Assembly: GCA_905250025.1 (NCBI GenBank)
Contig: CAJNOJ010000130.1
Location: 124,001 to 188,000 of the forward strand
DNA from: Adineta ricciae
Lineage: Eukaryota; Rotifera; Eurotatoria; Adinetida; Adinetidae
Direction: 5' to 3'
DNA: 64,000 bases
Shown: piece by piece, positions 1 to 64,000 of the stretch
Layout: the number at the start of each line of letters is the position of its first letter
Numbering within the stretch: the stretch's first letter is position 1
Made by a program: the position numbers and the translations under genes
Notes under the pieces: generated by a model
What the model was told of the DNA's origin: nothing
Seen by the model: the letters and a program-made list of their open reading frames with translations, nothing else
The model's database searches: none

Positions 1-52
1 AAAGTGAGATCGATTTGAAATTCGTAACGAATACAACATTCTTGTCTTCCAG

Positions 53-1844
53 ATCAATCGTCTTGTACCACAGGATGAGAATGCCAACCGTTCGATAAGT
101 TTTGATTCCAATACCATATCTTTGATCGAATCCTCCATTCGTAATCTTGATCGACTTGCCAAAACATTTCACGAAATTTGCGCGGGTTTAACTACCCAAA
201 TTCTCATGCTTTCCGGTATGTTGATCGTTTCGAGTCACAAGTTCAAAAATCAGTAGTTCGATTTAGATGCTAACGAACGAATCAGTGCGCAAGACATCGA
301 AAACATTGCCTATCAAGCATGTGACAAAATCTATAAAAAAGAAGACAGTGGTCCCTATGAAAGTCTTCGGTAATTCATGTCCAAGTAATTTGCTTCGATT
401 ACACAAACTATTTCAGGGATTCGATGAATGAAACGATCTCAACATTGTCCACGATCAGTAGCTCATTAGAATCAGGCGCGTATGACTCGCCATTGTCTGA
501 TCAAAATACTAAACAAGCTATTTATGTCATTGCTGAACAACTGAAAACATCAATGAACGAATCGGATTCAGTTCGTGGTCGACTTGAATTGAAAGAAGAG
601 GAATTATTAGATCTGAAGAAAATGTTGAAAGTCAAACATGATGAATTAAGCGAATTGAACATTCGTTTATCGTTAAACGAGAAGAAAATTGAAAATTTAC
701 AAAAAGAATTGGAAGAGAAAGATAGTAAATATAAACAAACACTAGAAGAAGCCAGAGTCGATGGACAGAAGAAGATCAAGTAAATATTCGAAGATGAAAA
801 ACAATCTAAATTCCTTCCTTGTCGTTCTTCTAGACAATGCGAAGAAGCTATGGCAGTTTTGCAAAATGATAACGAACAACTTGAACAAGAAAAAAGCGTC
901 CTGAAAGAGCGTTTGAGACAATTAACAAAGAACAAATTAGTCGATGATCTAATGCAGAAAAAGATCGGTGGACCACAAAAAACCGGTGGAATGCTTAGTA
1001 AGATGACCATTGTGATATCTCCTTACTAATCCCGTTCGCTTAGGTCCATCACCAGATGATCGTGTATCGTTACAACGTCAACTAGGTTCTCCATCAATAG
1101 GTGATGGACTTGTTCTATCAAGTACAAGTGATCAAGAAGTATTTACTTGTTTGTGTGAAATTCAAACATCATCTATATATGTATTTTCAGGTTGCAGCAC
1201 TTCGAAATACTGTTCGTCTTTTGAAAGATGAATTATGGCATCTGAAAATGACTCGTACATCGGCGGAATTAGCGAAATTGGATACACCCACCCCGTCGAC
1301 AAAAACCAATGAAATCGCGGACATTTATAGGAATTCCACATTACTCTTAAACGTATGTTTCGAGTTGTTTTAAACATTCGTATTCAACATTCAGTGTCTT
1401 TCTAGGATTTATTTTCATCAATTGCTAGTTATAAAATAACTGGAGATAATGTAGCTGCCAAACAAGAAATCATACGTACGAAGATGAAATTAGTTGATCA
1501 AACTGCTTTCAATGTAAGACGAAACTTTGTTAGTTCGATTTCGAAACCTTCGTATTTCTGCTCTAGTTAAACAACCGCTTGAATCAATGTCAAAGTTGTG
1601 TTCTACCAGGTTCAACTATTCAAACAAATATGAAAACATTCTCCAATCCTCAATTTTCTAAAGTAAAATCCTCAACCCAGACATTCTCTCTCTCTCTTCA
1701 TTCATTCGTTTTTTTTAGTCTCTCGCACAAGACCGTCAATTAGCAGCGGAAATTCAACTTCCCGGCGTCGTTAACGGTGGTGAATTCGATATCACTCAAG
1801 AACAATATCGTACAATAATGCGTGAAGCTATTGGCTGCATCTAA
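53..1844 (+). CDS. DCTN1: Dynactin subunit 1 (p150-Glued), C-terminal part, 5' end outside window
   Basis: This is the dynactin subunit that links dynein to cargo and microtubules. Nine exons can be joined in frame: 53-215, 267-369, 417-779, 834-997, 1044-1138, 1191-1352, 1406-1513, 1567-1662 and 1719-1844, ending in TAA. The protein has a long coiled coil (in exon 417-779, containing ELSELNIRLSLNEKKIENL) and a second coil after it (LEQEKSVLKERLRQL). A later helix contains ALRNTVRLLKDELWHLK, and the last exon holds ITQEQYRTIMREAI. The order and motifs match the C-terminal half of animal p150-Glued, where the human protein has a closely similar DELSEANVRLSLLEKKL and ends in a LTQEQLHQL segment (from memory). 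The CAP-Gly and N-terminal coils lie upstream, outside the window. Its stop lies only 142 bp from the convergent DRC8-like gene. Confidence 0.93.
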
Positions 1845-1962
1845 TTCTTTTATTTACAATAGATAGTTGTCTTCTTTCTTTGTTTTATACGGATGATGAT
1901 ATACATTTTCTTTCTATTGGGTCTTTGTACTTTCTCGGCAAGGTGTATTTATATAAACATAA

Positions 1963-1968
1963 AATAAA
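1963..1968 (+). terminator. Polyadenylation signal of DCTN1
   Basis: A canonical AATAAA lies about 120 bp after the DCTN1 stop codon and just before the convergent DRC8-like coding end. Confidence 0.6.
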
Positions 1969-1986
1969 AAAATGTCTTATTTGGTT

Positions 1987-2836
1987 TTATTTCGATTTCT
2001 TCTTCTTCTTCTTTTTCTTTCCTTTCTTCTTTGTTTTACTTTTTGGTTGAGTGAATTTGAGGAAAAATTCTACGAGATAAGAAAACAAATAAAATTTTCG
2101 TGACAAAACTCTCATCTACCTGTGTAATTGAATAAACCTTGCTCATCGATCTTAAGATTGTCTTTGAACGCTTTGGCTTCCGCTTCGGTTAACGGTTCAC
2201 CGATGTTCAACAATTGCTTTAACATCTCATCTGCTTCTAACACACCACGATTTTCTGTGTCAAATACTTGAAAAGCGGGAACGATCTCTCGGTCAGTGAC
2301 GGATGATGGAATACTTAGAAAAGCGGTGACATAGTCAGGAAATTTCATTTGATCTTTATCTAAATGAAGGAAAATCAGCGGTAAATCATTAACATTGACA
2401 ATACCATTCGGATCGATTTGGGACATGATTCGTTGAATGTCACTTTCCAAAGGATTAAAACCAAGATTGCGAAAGATTTTACCGATTAAACTAACTTTTA
2501 TAATACCAGTATTTTGTTTGTCATATGCGTCAAAGACTTCTTTCATAGCTAGAACAGAAATCAATGCTAGTTTAACAATGAGTGTATCGATCGTTTACCA
2601 TTTAAGTCACTTGTTGACAGAACGCCATTCTAGAAATATAGAAATGAAATTGAAATCGAACTTGTTTTTCTTCTTACATATTGAGTAGCAAGAGTTTTCA
2701 TCATTTCCGCTTCGGCTTTTTTCTGTCGATCGGTTTTCGGCGGTTTCTTAGGCGCATGTTCTTTATCGTTTTTCGAAGGCTATAACAAACAAACAAACAA
2801 AAATTTTGCCTCTTCGACTTCAACCTAACTTACCAT
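1987..2836 (-). CDS. EFCAB2: EF-hand protein like dynein regulatory complex subunit 8 (EFCAB2)
   Basis: Likely a calmodulin-like subunit of the nexin-dynein regulatory complex in motile cilia. Five exons join to 222 codons: 2834-2836, 2678-2779, 2599-2629, 2120-2566 and 1987-2069. A first EF-hand region begins at AMKEVFDAYDKQNTG and a second at AFQVFDTENRGVLEADE, and the linker (IGKIFRNLGFNP) is calmodulin-like. The order, and the GEPLTEAEA motif after the last loop, match EFCAB2/DRC8 (human has GEPFSQEE, from memory). The C-terminus is a lysine-rich tail of about 20 residues. The first loop (DKQNTG) lacks several usual acidic ligands, so calcium binding may be weak. The first coding exon consists of the ATG alone. 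Other calmodulin-like families are possible but fit less well. Confidence 0.75.
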
Positions 2837-3273
2837 ATCAATTTATCAGACGAATAAAGAAATTTTGTTGATTTGTTGATAAGAATGTATAGGTTGTTAT
2901 GTCAATCTGATGATAGTTTGAAAATGAAATTGTTGCTTTAACAACACGAGAATAAATTTTCATCACAGATGAAACCATAGAATATTCTTTCTTAACATGA
3001 TCGATAGAATACATATTTTAGATTACTCGTGACGTTTGAAACAGATTTGCTTTCCTTGACTTTGTTGACCGACTGTTTCAAGAACAAAAAGAAATGAACG
3101 AGAAAATTGTATCCATTGGGCGTTTCCGTACCGAGAGCAAATGTTTTAATGAAACGACTTCTTTTTTAAGAAAGAATAATGTCTTTTGTTCGTAGTTACA
3201 GAAGAGAAAAGAAAACTGATCGAAATCTAATCCTGAATAATAATGTTCATGATAGACTACAAAAAAAAAAGAT

Positions 3274-4377
3274 TCACAGCCGAATGATTGGATATTCGCG
3301 AGATATACGTTCTCCAAGCGAATCGTATCCATGTGACGAATGTGTACCTGTTAGTACACTGCTTGCTTTCGAAGATAGTCTATTCAATGCGTTGAGAATG
3401 GATGATTGAGGTTGATGTTGAGAGTGAAAACGACTTGATGCATCAACAGAATCGTTGCTCGAGGATTCACCACTGTCGGAATGGTGAATTATAGCTAGCG
3501 GTAATGGATTTGCTGGAATACTCAAGCCAGATGAACCGTCGATATGTGACGGAACCGAATTACTGTCTGTACTATAGCCATTTACATAATTTCGTCGTCG
3601 CTTCACGACAATATTTGGGCTACTTGTCGGTAACACCTGCGGACGAGACTTTGAATCATGGTAACTCGTTGTTTGTGGTCGATTGTTATCGACGCTTGGT
3701 TGAGTATTATATTCGATAAAGTACAATGGATTTGGTTCATTCTCAGGTCGATTTTGCGGATGACCATCGGTTAAATGTTGACATAGAACCAGATCTCGAA
3801 TCCAACGCCAGTCGTATGGATGCCAGTCGCCTTCTTTTAAGCGTTTTCGACGAATTATACATCTGACAATAAGAAGTACTGTCGTCAGGGCAATAAATCC
3901 AGCAAGAACAAAGACAATGATAATGAGTACTCGATGTTGATGATTATCAGCCGAACACGTATCAAAATATAAATAATCATAAGAAAGTGTTCCATCATTT
4001 GTTGAACTCATGCTATCATATGTCGACGAATCAGAATAAAATATATTGAAAATCGTTGTATTTGGTTGGGAATCAAATAGTTGACAATATTGTTCCGGAC
4101 ATAATTCTTGACACTGATTTGAGAAGAGAACCCTCGATGACGAATCATACGATACAACATCATAACAATTCGTACTTTTCTTTACCAAATAATTCTGTAT
4201 CGAATATTCGGTCAGATAATCATATTGCGCAGGAATCAATTGAATACATTTGATCGTTAGCATCGATCTGAATCCAAATGGAATATCCGTGCAATGCTGA
4301 ACAAGAAAATTTGTACACATATGTGCATAACGAATGGAGAGAAGAAACGGAAGAAGAAAACGAAACATAAGACGCAC
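3274..4377 (-). CDS. Unrecognised single-pass membrane protein with cysteine-containing ectodomain
   Basis: I do not recognise the family. The uninterrupted reading frame is 367 codons. It begins with a hydrophobic signal sequence (FRFLLPFLLSIRYAHM) followed by an ectodomain of about 130 residues with six to eight cysteines (TNCYD, NQCQELCPEQYCQL, FDTCSADN). A strongly hydrophobic membrane segment (VLIIIVFVLAGFIALTTVLL) follows, then a basic stop-transfer (RCIIRRKRLKEGDW). The cytoplasmic tail of about 190 residues is rich in Ser, Asn, Pro and His and is probably disordered. This is type I topology. The 3' end is uncertain: a GTACAC donor after codon TGT ACT AAC A-G at about 3347 and a T-rich acceptor ending about 3263 would swap the last ~27 residues for a different in-frame tail ending at 3078. 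Confidence 0.6.
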   Translation of the reverse strand: MRLMFRFLLPFLLSIRYAHMCTNFLVQHCTDIPFGFRSMLTIKCIQLIPAQYDYLTEYSIQNYLVKKSTNCYDVVSYDSSSRVLFSNQCQELCPEQYCQLFDSQPNTTIFNIFYSDSSTYDSMSSTNDGTLSYDYLYFDTCSADNHQHRVLIIIVFVLAGFIALTTVLLIVRCIIRRKRLKEGDWHPYDWRWIRDLVLCQHLTDGHPQNRPENEPNPLYFIEYNTQPSVDNNRPQTTSYHDSKSRPQVLPTSSPNIVVKRRRNYVNGYSTDSNSVPSHIDGSSGLSIPANPLPLAIIHHSDSGESSSNDSVDASSRFHSQHQPQSSILNALNRLSSKASSVLTGTHSSHGYDSLGERISREYPIIRL

Positions 4378-4650
4378 GTTAGAAAAACGAATGTTAACTT
4401 TTGTATTGAGTTATCATTACCTAGGAATGTAACATACGCTTGACTGATCTTCTTTAACTGATGTGTTTTTTTTTCGTTTTTATATCAAAATCATGAATCG
4501 TATGTATAGGTGATACTATCATATCATGATTTAGTCCGTACTTAATCATATTGAACCAATAGGAATGGCTGGACGTTATTTTTGAAGATTATTTTATTTT
4601 ATCGATACAAAATGTATAATGTTAATTGATTTCGGTTAGAAAAAAAATAT

Positions 4651-7600
4651 TTATTTGAAGGTTGAGTATTGCATGAGCTTTTGATACACTGGCGGTTTGA
4701 ATCGGATTCGGAGAAATTTGAGAATGCCGAGTGGTAAACATGAGATTAATGTAATCAGCGTCACGCCCCATATAAAATCCCATGATTGGAGAAATTCCGA
4801 ATCGAAATGAGATCTGAAAATGATTAGCGAAAGGACATAGCAACTGAAACTTAACGCCTCGGCGACAAACATTAGCGGATGCCATATATGAACCTATAAC
4901 AAACGTGAAAAACAGATCGTTTTCGTTTGTAGCAATGAAATGACTGACGTACTGTTAGAGCAACCATAATCAATTCTGTTACAATTAATGCCGTAAATGT
5001 AATCGATACAATATGAATAAAATCATCATCGAATTTGATCATTGCACCGTACATGATTGCAGCAGCTTGATAAGTTGAGATAAAAGCCCAGAGAAAGAAT
5101 GTTTTGAATGATATCTGTCTTCCCTTCGTAAGTTCTTTGTACAGTTCGGGATAGAGCAAAGCGATTTCCGGTCGAACGTCTTGGTCCAATACAAGTGCAA
5201 AAACAGGAAAATTTGTATAGAATGTTCCATAACCAACCAGTAGAATACCTTGGAATAATGCAATCGACGAAAAGTAAAACACGGATGAGAATATTGCTTG
5301 CATGATGGAGATGATCATACCACGATGCATGACAAATTGAGAGAGTTGCGCTGTACGTGTATAGCTATTACGACCATGGACAAATAACAAACGAGATATA
5401 TGAGAGAATTGAGTGATGGAGAAGTCAGCAGCTAAGGAAGCTTGTTTACCTTCTTTACCGACAATACCTATGCCAACATGTGCTTTTTGAATCATACTAA
5501 CATCATTTCCTCCATCGCCGACCGCGGTAACCCGTAATCCTCGATTTCCATAGGTTTTCAACAAGCCTACGACGCTTGCTTTCTGTGTTGGTGAACATCG
5601 ACAAACCACAACTGCAGGACAATTAATAATCAATTCCATAAGCTCTTTTTCATAGAACGATAAACATATTTGTAAAGTATCACCGGTTATGATCAAGCAT
5701 GGATCTATTTTTCGTCGAAAAACATTCATCTCTTGTGAACATTCTTCGCGTGTTCCTACTTGTTTGAAAATATAAACATCATGATCGCGTCCAATTAGTC
5801 GAGAACTTTTCGCGATACATGTTGCGGTTTCAACTTTATCACCAGTTAACATCCATATTTTCACACCAGCTGTACGTAAAACTTCTAACGTTTGTCGTAC
5901 ATCGTCTTGTAATTTATCTTCAACACCGGTTACGCACAATAGTTCGAAGTCATTTTCTAAATTTCCGACAACTTCGTTGATATAACGATTGCGGTCAGTT
6001 GTTTGTAAACGTGCTTTCGTTAATCGTTGCTCGAATGCTTGATATTGTGCGCTGGTTAATACTTTTCTTCCAACAACTAGTGTTCGTAAACCTTCACGAG
6101 CCATATTTGAGCATTCTTCTAGTAACCAATCATTGTACTGGACGATGTTCTGCATAACAATATCAGCACCTTTTAAATAAAATATTATTTCATTGGTTTG
6201 TTCGTCTTGCACGATAATGCCCATGCGTTTCGTTTCAGAAGTGAACGGAAACATTTGCAAGATTTTGTAATGATGCAATTGTTGAGAAGAATTGAATTTT
6301 AAGGTTAACGACTGCAAATCACGATGAACAAGCGTTAAGCCAATACTTTCAGTCCATTCGACAAGAGCAATTTCGTCAGGACTCGACGCTTGATATGTTA
6401 CACCTATAAGATAACAAAAAGTCTAAGGCTTCTTCGACATGGACAAATGTTATACTTTTTCGTGGTAATAATTCCATTGAACCCATACCATCTGTAGTGT
6501 GTAATGATGTCGTGCTAGTCATTGGTGTATCTGATGCAAAACCATGTGAATGATTTTCGTCGTCAATCGAATTTACTGTTCTTGCTGTTGTTTCTTCATC
6601 GAATACTGGTGTAACATTGTGACAGATAGCTAAGGCTGTGATTGCTTCACAAACTTTCATTGATTCTGTCTTTCGAAGTATACTACGTGTGCGACTAGTT
6701 GACGACATAGGTTGTTGACTTTCGGATGCTTCTATCGTTGCTGTTCGAGAGTGTTCAGTTAATATATTTGACAGATCAGTGCGATCATCGTTCGTATACG
6801 ATACTGTTCCCAAGTGTAAACGTTTGAACACCATTACATTTTGTGTTAATGTCCCTGTTTTATCAGTTAATAGATAACCAATTCGACCTAATTCTTCTGG
6901 AATAGTACTCGTACGTACAACGGTACCCGGTATGTTCTTATCTTGTTGAATGAACCAAGAGGAAACAAATTTACCGATATCACAGTTCAATCGGAGACTA
7001 ATCGGAATCATATTAGAAAAGAGAAGAAGAAATCGAACTAGTTCTCGTATCCAAGAACCTTGAAAACCTTCTAATATAACCATCGTGATAGATAACGTAA
7101 GTCCAGCTGCAACAAGTAATTTTGCTAATGTATTGATTTCCGCATCGACTAGACCAAACTTAGCACGTGGTTTACTAGTATTCATCACCATACGTGTATC
7201 CGAGCCAGTGTAAACAACACAGCAGGTCGCTTCGCCAGACGCCAGAACTGTTCCTGACCAAAGCGTGTTTTCAGCAGTTAATGGCTCATCTGCCCTCCAT
7301 GATAAGACGCCGGTAAATTCGTGAATACTCAATGATGGTGGTTCAGCATAGATTTTTCCCGATGCATTCTTATCCGTTATGAAAACGGATATATCTGCAA
7401 CTGATTGAGTCAGCGTGCTAGCAATTCGTAATTTCCAATCAGTTTCACCATCGAGTTGATCAGTACGAATGAAACAACTGCCTGAATTACACATCTTGAA
7501 AAATGATTCGCATGTCACAACAATATTTTCCTACAAACCTGATTTATCCGATGTTTGCAAGAGTACGACGTCTGCTGGTACACGTTGATTCTTCTGTATA

Positions 7601-8019
7601 ATAATAATATCAGATACTTTAATATCTGAACTTGAAATTTCTTCTTTTTGTCCATTGGCTTTCAATAGAATATACTTCTGAGAATTGAGTTCTCGATCAC
7701 GATAAACTCGTTTCATATCATCATAACCTTCGCGTATCATGCCAATAAGTATGATGAATCCGATTGGAAGCCAATAGGTGTAAAGAGGTGAAACACGAAC
7801 GGATGGAATAATTTGCGTGCATGCCATAATGAGACCATAGAGATTGAGGAACGAACGAAATTGTTCGAAGAAGACTAATGGAGCAAAGGTGAGAATGTTA
7901 TACTTTTGATTTCGAATGACATTTTGTGGATACCAAATAGAATTTAAATCTCGTCGACCAATATAAACATATCTTGGTTTGGTTTTATGAGTTTTATCAG
8001 CAAAGAATGATGTGGTCAT
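4651..8019 (-). CDS. ATP9: P4-type ATPase, class 2 phospholipid flippase (ATP9A/B, Neo1 family)
   Basis: Predicted lipid flippase of endosome and Golgi membranes. Four exons (7539-8019, 6456-7481, 4953-6403, 4651-4893) total 1067 codons, close to human ATP9A/B. The introns are 57, 52 and 59 bp. Visible P4 signatures in order: [17 protein letters not shown] near the N-terminus, [12 protein letters not shown] in the actuator region, the phosphorylation motif DKTGTLTQN, the nucleotide-domain motif [17 protein letters not shown], and the hinge [18 protein letters not shown]. About ten hydrophobic segments are present, with the last group near the C-terminus. ATP9/Neo1 members work without a CDC50 subunit. 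The start at 8019 is the first ATG of an exon that already covers the conserved N-terminus. Confidence 0.95.
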
Positions 8020-9522
8020 GTTGTTCGTCGTTTCAAAATATGACTATATTCATAAATAGACTAAAGATAACAATGATTCATGTAATACACAGATACTAAA
8101 AGTGTCCATAGCAAATGAAAATACTCTCCTTACTCAGTAATAATGTACAATTATATTGATCCAATCATGCTTTCAACCTAACGCTACACGAATAAAAATT
8201 ACTTATTTGAGATGGCGATATTTGTCACCTGCATGTTTTGACATTACCTCCACTTGTACGTATACATCACGCATTATTGAGTTTGTCTGTCCTTCGTATA
8301 AGACTACGGTTAACAGAACGAAATCAATTGAAAAGCAATTCAAATTGAGTAGAAATATTAACAAGTAACCATGGTTATATACTAGTTTATCAAGATCTGT
8401 TCACTTATTTACTATCAAGCTTTACTTCGATTTTCTGTAAATGATGTCTAGAAGATTTTTCTCCTACTCAACCGAAGTTACACTTTATTAAAGCCTCTAG
8501 ATCCATGATACTTCGCTAGGAGAGAACAGAAAAAAGGCAGATTTCCGTATATATTTATTAATTCAATTATATTGAACATACTTTTGTATCAGTTCCAAAT
8601 ATAAATCAAGTCACCGTGTTCCCCCATGAATAATATATCAAATAAACGGCACAAAAGTGTCAGCTATCCGTACGAACTATGAGCGAATTAATCCTATCGT
8701 TTATTGCTTGAGTGGAATTGTTTTTTTTTTGTTTTTTTTTATTTTCTTATTCGAAAGTAATAATGATATAATTTTAGCAAAGAGAAGAGAAGAGAAGAGA
8801 AAGATGACAAACGCAAAAGCAAAAACAACAAATACACACGTATGTGAGCAGCAATTGATATAGAAGGAAAAAAATAGCGTAGAAAAAAAAACAAACATGA
8901 TCACCATCGAACAGGACACATAATCGCAACAACCGTAAGAACGTTCATAAGAAAAAGAAACAAGAAAAGTCTTCGACTTCTCTCTTTGGTTTGCTTGATC
9001 TTCCTTCTTTTTTTTTTCAAATGGTAGGTTAAAGCAGAAAAGAAAGTAATCAAAGATAACTATGTAGAAGTAAGGAGAGAAAAAGACAAATGCAATAATC
9101 TACAGCAACAAAAATCTGAGCACAGCAAAATATTATGATGGTAGATAATGGAAGAAAACACACACGCACATCACACGAGAAAAAGAAAAGAAAACAAACC
9201 CAATGAAATAAAAGAGAGATCCCTAATGTTTGTGGTTTGAATCTAAGTATGAAATCGAGAAGATTTGCTTTGTGGATAAAATTAAGCTCGTATAACGAGA
9301 CAGACAAAGAAACGATAGGTTGACTAGGTGTTTTGTGTTTTCGCTTGAGAAAAATCTTCGATTATCTGCATGAGAAATAAGTCTAGTTTCGAAAACCACG
9401 ATTCATTAGATGAAACAAGATCATTATGATCAAGAGAATGAGAAACAGAAAACAAACAGTGAAGAAGAAAAGAAACAAAGATACAATGAGAGGTGAAGAT
9501 ATGGGATCATGTCATTCTCTGT
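8020..9522. other. Intergenic, 1.5 kb between ATP9 and beta-spectrin
   Basis: No coding signal. It is AT-rich with T-runs and GAGAA repeats (8780-8800), and should hold the beta-spectrin 3' UTR and the ATP9 upstream region, since both genes are on the minus strand. Short open frames here are low-complexity and have no recognisable features. Confidence 0.6.
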
Positions 9523-12500
9523 TCATTTTTTTTTCTTAGAGAAAAATCCACTGGATTTCTTCTTGTCTGTTATGGATGATGTACGAGGTTCAACTGATGA
9601 ACTTGAACGTTGTGGTAATGTTCGTGCTTTTGTTTCATGTTCCGAAGACGATTGAGATATTTCGACACCTAAATATAAAGATGTTCATAGAGAGGAAAGA
9701 CTTTCATTTCGAACATGACAACTTACCCGATCCTGGTGTTTGTCGTAGTGAACTAGTTGTGGGAAGTGAAGTTAAAGCAATTGACGGAACTTGTGTTCCA
9801 GGTGATGCAGTTTCACTGCTTGTTGTTGAAGTAATTGAACTATTAGTTGCAGTGATCCATTCATTCATTTCGACATCATCTTTAGCGTGAAAAAGATATT
9901 CGTTTCCACCTTGTAATTTAATACGAAATACATGATTCTTTTTACGGTAGTCAGTCGCCGGTGCGACATTTGCTGATGAATCAAAGAGCAGATCATCGCT
10001 TACTTGACGACCTGATCGTAGATGTTTAGCATCCTTGTAAAACGATAATCGATCACTTGTCAATGCACAGTAATATTTTTCCCATGCGCGATGTGTTGCT
10101 TTGCGTCCATGTCCTTCCCATTCATGTTTGCGTGATAAGAAGCCTTCTTTGATGGTTGGTACACGTGTTGCGGATTCCGATCGTCGTTGTTTACCATTGA
10201 GTGTATCGATTTCCTGACTAGGACGTTGTTTACCTGATAGACGAGTGCCATCCGTGACCGTTCGTTCTTCCGCAATAGTCGATTTCGTTTTATTGCCTGC
10301 TAAGCGTGCTGCATCGCGTTCTTCCCATGTTTTGAATTCTTCAGTATAGAATGCTAAACGACTTGGTCGAGGTTCACTCGGTGGCTGTTGTCGTTTCTTT
10401 TCTAATGTTGTTAGATTTCGTAAAGCATTGAACCGATCTTCTTGTGCCATTAATGATTTTTCGAATTGTTCGTGGCGTTTAATGAGATTTTCGACTTGAT
10501 CTAGTGTTTCACCAAGTTCTTCGTTGTTCAAATAGGATTCTTGAGCAATCAGCCATGTTTCCGCGATAGCTGCATCTCGTGCGAATTGATAGACTTCGAG
10601 AATGAGTTGTAGATATTCCCAACGTTCGTTCCATGTATCATCCACGCGATCGCGTAACATGGACAGTTGAACACATTTTTCTTTCACTTCAGATGAACGT
10701 GCATGTCGTCGATTGATTAAATCTTTGCCTAAATTAATGCACATAATGAAGTTTTCTTGTCGCGCGTCAATTTCTGCTTTTAAGCTTTGATGATTATTCA
10801 TAAGTAAATCAACACCGCTGACATCGTGTGGTTTATCACTATTATGCATTTGTCGAATCATTCCATCCATCCATAGATGTAGGTCTCGTGCTAAACCGAA
10901 GAATCGATGTAAATCTTCGTAATCATTGAGGAGACGTTTGCGTTGATCGACAAATTGTTGTAATAACTTCCATTGGGTGATGACATCAATTTCTTTCTGT
11001 TTAATTTCGGCTTCTTTTTCACCTGCATATCTTCCATTGAGACGTTTCGCTTCCTGTTGAATACGTTGAATATCTTGTGCTAGTAGAACTAATTCCGTTT
11101 CGAATTGTTGATGTTTGCGTAACAATTGTTGAACACTTTGTTGATCACGGCCAATTTCGTCTGGTATGGAATTTTTACGCTCTTGCATAGCTGCCAAGAT
11201 TTCTTTACAGTCGTGTAAGAATTTATGCAACTCCCATGATGCTTTCAATGATTGTAAACGTGTTTCGATCATTTCTAATAGATCTTGATAGGATTCGTTC
11301 AAAGAATCTTTCAATTCAGCGATTTCAGCAGAATCGATATGACCGTTGGCGATTAAAATATCGATCATGTCGTTGGCATGTTGTAAACGTTCATTACCGA
11401 TCTGTTCGGTTTCTTGAGCAAATGCTGCGAAACGATCGAGCAACATGGAAACATGTTCGAAATCTTGTCCGAGTTCGTGTGAACCGGCAATCAATTCTCG
11501 ATCAGATATCCATTGCTCCAAATCGTCAATTTCTCGATTGAGTCGATAGAGTTTCAATGTTTCTTCCAGACGTTGTCGTCGTTCAACAGATAAATCTTTC
11601 AAACTAGCGTATAATTTATCCAATTGACTCTGTCGTTTCGTTATCAAATCTTGTTGTTCGTGAACGAAGTCTCGCGCTAGGCTTGATTGAGTTAGATCTT
11701 CGTTCAATTTCTTCGCTTTGCCATCCAATTCGCCGAGGATATCGGTGTAGTTTTCGATGGTTTGATCCATGGTTTGTTGTTTACGAATGAATGTTTGTGT
11801 AGCTAATTCGTCTTTGCCACGTTCTTCGCTCATCATATATAACTCTTGTTCGCCAAGCCATGCTTCAGCTTCACTTAAATCGTAATAGTATTGATGGAGA
11901 TTTTCGAGTAATTCTAAGTGTTCACGTCGTTGTTTGATAGTTTCTTTTAATTGAATATAGTTGTCGGAAAGTTGATCTAAACGTTGACGAAATTCATCGG
12001 AACGTGCAGGATAATCTTGACTGATTCGTGTACATTCGTTGTTTAAATGTTCCAAAAGACGTTGTTCGTGATTGTCGATTTCTTTTAGTAGTGATTCATT
12101 TTTGCGTTTTAACAATTGAATGTTCATCAATGTTTGTTGTTTATTGTTAAAGATCAAGTCAGCATAGGATTGCAAGAGATGACGTTTTTCACTTAGCCAG
12201 ATTTGTTCATCTTCGATGTCGCGTAAATATTGATGAAGATGTTTTTGTTGTTCTAAACGAAGCTTCTTCTGTTCTAATGGAAGAAGAAGTTTAGAAAATT
12301 TCTCTTCGACTTGCAAACGTTTCGAATCGATCTCTTCGGATTTTTCCGGTTCTAATTGTTTTAATTTCTCGGCTTGAACACGTAACTCGTCTACTTGTTG
12401 TTGACGTTTCAATAATTCTTCTTCGATGGTTGTCTGTTTGAGTAATAAGAGATTCGTTGCAGTTAAATTGTTTTCTAATGGTTCCATTGTCGTCGCTAAT

Positions 12501-15500
12501 TGGCTGTCGGGTTGATCAGTTGTTGCTGTAGATTCACCAGCGTATAAATGTTTCTCAATATTCAACATAAATTCATCGAGATTAGTAATCGATTGTTGAA
12601 ACAACTTCGAACGGTTGGCATCGAACAATCGTTCGCCTTTCTCGCGTGTGATATCTTCTAAATTAACCCATGAATCATCTAATTCTTTAATACGTTGATC
12701 GATCATGTTCGGATCGATTAGTTGACGATTTTCGGCTTTCAATTGATCGGCATGTTCTTTGAGAGCGACTAGACGTTCTTTATTCGAGAGAATTTCTGCT
12801 TGAAAAGCTTGGTGACGAAGATATTTCGTATGAATATTCGCGGTATCACGATAGGTATCGTCTTGAGCTTGAAGAGATTTCATATCCAGCCATTCTTTCA
12901 AATCATCGCAATCTTGAATGAATTGAAAGTATTTAAGTGATTCGTGAAGTTTGTCGTGCATTTCAAGAGCAGTTTGACGATTAGCACCGTAACGATCGTT
13001 GATAACAGACGCACGAGAGAGAATGCGATCACCTAAGTAATGATTTTCTTGACATAGACGTTGAGCAAATGAGCAAACTCCTTGAATTTTGTCTTCATTG
13101 GCTGTCATTGTTGTAACAAAATCTTCGTGTTTCTTAATTAAAACTTCGACGTCGTCAAACGACTTCGGTTTTTGTTCACGTTCCCGTGCCAAGTAAGCTT
13201 CTTGATGATTGAGTAGAATCTCGGCTTGATTCGCATCGCGAGCAAACATTTGATATTGCATAGCTTCGGTTAACATATTCTTCTTCTGATGCCACATTTG
13301 ATCAAGTTCGTTCCAGCCATCATCGAGTGCATTCAAACGTTCGCGTAAGAATATGTACTGAGGATCGGTTGTGTCAGCGTCACGAATAACCCGATGGCCA
13401 TAGTCTTTCATTTGACCATAATCGGGACCATAACGATCAATTTCTTCCTTAATGGTTTGATGTTGATTTAATAATTGTTCGGCCTCGTTCAACGAATTTG
13501 GTATATCTTCACTAGCGACTGAAGTTTGTGTACGTGTTAACCATGCTGAAAAGTGATCAAGATCACGAAGAAATTTCTGTAATTCGGCCGCTTCGCCCAT
13601 GGATTCTTCTCGACGACGTAAAATTTCTTTTAATTCATACCAAACCGAATTGATTTGACCGACTTTGTTACGAATGTCTTGTGCTTCGTCCGGATGATCT
13701 TTTTCTAATTTCGATGCCTCAGATTCCAGTTGATCAAGTTTAGATTGAATAGCAGCCATGTCACGTTCCAAACCACTTAGACGACGCTGCATTGTCATTA
13801 CACCACCAAGATCACGACCTAAAAATCAACATATGTCAATCATCAACAGCGTACAGAATATCCTCCCTCGATAAAAGCATATATGGACTAGAAATCTTAC
13901 CTAAATCTTCAGTAGATTGAACAATGCGGATCTTATCTTGAATCCATGAGATGGTCTCATTGCACTCAATGTGAAAGGTTTGCACACCAAATGTTGAACT
14001 TAAATCTTCACGTTTTTTATCAACCAATCGCCGTAATTGAGCCCAGTTATGATTTAATCGATTGATGCGATCTAAAATCTCTTGAGAGTTGGGATGATCA
14101 TTTTGTACTAATGTTCGTGCTTGGTGACCAACAATCGCAACTTTTGATGCGGTCGAATTCATATCACGTTCGAAACCGTCAAAACGATGTTTAATCACTT
14201 CGAGTTCTTCAATGTCATTCACTTGAGTTGGATCCAATGTGGCTAAAAAGCGTTCTTTTTCTTCGATCCACGCTTCGACATTATCAGCGTCAGCCAATAG
14301 ACGAAATAATGAAATGGCGTCATGTAATTTTTGTTTACGTAATTTGGATAATTCTAGTAACTCTGTATACCGACGTTCGATCGATTGAAGACGCTGTTGA
14401 ACATCCGGTAGTGCTTGTTTTTCTGCTGTTAGTGTTTGAAGATTATTCGTTTTCAAATTATCGATCATTTGTCGGTAATTATCCAGCATATCTTGTGTAT
14501 CTTTGTGCTTTTTCAATAGTGTTTGAGCAGATAATTCATCCCGACCAATATCTTCGCTTGACACAAGTTTTAACATATCAAGCATCCACGTGTCAATATC
14601 GTCAGCATCGGAGAAGAATTGATAATAATTATGCGTTTCGTTGAGATTATTCGCACGATTTGATGAGATTTGAAGTAGATTGTCCCATTTGGATTTCAAG
14701 ATATTCAATCGATCGTTGATTTTCGGACCCGCAAAGTGACCTTGTTTGATCAAACTATCGCCTTGATTTGTTAAGTTTTCTACTTGACCAAATCTAACAA
14801 TGAAAATGTTTTGAAGTTCACTCAATATTCGAAATCCAAGCGCCTTACCTGGCAGCCATATCCGTTTCGACTAGTTTGTGCTTCGCTGCTAAACTGTCTG
14901 TTGAATTGACATCGTGACCAACATCGGGTGATGTCATCGTTTGTTGTTTTTCATCAATCCATAATTCTGCATCGCCAACATCGGAATAGAATTTCGAAAG
15001 AACTTTCGCTTGTTCGAGAACATCACGACGTTTTCGTGCCAATTCGATCAATTCGTCGTAAGCTTTTTGTAAATTATGAATACGAATTTCAATCTCTTCC
15101 GGTGTTGCTGGACGATAACCATCGATGTTCACATCTGGATTGAGATACTCATCGGCATCAGTTATAGCACGTTTTAAACGTTCATCGATGACATAGATGT
15201 CCGCTTCGATTAACGAATGTCGCTGAAGAAGATCATCGGCGGACATGACGAATTTTTCGACATCATCAGATTTCAATCGCCATTTTAAATCGGTGATCCA
15301 TTCGAAGATATATTGCATTTCCTGGAAAAGAAATACTCATTTCTTAGGCAACAATTGACTAGGAAAAATTCTTACTTGAAAAACTCGTTGTAAATTATAA
15401 GCAAGTTCAAGACATTGTCGTCGTTTAGTAACTAGACCGACCAAGTATTCCCAATGCATTTCCACGTTCTTTTTTCGTGCTTCGATTGTTGCATAATCAT

Positions 15501-17567
15501 GATAATCTTCAGTTTTGAGTTCATTGGCAATCGCCATGATATTCTGAAGGCGTTCTTCGAATGCTGCAATATCTGTTTGTATAGCTTCTTGCTTCTTAAA
15601 AGCTGCCTCAACCGAAGCTAAATCTGTACCAAATTGATCACTAAAATACAGATCAAAGGAGATTTATTAACTCATTCAAAACTAAATATTATCGTTTCTA
15701 TCATGTTGTACTTAAGCGAATGGACTGCCGACTACTACACTTGGTTCCTTTTACAGCAATAAGCAATGATAGCAAAGATTTATTGCATGCTGTCAGTTAC
15801 CTTCTAATAGATTACACCAACACATCGATCACTCTTCGGAGTACGGATGTTTGAGAGGAGATTTCACAAAGACTTACTCTTGATTCATCATCTAATCAGA
15901 ACACTTATTTATGTTAAATGAATTCTTCCGACTATGCTACAGATAGATTCAATGAATTTAATTTACCTGGCAACGAGCTTTTCACTATCGGTTAACCATT
16001 TTTCTCTTAAGCCAGCTTTTCGATTGAATTTCGTTGCTAATTGTTCCAATCGTTCTTGTCGAAGAATTTCTTCTCGTAATGCTAACTCTCGTTCGTGTTC
16101 AGCACGTTCCAAATTCTCCCATGCACGATTGATATCTGAGATCATTTTGCCTTCCCGTGGTTGAAATGGTACCTGTTGATTGGCACGTTCTTTACTTTGC
16201 AATGTAAATAGTAAAACTTCTAAGTTTCCTTTTTCAGCAAAGCGACTTGGTTTGTCCATAACACGATATCGATTAAATTCAACTAATTTCTCTTGCACAC
16301 GTCCGAGTGAATTAGGAAATTGACGATCGTTCAATACTCGAATAGTTTGTTCAATCCATGTTAAAAGATCCGATACCAATCGTTCATAATCGTTAGCCAT
16401 TTTTTCTGAATCGAGTGCCGAACCGACAACTTTAGCCAAGCGTCTACCTTGTACGCTATCGTTTTTCATCTTGGAAAAGTAATGATATAATGTTACAATA
16501 TATGTAATAACGGACTTTTCATCGACATATTCAACATTGACATCTTCGGGATCGAGTAATTTACTAATACCTAAGCGTTTTTCACAGATGTCGAATGCTA
16601 ATTGTAGGTTGTGATTTGGATTCTCTTTTGTTAATGTTTTGAATTGCGGAATCAAATCCGGACGATGTTTATGTATCAACGCACAAAATGCTAAGCCATC
16701 TTTCCATGAGGAAGTAAAATTACGAACATTAACATTGGGATAATCAGCTGTTTTCATTTGACACCAAAGTAATAAAGCATCTTTAGCAGATTTCGTTTCC
16801 GTTGATTCATATTCTTCAATTGTTATGTCTTGAATTTGAAAGCGAAGGATTATTGTCCAGATAAGACCGAGAATTAATGAAGAATTGCCATCGACAATAT
16901 CATGGGCACTACAAAAAAGTAAAGGTTTTATATGAATTTCTTTCTCAAGGAGAAATCAAGCGATTTTAATGAAGCGTATTGCACGTAGTCTAAGTGAACC
17001 AAATCTTCTTTTGATTGATGTATTAACATTCATCGTGAAGAATTAATCTAAGCAATACTCAAATAGATCGAATTGTGCCTCTCATAAAGTCAATTCGAAA
17101 ACGAATCTCTCATCGCTATTCGTTACATACCCAATATTTTCTAAATGAACATGTTGTTCTTGTAAAAACATAATTGCTTTGTCGACATTTTCTAAACAGT
17201 GAATACGCATTTTGCCTCGTGTTGCTTTGGGTAAACGTTCTCCACTTAAAATTTCCAGAAGACGAATTAACATTCGTCCATCGCCGAGATCGGTATACAA
17301 ATCATTGATACGACAACCGACACGCGTTAAATGTGAATTGACCCATTTAGTAAAAGTTTTCTTTTGTACATGACCACGTTCATCGGCAAGGACTTGAATA
17401 CGTGTTCGTTCGAACATGCGAGCCGATGAATTGCATTCATCTTGGCCAGCTAAATCGAAATCAGCTGCTAATTGATCTATATTAAATGGAATTTGATCAT
17501 GTTGAGAACTATGACCATTCGTTTGAGGATGATGAATACCATTAGCGGTGACTGGCGACATGTCCAA
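9523..17567 (-). CDS. SPTBN: Beta-spectrin with PH domain, full length
   Basis: Submembrane cytoskeletal protein that pairs with alpha-spectrin and crosslinks actin. Seven exons join exactly in frame to 2416 codons: 17131-17567, 15967-16908, 15376-15640, 14849-15321, 13901-14793, 9727-13818 and 9523-9668. CH1 begins around residue 50 ([26 protein letters not shown]). CH2 follows in the second exon ([38 protein letters not shown]). A long array of spectrin repeats follows, each marked by a W and heptads, including HRAWEKY-like and LEKDHPDE segments. A C-terminal PH domain ([11 protein letters not shown]..., [22 protein letters not shown]) marks the non-erythroid long form. The tail is Ser/Thr-rich and ends in lysines. 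The length is near human SPTBN1 (about 2360). The intron at 15641-15966 (326 bp) is unusually long for this locus. The start [10 protein letters not shown] is the first ATG before CH1. Confidence 0.97.
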
Positions 17568-19679
17568 ACTAGAGTAGACGAAAAATATTATGATAATTAC
17601 TAGTCATAGAGATATTTATATCATAACAGAAGATGAGTATGTCCAATAAAGAGTCGATGATACGATGAATGTGTTCTCGGACAGACAACTCAATAGATCA
17701 ATGCGAATGCTTTTCTTTTGCTTCAATTCAACTAAATGATTTCTCGGATGGGAATTAATGAAAGAAAAAAAAACCGGGAAGAGAAGATTTTTTTTTCTTC
17801 GATTCAGCTTACTATGCTTGTTGTTGATGATATGATGCTGTATCGACCATTGCTTCTGCTGCTGCCTTTCTTACATTCTGCTTTTAACGTTAAATATCTC
17901 ACAATGAATTCTTGGCCTATGCATAGAGAAGCAATAGTGTATATTCTCTTTCTCTTTTCTCTTTCTCTCTATGTCGAGTGTATATGTTTTTATTCGCTTG
18001 TCCATCGGTCAGACGGTTATCTACGGGGTAAAGAAAAAGAATATCGCTCACATTTTATCTATCCTTGTTTCTACTTGCAGATGTGGTGATGTTGGTAATC
18101 ATTTGCGTTCATCGTCGTTCTTCTATTCTTTCTATCCGTTCAAAGGTAGTTGTGTGTTGATAATGCCTTTCTTTCTCGCCTTCGTCTCGTATATGTTCTG
18201 TTTTTTTCTTTTTTCTCTCCCTCTCTTGCTGTTTGTTTGTCTGTCTGTCGTCCATTCGTTCTCGTTAGCTCGAAGAGAAATACTAAATGGTACCAGCAAA
18301 TGATTACTATTACAACTGTTGCACGACACATTTTGTTTTTGTCGTGCTATTGCCTTCTCTTCTCGCAATAATGACAATATGTGCTGGTTTATTAACCAAA
18401 GATCGAAGGAAAAGCTAACCGCAAATCAATGAGCTAGACATAGAACGATTTATAAAAAAAAAAAGGGAGACTACTTTCAGTTACATCGACGAGACTGTCT
18501 AAAATATATACTTCGGGGTATATGTAAACATTACAATAAATGGGATATATATCTTAATAAACAGAAATGGGTCATGTACCAATTTGGGAACAAAAGAAAT
18601 GTAGCATTTTTGTAAAATGGGAAAAAATTATGGTGATAATGAATGATTTCGAAAGCAACAGATGTGCTATTTCAGAGAGATGAGGTGACAGAAGAAGACG
18701 AAATGAAACGCAAATGGACATTTTTGTGGTTTTACCTATGCTCACGGCAGAAGGGATTAAAATCAACAAAAAAGGGCTTTAGAAAAAAAAGAAACGTTTT
18801 AAAGTGATTACAATAGCCAAATTTCTTCTTTTTCATATGAAATCAATTACACTCTTGTATACTGAAGTGAATCGAATCAGTCACATTGTTCTTTTGTTAC
18901 CAATTTGGGAAATACTCTCAAAGACTTGAAATCATTCTGTGCTGTAGCTCAGAGATCATACATTCGTCATGTTCTCGACCTTCGTGTTCAAGTGAGCTCT
19001 CCGATTACCAATCAGTTTATTTTTTCTATCATTCTCTCTCTTTCTTCCCATACAATAAAAACAAAACCTGACCAAATTTCAGTGGATATCTATCAACAAA
19101 GGCAAGAAAAAGCTTATCGATAAGCTATTCGTCACTACATGAAGAGATTCGACATGTGGAATGCACAGATTGATATATCTATTTCGCTGTTTATCGAAAT
19201 ATGACCTTATTTTGTTGCATGAGGAATGCTTACCTTGTTGACATATTGAACAGTACTGCTAGGAGTAGACTTCAACTGAGAGAGAAAGAAAAAAAACCAC
19301 CTAACAAAGAGATAATAATCTAGAATAAACAAATTTCACCAATCGAAAAGCGATTTCTTCTGTCAAGATAGAACGTTAACTCGAATGTCTTGACAAAAAC
19401 AAATAAACAAATAGTTTTACTTGACTTGGCTTCCTTTCTTTCTTCGTTCTTTCTTTCATTGATTGATTTATCGATTGAAAAAAAAATAAATACCAATAAA
19501 ATTTATTCTGATTTTATTCACATGGATTTTTTTCGATTCTTTTATAAATTGCATTTCAAGTCGCGAAAAAAAAACACTTTCCAAATTTTTATCAACGCCA
19601 TCTATAATTCACATACACAGCGTATAAGGCAAAGCTTTTCGAAATAACTCTTCCACACGTATAACAAAGAAATTCAACG
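17568..19679. other. Intergenic, 2.1 kb between divergent beta-spectrin and TUT1
   Basis: No gene found. T-rich and CT-rich low-complexity stretches (17940-17970, 18200-18245) and several A-runs. A TCTAG acceptor-like site lies just upstream of the spectrin ATG (about 17571). The region should carry both promoters. The open frames of 60-117 codons here are low-complexity. Confidence 0.6.
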
Positions 19680-22368
19680 ATGGTTCTCCGTTGTGAATTA
19701 TGTCGAATCGAAGTACCCGATGGTTTGTTCAGATAAATTCAAGATGGAGAATCGAATTTAGGAAGTTTTTCTTTTGTAGAACATGTCTTAGCTGATCATA
19801 ATAATGGTAAACGTCATCAAGCATTGTTAACTGCTCGTGAACGATTTGAAACCTCGCAAAATTCGAGCATCTATGTAACACGGATCAAAGCTGATCATGA
19901 TGAAACAACGCTGAAGACTTATTTTTCACGGTTTGGTTCGATCAAGAACTGTTTTCTCGACAAAGAAAAGGTTTGAGATAAAATCATTGATTTGTTTCTG
20001 AAAATTAGATGGTTGTTTTGCCTTCATTCAGCATGTTTACGCTATAATTGAATATGAAAACATTGATTCTGCGAACAAATGTTTGGAGCAAAGTGAACAG
20101 TGTCAATTGGATGATGGTACACGTTTAAAAGTGAAACCACGTAATCAGCATGAATTCAAATCGAAACGAATGTTGATCAGCGAACAGGAATTTTTGAATA
20201 TTAATAAAGAGAAAGAAATTGAACAACATGCAGCATTGATTCAAGTTTTAAATAGCCAGTCGACGGTGAGAACTACGGGAAAAATTGGTTATGAGAAATT
20301 CTAAAGTGAATATTTAGATTGATGAACAAGCAGAAGCGATTGTTCAACAAGAAAAACTTCCGGAGGAGATTTTAAAGCTACGAGAAGACTTTTTCAAAGA
20401 ATTAGAAACAATGTTCGGCAAACATTTTCCAGGTAAAATCTTTCTCATTGACGAAGAATCGTTCCAATCGATTGAATTTAGGAGCAAAACTATGTTTAAC
20501 TGGTTCAATGGCTAATAGTTTAGTCACAACCTTGTCCGATATGGATCTCGTTCTCGTTCTAAATGATACATACATTGAACCTCAACGTCTCCCATCATCA
20601 TCAAATAATAGTGGCGAATCGATGACTATCGACGAGAACAGTTGTAGTAATGATATAGATATTCATCAAAATAAGGTATGTCAGTCATCTTTAGCTGAAT
20701 CAATCGATTTGTAATTTGAATTTCATTAGTTCAAACGAAATGTAAGTGATGGTTCATCAAGTCGATCGTTGTCACCTACACTTCAAACATCGACTTATTC
20801 CGTTGATGAACTTCTTCAAATGTCAATCCCAGATCGGCTCGATTGTATTCGTCGTTTACTTCGCTCATCTGCAGCCTATGTTTGTCACGTACAGCGAATC
20901 GCACAAGCTCGATGTCCAGTTGTTCGATTCTGTCACAAACAACAAAAGATATTCTGCGAATTATCCATCAATAATCAGTAAGCATTTTCAACTCTACATT
21001 ACAATATGTCAATAACTAAGTGTGAATTTTCAGTTTGGCAGTAGCGAACACGGATTTAGTGCGATATTATCTCATCTACGAACCTAAACTTCGTTCGTTG
21101 TTATACACCATTCGATTATGGCTGAAGCAAAAGGATCTCGTTGGCAAAGGACATCGATTTAATACTTATACGCTATTCTGGATGGTTGTTTGTTCATTGC
21201 AATTGGATAATCAACAACTACCAAGTGTACTATCATTAGCTGAACGTGCACGTAAGATACTATGACTTTTTACCTTGGACATTGAACGAGTCGATGAACG
21301 TGTGTAGATCATAAACGACAACATGGACCATGGAATTGTTCCATCCCGGATATCAGTCAAATGGAAAAGAAGATTCCAACTGGTTCCATAGGTAAATTCC
21401 ATATTCATTTTAAAATCGAACTCAAAAGTGTTTACTTAGAGCAAATACTTCATAACTTTTTCAAATTTTATTCAACATTCAATGCAAATCAACATGAACT
21501 CTCACCATGGACTGGTAAACTTGAAACAAAAACACCGGAAGGCAAATTATTCGCAATTTATGATCCATTCGAACATGATCATAATCTAACTTCAAATTTA
21601 TCGCCATCAAATTGGCAAAAGTTTCAAGAAGAATGCTCATTAGCCAGTCAAGTTCTCGATGAATTCTCTAAAAAGCGTCTGAATAAATCGTGGGGTTTGT
21701 CGTTGATTTTAACACGTAAATCATTACCACAAAAGAATTTCGCTCACGAACCACATTATCCGCATTCAACCAACACAATCGAATTTCAAACCGAGCAGAC
21801 GAACGAGCAGGAATTAGAGAATCAGATTCAACTGATTTTGAAAGATGTTCTTCTCTTCGAACAAGTTAATTATGAAACCATCAGTAAAAAACGCCCAGCC
21901 AGTCCACCAAACGAAGTCACGCCGAATAAACTAGCTGAAAAATTAGATAAAACACTTTCGTCGAAACGGCGTCGGACCGATGATGACAATTATACACTCA
22001 CAGCCCCGGCAACTGGTATAACCTATTCAAAAGAGAAACTTTACTTTCAGGTTGCATATCGCACATGGCAAGATCGTCGCAAATTGAAACGAAGTATTGA
22101 AAATGATCATCAAAATGCTTCGCCTTATGAACGCGAGAAGCTTATCAGTAAAAAACTACAAGAGGATCCAAATCATCATTTAGAAATGCCTCTGTATATG
22201 TCTATGGAAATGAAATTCTTACCAATGACAGAAACAGAACATAATCTTCGCAAAGTTCGCATCTATTTTGAATTTCAAGCTACTGAACAACATCAATTAT
22301 TCGTTGATCTGACGCATTTTCTTACTTTATATCTCCCGAAGATGTTGACAAATCCAGCAACGAACTAA
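19680..22368 (+). CDS. TUT1: U6 snRNA-specific terminal uridylyltransferase / speckle poly(A) polymerase
   Basis: Adds uridines to U6 snRNA and acts in nuclear RNA 3' end processing. Exons include 19680-19722, 19780-19970, 20032-20265, 20318-20432, 20482-20675, 20730-20977, 21034-21251, 21308-21391 and 21441-22368. The domain order is diagnostic. An N-terminal C2H2 finger (CELC ... GKRH) is followed by an RRM (SIYVTRIKADHDETTLKTYF, HVYAIIEYE). Next comes a nucleotidyltransferase palm with LTGSMANSL and the Asp pair in SDMDLVLVL. The PAP-associated part has YEPKLRSLLYTIRLWLKQK and YTLFWMVV, and then a DPFEHDHNLTSNLS segment. Human TUT1 has the same finger-RRM-palm order. The last ~170 residues include a lysine/arginine-rich NLS-like stretch (SKRRR) and a basic C-terminal region. 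AATAAA follows at 22425. Confidence 0.92.
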
Positions 22369-22424
22369 CAGACATTCAGTGAAGTCTAGTCATTCCTTTT
22401 TATTACTTTTATTTTGTTTTATTG

Positions 22425-22430
22425 AATAAA
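22425..22430 (+). terminator. Polyadenylation signal of TUT1
   Basis: AATAAA lies 57 bp after the TUT1 stop codon. Confidence 0.7.
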
Positions 22431-23616
22431 CATAGCGATTCAAAAGATTTCTACAAACCTTGTCAATTACTATGTCTTCGATGTTATTTCGACTTTGTAT
22501 AACTGTTCTTTGTTACATTTTGAGAGGGACGTATTCAATAACTGATCTATGTTTTGGTTTTGACGTCGGCACGTGCTTATGTACTATGACATATACGATT
22601 TGTGAAACATAAATGAATCTTTTCCAACTGTTTTTAAACGCTTACTGTTGTAGAGTATTAATTAATAATAGTCTAATGTTTGAACGATTCTTTCTCAACT
22701 ATTCTCATGTTATTCCTCATTTACATGCTAAACCATGCACACCTACCTCAAGCTAAACACCAATCACTACAATATTATGCATATCACACGTGAATAATAG
22801 TTCTTCCGTATATCTAACACAGTACGATGCTTATCGAAAAATTCTACATGCGACGTAAGTTTGAGCACTCGAAATACAAAAAATTCCTCAACGAAAACGA
22901 GCTAATTCGAAAACTAACGAACAGCTGTCAGCAGATTTACTGACTACATGTCCATTGCACCAACTACAACATTTTTTACAACTGCAGAAATCAGGAACAA
23001 AGTCCACGTGAGCATTTCAAAGCAAGAATTTCTGATGAAAAGTATTCCATTGAAAGGAGAACCCATTTTCCGTTTACGCTTCGTTATCAATTGATAAACA
23101 TCAAGATGGCCATTCAAATTCATCATAAGAGGTAATCGTTCATACTTGAAATGCGAATTTCATTGATAAATTCTCTATTACGATATAATTGAACACTTCA
23201 ATGAAGAGAAAATTGGTAGAACTATTAGTTAAAATAGATATATGGTGAAAGAACTCAATTTGCTCGATTCTCTTCATAACTTATGCATAACTAACGTTTA
23301 CTTCATCGTCCTGAACATAAGGACTTTACTACGTCGAAAATATTTTCTTTGTATAATTAAATCTCCTGGTTGTTCAGGCAAACGCCGACAAAACGAGTCA
23401 GCTGACATTTTTCTTCGAGTTCATATAGACGACGATGTCTAACACTCTTTCTTCTTCTTCTCTTCGGTCATTGTGGTGGCCGGCATTAATGGACGAATAG
23501 AAAAAGAAATAGAGAATCTATACACATACATAGGCACACGATCATTATTCGGACAGTTCTCCTATCGTTGACCTAGCCGTCGATTTGTTATTCCGTAGCC
23601 AAGAAGAAGTACAAAC
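22431..23616. other. Intergenic, 1.2 kb, no gene seen
   Basis: No convincing coding frame or RNA gene. The last ~150 bp probably hold the promoter and leader of the B-box-like gene. A T-rich stretch ending in CCGTAG lies about 15 bp before its ATG. Confidence 0.55.
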
Positions 23617-24952
23617 ATGTCGAACCATTCGTATGATGAACCACAAGGAAAAATGCGTTCAGTTAACTTTCAAACTAACTTTTGTGCATCAACTTCATGC
23701 GATTTGAGCAGCGAAGTGATCTGTCGTCATTGTTCACAACAATTTTGTCAATTATGTTTTATGTGCCATCGAAAGAATATTCTCGATGATATGAACGCGA
23801 TTTCGGAACAAATGGCCATGAATCGTCACCAAGGTGTTAGTGAAGTAATGGCATTTATTGACAAACAAGCGAAAGATGCACATGAACAAGCGAAGAAACT
23901 AGTCGATGATGCTATTGATCGAATTGTCAAAGCGAGTAAGAATATACACACGTACATCGAAAATCGCCGACAAGCGAAAGTATGTGAACATCAAATGAAC
24001 GACTCGATTTCGACAGATCTGTTTATTTTTAGCTGGGCCGATTGGATGAATGTTTAGAAAAGTTCGACAAGGATGCCGATTATCTAAATTCTCAAATGAA
24101 AGATGAAATCTTCTTATCAGCTGATGCTATGTTAGCTTACCGACGAAAATATGCTTATAATATGTTCGATAAGATGACACCAAGTTTGGAAAGACAAGCA
24201 ACAGAATTACAAATGAAAAACGAGAAGTTCTTCGATGATTATCGTTACTACGAAAATCTTGTTAATCTTCGAGAAAAATGGACGTTCCTGCAAGCAGCAT
24301 TGACCACTGTCTACTTTCCAGCAAAAAAAGATATTTCCTTGGATAAAGTCTTAACTTTTCTCGAATATCGACATGTGAGTGATTTTAAACCGAATAAATC
24401 TCATTTCGATAGATTCTCTTTTCTAGGATCGTGTCTTGGAAAACTATCGAGATCATTTATCAACCAGCGAAGAATCTAAAGGTAATTTCAATTCGAAAAA
24501 TATCCGTTTGGCAAGGAGTTTGATTTCTAGAATTATTATCAAAACCAGCTGCCGATTTAATCCATGAATTAAGCTTTCTACCGAAAAAGAAACTTTCGAA
24601 CGAAGTAAGAGAAAGTTCTTCTTGGTAATTTTCTTCTAAATTGATTTTTCAGTGGGAAAACTTTTCTTTCATAACGGAATCTTCGAACGAGATTCATGCC
24701 GAAGAACATGCATCGGAATCCGAACCATTGTCCTCGGAAATCAAGCAAGAAGTCGATGTTACTCCGAAGACCGATAGTGGTCAAGGTGATGACGAAACAA
24801 GTTCAACATCCAGTCAAAGTTGGCAAATCGAAGATGTTGATGAAGAGGATTACGATGCACGATTTATGAAATTAAGCGAATCAATGAAGAGTCTCGAAAA
24901 ACAATTCGAAAAAGATTTTCGACCATTTGTCAAAACTGATCCAGTTAATTGA
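23617..24952 (+). CDS. B-box-like zinc finger and coiled-coil protein
   Basis: Function unknown; it looks TRIM-like without a visible RING or C-terminal ligand domain. Five exons (23617-23979, 24033-24374, 24427-24481, 24531-24604, 24653-24952) join to 378 codons in frame. Residues 20-50 carry a B-box-type metal site: FCASTSCDLSSEVICRHC, then CQLCF and MCHRKN. A helical coiled-coil region of about 200 residues follows (QAKDAHEQAKKLVDDAIDRI, then RQATELQMKNEKFFDDY). The C-terminal 90 residues are acidic and Ser/Thr-rich (SGQGDDETSSTSSQSW), then a short final helix. Animals with large TRIM/B-box families often have such short forms. A cytosolic scaffold role is possible but not shown by the sequence. 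Confidence 0.75.
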
Positions 24953-27362
24953 AACCTTTGCTTTAAATTATATTCTATTCGTCATCGATCTTTACTATTC
25001 TCTTTTTTTTTCTCTTCCTGTGATTTTCAAATGTCTGCAAAGTGTAATTTTTTTTTCTCTTTTTCTTAACTTTTTTTTCTCCTCAAATGTTCATTTTCTT
25101 TGTCAAACTCTTATTCGAATATTTCTTTTGTACATAGGTAAAGAAAATTATAAATAGATAGAATCGATCATCGCGATTGTTTAATTGAGGAGAAGAATAA
25201 ACGAGAATTTATGTAATAAAAGTTACCTTTCAAACATACTCAACTTTCACTAACAATTTCATTTGATAATTGGTACTGTTCGACCTTATCCCAACAATAT
25301 TAGTTATACAAGGTTGGCCACATGTTGATATATCACTGTCATCACTTGTCGTGCAATAGATTGGTAATAATAAAGACATGCTTTTGTAAAAATATATTCC
25401 CGCGAGAGTTGTATTAGGATAAATATCTAATGTGTAAACAATGTTATAATATAGGGATAAGTTTATAAAGTAGAATGCTTTCGATTGTGACACTACTGCT
25501 GTTTTGAATAGACGCGTCTGAACACAATTGAAATGGTACGATGTTGGTTGAATCATACCGAATATCAAGGATGCTATTGTTATGATATAAACTCATGCCG
25601 TGCGTCTGCATTGGGAAAAGGTCAAGAAAAATGCTATTAATTCAGACAACATCAGTGATTTCCAAAAAGTGTTTGTATGTGGAAGCTCAGGGTCTGTATC
25701 TTCTTCAAAATTTCAACCGGATGTTTGCTTTTGAATTATGAACAAATTGAAATTCACTTGTTTCATATCACGTCGTGCTGCAAGAACGGATCTAGCTGAC
25801 GAGAAGAGTCAATTTGATCGCATTTCGTATCAATTATGTACTTCACATTCGAGAGCTGCGCTTCTCCTTTTTCTTCGATTCGAAAACTTACTTAAGAAAA
25901 GATAATCTAATTCTATTCCATTACAACTACATTCAGCAGCAAACAAAAAAAAAGAATCTCTTTTGAATACAAGATCGACTTCATGTTGTTTGATTGTCAT
26001 TTCGAGCAAACGCTCGATATTTGTCATCATCTAATTCAATTACACGTTCATTATGTGAACAAGTTTTCTTTGATCATGTTCAAGGCAACGGCCGACAAGC
26101 AGTTTTTCATCAATACATCAAACAAATCAGCGTATATTTATTTGCATAACATGATTTTTTTATTGCATGATAAATATGAACAAGATATCGGCGCGTGGAC
26201 AGAGACGCTCGAAGGTAAAAATTGATTTAACAAAGATATCTAAGCGACACTACCCTTGGGAATAAGATGTTATTTATATTCGTAAGCAAAAAAACTCATT
26301 ATCAAATCAGCGGAGTCAGTTATGTCGAGCTGTTGCACTTTTACTCGCAAAAACCAGAGTGAATTAGAATATGTAACAATACCGTGAGCATAATGTGTGA
26401 AATAGTATAGAATAATTAAGAATATTAGATTGTGAAACAATATAGACGAAAGTAATACAACACGCGATGTTTTTAGTGAGACATATTCTATTCTGGTTAG
26501 GCTTTCCTGAACTCAACTGTGCGTAGATTAGAAAGTAGGACATAGATTGACTTGAATGTTTATTCTAGTATATCATCTGCTAAATTTTTTTTTTGTCATA
26601 AAAGAAATCTTAATCTTTTTTTCTTAATTAAATCAAGATTTACGTTTAATCTTCTTACCGATCTAAGGTAACTAGATTACAGTATGGATAAAATAAATAA
26701 GGAATTCGGTCTACTCAAAAACACACGCCAGTCTCTTTTCCCGTTGACACTCATTCGAGCATTCTTCATTTTACATGATATGATCAGTTGTACATCGCCA
26801 AGGAAAGCGGATGCTCGGCACTTCGAACAATCTGTTGGCGTATTACATTGCCCGTATGTGACACACTTGATAACGACTATGAAATGTTTACGACTTCAAC
26901 GAGCTTGCTGCTTGTTATAGAGAGTGAGTGATTAAAAAAGCAAAATTTGGTTTAATTGTATGTTTTAGTTTGCATAATTGAACTAAATTTGTTGAGAAAA
27001 AGAACTGTCACTCTCGTCGATTGGTAGACAAAGAGTGAGAGAAAAATCTATTTTCGCATAACGCTTAGACTTTGACTAAATCAATCTTTACACAGAAAAA
27101 ATTGTTTATCGTTATGCGCTTGTAAATAAGCATCGAGACGAAATCCCTTCTGATTGTTCACGATAGAATCATATGAACAATCGAACTCAAATCTCGTTTT
27201 TATCTTTAACAGTCGATTTGAAAGGCAAATGTGCATATATGATCATAAAGCAATTATATTACGATAGGCGTTTTTTCAGTTGTATTGCCCTAATTCTTCT
27301 TTTTTCTCTCTGCTCATATATTATAAACTGCTATACTGTGTTCTTTACTTTCTCTTCGTAGT
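24953..27362. other. 2.4 kb stretch with little coding signal
   Basis: Immediately after the B-box-like gene is a long T-rich 3' region (24990-25120). Apart from the doubtful minus-strand frame at 25230-25568 I see no gene. Plus-strand frames at 25983-26225 and 26684-26920 have no recognisable domain or splice context. Confidence 0.5.
25230..25568 (-). CDS. Doubtful small ORF, possible secreted or extracellular fragment
   Basis: A frame of 112 codons that I do not recognise. It has a CTTSDDSDISTCGQPC cysteine cluster, two N-glycosylation sequons (NTT, NST) and alternating hydrophobic strands, so the composition is more protein-like than its surroundings. The upstream end is open: an AACAATAG acceptor-like site at about 25585 could join it to an unseen exon. 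It could equally be a chance frame or a remnant. Confidence 0.25.
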   Translation of the reverse strand: MIFGMIQPTSYHFNCVQTRLFKTAVVSQSKAFYFINLSLYYNIVYTLDIYPNTTLAGIYFYKSMSLLLPIYCTTSDDSDISTCGQPCITNIVGIRSNSTNYQMKLLVKVEYV

Positions 27363-27380
27363 NNNNNNNNNNNNNNNNNN
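27363..27380. other. Assembly gap (18 N)
   Basis: A run of 18 N. It begins exactly where the C2orf69-like coding frame reaches its expected stop codon, so the stop and 3' UTR of that gene are not fully readable. Confidence 0.95.
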
Positions 27381-29162
27381 TAGAAAACAGTTAACAATTC
27401 AAAATGCTTCTCTATCGAGGGTTTCTCATCTATGAAAAACATTTTATTAATCGTGTGATGATCACAATTAGATACTGATGTTAATAGTTGAGAGAACTTT
27501 TTGTATTGTTCGGTGTGATGTTGTTTGTATGGATTCATTGAATTGATTTGAAAAGGTGTGACATAAATTTCTACCTGAATTGCCGAATGTATTAGCGTCG
27601 AAACGAGACTTTCATCAGTTGGCCAAATCATGACATGATCGCCATTGTTGTGTCCACCGTCAAGCCAAATGAATCGACGGATGCGAGAAATGAAGTGCGA
27701 AAGATCGTGGTCAAGGTTCAACGTTCGGAGAGCAGTTAATTCATGGAGAAGTTGGTTCAATACTACACAACCTTTACTGAAACCGACGAGAGTTATATCA
27801 GTTGAAGTTCTAAAATAGCGAGTGTAGAGTTACAAATGAAAATGGAAACGAGTACTTAGAAATTTGTTGATCAAGTGCGTGTAGATGACGTAGAGCAACC
27901 AGATTCGCAGTATCGTATCTAACCGGGTCACCATATTCGGTCGTTTGAGGTACGAAATTAGAAAATCTATTTATAAATTGCAAATGAAAGACAATGACTA
28001 CGATATTAATTAGTGAATTCACCGTGCGAAAGTACCATCTTTCATTATATTCGGTCGAATAGCGACTATGAAAGAGTGTGGAAAACGTCGGCAAAGTATC
28101 TCTCCTGTTGATATTAAATTCCATCGTTGATACTGTCGATTATCTCGCGATGATTTCATTCGTTCGGGTAAATCCTAAACAAAGTTGTAGGCAATCAATC
28201 AGTCATTCATCGTTGATGTTGTAGTTCGAAAGAATTCACTAGGGAATCAATTTTGACGCTATAAGATGAGATTTTTTCAGCTTACAAATTTCTCACTCGA
28301 GTATATTATGTATTTGTCACAATCGACGCAGAACAATTTCTTCTGACGTCGCACTATAACTGATGCTGATCATTTACATTTTTAATTCAGTTTAACGAGA
28401 CAGTTTACGACGTCATTGACATTATGATTAGAAGTTCTCTGATCGTCCGATCTATATAATCTTTATGAATACTGACTACTTAAGATGAGTCTCTTTAATA
28501 GCATATTATCATTTCTAATCATAGTGATGTGGACTCGGAAAACAGTCAGAATTACAATTAACTATGACGTTCGTATGTAATGATAGACTTATCGGGTGGA
28601 ATGTCATATGATTTGACTGAAGTCGCCCAGTATTATTCAGATGACTTCCTCAATCGATCTGATCGGTTTTGTCATTGTTTTATTTATATGATATATCGTA
28701 AACACATTCTCTATCGAGAAGATCTTTACTGAAGGCTGGATGTTCTGTTTTCAATCATAAGGCAAAACGACTAATCGATGATGCTTAAGATGTTTTTTTT
28801 ATCACCATAATACCTTAAGAGATAACACCAGATAATAGCAAGTGGCTGTTTCAAACGAGTATGAATAAGTAGAGATTAACATAAACGGCAAGTTTATTTT
28901 TACCTCTCTAAGACGTGTCTTAGTACTTATGTCTTACTTGAATGTCTCCACCGAAATAGTAAACGACTTTATTCGCTGATGATGCTGGACAAGAATTGGA
29001 AAAGAAGATCAGATCGTTCTTTCGATTCCCATAGCCCGGAGCCTGCTCTAAGATTTGATATTGACTAGGTGTAGTCGTACTGGTGGCCATCGATGTACTA
29101 GATGGTAAACCAAAACAAAGAAACAGTTTAAAAAGTGAACAGCGATAACGTGAGAAGTTCAT
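27380..29162 (-). CDS. C2orf69: C2orf69/UPF0565 family protein (serine-hydrolase-like), stop codon runs into the N gap
   Basis: Homologue of human C2orf69, a mitochondrial protein with a putative serine-hydrolase motif. Four exons join in phase: 28938-29162, 28023-28174, 27856-27966 and 27380-27809, for 306 codons. Conserved landmarks are VVYYFGGDIQ at the end of exon 1, the nucleophile-elbow motif LVGFSKGCVVLNQLLHEL, FIWLDGGHNNG, EIYVTPFQINSMNPY and IDEKPSIEKHFELLTVF at the C-terminus. In the human protein these read VYFPGDVQ, LIGFSKGCVVLNQLLFEL, MYWLDGGHSGG and APSIENHF (from memory). The last codon reads TAN because the third base is the first N. The total length is a multiple of three if it is a stop. 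The N-terminus (FSRYRCSLFKLFLCFGL) could be a targeting signal. Intron 1 (28175-28937, 763 bp) is far longer than its neighbours. Confidence 0.88.
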
Positions 29163-29616
29163 CTGGTAGACTTCTCTCTAACGAAAACGAAACCTGTCAA
29201 TTGATATGCAGTCTTAGAAAATACATCAATCTATAATAAACAGATAAATCGGATGTGAGTTTGTTCGTGTAGATTATTCGAGCTGACTCAATCTGTCGAA
29301 CTGTACTGATATCAACGAAAGATTTTCCATCATCGTTCACTCGCTCGTTGATGTATTCACTTTTAATAATATGATTATGTACATGGGAAAGGAAACTTAT
29401 TCGGATACAATATTTTTTCTTATGTAATATCTCTCACATGATAAAGAAGAAGAAACAACAACAACAAGAAAGAAAGAACCAAAATAAGTTTTGCTTTGCT
29501 ACACGCACAGACGCGTTTTACAAACAAACAAATAAACAAACACGGTGAGAAGTATATCTAGTAAGTGCAAGAATAGATTCTGTTTAATATAGACAAAACA
29601 AGGGAAAATAATAATC
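29163..29616. other. Intergenic between C2orf69 and CTCF (454 bp)
   Basis: Contains the 3' UTR of the CTCF gene and the upstream region of the C2orf69 gene. A run of AAACAAACAAATAAACAAAC lies at about 29521-29541. No coding signal on either strand. Confidence 0.55.
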
Positions 29617-32049
29617 TTAACCATCAAAACCAAAGACATCAAAATCAGGTTTTTCATCTCGAATGACACGCTTTCGTTTGCTTGGCATTTCAACACCTTC
29701 GAGTTCATCGAATTTTCTTACAACGCCAATTTGTTTTCGTCCAGCAGATGATATAGATTTAATTGTCGGAATTTGTTCAAAATCATCATCGCCTTCGGCT
29801 ATATCCTCGACAACAGGTGCCAAATCTTCTTCTTCTTCGCCTATGCCTTGTTCGTCATCGGTCATACCTTCTTCGAATTTCATTTGATTTGCATGCATTT
29901 CGTTCTTCACATTGATATTAGTTTTCGGTTTTTCCTCAAGTTCATCATCAGCATAGTCACGAACGTCATCTTCGTCTTCCATTTCATTTGTTTGATAGTC
30001 ACGATTATCATATGAATCTTGTTTAGGCTCGTGTACAGCATATGTATGTCGATCAAGCAAACGTGCTGAAGTAAACTGTCGGTGGCAGATTGGACAGCGA
30101 AAATCGTCTTCTTGTTGTTCATCATCTTCGGCGCCTGATGAAACACCAATATAACGATGTTGTAATGACGCAGCACGTCGTTGTGGTCGACGATTGATTG
30201 CTGTTGGAGAGTTCAGTGCTGCTGCTGCTGCTGTCGTGGTTGTCGGTGTCATTGAATTTCGATGCGTACGTGTCACGTGTGCACGTAAATCAGCACGAGC
30301 CGCGAACATCAAACCACATTCACTACATTGGAATGGACGCGTACCACGATGTTTATTCATGTGATCGTCGAGTTGTTGACTTGTATTAGCCGAGAACTCA
30401 CAATGATTACAAGAATGGATTGTTTGACCTTTATGAGTTTTACCATGCATACGGAGTGAATATCTGTAATAAACAAAAAACGATTTGTCTCAGGTCAAGT
30501 AATTCAGGTCAACACGTACTTATCAGGAAAATCTTCATCACATTTGTTGCATGATAGTGGTTCAGATTGACGGGCATGCTGTTTACCAATATGATAACGA
30601 AGATCCGATTTTCGAGCCATGACTGATGGACAATATGAACATGGAAATGATGGTTTTTCCGCTTGATGTGTTAACATATGAGCTTTCAAGCTAAAATTGA
30701 AAAAACAAAACAGTCAGATGTCTGCTCTATTTCATTCCATAAAATATTCTTGAATAATTCGAGTACGATGATGAATCAACTCACCTATTGCTTTGCGTGA
30801 AACGAAAATTACAAATATTACATTGATACGGACGTTCACCTAAGAAATAAAAGAATTGTTTTCCCTATTTTTCGAAATGATCGATCGTGCATCGTTACCA
30901 GTGTGTACGCGTAAATGTCGTTTGAGTTTAAATGTATCCGGACTACAATAAGAACAATGTGGACATGCATACGGTTTTTCCTAAAGTATGCAAAGTCTTG
31001 TTGGGAATGCATAATGATATCTTTACATACTCCAGTATGTGTACGAATATGTCGTCTCAATTTACTCAATTCCACAGTTGCATAACCACATTCATCACAT
31101 CGATGTGGCTTTTCCAGAGTATGTCTAGAAGAGAAATGGTAAATAAGTTAATAACGAAAAAGTTCTGCTGTACTTGTATCGAACATGTCGAATAAGTTCA
31201 CCACTTGTTGTAAATGAAAATGAACAGAATTTACACTAAAATAACAAATGAAATGATTTGTTGAAACGAATTCAATTCTTCTCTCATCTTACTTGAAAAG
31301 GTTTCACGCCTAAATGTGTATTAACATGATTTGTTAGTTGAATCGTTGTTTTAAATGATCGATCACAATAAGCGCCTACAATACGAACGACAAAAGCAAT
31401 ATTCTACAATCATGTATTCTGAAATCGTATGACTGACATTTATGTGGTCGTTCGGTTGAATGAGATTTAAGATGTCTTTGCAAAAGATACTTTTTTGTTG
31501 TTGTGTAATTGCTAGAAGAATCAATTTTCATTTGTTTCGACAATTTTTTTCATCTTACCAATATGAACACATTAGTTTTTCCATTGATTTTCCACTATCA
31601 CTCACAGCACTATTTCGTTGCGGTGTTGTCGTCGTTGTTTTCGGCCATTTTCGTGCTGTTCCACCCATTTCACTACATAAAAAACGTATTTTGAATGATA
31701 AAGAAGGCAACCAGGCGAACATTTACCCGAAATCATAAACAGAATCGATTGTACGATTGACTGGAGCTGTTTTGAATTTCTTTGTTACATCTTCATCAGC
31801 ATCGCTTTCATCGCCCTCGTCATTGTCGTCGTCATCATTATCGATGTCTTCATTTCTGGCATCCCATTCTTCATCGTCGTCATTTGATGACCGAGTTCGT
31901 CGTGGTCGGCCTCGATTCTTCACTTTTTTCGGTTCATCTTTGATAATGGCTGTATCCGACGCATCAAACTCTTGCTCATCATCATCATCGTTAGTTGGAT
32001 CAACAAATTTCACAGCTTTTGTTGATCGTGTGGATGTCCGAGTTGCCAT
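29617..32049 (-). CDS. CTCF: CTCF, 11-zinc-finger insulator and chromatin-loop protein
   Basis: Sequence-specific DNA-binding protein that positions cohesin loops. Ten exons (31727-32049, 31559-31672, 31438-31511, 31293-31375, 31174-31235, 31031-31124, 30899-30980, 30785-30839, 30520-30690, 29617-30463) join exactly to 635 codons. Eleven C2H2 fingers can be counted. Ten are consecutive: ZF1 [22 protein letters not shown]3 [22 protein letters not shown]4 [22 protein letters not shown]5 [22 protein letters not shown]7 with [15 protein letters not shown], and so on. ZF11 follows after about 65 residues. Finger order and linkers track human CTCF, for example ASVEVSKLKRHIRSH in ZF4 and IARKSDLGVHLRKQH in ZF7 (from memory). 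The N-terminus is acidic with a GRPRR AT-hook-like motif. A VYDF motif lies just before ZF1. The C-terminus is acidic and ends with a basic KRKR cluster. ATG 32049 was chosen over 32142 because the extra residues look like untranslated sequence. Confidence 0.92.
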
Positions 32050-32199
32050 TCGAAGATATGCACAAAACAAATGGCAAAATGTAAAGTGAAAAAAAAAGAA
32101 AGCTCTTTGTTCTTCTGAATAGACTGGTAATCGAATGAACAAATAGAAAAATGCTTTTCGATAGATGGCGGTAGTTTATTTTTATTTCAATTCCTTCAT

Positions 32200-32736
32200 C
32201 TAACCCATTGTTGGATTAATGGGAATACCGAGGGCAACAATCATCTCCAAGATATCTTTATTATTCATGACTTCTTGATAGGTAAAGCAGTGATTAATAA
32301 CGGTGATGAAACCAGCGCAACAGACGAGATTTGAAGCTGGACAAACACGTCCTTGATAGACCATGTATGTTTCTACACCATGTTGCACTTCTGACCAATA
32401 ATTATCACACCAGCGTGTACATGATGACCAACCGAACAAGCCACAACCACTGTAACCACATTTTGTACGAGCATGTCGTTGAACAGTGTAGGTAGTTTGA
32501 CGTGTTCGGGCTATAGCTTCTACGCCTGGGTCAATACTACAGCACCAATTGGAATTATCTTGTCGACCTTGATCAGAATTTGCAGAAAGTGATTGCAGTA
32601 ACTTTTGTTTTTCTGCATCAGTTAAACGATCAATAATCTGTTGAAGAACATTGATATCCTTCTCTGTATTGCAATGAATTCCATTCAGCAATAAGAAAAG
32701 AACTACTGTTGAAGAAATAAACGTTAGCCAATGCAT
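32200..32736 (-). CDS. Small secreted cysteine-rich protein, intronless
   Basis: A single open frame of 178 residues with a clear signal peptide (FISSTVVLFLLLNGIHC). A charged helix follows (LQQIIDRLTDAEKQKLLQSL), then a domain with ten cysteines: NWCCS, TKCGYSGCGLFGWSSCTRWC, GRVCP, LVCCAGF, NHCF. The CCAGF ending and the aromatic spacing faintly recall EMI-type extracellular domains, but I cannot assign it. No membrane segment follows the signal, so it is probably secreted. Unlike nearly all neighbours it has no intron. The ATG at 32736 is the only one ahead of the signal sequence. Confidence 0.75.
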   Translation of the reverse strand: MHWLTFISSTVVLFLLLNGIHCNTEKDINVLQQIIDRLTDAEKQKLLQSLSANSDQGRQDNSNWCCSIDPGVEAIARTRQTTYTVQRHARTKCGYSGCGLFGWSSCTRWCDNYWSEVQHGVETYMVYQGRVCPASNLVCCAGFITVINHCFTYQEVMNNKDILEMIVALGIPINPTMG

Positions 32737-34521
32737 GGGTTCTTTTTATTTTATCCGAAATAAAAGATTTTTCGTCTGATCAAATTTCTATTATCTATCC
32801 TCACACATGTGCTGTTTTTTCTCATTACTGTAAAAAACGAACTATGCCAAAGGAGTGTTTTTGAAGTTTTCGATGATAATATTCAAAGAATAGAAATGCT
32901 CGCCTTAAACAAGAAGACAAATATTTGTATCATCGTTCCTTTTGCTTTCTTTTCGATGTCATTTTATTCCGTTTCAAGAAATAAGTCATACATTTAAACT
33001 GAATTAAACTTTTATGTAGTCAAAAAAGGATACATAATCATCTAAGCTTCAGATTATCAATTGATCAGTTTGAGAAAGGGTATTAGTCTTATGCTCCGAT
33101 AAGTAAATGAAGTAATCGATTGATATTTTTCATGTTAATACGAAAAATTAAAAAGAAACAAGGAAAAATGAATATTAGTTTCAGCATTTACTCGTGATCG
33201 GCTTGCTTAAGTTAGTTACTCATTATCTATCATTACCCGTAACGGAAATCGATGGTAACTATCGAATTAGACTGCAATGTGTGTGTATAGCATCGCTCAG
33301 TGGAATCGGACGTTTGTTAATTTTATTTGACAAAGTTCCAAATGAGAATTGTTGCCGAGAACTGATTTTAGCAAGCAGCATTTCCAAGTTATATCACTAT
33401 TTTGTCGCCGTGTACAGTACGTATTTCTAATCAGCGTATAGAGTCACAAATCACTCACACGATGACACCCTTAGAAAGATTCCATCTAGCGTATGCTAAA
33501 TTTTGTCTTACCAATAACATCGACAGCTTGAAGAGCTGCACGAGTAGCAAACGGTTGTTAACGCTTTGTAAGATATATAGTGTATTCCATGATGGATAAT
33601 AGTAGTAAACTGATTCTTTCTCAGAGAGTGCTTCAGACTCTAGACAACTCGTTTTTTAGGTGTCTCTTTGGCTTTGCGGATATATTCAGTAACAATGCTT
33701 GTGTCTGCAGAAAAGTGCAGAGTATTATTTCACTGAGAGGAGGTCATTAGAACACTGCGCCTTTTGCTGCCAGCCAATTATTCACGAGATTGGTTTCTTG
33801 TAGCGTTCTTCTGGATGATCGTTCAATAGCGTTATCTTTTCACTGTCTAACTCTCACAAAAGCATGAGCGTGACATAATTCAAAGTACGTGGATATCAAA
33901 ATAGTAACATTTCATTGTTGAATCATGCACTGACTATGGGGAACAGTCATCTTTTGAAAATGAGTCACAACTGGTTACTCATTACAACGATATGGATGCA
34001 ATACATGAAATACCGAGGAGTATTCAAAAGGACATTTATTTTATCGGCGTGCTATACGTAGATTCTGACACACTATCTTTTTCATCAAATTATTCTCTTA
34101 TCAGTAGGAGTGCGAAAAGGCAAAATAAAATCTTCCGATAAGTTCGACAGGAAAGTTATCGAGATATGTCCAGTATTGTGGAGTCACTGCTGTAACTCTT
34201 ATCCCGATTGAGAATATATACACGAAAATATCACACCAACGGTTTCGTAGCAGTTTTGCTCGCTTATCAGTATTTGATTACCAATTCAGTGTTATCTCAT
34301 CTGATAAATTCAAAGAGGCATTGACTAGTGTTTGGTGTGTCATTTGATAAGAAAACAGCTATTCAATATTCTCAGATAGCATTTTCAGATAAACCAAATG
34401 CGTAGAGATTTGTTTTGAAGGAAAACTTCTCGGTGCATTTTTACGGAGTAAGAAAAGTGCCTATATCACTTTTGATGTCAATTTATTTCTCAACGAGAAA
34501 AAAAATCATTCGTATCATCAT
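32737..34521. other. Intergenic, 1.8 kb, nothing identified
   Basis: No gene, RNA or repeat array seen. Plus-strand frames at 33194-33430 and 33402-33599 overlap each other and lack start context, splice sites or family motifs. The segment probably includes the downstream region of the lipase gene. Confidence 0.5.
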
Positions 34522-36315
34522 TTAATTGCTGTTTTTTGTAGTATAGATGTATCCGTTATCCTAGAAATAAAAAACACCATCAATCGAACAGAAAATAAAG
34601 CATTCACTCTGCTTACATCATCTGGGCAGTGAAGAGTATCTAATAAGTTCCAGAGGGTTGTTTTTTGACCAACTTTTTGCATCTAAAGTTCAATGAAAGG
34701 AGACAGTTACGGAAATAATCTCGACGAAAGCGAAATGACAAACCATGTTGTTCCAGAGTTCGACAGCAGCAGCTTCATGACCCTTTTTGCTGAAGTGGAA
34801 ACAATCAGGAGCGAAATATGAAAAATCAGCTAAACCAGCGGCCTACAGTAGAAAACTCGTTTAGAAAATTTCTTCTAGAAAATCCATCGATTTTTGTTAC
34901 TGTTGAGGGAACTTTCATGTGTTCCATGAATGGTTGACGAACAATGGTGAAATCATCACGACCACTGCAGAAAGTTGGATCATCAATTAAAGCGTTGGTT
35001 TGTTTTTGATATTCAAAGTTGGCTACACGAGTGACATTACGTGTTGCGGTATCAATAGCGCATTTGCATAAGAATCTAAGCGATGGACGAATTTAAAAAA
35101 GATTGAGAACTGTTCGACAACATACCCTTGCATGCTTTGACAGACAACACCTTCGTGTAAATCTTCAAGTTCAGCGACGTTGAGAACAGTGACAAAGTTG
35201 ACAAGAGTACGTGGCATGCCATTGTATAATTTTTCAAGTGCGATTTTGATGTTATTACGGTAGTTAGCAGCACTGTAATAAGCCTATACATACACAAAAA
35301 AAGAAGCAAATATATCGAAAATGTTGATGATGATTACTTACGTTATCATTGCAGTAGGCACAGAGATCGTTGCCACCAATGAAGAATGTGACTAATTTCC
35401 ATTCAGTGTTGAATCGTGTGTCACCCAATGCTTTGCGCATTCTTGAGATTAAGAGATCAGCTTGGCCGGGCATATCACTAGGGAGAAGTGAAGATAATTC
35501 GATAACTGTCCAACTGCAGTTTAGCATTCTTACGCTGAAACAGCACCAGGCTTAGCAACATTGAAGTTAGCGTTTGAAGCATTTTGGTTACCAGTACCAG
35601 TTGAGAAACCGTTGAGATTACTGTTGAACTTACGGAGGATATCTATGATACAAGTAAAAACCTCTTCGATATTGAGGAACAAATAAATCGAAAGAGGGCA
35701 AATATACTTGGTAAAGTAACAGTTTTGTCAAGATTGTTGTCACCACCAATACTGAAATAGTCGATAGTGGGTCAGTAGGTGAGCTTGATCGTTATCTTAC
35801 CTCCATGAGAGACCACGATATTCAACGAGAAGAGCAATAATAGTAACAGCATTAGCACCGTTAGCAGCCTAAAATATACCAAAGACTACACCTCTTTAGT
35901 CGAACTTATGAGTAAACATACGGTTAAACTGTCACCCATGGCGGCAATATGTTGAATATCAGCAACACGTAAAGCATGAACTAAACGAGAATACGTCATA
36001 AAATGTATGCTATGAGATCGAAATGACAAGGAAATACCTGATGTAGGAACTGTTGGTGAGGGAGTTAATGTTTTGCATGGGAAGTTGATGCGACTATCGG
36101 CAAAAGCCAATGGTCCCTAAAACAAACTCTTATTGATAAAGTTCAACTTTGTGGTAATCTTTACCAGAAGTCTCATTCGTTCCGCTGGTGTATGATCCCA
36201 TCGGGGAACAGCAGAGGCAACAGCTAGTAAAAAAAAACAATCGAATCAAGAGTCAAGAAATACATCAGTTGCACGTACCACAAACTAAGAAAAAGCTGAT
36301 ATATGATAACGACAT
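34522..36315 (-). CDS. PLB1: Phospholipase B1-like secreted SGNH/GDSL lipase
   Basis: Predicted extracellular phospholipase/lipase. It is a multi-exon gene read by joining segments from the ATG at 36315 to TAA at 34522. It opens with a signal peptide ([12 protein letters not shown]) and a short pro-region ([15 protein letters not shown]). The SGNH blocks are all present: block [11 protein letters not shown] (Ser), a WSIGGDNNL-like Gly block, block [20 protein letters not shown] (Asn), and the C-terminal [12 protein letters not shown] with the catalytic Asp and His. The [13 protein letters not shown] segment matches the human PLB1 repeat. Human PLB1 has four tandem lipase repeats and a membrane anchor. 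This gene encodes one repeat, and I see no membrane anchor in the last exons (ending YIYTTKNSN). Confidence 0.9.
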
Positions 36316-36570
36316 GTTTGCTGTGATTAGGATTAAGAGATAGCGAGGAGAAAGACCGATGTATTTATATAGAAATCATTTTTATATACGAAGAAATGTA
36401 TCAGCTTGAACACTTGTGAAATATTCTCATAAGCGCCTGCCAAATCAGTAGGCGTGGATTGATAATATTTCTATTTGCTGTTCTTGATTTATTTTTCTGT
36501 TTTACTCTACATACATACAAGACAAAGAAAAAGGACGAAGAGAACACAACATTATTTATGGAACATTCTA

Positions 36571-37971
36571 TCAGTCAAAGCAGTCATCAAGACCAGCAGC
36601 CATGGATTGCATGTGCTGTTTGTAGACGCACATATATTTCGCGATAAAAGCTTCGAGATGAAAGATCTCTTTGGAACCTTGTCGAAGACGATGTTCGTAT
36701 TCTGCAGCTATTTGAGTTATTTGTGATTTCAATAGATCATCACAATTGGCTAATAATTCATCGAGTAAACCCTGCAAATGCAAACACGAACGAATGTGAT
36801 GTTTCAACAGAGCAGGATTTTACTTTGAATATCACTTCAGCTGGAATACAATGTGCAATAAGTTCATAGAGTCGTTCACGTGCTTCTAAAATTCTGTAGA
36901 AGAAAGACAAAAATGATCAAGATGCAAATCGAATGTTTATAAATACCGTTGCGGTGTTTGTTGTTCGCCGATCATTCGAGCTGTGTCACGTAAATAGATT
37001 TCCCAATCTGGTTCAACAATTTGTTGATCTTTTGTCAATGGTACTCTAAAAAGTATAGTAAACCAGTCCGGATTCACGTTCAAGAGATTAAGTTCACTTT
37101 TGTGTCACACATGTTTGCAGCATTAACAAAGCTCGACGAAGATTTCGATGACTTTTTTCACCAATACGTGTTGCAAGATCAACTGGCAGTTGTACACCTT
37201 CAATAGTTGCCACTTTCTTTAGAACACCGCTAATCTACGGAAGTATTTCAAAGGAAAACCTAAACTATATTCGAGAAGCGATTTGTGTACAAACTTCATC
37301 AACAGTTGGTGCAGCAACTCGCACAGCTAAACAACGACTTCGAATAGCTGGAATAACACGCGATGTTGAATTACAACAGAGAATCAATCGACATGAACCC
37401 ACGTATTTCTCCATTGTACGACGGAGGCCATGTTGAGCATCTCGTGTTAATTTATCTACTTCAACGATAACAATGACTAAGAAACGGCGAAAGATAAATC
37501 GAGAATATCATCAACTTTTCTTAAAAACCTTTAAATGAACGTTGTTCTGCACTATTAATCTGTTTTGTTTGCGCTATCGTTTTAATTAACTCTTGTATAA
37601 CCACACGATCGTAAATTCCCACATCACTGAAGAGATAATCTCATTTCTAAATGAATATCTCTCTACTTATATCCTTACCTAGGATTGACTTGCGTATGAA
37701 AATTACTTCCAATCGTGGTTATTTCGATTTTCTTTCGCGCTGGTGTTTCATATTCGTGATTTTCAATACGCAACGACTGCACACCGTCACCGTACAAAGC
37801 GTGAAGCAAGCATGAGATACGTGTCTTTTTTCCAACACCGCTCGGACCATAGATAAGAAAATGTGGGAAATCGCCGCTAGCGACAATTGTCTTCAACAAT
37901 GCCGCTTGTTCTAATTGATAATCAAGTTCATCGAATGTTTTCGGACGGTATTTATCGCACCAAAGACTCAT
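36571..37971 (-). CDS. RFC3: Replication factor C subunit 3
   Basis: Small subunit of the RFC clamp loader that loads PCNA. Several exons run from ATG 37971 to TAG/TGA at 36571. It opens with MSLWCDKYRPKTFDELDY, then a Walker A GPSGVGKKTR. VIVIVEVDKLTRDAQHGLRR carries the Walker-B-region acidic residue and the sensor-region segment. The SRC box region reads STSRVIPAIRSRCLAVRV. The C-terminal collar helix ends in EHRLRQGSKEIFHLEAFIAK. All of these match human RFC3 nearly word for word (from memory). A pyrimidine-rich tract ending in CAG directly abuts the ATG, so the mRNA 5' end is probably made by splicing at that point. Confidence 0.95.
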
Positions 37972-38193
37972 CTGAAAGATTAAACAGAAACGCTTCCAAC
38001 GTCACATTCTTCAGAATAGATGTGTAAACAAAGATATATGTCCAGGCCGTTTATAGACTGTTCGAATGATGTGGACAGAAAGAAAGAATATGATGTATAT
38101 GAAATGAATCAGTTTAATCTAATCAAATAAAACTACAAAAAGTTAGTTTTAATAAGTTTCTTTTCAAAAATAAAATAGTCTTTCATCGATAGA

Positions 38194-39784
38194 TTAATCC
38201 AAATATCGATTAAAAATTGCTTCGTATTTTTCTTGTTCACCCGATGTTTTCGATGGTTCGCCATTTTTCTTAATAAATGCATGCAATTCGTCGAATGTTG
38301 CCTTTCCACTCTCGATTTTCTTGCCGATGTCTGTATTCGCATACGATGCATAACGTTGTTGAACTAATGCATCGTACTTCTTCTCTTCGAATAAACGTGC
38401 CATTTTACGTAAGGCCAATGCAAAACAATCCATAGCACCAATATGCGCAATGAACATATCTTGAAGATTGGTTGATTCACGACGAACTTTGCAATCGAAG
38501 CTATATAGAATGAAGTAAATTTGAGAAAAGAAAGTCAAAGAAAACAGCGTACTTCAAACCGCCAGGAGCAAGTCCACCTTGAGCGATGATTGTTCGCATA
38601 AGAAATGCACAATCACGTAAATTCATAGGAAACTGATCAGTATCCCAACCGAGTGATGAATCACCGGTGTTCGAATCGATTGAACCGAGCATTCCGTAAC
38701 GAGAACACATTTCCACATCATGTTCATATGCGTGACCAGCCATTGTGGTATGGTTTGGTTCAATATTCAACTAAATAAACTATTTTATCAAAAGGAAGTA
38801 CAATGATTTCATCTCACTTTGAAATCTTTATCTAAGCCGTAGTAATTAAGAAAACCCATGACAGTTTGTGCATCGTAGTCATCTGATAAGAATGACAGAC
38901 ATTAAACTTGTACAGAGATAGCAACAGTTTACATTGATGTTTTGTTGGTTCTTTTGGCTTTGGTTCAATGAGAAGTTGTCCTTTGAAGCCAATCTTTTTC
39001 TTATGTTCAACAGCCATTCGTAGAAAAGCAGCAAAATGATCCAATTCTTTTCTCACATCTGTATTCAACAATGTCATATAACCTTCACGGCCACTAAAAA
39101 TCCGTTCTGAATCGTATTTCACATAGCAATCTTAATCAATGCTTACCCCCAGAAAACATAGTTTTCGCCACCTAATTCATGTGTAACTTCCATTGCCCTT
39201 AAAAATGAATACGCCTGGATATTCATTGAATTATAAAAAGTCTGATCTTACTTTTTAACTTGAGCAGCTGCATATGCAAAAACATGCGCATCAGGATTTG
39301 TTGCTGCTCCATTCATGTATCTTGGATTTCCGAATAAATTTGCAGTACCCCATAAACATTTAATACCTGTTTCTTTCTGTAATTGTTTAGCCAATTGAAC
39401 AATTTCATCCAAATTTCGTTCGGTCTCTTCAATCGTTTCACCTTCAGGTGCAATATCTCGATCGTGAAAGGTATAATATTTGATTCCGAGTTTTGAAAAG
39501 AATTCAAAAGCAGCTCGTAGACGATCTTTCGCGATCGACATCGGATCGGATTGCTGTTGATCCCACGGGCGATCAAGTGTTGATGCACCAAACATATCAG
39601 CACCAAGACCACGGAATGTATGCCAAAAACACACAGCAAATCGAAGCCATTCATGCATTGGTTTGCCCAAAATCACTTCATCTTGATTGTAATGCTTAAA
39701 CACTAAAACTTCGTCGGCAGCTGCTTGCGGATTGTACTTAATTGGTTTAATGCCGGAAAAAAATTCCTTCGTCGAACCAGACAT
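38194..39784 (-). CDS. xylA: Xylose isomerase (class II type)
   Basis: Converts D-xylose to D-xylulose, and often D-glucose to D-fructose, using two divalent metals. Exons from 39252-39784 down to a last exon ending at 38194 join in frame to about 440 residues, the length of long-form enzymes. Active-site motifs are intact: [10 protein letters not shown] (catalytic His and Asp), [13 protein letters not shown] (metal Glu and Lys), [17 protein letters not shown] (Glu and His) and [19 protein letters not shown] (metal Asp residues). The N-terminal [10 protein letters not shown] and the C-terminal FDCKVRRES with [11 protein letters not shown] also match class II enzymes. Such genes are common in bacteria, plants and some fungi and patchy in animals. 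Here it carries several short host-type introns and sits between ordinary animal genes, so it is a resident nuclear gene. Confidence 0.95.
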
Positions 39785-40580
39785 GTTTTACTATACAAGC
39801 AAAAGATAAAATAGTTGTAAATATAGATCCGATTACTGACTGAGTGAGAGGCGTGTTTATTGTAGTAGATAAGATATATACGAAAAGAGAAAAACAAAAC
39901 TTAAGATAAAACAAGTGAAAAAATCGATTGGTTTATTCGATATTAAAATTCATTAACATACAGATGTCATCTATCTATGATTGAATATCGAGTTTCGCCT
40001 AGCAACTGTATGGCTAGTATGGAAAGAAAATATCCGTACACCGCCCAGTGCTTTCTGTTACACACTTCCGCTAACATGGAACTAAGTGAAGCACAGTGTA
40101 CGGATGTGCTGTGCACATGTACTAGTGTACGATCTTTTGCGAAAATATTGTTCTTTGATTCCATTTTAGGGGCACTTAATGAAGAAAAAAAAACACATCT
40201 CTAACACATCAAGTAAGATGTATCAGTAGATGTCACTACTCCACAATGGAGTTACTATTGTATGGCTAACTCTCTATAAAAAAATATATTTTAATTTAAC
40301 TAATATAGTTTTTCCTGAACTTTAAATTTGATTTGACTTAAAAGTATAATTTTGAATTATTTAACCAAATTCCCATCCAATGATGCTGTATTCTACACGA
40401 TGGCCATATGACATTCAAATAAAAATGGATGATTGGTTTGGATCGTAATGGATCGTAGTTTCATATACATAGTTTATCATTTGTTTATTAAAACGCATTT
40501 CTTTTCTGCTCAGTACTACTGATTCTGTTCTTGATTATTTATGTTTCATTTAGATAGAATAAAGTTTCCCTGTCGAAACA
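39785..40580. other. Divergent promoter region between xylose isomerase and RPL37
   Basis: 796 bp with no coding signal. T-rich and A-rich blocks lie at 40280-40360. A TTTCATTTAG acceptor-like site lies about 30 bp before the RPL37 ATG. An imperfect inverted repeat (ATCCGTACAC at 40032 and GTGTACGGAT at 40096) is present but may be chance. Confidence 0.5.
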
Positions 40581-40739
40581 ATGACGAAGGGTACACAATC
40601 ATTCGGTAAACGCAACTGTAAGACCCATACATTATGTCGCCGATGTGGTCGTTCATCATACCATTTACAACGACAACGTTGTGCTGCTTGCGGATTTCCA
40701 TCAGCCAAAACCCGTAAATATCAATGGAGTGAAAAAGCN
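40581..40739 (+). CDS. RPL37: Ribosomal protein eL37, truncated at an ambiguous base
   Basis: Large-subunit ribosomal protein. The first 53 codons match animal eL37: [20 protein letters not shown] start, the four-cysteine zinc site CRRCG ... CAACG, and KYQWSEKA (human has KYNWSAKAKRR). The frame then hits a GCN codon followed by TGA. The conserved 40-residue arginine-rich C-terminus is missing. The sequence after the N is ATG3, so the truncation coincides with a one-base assembly ambiguity rather than a natural stop. See the ATG3 entry. Confidence 0.9.
40739..40739. other. Single ambiguous base at the RPL37/ATG3 junction
   Basis: A lone N. Left of it the sequence is eL37 in frame; right of it the sequence is ATG3 in a different frame. 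It most likely marks a collapsed or wrongly joined assembly point. Confidence 0.85.
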
Positions 40740-41595
40740 TGAAAAGTTATTTACCGAAAGAGAAGCAGTTTCTAGTCACGCGCAATGTTCCGTGTTACAA
40801 ACGATGTAAGCATATGGAACATAAAGATAACTTAGAGAAGATTGTCGATGAAGAGAATGGCGATGGCGGCTGGGTTGATACACATCATTATGCGGATAGT
40901 ACAGTAACCGAGTCACGAGAACATGCTGGACAAATTGAGGCATCCGGAAGTAAACAAGCCAAAGTTGCTGTTGAAGATAACGATGAGGACGATGATGATG
41001 ATGATGCCGCTGACATGGAAGAATTTGAACGGCAAGGAATGGTTAATAACGATCCATTGGAAGCCCCGAGTAAGTTTATTTACTGTCTTCTTCAGTCAAT
41101 CATTGAAACATTTCAGCAACGACGAAATCTACAGCAAGCGCAACAACAACCGATGATAATACTGTACAAAATACATTACAAACCCGTACATATGAGTAAG
41201 ACTCTCCTCATAAAAACCTTTCGAATCTTCAATTCGAATTCCTATCTAGTCTTAATATAACATATGACAAATACTATCAAACACCTCGTCTCTGGTTGAC
41301 CGGTTATGATGAACATCATAAACCATTATCGGTGGAAAAAATGTACGAAGACATCAGTCAAGATCATGCGAAAAAGACTGTCACCATGGAACAACATCCG
41401 CATTTACCTGGTACAGGACCGATGCCAAGCATTCATCCATGTCGTCATGCGGATGTGATGAAAAAACTTATACAAATGGTGGCAGAATCCGGCAAAGAAC
41501 TCGAAGTACATATGTATATCATGATTTTTCTCAAATTTGTACAAGCAGTCATTCCAACGATCGAATATGATTATACACGTCAGTTTAATTTATGA
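40740..41595 (+). CDS. ATG3: ATG3 (E2-like autophagy conjugating enzyme), 5' part missing
   Basis: Transfers Atg8/LC3 to phosphatidylethanolamine. The frame begins directly after the N with [21 protein letters not shown], corresponding to about residue 65 of human ATG3 (KAYLPTGKQFLVTKNVPCYKR). It continues through GDGGWVDT, the acidic flexible region ([15 protein letters not shown]), [20 protein letters not shown], the catalytic cysteine motif [11 protein letters not shown] and the C-terminal [17 protein letters not shown]. Two short introns are visible (donor at about 41070, and 41199-41250). The N-terminal amphipathic membrane helix and first exon(s) are absent, and no start codon exists in this assembly. 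An AATAAA follows at 41775. Confidence 0.93.
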
Positions 41596-41774
41596 AAAAA
41601 AACCGTCAGTCAACTTTCGAACAGTGAAAAATAATCAATTATCTAGTTCATGTTTTCTTTCTTTTCTCGATTTTTGCGATGATTATATTTATTTTTTCTT
41701 CTTCCTCATATATTCTGGTACCGTATATTCATTCTTGTCTCTTTCGTTCACTGTTCTCTCTTCTATTTTTATTC

Positions 41775-41780
41775 AATAAA
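41775..41780 (+). terminator. Polyadenylation signal of ATG3
   Basis: AATAAA lies about 180 bp after the ATG3 stop. Confidence 0.6.
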
Positions 41781-41977
41781 CATCTGTGTATAGCCGTAAT
41801 ATCATCGTAGGCGTTCTCTCAGAGTGTCTGCAGGAGAAGAAGGTAAAGAACAAAAAAAAAGAGAGCCCGATGGGCAAAAGACACGACCGATACTGTCCGT
41901 TATCAAAATGAGAGAAAGGAGTGAAATTATACTGACTGAATACAATATTCATTTTGTACTTTCGTTTACATTGTGTA

Positions 41978-43546
41978 ATGAACACGTTGATTGCATCGCT
42001 CCTCGTATGTTTTCAACTATCGGCCCAAACTGAAATTGAATATCGACATTTAGGTAAGGAAAGTCGCAGGTTTAGTTCATCTGAACGTGATTTTGTTTGA
42101 AGGTCGGCCATGTAAAGTAAATCATTGTGATAATGAACATGTGTGTGTACGACGAAAGGATATTAGTTTACAATATCGCTGTGTTCCGAAGGTTTACTTC
42201 AAAGATCAGTAAGATGAAAATTTGATAATCAAAGAAACTGACTCTTTGATTCCTATAGTCCGGAAAAAGTTACTGAATGGAATTTAAGTCCGTCGATCAT
42301 GGATGAGATATTAAATGCTACAAAGTGTCAATCGTGTTTGGCTGAACCGTTGAATTATGTTTGGTAAAAAAGAGGAGCGGAAAAGAATGTGTATGTTATT
42401 TTTTCTGTTTGAATTCAGTGGAACCGATGGACGTATGTACCGATCGGCTTGCTTTATGGAATATTTCAACTGTTTATTGGACACAGATGTTCAAATAGCA
42501 TGTGATAGAGAATGTCCGTGCAATGATACAAGTATAATACGATACTCCGATTAGAGATCGTCTATAAAAGAGTTTTATTTTAGATTTTGAAGAACTGGTA
42601 CAATAATGAAACGTTTTGTTTTTAGTTATTTGTATTTGATGTAAATTTTAGGATGCAGATGAGAAAGAGAAACCTGTCAAGTTAGTGAGAAGTTTGTTTT
42701 GGAGAGCTTCTCTCGAATAATTGTCTTATATTATAGTGATCCTCTTGCTGATGGTAGTCCCGATGATTCGAGAGGATGTAAGAATAAAATTTTGGTTTGA
42801 GTGCTGTGTAAAAAGTTCTTTTATCTGCTCTTCAGACTTCGAACAATGTCCACGATCTGTTCATCGTGAATTACGTAATCGTTTCTTTGATTGGTTCCAT
42901 CAAATCGAGAAACTTGAACATAAAAGTCAATATTACGGTAGACAACGTTTTTGCCAATTATTCATGTTCGCATAAGACTTTGTCCTAGGATCAATTGGCA
43001 ATTGTCATCCAATGGTTTCATACATGTTTTATCATTTCGATTTTACAAATGATTCGGAGCTCAATGACGATGAATTGAATAGTATTGAACATCTAAAAGA
43101 TGAATCTTGCACCGATATATTCTTTCAACGATGTGATCATGATGGTAATCATCGAATATTCCCGTACGAATGGTGCAATTGTTTTAAATACGCGCGTAAA
43201 TCTAAATAGACGCACGCTTGACATGTTTCTTTAATCAGGATTATTTCTAGTTTTACCTTGTGAGCTGCACAACCAAGATTTGGATACAGCCTACTGGAAT
43301 CATTCGATGGAAGGAATCTTTCGGCCACGATGCACTTCAAATGGATATTATGCAGCGAGGCAATGTAACACGGAAACACCGAGACAGTGCTGGTGTGTGG
43401 ATAAACATGGAATTGAAGTTGAGGGCACACGAGACGATGATGATCATATGGCTCAATGTGGTATGAGAAAAAAAGCAATCTTTGATTGAGTCATTCCTTT
43501 CTTTTTACTTATAGAAGAAATTGAAGATTCCAGAACTAAGAAATAA
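41978..43546 (+). CDS. SPOCK: Testican/SPOCK-like extracellular matrix protein (Kazal, SPARC-EC, thyroglobulin)
   Basis: Secreted calcium-binding matrix protein. It starts with a signal peptide (MNTLIASLLVCFQLSA). The order is a follistatin/Kazal region (CGTDGRMYRSACFMEYFNC), then a SPARC-type extracellular calcium-binding domain with EF-hand loops (FDFTNDSELNDDELNSIE and CDHDGNHRIFPYEWCNCF). A thyroglobulin type-1 domain closes it (GYYAARQCNTETPRQCWCVD). This Kazal-SPARC-CWCV order defines testicans. The exons are small. The last one (43515-43546) adds only EEIEDSRTKK and stops, so the glycosaminoglycan-bearing acidic C-terminus of vertebrate testicans is absent or very short. A SMOC-type relative is possible, but those carry two thyroglobulin domains before the EC domain. 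Confidence 0.88.
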
Positions 43547-45051
43547 AACAATTTCGTTGATTTTCTGTGTCAAATTCGAATAACAAAACATGTAGTTATT
43601 AGTATTTCGTAGTGTTGGTTGAAGGGAAAAGCTCAGTAGATGTTCATTCGTTTGTTTTTTGCAAAATACAAAAATTGAAACACGTAACATTCACTTTTCT
43701 CTACTATTGCATGAATTGAATTTGCAATGCACACCAGCGCATGCTTAACGAACAATTATTAAAAGAGACTTTCGAGCAGAAGCATTTTACTTCGGTACTT
43801 TGACACTTCGTTGAAATGTATTTAAGTTAAAACAGATCGCATGATAGAAAATATGGGCGTATCTACTTATATTATTCTCCGGATCTCAAGCGTTAATCAA
43901 GAAATTAAAATGATTGAAGGCATATTAACACGTAATTCAATACATGCGGAAAATATACATTAATGTATTCGTAAAAGAAAATGCTCGAGATATAAACATA
44001 TTTCATAACAATACAAAGTCTATATCCTTTCTTTTTTCCTAATGGAGTCGTCCGGAGCGTACGTTTTATTAGCTAGAGAATCGCATAAATGATTGAGTTA
44101 TGAATATCAGATGAGTATTTCAACTAGATGGAGATGTAGTACAAATGCTGCTAGAAAATATCACAGTAGGTGATTAGAAATCCAACTCTTACAAACGATG
44201 CATCTTTAGTTTAATGTTGACCAGCCAAAAAGGATTTGAAACAATGCATTGATATAGAAACCGTACACTCTGCTCTGTCCCTCCTACTCGTCTAACATTC
44301 TCCGTGACTACCATCAATGTTAATGGGTTTACTTCAGTATTCATCTAGAAACGTTTTGATCGCCAACTAATCATTGGTTTAGTCATCAGCGTACTAGAAA
44401 CACGTAGGGCTTCGGGAGAGATATCAACATTTATTGATCATCGAAAAATCATATGTTGAGACAGGATGTTCAGAAAATACACGTTCGTTAACTTTAATTA
44501 TCAGTAGAGAGTGCGATGGAACTCATAGACATGTCAGATGTCTCAAATGGCGGAGAAATAATATTTAAAGAGATTTTTCTTTGTGTTTATTGTAATCATA
44601 TATGTGTGAGGGAAAAATACCATAAGGACGGTTTGATAGAAGTTAGCCCACATAATTTCAAATGGAATTCTCCAGTTGAAGAATTTTTTCTCCTTATTTC
44701 AGTTGATTTCTTCTTCTTCTTGGTTAAGAAAAAAATATTCGTTGAAAAGGACGTCGAATCATCAATTCAAAGTAAGTGATTTGAAAACGATAGCTCACCT
44801 GTTGTTGAAATAACAATCATACAGCGAATGAAGAATGTGTTGACGTTGTTTCCTCTTGTCAGATAAAATTGTCTATAATATGATGAAAGTGCGTAACTTG
44901 GTTAAATACAGCACAAGTAGGCGTCCGATTTCGACACTTTGTTGACACAATGAAAAGAGAATAACATGTAAATTGCTGTATAAAACGAATGACTAAGAGT
45001 CTTTTTCAATGGTTTTTTGACAAAATCTCTTTTTTCATAGCTTTAGAGTTA
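43547..45051. other. Intergenic, 1.5 kb, no gene identified
   Basis: No domain, splice pattern or RNA gene seen. A plus-strand frame at 44516-44779 is low-complexity (runs of F and K) and was not accepted. The right edge carries the promoter and leader of the putative neuropeptide gene, with a TTTTTTCATAG acceptor-like site about 12 bp before its ATG. Confidence 0.5.
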
Positions 45052-45443
45052 ATGAAAATGAACCATTGTTATCTTTTACAAATTTCTCTCGTATTCATGC
45101 TCCTATTTTCAATGTCCTTCGGGCGGATATTACCTGCTCGTCAACTTGATTCCTATGATTACGAAAGTAAGTCATTCAAATCTCGTTTCTCTTCGATATA
45201 CGATGTTCTCCTTTCTTTCTAGAACAACTGAATTTCGAATCCGATATGTCCGATCTAGCTCATAGTCAACATAGACAGTCAGACAAAGACGTGCATGTTT
45301 ATCAACGAGCCGTTCTAAGTACATCTCGTGCATCTGCAACTCGTCAGCAAATTATTGATATTCTTCGACAAGCGTACAATCAAGGCTGGAAACCTAATAT
45401 AAAACACTATATGCCCGGAACAAGATTTGGTCGACATCGTTAA
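45052..45443 (+). CDS. Putative RFamide neuropeptide precursor
   Basis: Two exons (45052-45166 and 45223-45443) join in phase to 111 residues. A signal peptide (CYLLQISLVFMLLFSMSFG) is followed by a short propeptide with scattered single arginines and lysines. The C-terminus reads WKPNIKHYMPGTRFGRHR. The TRF-G-R sequence is the classic signal for cleavage at Arg and conversion of Gly to a C-terminal amide, giving a peptide ending in TRF-amide. Only one amidation site exists, and the upstream helix-like RQQIIDILRQAYNQ has the length and position of the helix in neuropeptide F/Y peptides. Membership of that family is not certain, since the usual RPRF or RQRF ending is absent. There are no other domains and only one cysteine, inside the signal. 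Confidence 0.6.
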
Positions 45444-45578
45444 TCGATCGGTTATTCATTACAATCGTTTTGTTTGTTTGTTTTTTTTTTTGTATGTATA
45501 GAAATAATTAATTTATTCTATTGTGCAAAAAGAGTGATGAAAATATATTTATTGGCGTATGGCTTTCTTTCAATCGTG

Positions 45579-46938
45579 TTAATGATAAACGCGTCGGGTG
45601 ATATCGACAATTTCAAATGGCCATTGAAGTTCAGTTTTTGTTACAGTTTTAAAACATTGTAATTTGTATAAATCAATAATAAGACGATCTGACGACGTTG
45701 CACTAACTAATTTTCCAACTGCCATAACATAGTCACCTAAGGAGAAATGTACTCATAGTAAATTAGCTAAGTCGAAAACATTCCTACACCAATATTGATT
45801 CAAGAAATGAAACCCTTTATGCAGTGACTCAATCGAATTTCGTATAGTCGTTAGATTATATTTTAACAAGACACAAGGGTGGGGGGGGGGAATGTATCGT
45901 ATATGTCTTAGGTTGTGTTGCATGACTTCGGATCGTGATAGATTACGCACGTAGACTAACGTTGTTTTGTAGAAGTATTTATGAAATAGAATACCTAAAT
46001 TTGCACGTACAGTCAAGCAAAAACAATTGTATTTTGGATTTATTTTGTGGATAAATCGTGCAAGACAATTGTTATTGTCACATCTGACATCGACGATTTA
46101 GCTTCGATTGAACAACCACGGTACTTAGCAACCGAGTGAAACACTACATCATATTAAGATTATAATCATATAAGCGACAAGATCAACTATATTTTAGCAA
46201 TGAGTTTGCTTTTCGTCATACTAGTCGATGATGATGCAAGATATCGTGTGTTATATGTCAATAAAACGCGTTGTATCGTGAGGCAAATGTGTAAAAATGC
46301 GCTTTTACTCCACAGTTGATCAGCATGATGAAGCATTGAGTATGAATACGTGTATTACTCACGGAGTTTTTACAATGTCTTACGTTACAAGACAAAATAT
46401 TTGCATTAAGGATTATTTTTACCAAGATTTCATAATAGAAGCATATACCTTCGACTGTTGACCATGCATCTTTCACACGCGTTGTGATTTTCAGTTCCGC
46501 TTGACCTGTGGCATCTTCGATTACTATAATACCAGCATTTTTATCAACCTAGATATAGAAGATACCAACAATCAATTTTCAACATCAAATCTTTTATTGA
46601 GTACACATTTTCAAGGATCAGTTGGTAAATATGTCAACATGACTCATGCTAAGCCCGATAAGATAAGAATTAATTGAAGTGCAGGTCAACATGTTCGTTA
46701 TCAACGAGTATTGATCTTTAATCCAGGATAAGGACGATCTTGCATGACTTTCTTGACATCCGTAGCTTACCTTAGTACACAAACCTTGTACCCAAACGAA
46801 TTGAAATTGATACGTCTTGCCATTACGTACAATTGCCCATTGACTGTCATCGTGTGAAGTACTCATTGCCCGGCGTAAATCGCCGATAAATGATTTCCGC
46901 CAAACAGTGTCAATGAATTGTCCGACCATGACTTTCAA
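45579..46938 (-). CDS. RMI2: RMI2-like OB-fold subunit of the BLM-TOP3A-RMI complex
   Basis: Predicted genome-stability protein that pairs with RMI1 in the dissolvasome. Exons 46771-46938, 46449-46548 and 45579-45736 join exactly to 142 codons, close to human RMI2 (147). Landmarks are FQFVWVQGLCTKVD (human AVWMQGRVV), IIVIEDATGQAELKITTRVK (strands of the OB fold), GDYVMAVGKLVSATSS (human GKYVMVMGVV) and a C-terminal WPFEIVDITRR helix. The start and both splice phases fit. The second intron (45737-46448) is 712 bp and contains a G-run. The similarity is diffuse, as expected for a small fast-evolving OB protein. Another OB-fold family is the alternative. Confidence 0.72.
45877..45890. repeat. 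G-run inside an RMI2 intron
   Basis: GGGT followed by ten G on the plus strand, the longest homopolymer of G in an AT-rich window. It is a likely sequencing and assembly trouble spot. Confidence 0.8.
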
Positions 46939-47050
46939 ACGATAATCTATTTTTTAGCTGAGGAAAACAATCAATGAAAATCTGCAGACGAGAAAAAAAA
47001 AGATAAAACCAATCAAAATCACAATGATGAAAGTTGTTTCAACATTCTTA

Positions 47051-48402
47051 TCAGAACAAATCATAGAAATAGTCAAGACCTTGACCACCATCCCAAATAG
47101 CCACACCAACATTGAGTTTCATTGCTATTTTTAATCGTTCATAGATCGATTTCAATGTTGGATAGAAAACAATCGTTTGAGGCAGTGGTTGTTGGTCTTG
47201 TTTAGTCGGACGTGTCTGAACAAACGTGACATGTTCGTGTGCACGTGGATCGAAGATAATGGCAGTTGTCGAGAAGGATTTTTTCAAAAAATCAATATAA
47301 TCTCGGCCAATGATTGGTTTCATTCCATATTGTTGCTGTTGAGGATCCGCTTTGCCCTTTGCATTAGCACGATCATAACGATAACCATAAAAATTCAGGC
47401 CGAGAAAAACTTTCGCTCCACCCTCGACTTCAGGTTTCGAAAACTTCTCCATTGTGCTCTCTACCCATTCTTAAAAAAAGATGATAACTCGAGTATAGAA
47501 ATGTAATTCAAGTTCATTAACATACCTAACGGAGCAACCGGACCCGGTTCACGATTAGGAAAATCATATGTCATTACACTAAATCCATCCAAATATTCAT
47601 ATAACAAGTCAAAATCATTCTTATCAAATAATTCATCGTAGGGCGGAACAGCTAGAATTACTTCTTTCTTCGTTTCATTACTATTCAATTGATGCACATG
47701 TTCAGCAATATCGCTAATGATATGATTTAATGTTGCTTTGGAGGCGCCGCGGAATTGCATAAGTAATTCAAGAACATAACCGTCAAATAAATCTTTATGT
47801 TCAGTAAGAAAAGTAGCAAATGTTCCTGCTAACTGCTGTTTTTCTTCTTCTGATTGAAACAACGCATGAGTGTCATCAGCAGACCACTTGTCGAAGATAA
47901 CACGCGGAACGATACGTATTTTTGGATTGTTTTCTTTCAATGTTTGAATCCATTTCTTATCAATGTCATGTGTGCCTTCCATAACATACTTCTCGGCACT
48001 TTTACGCTTAATACTTAACCACACTGGTGAAATATAATCGAACTTTTTCGTAAATGTTTTTGCGATGTCATATCCATGAGCATTCCAAGGTGTTATGTAG
48101 ACAAGTGTCGGATGAGTGAACTCACGTGTTTCGGTACATGTTGAACAGTAGGATTCGTGATTTTCAAGGATTAATTGCGGATTCAAGTTTTCTGTGACCA
48201 GTTGACGTTGTAAGACATTGCTTTTCATCGGTGCAGATGCGCGGATATCTGCCGAAGGGTCTTTCAATTGCGCAGGTGGTACTGGTGTTGAACTGACTTT
48301 TTCTGTGGAACGAGCTACGGTTTTACGAGTACCGGGTCCTATTGTTGTCTCAATAGAACATAACAAACACACAAATATGACGACAGATAGACAATGTGTC
48401 AT
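47051..48402 (-). CDS. CHID1: Chitinase domain-containing protein 1 (SI-CLP), GH18-like lectin
   Basis: Lysosomal or secreted GH18-fold protein that binds glycans. Two exons (47526-48402 and 47051-47469) give 432 codons. It starts with a signal peptide (CLSVVIFVCLLCSIETT). Conserved stretches include LVYITPWNAHGYDIAKTF, ISPVWLSIKR, THDIDKKWIQTLKE, IVPRVIFDKWS, LDGFSVMTYDF, FLGLNFYGYRYD and the C-terminus VAIWDGGQGLDYFYDLF, which matches human CHID1 (VSIWELGQGLDYFYDLL) closely. The GH18 catalytic DxxDxDxE is replaced by FDGYVLELL, as in other CHID1 proteins, so it should be non-hydrolytic. An ATTTTAG acceptor-like site abuts the ATG. Confidence 0.93.
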
Positions 48403-48849
48403 CTAAAATATGAAAATTGTCAATCGGTGGTGTGACATTGAAAAATCAAAATCCAGTGAGAATGTCTCAGTTGAAAAAAAGAATCTCTGCGGGCTGTTGT
48501 TTCTTCATTTTTTTGCGGTAGTTTCTCTGACGACATGAAAACAACCATTGGTAGCATTACACATGAGAGGAAAAATAAATTTCCTCATTTCAAGCATATA
48601 TTAATATTGACAAGGGAGAAGTTTACCAAGTGCTTTCTCTCTCTTCATTTGTGCATTCATCGTGCCTATCAATTATATGAAATGAGGTTCAAAAAATACA
48701 ACGAATAAAATCTATTTGAGTAAAAAAAGAACGAAGTACAGTTATCAAGAATGAATAGATCTATCAGGAAATAATAAAGAAGAATTTTAAAAAAAAGTTA
48801 TTATCGTAATAAAAAGAAAAAGAAAATAATTCACAAAATAAAGTGTAAA
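48403..48849. other. Intergenic between CHID1 and the IP3 receptor 3' end
   Basis: 447 bp, AT-rich, with A-runs at 48785-48840. It should hold the IP3 receptor 3' UTR and the CHID1 upstream region. No coding signal. Confidence 0.55.
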
Positions 48850-51800
48850 TTATGCATTTAGAGACGTTGGTAAAGCAGGATTTTGAATAAAATTCATGCG
48901 TTGTTTTTGTGTTCGAGATTCTGTGACCTAAGCAAAGGAATTAGACAAATGAAATTCAATCTAAATTATGGAATTTTACAAGTTTTTGTAATTCAGATAA
49001 TTCGGCTGCTAATGTTTTGATTGTTTTGTTCGCATCTTCCATTTGAAGTTTCAATAGACGATTATCCTGATCTTCTTTGTTTTTCTCCTCTTGATTATCC
49101 AAACTACTCGTTCGCATACGCGGAAACCATTCGAGATTTCTTTGCTAGAAAAAAAAAACACATTCGCTTTTCAATCTTGACTATGAAGAACAAATACGCA
49201 CTTCGATCATTTCATGAACATAACTCTCCGGACCAGTGTATTCCGTTGAGTCTTTGACATGAATCAAAACCATGAAATAGACGTAATTCCACATATTATG
49301 AACTTTATGGACATGATCTTCGAATGTGACATGTTTGTTGTCGAATGATTTACGGTCGAGTCCTACAAAAGAAAACACATTGATTTTGATCATTGTGCAA
49401 AGATTCAATCGTACCACAAATGAAACATGTATTACGAAGGACTTCATCATTTCTTTGTTTTTCTGTACGTAAATCAGCAAAATTATCAATGATCACACCA
49501 AAAATCAAATTCAAGGTAATAATAATAACAACAAAGAAGAACATCATATCGTAAATAACTCGGAAGAAGTACAATGGTTCCTAGAATAAACATTGTATTG
49601 GCATAATGTAGACTCCGTGATCACTCACTTGACTCGAAGGTTGTCGGAGGACATCTCCGATTCCACCGCCATTCCGTAAACCTTTGTTCAGAGTAGTTAC
49701 AATACACATAAATAACGTATCACAGGCACGTTCGACTTCATCTTCTCCTGCATCTTCAGGTGATAAGATTGGTATTTGAGTGGAATGCCGAAGATGCCCA
49801 GTCAATGTGTCATTCGAACAGTTACCTTTCGTACAATATCGATCTTCTATACTATGTGAAACCGTTGTTGCTAAAAAAGAGAGACAGACGTTTAGTTAAG
49901 GTTTGTTGGAACGAGGAAATAACGAAGGAGACAATCACGAACAACGACTAGTTTTGACATACGTGTCAAAGTCACTGTTTTAATCAAATGGCTTGATCGT
50001 CGGTATCGAAGGAAATTATTTTGTGTTTGAATATTCGTATAGAAATCATCACGGAAAAAGACAAACCCCACAAGAGAAAATAGGTAAATGACTATTAAAG
50101 CTAACAGCATAGTTAACATGATTGATTTGCCATTTCGAGTTACAGATTGCATCACGTAGGATAATGTTGAATCTCGAAAAATTATATCGAACAACTGGAA
50201 AAATAAAAATTCGTTATACAAAGATTTCCTTACTCTTTGAAAGAAAAAGTATTTAGAGAAGACAAAGCAGCGTGTATAAGCACAGAAAAGACACTTACGA
50301 AATCGATCGGTGTAGTTTTTCAATGTCGAATTTATTGTTTGATCTTCAATTGCAAGCGCTTTCGTTTTCACTTCCATGAGGAAATCATCTTGGATAAACA
50401 GATATCCACAAATAGCAAAGAGATAGATGATAATAACAGCGAAGACAGCTGTTAAAATAACAGATTTAGCATTGCGAACAACACATTGAATGACATTCCA
50501 CAACGTATCTTCACGATAAACAACATCGAGTAGCTAAGAAAAACGAATCCACGACATCACACAACACATCAACAGCAAAACTTACCAATAAGCTATAGAA
50601 AAATTCATGAACGCATAAGCCAAACACACACAAAGCTAGATAACCCATGTGATAGACCAATTGAAAGTTCGTTAGATTTTCATAGCGTGACCTGGAAAAC
50701 GTGCCATTATTACCCATAAAACTTACTAAAAACACTCCTTTATTTAAAACCTATAAAAAGAAGAAACGAAATTAAGTCAAATGTGTGAGAGCAGCTTCGT
50801 ACTTGTATCGCGCCCATGAACCATAGAGTTGGCCCGAGTCCGATGGAATAAATCGATCTTAAAATTCCTGCTACAAAGCACATACGCAATGTTGTTACAT
50901 TAGGTTTTAATAATGTGGTTATTAGTGTAATTAAAAATACACTCCAGATTGCTGCCGAAGCACGAGAATCGAGATCTGATGAAAAGAAAAGCAAACCCAT
51001 CGTCGGTGCTGATGATTTTTAGTAGAATATACTTTACCTTTCAAGCCTTTATTAAATGGATAAAACACAGCAACAAGAATGTTGATCAACACTGCGAAAT
51101 TGAATGAGATATCACTCCAAAGGGACATATGAGATGAGAACCAGTATAAGGTCGGTTGATGACGCAATTTTCTTTGCCATTTCATTTCCTCGAAGATCTC
51201 CGGAAATTTTCCAAAGAAATCTCTCACTTTCGATCCCTGTTGATCTTGTTCACAAGTGAGAAAAACTTTCTGTTTCTTTTCGTTTGTCAAAAATTCACAT
51301 AGTTGTGGAACAGGAAAGACAACTAAACAAAAATATGTTCAATAATAAGTCAATTCGTATTGGACAGGACATACTAGGTTCAATAGATCGATCATGCCGT
51401 ATGATTTCAATCTCCGCGGTGTGTTTATGATAATATGATAATGCTTCGTCATTTAACGTTCGGATTTTCATCAATGCTTCCAACTCACGATTATGACGCG
51501 AAAGCTGAAAGATATTTATCATGGCAAAGTTATTTATTTGAACAAGAAACAAATCGTTTACCTGATAGGCGAGAATATACATGTTATGACCAACAGTTTG
51601 AGCAACATTATCCGGATTATCATTAGCTTCTTCCTCGTGTGTTTCTTCAAGATTTTCGACTTCTTTGTGTTCGACTTCTTCTTGTTTACCACGAGCATAA
51701 ATTTGACAAGCAACATCGATCTAAAATAACCAGATTGAAACATCTCCATCTTATCAAACAAAACTCGAACGTACCAATTGTGAAACAGGATTGATATTTC

Positions 51801-54800
51801 TAAGAATACGTTCAGCATTGGTACTGTCATCTCGACTTTCCATTACGGCTAAGAGTAACTTCGATGCATTATCCTTAACAAAGAACGAATAACAACATTC
51901 GATTAACTCTTCCAGTAGAATACAATTACTTTCAATTCTAATACAAGATCATAATTCTTTTGATTTAATGGTGTGATATCATTCAACACAATAGCAATAA
52001 TGATATCGATGCCATTGGATTCGTGATTGACAATGGCATCCTGATTATCTCGACATGGTCCTTGGCAGTATTCAGTTAGAGTATTTAATGCTTGATTGAT
52101 CAGTTCCACATTATCTTCATTAATATAATTTCCTAGAAGACCAAGTAAACCTGTTTGAGAACCACAGATTGCATCGAGAAATTTCAATGTCTCGCAAACA
52201 AGATTGTAATTTGTTTTGTTATTATCTTGTAATCGGAGATAGTTCTAAACGAAATAAAAGGAGATTAAATGACAACAGATTATGAAAGTGCATTACCTGA
52301 AATTCAGGATTGTGATTTTCACAGAGCAATTGTAAGAATCGTAAGATTGGTTGCATAATTCGAAGTTCAAACGCCAATTTATGACGACGATTCTGCAGAC
52401 TAAAACAATTAATGTACTAATGAGATTGACTTTCTTGAATATCTTACTGAATATCGAGAGTGTCCACCGAGCCCGGTGTTGAATTTTTCGGTCGATCGAT
52501 TTGCAGTGGAATGTCATAGGTCGTCAATGTGGGTTGCAATTCTTGTGGTGAATCGATTTCCGCCTCATCTACATCGACACAGAGAGTTGATTTCTGAAAA
52601 ACATTCATTTTATCGAGCATACTTGACACATCATCTATCGGAGGTTGAAGTGAAACTTCGGATGCTGGATCGATGGTAAACTTCTCATCTAAGGGTGGTG
52701 CAAGAGACGGTTGAGGACCACTTATCATTGGAGTTAATATCGACGACATATTGATAGACTTAGGCGTGAAGGTAAAATCATCGTATTCATCAGTGTCTTC
52801 GGTAATATCATTACTAACTGATGACATACTCTTCAGTGTTTTTTGTGCGACATACATTTTATCGTAAAAAACTTGAAAGAACTTCTCCGACGCGGTCTCA
52901 CATCCATGCAAACGACGAAATATACTTGTCTGAAATTTATTCATTGTTTAAAGCGTTGCTTATGTCGAAAGAATCAAATCTTACTTGCACTTCAGTGTTT
53001 CCTCCTTCGAGTAGTGCGATCGCTAGATGGATACTTTCTTCGAGAATGTTCATCGATGATTGACTAATGAATAATTCCACGACAAGATCACTTGCACCTT
53101 GTCTGTTCAATTCATTTTGTGTTAATCGTAATCGTTCGAGAGCATCTTCTTCTAAATAAAAGAAAATCTTTGCTTTTTAATTCTGTTGGTTAATCAAGAT
53201 ATTTCGCACAACAATTGACTTTTGCCGAAAAGTGGTAATAATCCTTTAGTTTTGCATAGTTTTAAAGGAATCATTCGATTATGAGATACCAATCGAACAA
53301 TAACGAGACTATGCCAGTGGGTAGATTCGAACGCTATCACATTGCCTTCTAAACAATTCAATCGTACCTTTTAGCGGTTGATGAAGCGATTTCAGATATT
53401 GTTTGTCATCCGAAAAGTACCGTCGTAACAATTTTAATCGTAAACTTTGTCCCTGAAAAAGAATTTCACATTGAAATATGTCAAACAGTTTCAGTTTAGA
53501 TTACCATCGTATCGAACTCGTGATTGCTTTTCACCATCGATTTCAATGCGTGCATAATTCGTAAACATAGATTTTCATTCGTTCGTACAAGTAGATACTT
53601 CGCGTGTTGGATAAACCTAAGTGCACATGAAGTAAAGAACATCGGTATACAAAAGCTTACTTATGAATCAATGTTCCAGAGAGAAATTTCGATCGACATT
53701 CATTATTTTCGGGAAACAAGGCATTCGGTGCTCGAATGACATCCACAAGTACACTGATCTCTGCTTGAATCAACGGATTAAGTCGAACACTAACATCAGA
53801 TAGATATTCCTAACGACGAAATAGGATATTTTTCAAAAATTTGCCGATGAACGTCATTTACCACAAATCGATCGATGACACGTTTATGTTCTAAATCTTC
53901 GGAATTATCGCACACATCTGCGAGATAATCGCTACTATGCCGCCGGCCGGACACGGTACTGTGGCTAGTACGGCGTGAACGATTGACTGATTCACTGATT
54001 GAACTGTGACTTGAACGAAGAAAATGAAGAAGTCCTCGACGATCAGCTAGAAAGATGACGATATTCAATTCTAACTTCACCAAAATAAACAAACAAAAAT
54101 CTGTACCAATCGATGCAATCACATGAACACATCGTTCAATTCGTTCGCGTTGAACAGACGATAGCCATGGTACACTTAATAGTCGCGTTAAATGACTATG
54201 TAACGATACCAAAGTCGTATTTCGATGCTAAATATGCAGAACAATATCAATCAATGAACATAACATCGTCTATATCCCCAACAATATCACACGCAAAGAA
54301 AGGAAATCACGCATGCAAAAAAAAAGAAGGAAAGATCATTCCGAGAGCTCGCATAACTTACGTGTGTTCCACTGTTAACTATGATCTGCAACAAGACATC
54401 AATATGTATAGAAAACATGCACAAGAAACAGTAGTGTTATGTTTTTTTTTGTATGTTAGTGACATTTCTAATCATTCAGCAAGAGGAACGGTTCTGGTTT
54501 TTTTTTAAATATTCTAGTGGAAAGTACCTCCCAAGAAGCAATTATTGATGGCGCGATCTCAGCTGATCGACTATCATCAAGCATATACTGATCCTATGAT
54601 TAGATGTTATTAATTATGTTTTTTTTATTAAGAAAAATCAATGATTGAAGAATAGTGTTGAGAGATCGTGCTTACTTGTGGCGCCGATGATTGTTCAAAG
54701 AATGGTGAGTTGAAAAATTGATTAATCAAATCGATGATAGTTTCTAAAATGTATTTATCCAAATACCGTTGTTCCACTGATCTTGTTATTAACTGAAAAT

Positions 54801-57800
54801 AAACGGCGAGAACATAATCAATCTGAAGATGATCACTTTTTCTTACTTTTTCTATATCTGGACAGAATGATTTTTCGATTAGTGTGTAAATATGTTGACT
54901 GTTGTAGATTTCTTTCATTTCCACTTCAGTGTCGATGTAACAATGAGTGAGAAAGGTGATATACGCATTTTTAACCTAGATAAAGCCGGAATGTAACAAT
55001 AATTGTCAATAAGTATTGAAAAGACAAACTTCAGGAATACAATCTGGATGTGTGACGATGAGAACTAGATCATCGAGACCTATTAGTGAGTGACATTTGA
55101 TTTCAGTTGATGCATTTTTTCCTTCGGTACACATTGCGAGTAGATGAACAAGTTGTATATGATAATTCAGTAAGGAATTCGGATCTGATCGTTCACTGTC
55201 CGATTGCATACGGTCGACCAGATCAGAGAGATTGCCTTTTTCATAAAACATTAAAACTTCGTCCGAAGTAACCAACTAAAACGACAAAATTAGAAGATTT
55301 GTACGAGTTCCTTTCGAATATTACTTCCGACATGACGATATCTTGACAATTTTTTATATATTGTCCTTCTGCTTTGATGATTGTTTGGAGAAATTTGATA
55401 TAAATCACTTTACGACCATGTAGTTCGATTAAATGAACAAAATGTTGAACATGCTTCTCCGTTATTGTTTTACATAGATGAACATTGTTGAGAAATATAT
55501 AACAACATGTTTCGACTTCTTGTTCCTATGAAAAATCAAAAGAAAGTATGTACAATTCATGACCATTCTTACCTCAGATAATTGCTGATAATCATTGAAG
55601 TACAATTCATATAATTTCGCTTGATTCGTTGGATTTTCATAACAAAAATATTGTAGCAGATTATGAGCTAATTTCATTATGCAATTCATTCGAGTATCCT
55701 CTACCTGCAAAGATATCCATTCACGTTTTCTCACTGAAAATCTTTCGTTTATCCTTACTTTATCATACGGAATCTTTAATAAATCTAAGACAACAACATG
55801 GACATCCATATTTCTCAAAAGACGCTGTTCATTTTCTCGCGCATGCAACGTCCCGTCAACGCCTTCCATCACACATAGTTTGATCATTCGCCGGAGGATC
55901 TAAATATGAATTCGCGATGAAATATCTCATTAATATTCAATTATTTCGGTAAATTTCCGACAAAGAAATCATATTCAATCTACACGCGCAAACTATGCAA
56001 TCAACGAAATGATCCATGCCGATACGTTCTATTGCTTTAAACAAAATTTTCAGTCAATTGATCTTTAAAACAATAGATTGAAGTCAATATGACGAATCAT
56101 GCATGGCAAAGACAATATATACATAAAGAAAAGAATAGAGCAATGCTAGCACATGTAATAAAGAAGCACTTGAACCCATAGTGAAAAAAAGAACAGAGAC
56201 GAAGAAGTGCAAGATCTAACGTAGAGATCAAACCCTCTACATATGAAATATCCCATTACCGTGTCAATGAATTTATGTATGCCCTGTGAAATACGACAGA
56301 GATAGAGAGAGATAAAGAAAAACAGAATTAGTTCAATAAGTATTTTGTGTATAGGTAAGTTTGAAACATGCTAATGAGACTATTTCTGAAAAGGACAGAG
56401 AGAGAGAAGCGATTAGATGAGCGCTACTGACCTGAAATATCGATGTATAGCGATATGCTGAGTCTTCATTGATAATCGGACCGCCAATATCGAATTCTGT
56501 ATCAGTAAGACCAGACGAAGTAACCAGTTTCTTCAATCAAATAAATAAACGAGATTAAACGTGACAAATTCACTCTGACTAATTCAGTTGAATTTCTTTG
56601 TTACTCGACAGGCTTTTCCCATCAGAGAACAGTCTGCATATTTCGCAAGTTCAAATAGCGTCAACCTCTGATTGGACTTTAGTTTCATATGTTCAGGTTT
56701 CTAGTGAGTTCATACCTTGATTTCTAATTCATCTTCTTTTCGATCTTCTTGATCGGCTTGTCCATCCGCTCCATTTGCCAACGCTAAACCATCTTTGCCT
56801 TTTTTATAAACCCATAATTCCGATTTTTCGACAAATAATCTCAATTGATCTAAGTCTTGCTTGATTTGCTTATAATTTTGAATATCTGTTTCACTAACTA
56901 GTAATTGCACTTGATTCAGATGTTGTAGAGTTTCTTTTCGTTGATTAAAATGTCGGAAAAGTAAAGATAAAGCACGAGATACTAAGGGTTGATAATCATG
57001 CATGACTAAGTTCAATAGAACTTTCAGGAATGTTTTGCCTTTTGCATCGTCTAGATCGAGATTGGGCTCACTGGAATCGAATATACATTCGATATCAGCT
57101 GTTTGAAGTAGATTTGGAATTGAATCTAGACCGAAGAAGAGAGAGACTGAAAATGAATTCGATGTCGAATACTATTTACCAGGATGATCGTATTTTTGTT
57201 TGAACATCGAAATCAAACGCGAGATGCGGAAATCGAGACGAATATCGAGGATGAATTCCAATATTGCAATAACATTCATCTTGGTTTCATATGCCAAATC
57301 GTCGAGGGTATCATATGTTTGTTCGATGTTGACATCTGCACCTGAATACAAGGTAGGCGCAATGGCTGGTTCGTACTTTGTCGATTTCGATGTTGATACA
57401 ACGACTGATGAGACTAGATAATGAAAATTTACCGAGTAGTTGAATAAAAAGAACAGCAAACCTGGCTCTAGATGTGGTTTAGATATGGAGACTTTGTTTG
57501 TATCAAGGATGCCGAGGAGTGTTTGCGTCAGTTTGAGTAAATCTTCAAAACTGTAGAATCCGAAGAAGATTAGCCGACGAGCGAGATTAACAACCTGAGG
57601 AAACGAGTGAGAAACGATGGCTCTTCTGTAGAGAAGATGTTTACTTCATGAGTCAGTTTGTTTTGTTCACCATCTGCGAATGAGTTTGGTTGCTGAACAA
57701 CCGTCTTGAGATAATCTTCTACGAATTTCATCGTCGATTCAAAATTAATCCGATTTTCCTGCTTTTCCGATGGGTCAAGTGAACCACTGATGGTTTGATC

Positions 57801-60800
57801 ATAACTGTAACACAAACAAATGATACAACATCATTTAGTCATCTTTTCGATACGTACTCATTGAGTGTTATCGTTGGTTTCACTTGATTCCATAGTCGAG
57901 CATATTTGATACGGGTAACTTCTTCTTGTGGATCACGATTTACGTGAATATGAATCATTAGACGACAAAATGCAGCCCGAAGATCTGGTGGAAGATTCTC
58001 ACTCTTTATACATCTAAATTCGAGAAGAACTAATGGAATGCTTGAGTAAGAATAGTTGACACTTACGTTAGAATAAGTTCAATTGGTAATTCCGCGGATA
58101 GATTATCAATAGCGAGATATTGTCGATCGAAACACATATGAGAGAACAAATTCAATTGATATCTATGAAAAAAAATGCATTGAAATCTGATTGATCGGTG
58201 AAATGAAATAACAACATACCTATAATATTCTAATATATTCTTGAATTCTTCTCGTTTCAGATGTGTTGGGTGATCTCGGATCACTCCGGCCATGTATTCA
58301 ATTGATTCTGACTTTCCATCCCATGTTAAAACGACTTCCGGCAGGATATTCTGCTGAGAAAATCCAGTCGGTGGACTAACCGTGTCATCTAACACAGTAT
58401 CTTCAATACAGGTTTTTACTTCCAGTCTACTCAAACAAAAAAAAACATTGATTCACGAGGAAAAACTTTCATTTCAAACTGACTTTGTTCGAATCAATAT
58501 ATCCGAATTCTTCTCTAACACTGATTTACATATCATTTCTTGTGTTCGAGCAATAGCTTGATTACTGGATACGCATAGATCCGATAAATATTCTAAAAAC
58601 CTTCAACGGAAAACAAATCATTATATCAAACGAACCGAATTCATCGATGACACCCTACTTGCAATCTCGCTTCTCTCTTAATAGTTTAACAAATGTGTCG
58701 ATTTCTTTTTCAGTGATGTGTTTCTCTAATAATTTTTTGTTGTTATGTAACAATGCAGTGATGGTATCTTCAGCGAGAATATCATAACCAATTTGGGATT
58801 GCATAAAAGCAAATTCTTTCGCGATGGTTTCCTTGTAGAAATCAAGACGAATAAATTGAAGAAAAACTCAAACTGAAGGTTATACTTGATTTTTTCGATA
58901 TTCCTGTTGACAATGCTTGAGTATTCGATAGCAAAGACGACAAATTGTTTTCATTTGGTAAGTTGTAGTTGAATAGCGTATATCAGCATCTTGCTGTTGT
59001 TGTTGAGATGAAATATAATGTTCATTAGCGGACGATACAGGTGAATTACTGGCAAAATGTTCTGAGCTTTTCGAATTATTCATATTAGATCGTTCAAGTT
59101 CTAGACGGGGTTTCAATACTCGTAGGACGCGAAATAACTGAAAGAACAACAATATTCGAAATCGAATTTTTCCAAGTACGGCTCATACCTGCTTGAGAAT
59201 ATTCTGTTCACGAATCAATTTTTGTCTCTCACGATTAGGTTTCAAGACTTGTACCTCAAAAGGATCACTTCCATTGTTCTCTTGACATGCGAGAAAGTAA
59301 ACAATATCAGTTAATAATAAAATAACTTGTCTAGAAGAAGAAGATCAACAGCAGACACAATGATTCAACTGAATTTCTTCTTCTCTTGTCTTACTTTCTT
59401 TCATTAGCATGAACATTTATGATTCCGATTTTTTCCCATTTCGATACAGTGACATCGAAATGTTGGGCAGCATCATTAGCAAAATCGAGATCTCGGACTT
59501 CATCGGGTGAAACATGCACTATTTGAAAAGCTTCTTTATCTTCTTTCAACAGTGCGCAACCAATCTTGAATCGAACATTATCGTCATCTGGGTCCAATTT
59601 GATATTCGTCGAATGCACCCATGTGTTTGTGCTTATATGCTGCAAACGTACATATGAGCCCCATGGGACTGGATCCTCGTTACGTGTTATAGTTGTTGGA
59701 TCAAATTCAAATATCGAAGAAATGTCGTAACCATGAGGGATAGGAACGAGTGCAAAGACAGGTGTACTTGGTGGACCTCGCAATTTCTGTCGTGTGGCAT
59801 CAAACGTTTGATCGAGGTCGACTTCAGCAGCGAGATATTGTCCGGTAGCGAGATGTTTAAAGCGAAATAATGAACTCCAGTGACCAACACCACCACGACA
59901 TGGATCTTGTTGAACAACTTCGATTTCCCATAGAGCATTGGACGATGTAGCGGATGTGGCTGATGCACGTCCAGTAGCACGTAGAAAAACAACACTTTTC
60001 TTTCGATAATTATCACAGGTGAGAAATTTTTCTTGTTCAGCATGAAATAAACGAACAATATCACCCTAAATCAAATGAATCTGATATATAAGACAGAAAA
60101 CTAATCGTTGCTTACACTCTTCAACACTTCATTCGTAGCTTCGTGGCACGACACGAATAGAACAATTTTCCAACTTGTTTGAATATGAGAGTTCACCTGC
60201 GAAAGAAAAGATAAAAGTAATACACATACAGAAACGTCATGAGTTTTATCATGCACGGTCAAGTTATTCGGTTTAGTTTACAAACTGATTGGTTTTTTTT
60301 CTAAATAGATCGTTCGAATGAGAAAGTCTAGATAAAACGAACATGTCTGATCTATTTAGAAATAAACCAAACACAAGAAAAGCGTATTAAAGATGAATAC
60401 AAAACAATATTGAGATAGGTTGTCAGGGGTAAGAAAGCTATGGATTGACATCAAAACATACGAGATTAAACGAATAACAATTGATCTAAACAATAGACAA
60501 ATCATTCAATCAATCAATCACATACACATGCATAAGATATTCACTGCAAACGAAAGAAATGAAAAAGATAAATTTTTTCATTTATCTAGGTCGGTATAAC
60601 AATCAAATGAATACCGTATGAAGATTAATCAAACTGCAACACTAGAAGAGAATGATTCTGCAGGATGTTTTCTCTTGGAATGGATCTGTCTCCTATATAC
60701 ACATAAACATAATTGCTGTACATACTTCTTTTGATCCAGGATGATCTGGTAATTCCAATTCACTGACATGTAATGGTTGTCCGCCACTATACGGCATCAG

Positions 60801-61504
60801 CACAACTTTATCTCCAACAACAACCTACGAGAAAAACTCGACTTGTTTTATCATTCTTATTTGATTCGACGACATACACGTTCGCCTTTCGCTCGTAGTT
60901 TATAATACGGTTCAATTTGAAACCATGAACCTTCAGTGCCACTGACATCCAGCGAAACACGCATGGCATTTTTCTCCAAGAATGCGGGTAGTCGCTTGTT
61001 AACAGTGATGTATTTATTGCTTTTGATATGAAGTAATTGGACAATAGTATCACCATATTTGATCACTGTGCCCGTTTGCTTTCGACTTTCTTCTTCGTTT
61101 TGACGTTTTTCGGTATCAGCAGCGATTTGTAATTTCTTCAAGTCTCGAACGATGTTCGGACTCTTCAATGCATTCCAATATTGCGTTTGAGCACTGTAGC
61201 GATGGCTCGGACATATACGAAATAGGCAATCTTTTGTCAAAGAAAAAGTATTTCGAATATTTTTCATTTATTTTTCATTTCTTCTACCTCGATACTTCTT
61301 CGGTGGCTTTTGCAGATCACCAGCATCAGGTTGAACAACGCATCGATCATCAACAAGACTATACACATAAACATACAGACAGTCAAGCAGAACAATGAGT
61401 TTCTCTTACCCAAGTGTACTTATAAATCCACAAACAGTTCCTTCGGCATATAAAGCTATTGTATCGCCAATTTTCAGAAAACTGGATGTTAAATTCGACT
61501 CCAT
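48850..61504 (-). CDS. ITPR: Inositol 1,4,5-trisphosphate receptor, full gene with duplicated S5 exon
   Basis: IP3-gated calcium channel of the endoplasmic reticulum, read from ATG 61504 ([20 protein letters not shown]) to TAA 48850 through several dozen short introns. Domains in order: the suppressor and MIR beta-trefoils ([54 protein letters not shown]); the IP3-binding helical domain ([22 protein letters not shown]); RIH and regulatory domains ([37 protein letters not shown]); the six-helix channel; the selectivity filter [13 protein letters not shown]; inner helix [15 protein letters not shown]; and the CFICG zinc-type linker with [11 protein letters not shown]. Phosphate-contacting Arg/Lys of the helical half are conserved, but the first Thr of the RTTGR loop is Ala here (RATGR). 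It is not a ryanodine receptor, because SPRY repeats are absent. Two alternative exons encode S5. Confidence 0.97.
49963..50194 (-). other. ITPR alternative exon B (S4 end, S4-S5 linker, S5)
   Basis: 232 bp, acceptor TTTTTCCAG, donor C|GTATGT, phase 0 in and phase 1 out. It encodes [20 protein letters not shown], a hydrophobic S5 ([20 protein letters not shown]) and FFRDDF, then a basic loop start without N-glycosylation sequons. It is open throughout and aligns one-to-one with exon A just upstream. Confidence 0.85.
50299..50533 (-). other. ITPR alternative exon A (S4 end, S4-S5 linker, S5)
   Basis: 235 bp, acceptor TTTTTCTTAG, donor C|GTAAGTG, phase 0 in and phase 1 out, the same as exon B. 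It encodes [21 protein letters not shown]5 ([20 protein letters not shown]) and QDDF, then a loop start with NST and NYT sequons. The upstream constitutive exon ends in FFYSLL and the shared downstream exon starts at 49870. Confidence 0.88.
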
Positions 61505-63043
61505 AATTTGTTTATCTATAATATCAGAAGCGAAATCAACTAATATTTCATCTCTTATCGTACAAACAAAAGATCGTTCTGTTCTATTTCCTCTGGCAAA
61601 GTCGATGATAACAAGAAAAATGATTGATTAACAACTCATATCTCAGTAATAACAATAAAAAAAGGTTTATCTCAGCAGAAGAGCGATTAATTCACGTGAT
61701 ATATGTTTGACGTGTCTATTCAATACTCGAATATATCATCTCAATAAAAACAGAGCGAGAAAAATCGATTAAAATCGAATGACATTAGTTAGCCTTCTCA
61801 CGTTGTTATTCTATTCATTATTCTACCGAAGGATAACACCGAATCAGCTATCTTCATATATATATATATATCAAATAAATATTCGATAGTCTATCGATTA
61901 ATGCTAAACGTAATTACTATCTCGGGATCACACGCAGTTGATATTAAGACGGACGAGAAAAAGAAAAGAAATAGACTGGCTTGATTAAACTTCCAGAAGG
62001 CTCATTTGTTATCTTTGTACAAGCTGAAAAGATTTTCCGATATGTAATCGAGTACATATGTTAATAATCAAGTAGCATTTAGGACATACAATCGGATGAG
62101 AAATGAAGAAAAAAAAAATGCGACCTGCTGAGTGTCGATGATGTCTGTACATCTTTATCCTTTCAATAACATCGGTATGTCTGAAGAGAGAAAACATAAT
62201 AGAATGGGAACGATCTTTTGTTTTTGATCGATAACAACACAGATGTTTTCTTTCGACTTGACTTGACTTTACCTTCAATAGACGGATCGAATATATTGGC
62301 TGATAATTGTCATCAGGATACGCACTGGAATGTAAAATGATGGAAATCTGAAAAAATATAGACGAGATTGATTAATTATATCATGTTGCCGTTGCAATTC
62401 AAGCAAAATAAAGCAAAGCATTGAGCTTGAATAAGTGCGCGTCGTTCTTCCTGCCAGCATCAAGTCGATTGACAGATGGAGAATTTCTTGTTTTTTCCTC
62501 TATGAATGTCTGTAGGGAAAAAGATGTCACCTGACTTCTTTTATTTCTTGTTTGAGAATAACAAACTTATACCAATCTGTTACATTTTGCTTGTGCCATT
62601 TACATTTCTTTTTCTGCCAAATTTGTTTGCCTCCAAACATGAGGTTGTACGTCTTTTCTTTTTCGGTCGTATAAATATACTTGGCTTTGATGATGCCTTA
62701 CTACACGTTAATGGGAGCCTTCAAGTGTTAATGTATTGAAACATATATAGTCATTCAGCGGAGTTCGGTTTTTTTTTGGTTATATTGTTAAGAGAATCAC
62801 GAGAGAAGAATTTCTCTTTCACGCATATTATATAAACATATCTGAATATATTCAAGCATTAGTATTATGTGCAAGTACACGTATACAGGTAAGAAAATAT
62901 AAACATATACATATATCTGACACGATTCACATCAGAATAACAAAAAAAGAAAGAAAATGAACGAATACAAAGGAAGAAAATAGAGACATGTATCTGACAC
63001 CAGTTTTTTTCTTCTTCTTTCAATCAAGAAAAATGATCACTTC
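61505..63043. other. Upstream region of ITPR and 3' flank of ESCO, 1.5 kb
   Basis: No gene found. A TGATATTATAG acceptor-like site lies about 14 bp before the ITPR ATG. Open frames at 62009-62278 and 62506-62739 lack domains and splice support. The region is AT-rich and should include the ESCO 3' UTR. Confidence 0.5.
61856..61871. repeat. AT dinucleotide microsatellite
   Basis: Eight uninterrupted AT units in the region upstream of the IP3 receptor gene. Confidence 0.85.
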
Positions 63044-63960
63044 TTAATAGATAAATAAACGATTTGAGTGTGTGTATTTCTTGAACAACTGACGTCCGTC
63101 ATCAGTTGGTGCCGAAAATGCCAAGTCAGCACGTTTTATAACAATACCGAAGAAAAAATTTGTGCTAAGAAAAAGAAAGACTATCAATTTCTTCTTGCAA
63201 AAAAAAAATTCATGCGAAAGAACAACCCGACAAAAAGAAACTGATCTCTTCTCGTGAAACTAAGCGTGAAAGCGATATTTACCGAACACAATCGAGTAAT
63301 TTCGTTGCAATACGAGCTCGACGATGATCAGGATGTACCCATATCCGAGCGATTCCACAAAGCATTTTATTCATTTCAGTTTCAGTATCAATATTTGATT
63401 CATCAGTTAAGTCAAGAACATGAACCTTGAAAAGATAGAATGCATATAACAGGAAGAAGAAACATTGGTGCTTACCCGATGAACAATGTGGGCGAGACAG
63501 TAACCAAGAACAATATCACTACAATCTTCAATGTAAAAGTACGCCTAGTGAAAAGAAAATAGAGAAATTTAATTAAAGACGCATTTCTTTTACTTTGGTT
63601 TCACTCCATAAACAATTAAATGGTGTAGTGATTCCTAATTCATTATCAACTAATTCCCTGACATGTTCAGCCTTTTTCTGCTCGGACGCCGGCGACGTGC
63701 AACCAATCATATAAATACTTCCGTCAAGAAATTGCTGTAACACATATTGATGTTTAAAATTCTTAACAAAGTACGAGTAAAAGACGTTATCTTCTGTTTT
63801 TGTCAAGTATGATTAGAAAATTATTTACTCGTAATCGTATTGCAGATGTCGTGAAATTATGATACTTTGCATGAGCAGCTTTATCTTCGGCTGAATTAGG
63901 AAAATATGCCATACCACAACGCTTACAAATAGTTGCGTCGACCGTTTTTTGTCCGGCATC
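63044..63960 (-). CDS. ESCO: ESCO-family cohesin acetyltransferase, 5' part beyond the window
   Basis: Acetylates SMC3 to establish sister-chromatid cohesion. Five exons join in phase: 63829-63960, 63594-63761, 63476-63544, 63283-63425 and 63044-63164, ending in TAA. The first visible exon carries the C2H2 finger (CKRCGMAYFPNSAEDKAAH ... KYH) typical of Eco1/ESCO. A linker with VRELVDNELGI follows (human has VQELVDNELGF-like). The acetyltransferase core reads CGIARIWVHPDHRRARIATK, with the acetyl-CoA loop RRARIA, and the final exon has LAFSAPTDDGRQLFKKY (human IAFSDPTPDGKLFATKY). The C-terminus ends NRLFIY. At least one more 5' exon, preceded by the acceptor at 63961, lies to the right of the window. 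ESCO1 and ESCO2 cannot be told apart from this part. Confidence 0.93.
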
Positions 63961-64000
63961 CTAATTAAATGACATTGTTTGAATTATATCGATATTAATT

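Follow-up and report, generated by a model that had tools for sequence, protein, structure and literature searches.

The window analysed here, a stretch of 64,000 nucleotides from the bdelloid rotifer Adineta ricciae, carries on its minus strand a gene for an IP3 receptor (ITPR), within which two neighbouring exons of similar sequence, here called A and B, code for corresponding parts of the channel. IP3 receptors are central Ca2+-release channels, and the S4-S5 linker and S5, to which both exons contribute, adjoin the gate and the pore. The features of the locus are collected in Table 1. The gene model begins at the first methionine that it uses, and it is cut at its lower limit, near the C-terminus.

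Table 1. Features of the ITPR gene around exons A and B, in positions of the window.
Feature	Position	Strand	Description
ITPR gene	48965..61504	-	about 46 coding exons; approximate model from dynamic programming, with the copy on contig C23 as guide
Upstream exon, common to both isoforms	50586..50750	-	ends in phase 0 (...HEFFYSLL)
Intron preceding exon A	50534..50585	-	52 bp
Exon A	50299..50533	-	235 bp; S4-S5, S5 and luminal start (two sequons, NST and NYT); phase 0 to 1
A-B intron	50195..50298	-	104 bp; readable as an open frame from A in the window copy only
Exon B	49963..50194	-	232 bp; alternative S4-S5, S5 and luminal start without sequons or acidic residues; phase 0 to 1
Hairpin spanning the exon B 5' splice site	49941..49978	-	fold prediction and comparison of two copies
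Intron following exon B	49871..49962	-	92 bp
Downstream exon, common to both isoforms	49629..49870	-	remaining luminal loop, pore helix, selectivity filter GGGIGD
S6 exon, common to both isoforms	49415..49580	-	from gene model and translation

The gene had been recognised as an IP3 receptor in an initial annotation made from the sequence, and this identity is borne out by domain and structure searches. Pfam matches to Ins145_P3_rec, MIR, RIH_assoc and Ion_trans were found in pieces of the gene, and the protein tails joined through A and through B match the solved chains of ITPR2, ITPR3 and ITPR1 with E values from 1.9e-64 to 4.6e-57. Matches to the chains of ryanodine receptors (RyR) are weaker, with E values from 5.8e-24 to 5.8e-17, and because the ITPR chains match so much better, the gene is assigned to the IP3 receptors and not to the RyRs. 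The selectivity filter has the form GGGxGD. The S6 exon is 96% identical between the two copies of the gene described below, and introns have a median length of 56 bp across the two gene models.

Anatomy and reading frame of the exon pair

Both exons have a length of 3n+1 and are open in the frame claimed for them. Exon A is bounded by the acceptor TTCTTAG and the donor GTAAGT, and exon B by the acceptor TTTCCAG and the donor GTATGT. The coordinates, phases, splice sites and open frames given in the initial annotation were all recovered from the sequence and its translation, and so was its count of about 25 identical residues among the first 51, the figures being 25 of 51 and, over the first 54 residues (the core), 25 of 54. 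This similarity is not due to chance, because in searches of the whole genome (a 130-Mb assembly of 1033 contigs) exon B retrieved exon A at an E value of 5.9e-13 and exon A retrieved exon B at 7.7e-13, both below 1e-12. Each exon passes the Ion_trans cut-off of Pfam by itself. No other tandem exon pair was found at E 0.01 in either gene copy among model exons of at least 15 residues.

The frame was examined by translating the upstream exon followed by A, by B, by both or by neither, and then by the next three exons. Readings with A only or with B only are free of stops in both gene copies (four combinations translated). When A and B are joined, the test reading runs for 181 codons before its first stop in the window copy and for 146 in the copy on contig C23, and when both are left out it runs for 62 and 77 codons, respectively. 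The frame shift predicted for the use of both exons or of neither does therefore produce stops, and it does so in both copies. In the mechanism that we propose, a productive mRNA would always contain exactly one of the two exons, which provides the channel with the end of S4, the S4-S5 linker, S5 and the beginning of the luminal loop; the use of both or of neither would shift the frame and truncate the channel before the selectivity filter and S6.

In the window copy, exon A, the intron and exon B can be read as a single open frame, which continues into the next exon without a shift, with 0 stops in 435 codons, as would be needed if the intron were retained, or A and B were used together, to give a channel with a doubled S5 segment. 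The corresponding read-through of the C23 copy, however, contains 26 stops in 434 codons, the splicing of A to B truncates the product in both copies, and a doubled S5 would be expected to invert the topology of the downstream part of the channel. We therefore give a doubled segment almost no credence.

A second gene copy and selection on the exons

The searches with both exons found one other strong locus, on contig C23, where the counterparts A' and B' (82% and 66% identical to A and B) lie in the same order. Exon A' is at 409575-409788 and B' at 409900-410143, with the next exon at 410258; the A'-B' intron has 111 bp and the one after B' 114 bp, and the phases and the frame logic are unchanged. 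The automatic model of this copy was forced along a wrong path through A' and B' and includes short exons of doubtful status; A' and B', together with their neighbours, were placed manually. Weaker matches of the exon searches fell on contigs C48, C81 and C91, with E values from 0.009 to 0.3. The two ITPR copies have 82% protein identity over 2840 aligned codons, and by the Nei-Gojobori count their dS over the gene is about 2, which is near saturation. In the RIH_assoc exon at 51930-52244 (minus strand), all 105 of 105 residues are the same in both copies, though synonymous divergence over the gene is so high.

The surroundings of the two copies are alike on one side. Downstream of the receptor, both loci carry a glycosyl hydrolase 18 gene, at 47078-48402 (minus strand) in the window, as identified by Pfam, and at 411.8-413.1 kb on C23, as identified by tblastn, and beyond it a further collinear match links 45306-45431 of the window to 413918-414058 of C23. 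For the gene that lies upstream of the receptor in the window, no match was seen within 5.2 kb upstream of the receptor on C23. The C23 copy is probably an ohnolog of the degenerate tetraploid bdelloid genome; in PMC5916493, ohnologs are described as the more diverged pairs, and the tetraploidy predates the divergence of the bdelloid families. The two glycosyl hydrolase 18 neighbours are only about 52-54% identical. The gene upstream of the receptor, at 63279-63960 (minus strand), contains a 79-residue piece without a Pfam match, and by eye it resembles an acetyltransferase of ESCO type. Arrays of TGTGGG, a telomere repeat considered as a lineage marker, are only consistent with a bdelloid lineage: the repeat has 28 matches on 6 of the 1033 contigs, and the reversed control, with 30 matches, finds the same array in another register.

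In a tree of the 54-residue core that includes ITPR2, exon A groups with A' in 100 of 100 bootstraps and exon B with B' in 99 of 100, and the duplication of the exon is therefore older than the split of the gene. The core is identical at 54 of 54 positions between A and A' and at 41 of 54 between B and B', the values between the classes being 25 to 27 of 54. Identity to ITPR2 over the same core amounts to 34 residues for A and 31 or 32 for B.

The two exons were compared by dN/dS, as the initial annotation had proposed. The ratio is 0.075 for A and A' (dS 0.92), falling to 0.009 over the first 57 codons, and 0.157 for B and B' (dS 1.57), with 0.096 over the first 57 codons; Fisher P values are 1.1e-11 for A and 2.4e-9 for B. 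For the whole gene the ratio between the copies is 0.061, a value that includes the faulty stretch of the gene models at A and B. It follows from these values that both exons have been kept as protein and that B is not decaying, and by this measure both are under purifying selection. Between the copies, 61 of 78 residues of A and 51 of 77 of B are identical, which places them in the middle and lower part of the range spanned by the 43 other exons listed; that range extends from 0.1, for exon 1 with its faulty second model, up to 1.0. Synonymous change in exon A is slow compared with the rest of the gene (Fisher P 0.016); an additional synonymous constraint on A was dropped, since 6.5% of 496 sliding windows are equally low.

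These figures bear directly on the possibility that exon B is a relic of the duplication, a pseudo-exon that is open by chance and is not used. A relic would account for the faster change of B than of A in the core. A relic would not, however, be expected to give a dN/dS as low as that of B and B', with the P value quoted, nor to have escaped stops and frameshifts in both copies despite a dS of about 1.6, nor to have preserved its frame, its phase and both of its splice sites in each. Absence of B from all relatives, or its neutral decay, would according to the initial annotation have refuted the proposal of mutually exclusive isoforms; in the one relative compared, the C23 copy of the same genome, B is present and is not in neutral decay. 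We regard an unused B as very unlikely.

The proteins encoded by A and B differ in ways that are shared by the two copies. Seventeen core positions are specific to one class and constant within each class; the ITPR2-like residue is found in A at 6 of these, in B at 8, and in neither at 3. After the motif DDF, A has two sequons (NST, NYT) and A' one, while B and B' have none. In the same stretch B has 4 K/R, 1 His and no D/E, and B' has 3 K/R, 4 His and no D/E, as against 4 K/R and 4 D/E in A and 1 K/R and 2 acidic residues in A'. The contrast drawn in the initial annotation, of two sequons in A and a sequon-free, basic stretch in B, is thus correct, and the difference in sequons is retained in both copies. 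In the alignment ITPR2 carries NRT in the corresponding luminal stretch, so that it is A which retains a luminal sequon at this place and B which does not. The next exon, which is common to both isoforms, encodes the sequons NCS and NDT in the window copy and NCT and NDT on C23, and B channels therefore still have sequons. Isoform A would then have a luminal start with N-glycosylation sequons, and isoform B one that lacks both sequons and acidic residues but contains basic residues and histidines, together with a different face of S5. Such a difference may affect gating, conductance, glycosylation, luminal regulation or assembly.

Several general rules that might keep two exons apart were considered. 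Steric exclusion is not indicated by A-B introns of 104 and 111 bp, compared with the median given above, nor a distant branch point by the position of the last AG, which lies 34 and 28 bases upstream of the 3' splice site, and a mixture of U2 and U12 sites was rejected, since the upstream exon, A and B all have GTAAGT or GTATGT as donor. An asymmetry in splice-site strength was likewise discarded, there being no consistent difference between A and B in the two copies (matrix from 80 introns). That the steric, branch-point and U12 rules fail to explain exclusion could be turned in favour of a different role for the pair, in which A and B are alternatives but the joint or absent form is itself used, as a poison product by which nonsense-mediated decay would silence the gene, with one protein isoform in most cells; the early stops that arise in both copies from A plus B and from neither point the same way. 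Class-specific protein-coding residues are nevertheless kept in both exons, although an exon with a regulatory role alone would not require them, and poison splicing of this kind seems to us a long shot.

As a whole, the observations are best explained by the tandem duplication of an exon in an animal IP3 receptor, with A and B as mutually exclusive alternatives, and we put the probability of this at about 0.88. Mutual exclusion had been proposed in the initial annotation, and it is supported by the frame logic in both copies, by the retention of the pair in a diverged copy and by purifying selection; from the anatomy and the selection together we infer that A and B are spliced exclusively. 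Two types of channel are very probably made by choosing A or B, and we infer also that both mRNAs are produced and that the choice between them is regulated.

A predicted hairpin at the exon B donor

The 5' splice site of exon B is predicted to lie in a hairpin with two stems. The inner stem, of 7 bp, pairs 49964-49970 with 49953-49959 (exonic TTTGACA, intronic TGTCAAA), and its loop, CGTA, displays the GT. The outer stem, of 8 bp, pairs 49971-49978 with 49941-49948, the exonic ACAGTGAC with the intronic GTCGTTGT. On C23 the inner stem is ATTGACA/TGTCAAT, in which one pair has changed on both sides in a compensatory manner, and the outer stem retains 7 of its 8 pairs with an identical intronic arm. 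In all, 14 of 15 pairs are kept across the copies, a result matched in 581 of 100000 trials in which equally many changes were placed at random, for two sequences only, with the arms aligned by hand and the structure chosen after looking. The donor-proximal part of the intron after B aligns somewhat better between the copies (z 3.7) than the remainder (z 2.7), in an alignment for which the C23 coordinates are one base too long.

Folding of 46 bases gives z values of -2.5 and -2.8 at the B donors of the two copies, compared with -0.9 and +0.3 at the A donors. Among the 99 donors of both gene models, the doubtful donors of both included, the B donors take the first two ranks, both by fold energy (22+24 bases) and by stem length, and over six sizes of folding segment they rank 1-4 of 99 by fold energy, with the A donors at 16 to 84. 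Each hairpin taken alone is no rarity, because an equally long stem occurs at 1.3% of the 1601 GT sites of both genes and an equally stable fold at 2.0%.

Measures of accessibility give a mixed picture. Ordered from most closed to most open by mean unpaired probability over positions -1 to +6, the B donors rank 91 and 92 of 99, and they appear open by this measure because the GT sits in the loop; in these models, the measure speaks against a simple masking of the B donor. When flanks of 30, 60 and 100 bases are included, the predicted cost of opening positions -3 to +6 places the B donors at ranks 6 and 7, 13 and 15, and 8 and 16 of 99, respectively, and at the shortest flank the window copy's A donor stands at rank 10 of 99, so that the modelled cost at B is high but neither unique nor extreme. 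When about 1.1 kb of sequence is folded, the pair probabilities of the outer stem are 0.77-0.88 in the window copy and at most 0.47 on C23, where the outer stem is uncertain in long context.

With these qualifications, the predicted hairpin is the best candidate for a regulatory element in the choice between A and B, and as such is unproven. It may modulate the binding of U1 at exon B, and a hairpin that binds a protein is equally possible. Since the ends of the U1-binding stretch would be held in the stem, B would be usable only once the stem had been opened or bound. Gating of the hairpin by temperature was also considered and dropped, the predicted cost of opening declining gradually between 4 and 42 degrees at both A and B, without any switch-like step. 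We offer, as a tentative proposal that is more probably wrong than right in its full form, that the pair is a switch gated by RNA structure, which predates the genome duplication of the bdelloids and swaps S5 and the luminal mouth between a glycosylated form (A) and an unglycosylated form rich in basic residues or histidine (B); a protein or helicase that opens or binds the B hairpin would admit exon B, and Ca2+ release from the ER would thereby be retuned.

Relation to known exon pairs

The second SPRY domain of RyRs is, to our knowledge, absent from IP3 receptors. It is in this domain that the ryanodine receptors of insects have mutually exclusive a/b exons (IASI), according to portions of PMC3342285 and PMC6026295. 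The insect pair resembles the one described here in being a pair of a/b exons in the superfamily of intracellular Ca2+-release channels, and differs from it in position, since the ITPR pair lies in the S4-S5 and S5 region of the pore domain. The use of a and b in insects was measured in cDNA clones and varies with stage and body part. The survey in PMC6026295, which covers 26 insect species, leaves mutually exclusive exons in IP3 receptors unmapped and states that they "cannot be dismissed"; the A/B pair bears on the question left there.

Tandem duplicated exons are described for voltage-gated Ca2+ and Na+ channels in sections of PMC9741552, with three events each in CACNA1C and CACNA1D; according to the same sections, tandem exon pairs are ancient, are enriched in ion channels and have evolved independently in human and fly families. 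These pairs are similar to the ITPR pair in being homologous tandem exons of an ion channel, but voltage-gated channels sit in the plasma membrane, whereas the IP3 receptor is a ligand-gated channel of the ER. The A/B pair would show that diversification by exon swapping, as in voltage-gated channels, has occurred in an ER channel also. Mammalian IP3 receptors are alternatively spliced at the sites SI, SII and SIII. Known alternative splicing of the IP3 receptor concerns the same gene, but involves optional exons and not homologous, mutually exclusive ones. A further case is an optional exon of the Tribolium IP3 receptor, encoding residues 922-929 and reported, in an excerpt of PMC4204029, to be conserved in human IP3R1; unlike A and B, it is far from the C-terminal pore domain.

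Neither ITPR nor ryanodine is mentioned by name in the main text of PMC9741552 or of the human survey PMC5740500. Mutually exclusive exons in the pore of an IP3 receptor were found in none of the literature matches listed, as judged mostly from titles and the openings of abstracts, which agrees with the initial annotation, where no mutually exclusive S5 exon in an IP3 receptor was known. Since pairs in channels have been published and no IP3-receptor pair is among the matches listed, we consider the kind of exon pair known and its site, in S5 and the luminal mouth of an IP3 receptor, new as far as these searches go. A natural swap of the S5 segment that has been kept by selection provides two directly comparable pore variants of one channel.

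The hairpin has a parallel in exon 10 of MAPT (tau), where a hairpin at the 5' splice site is implicated in the rate of exon inclusion, as described in part of PMC9236610. In both cases the hairpin lies across an exon-intron junction. MAPT exon 10 is included or skipped, whereas exon B would be swapped for a homologous partner, and the MAPT hairpin is backed in that source by mutations and in-cell probing, compared with prediction and the comparison of two copies for exon B. The hairpin at the B donor makes the control of the A/B choice testable.
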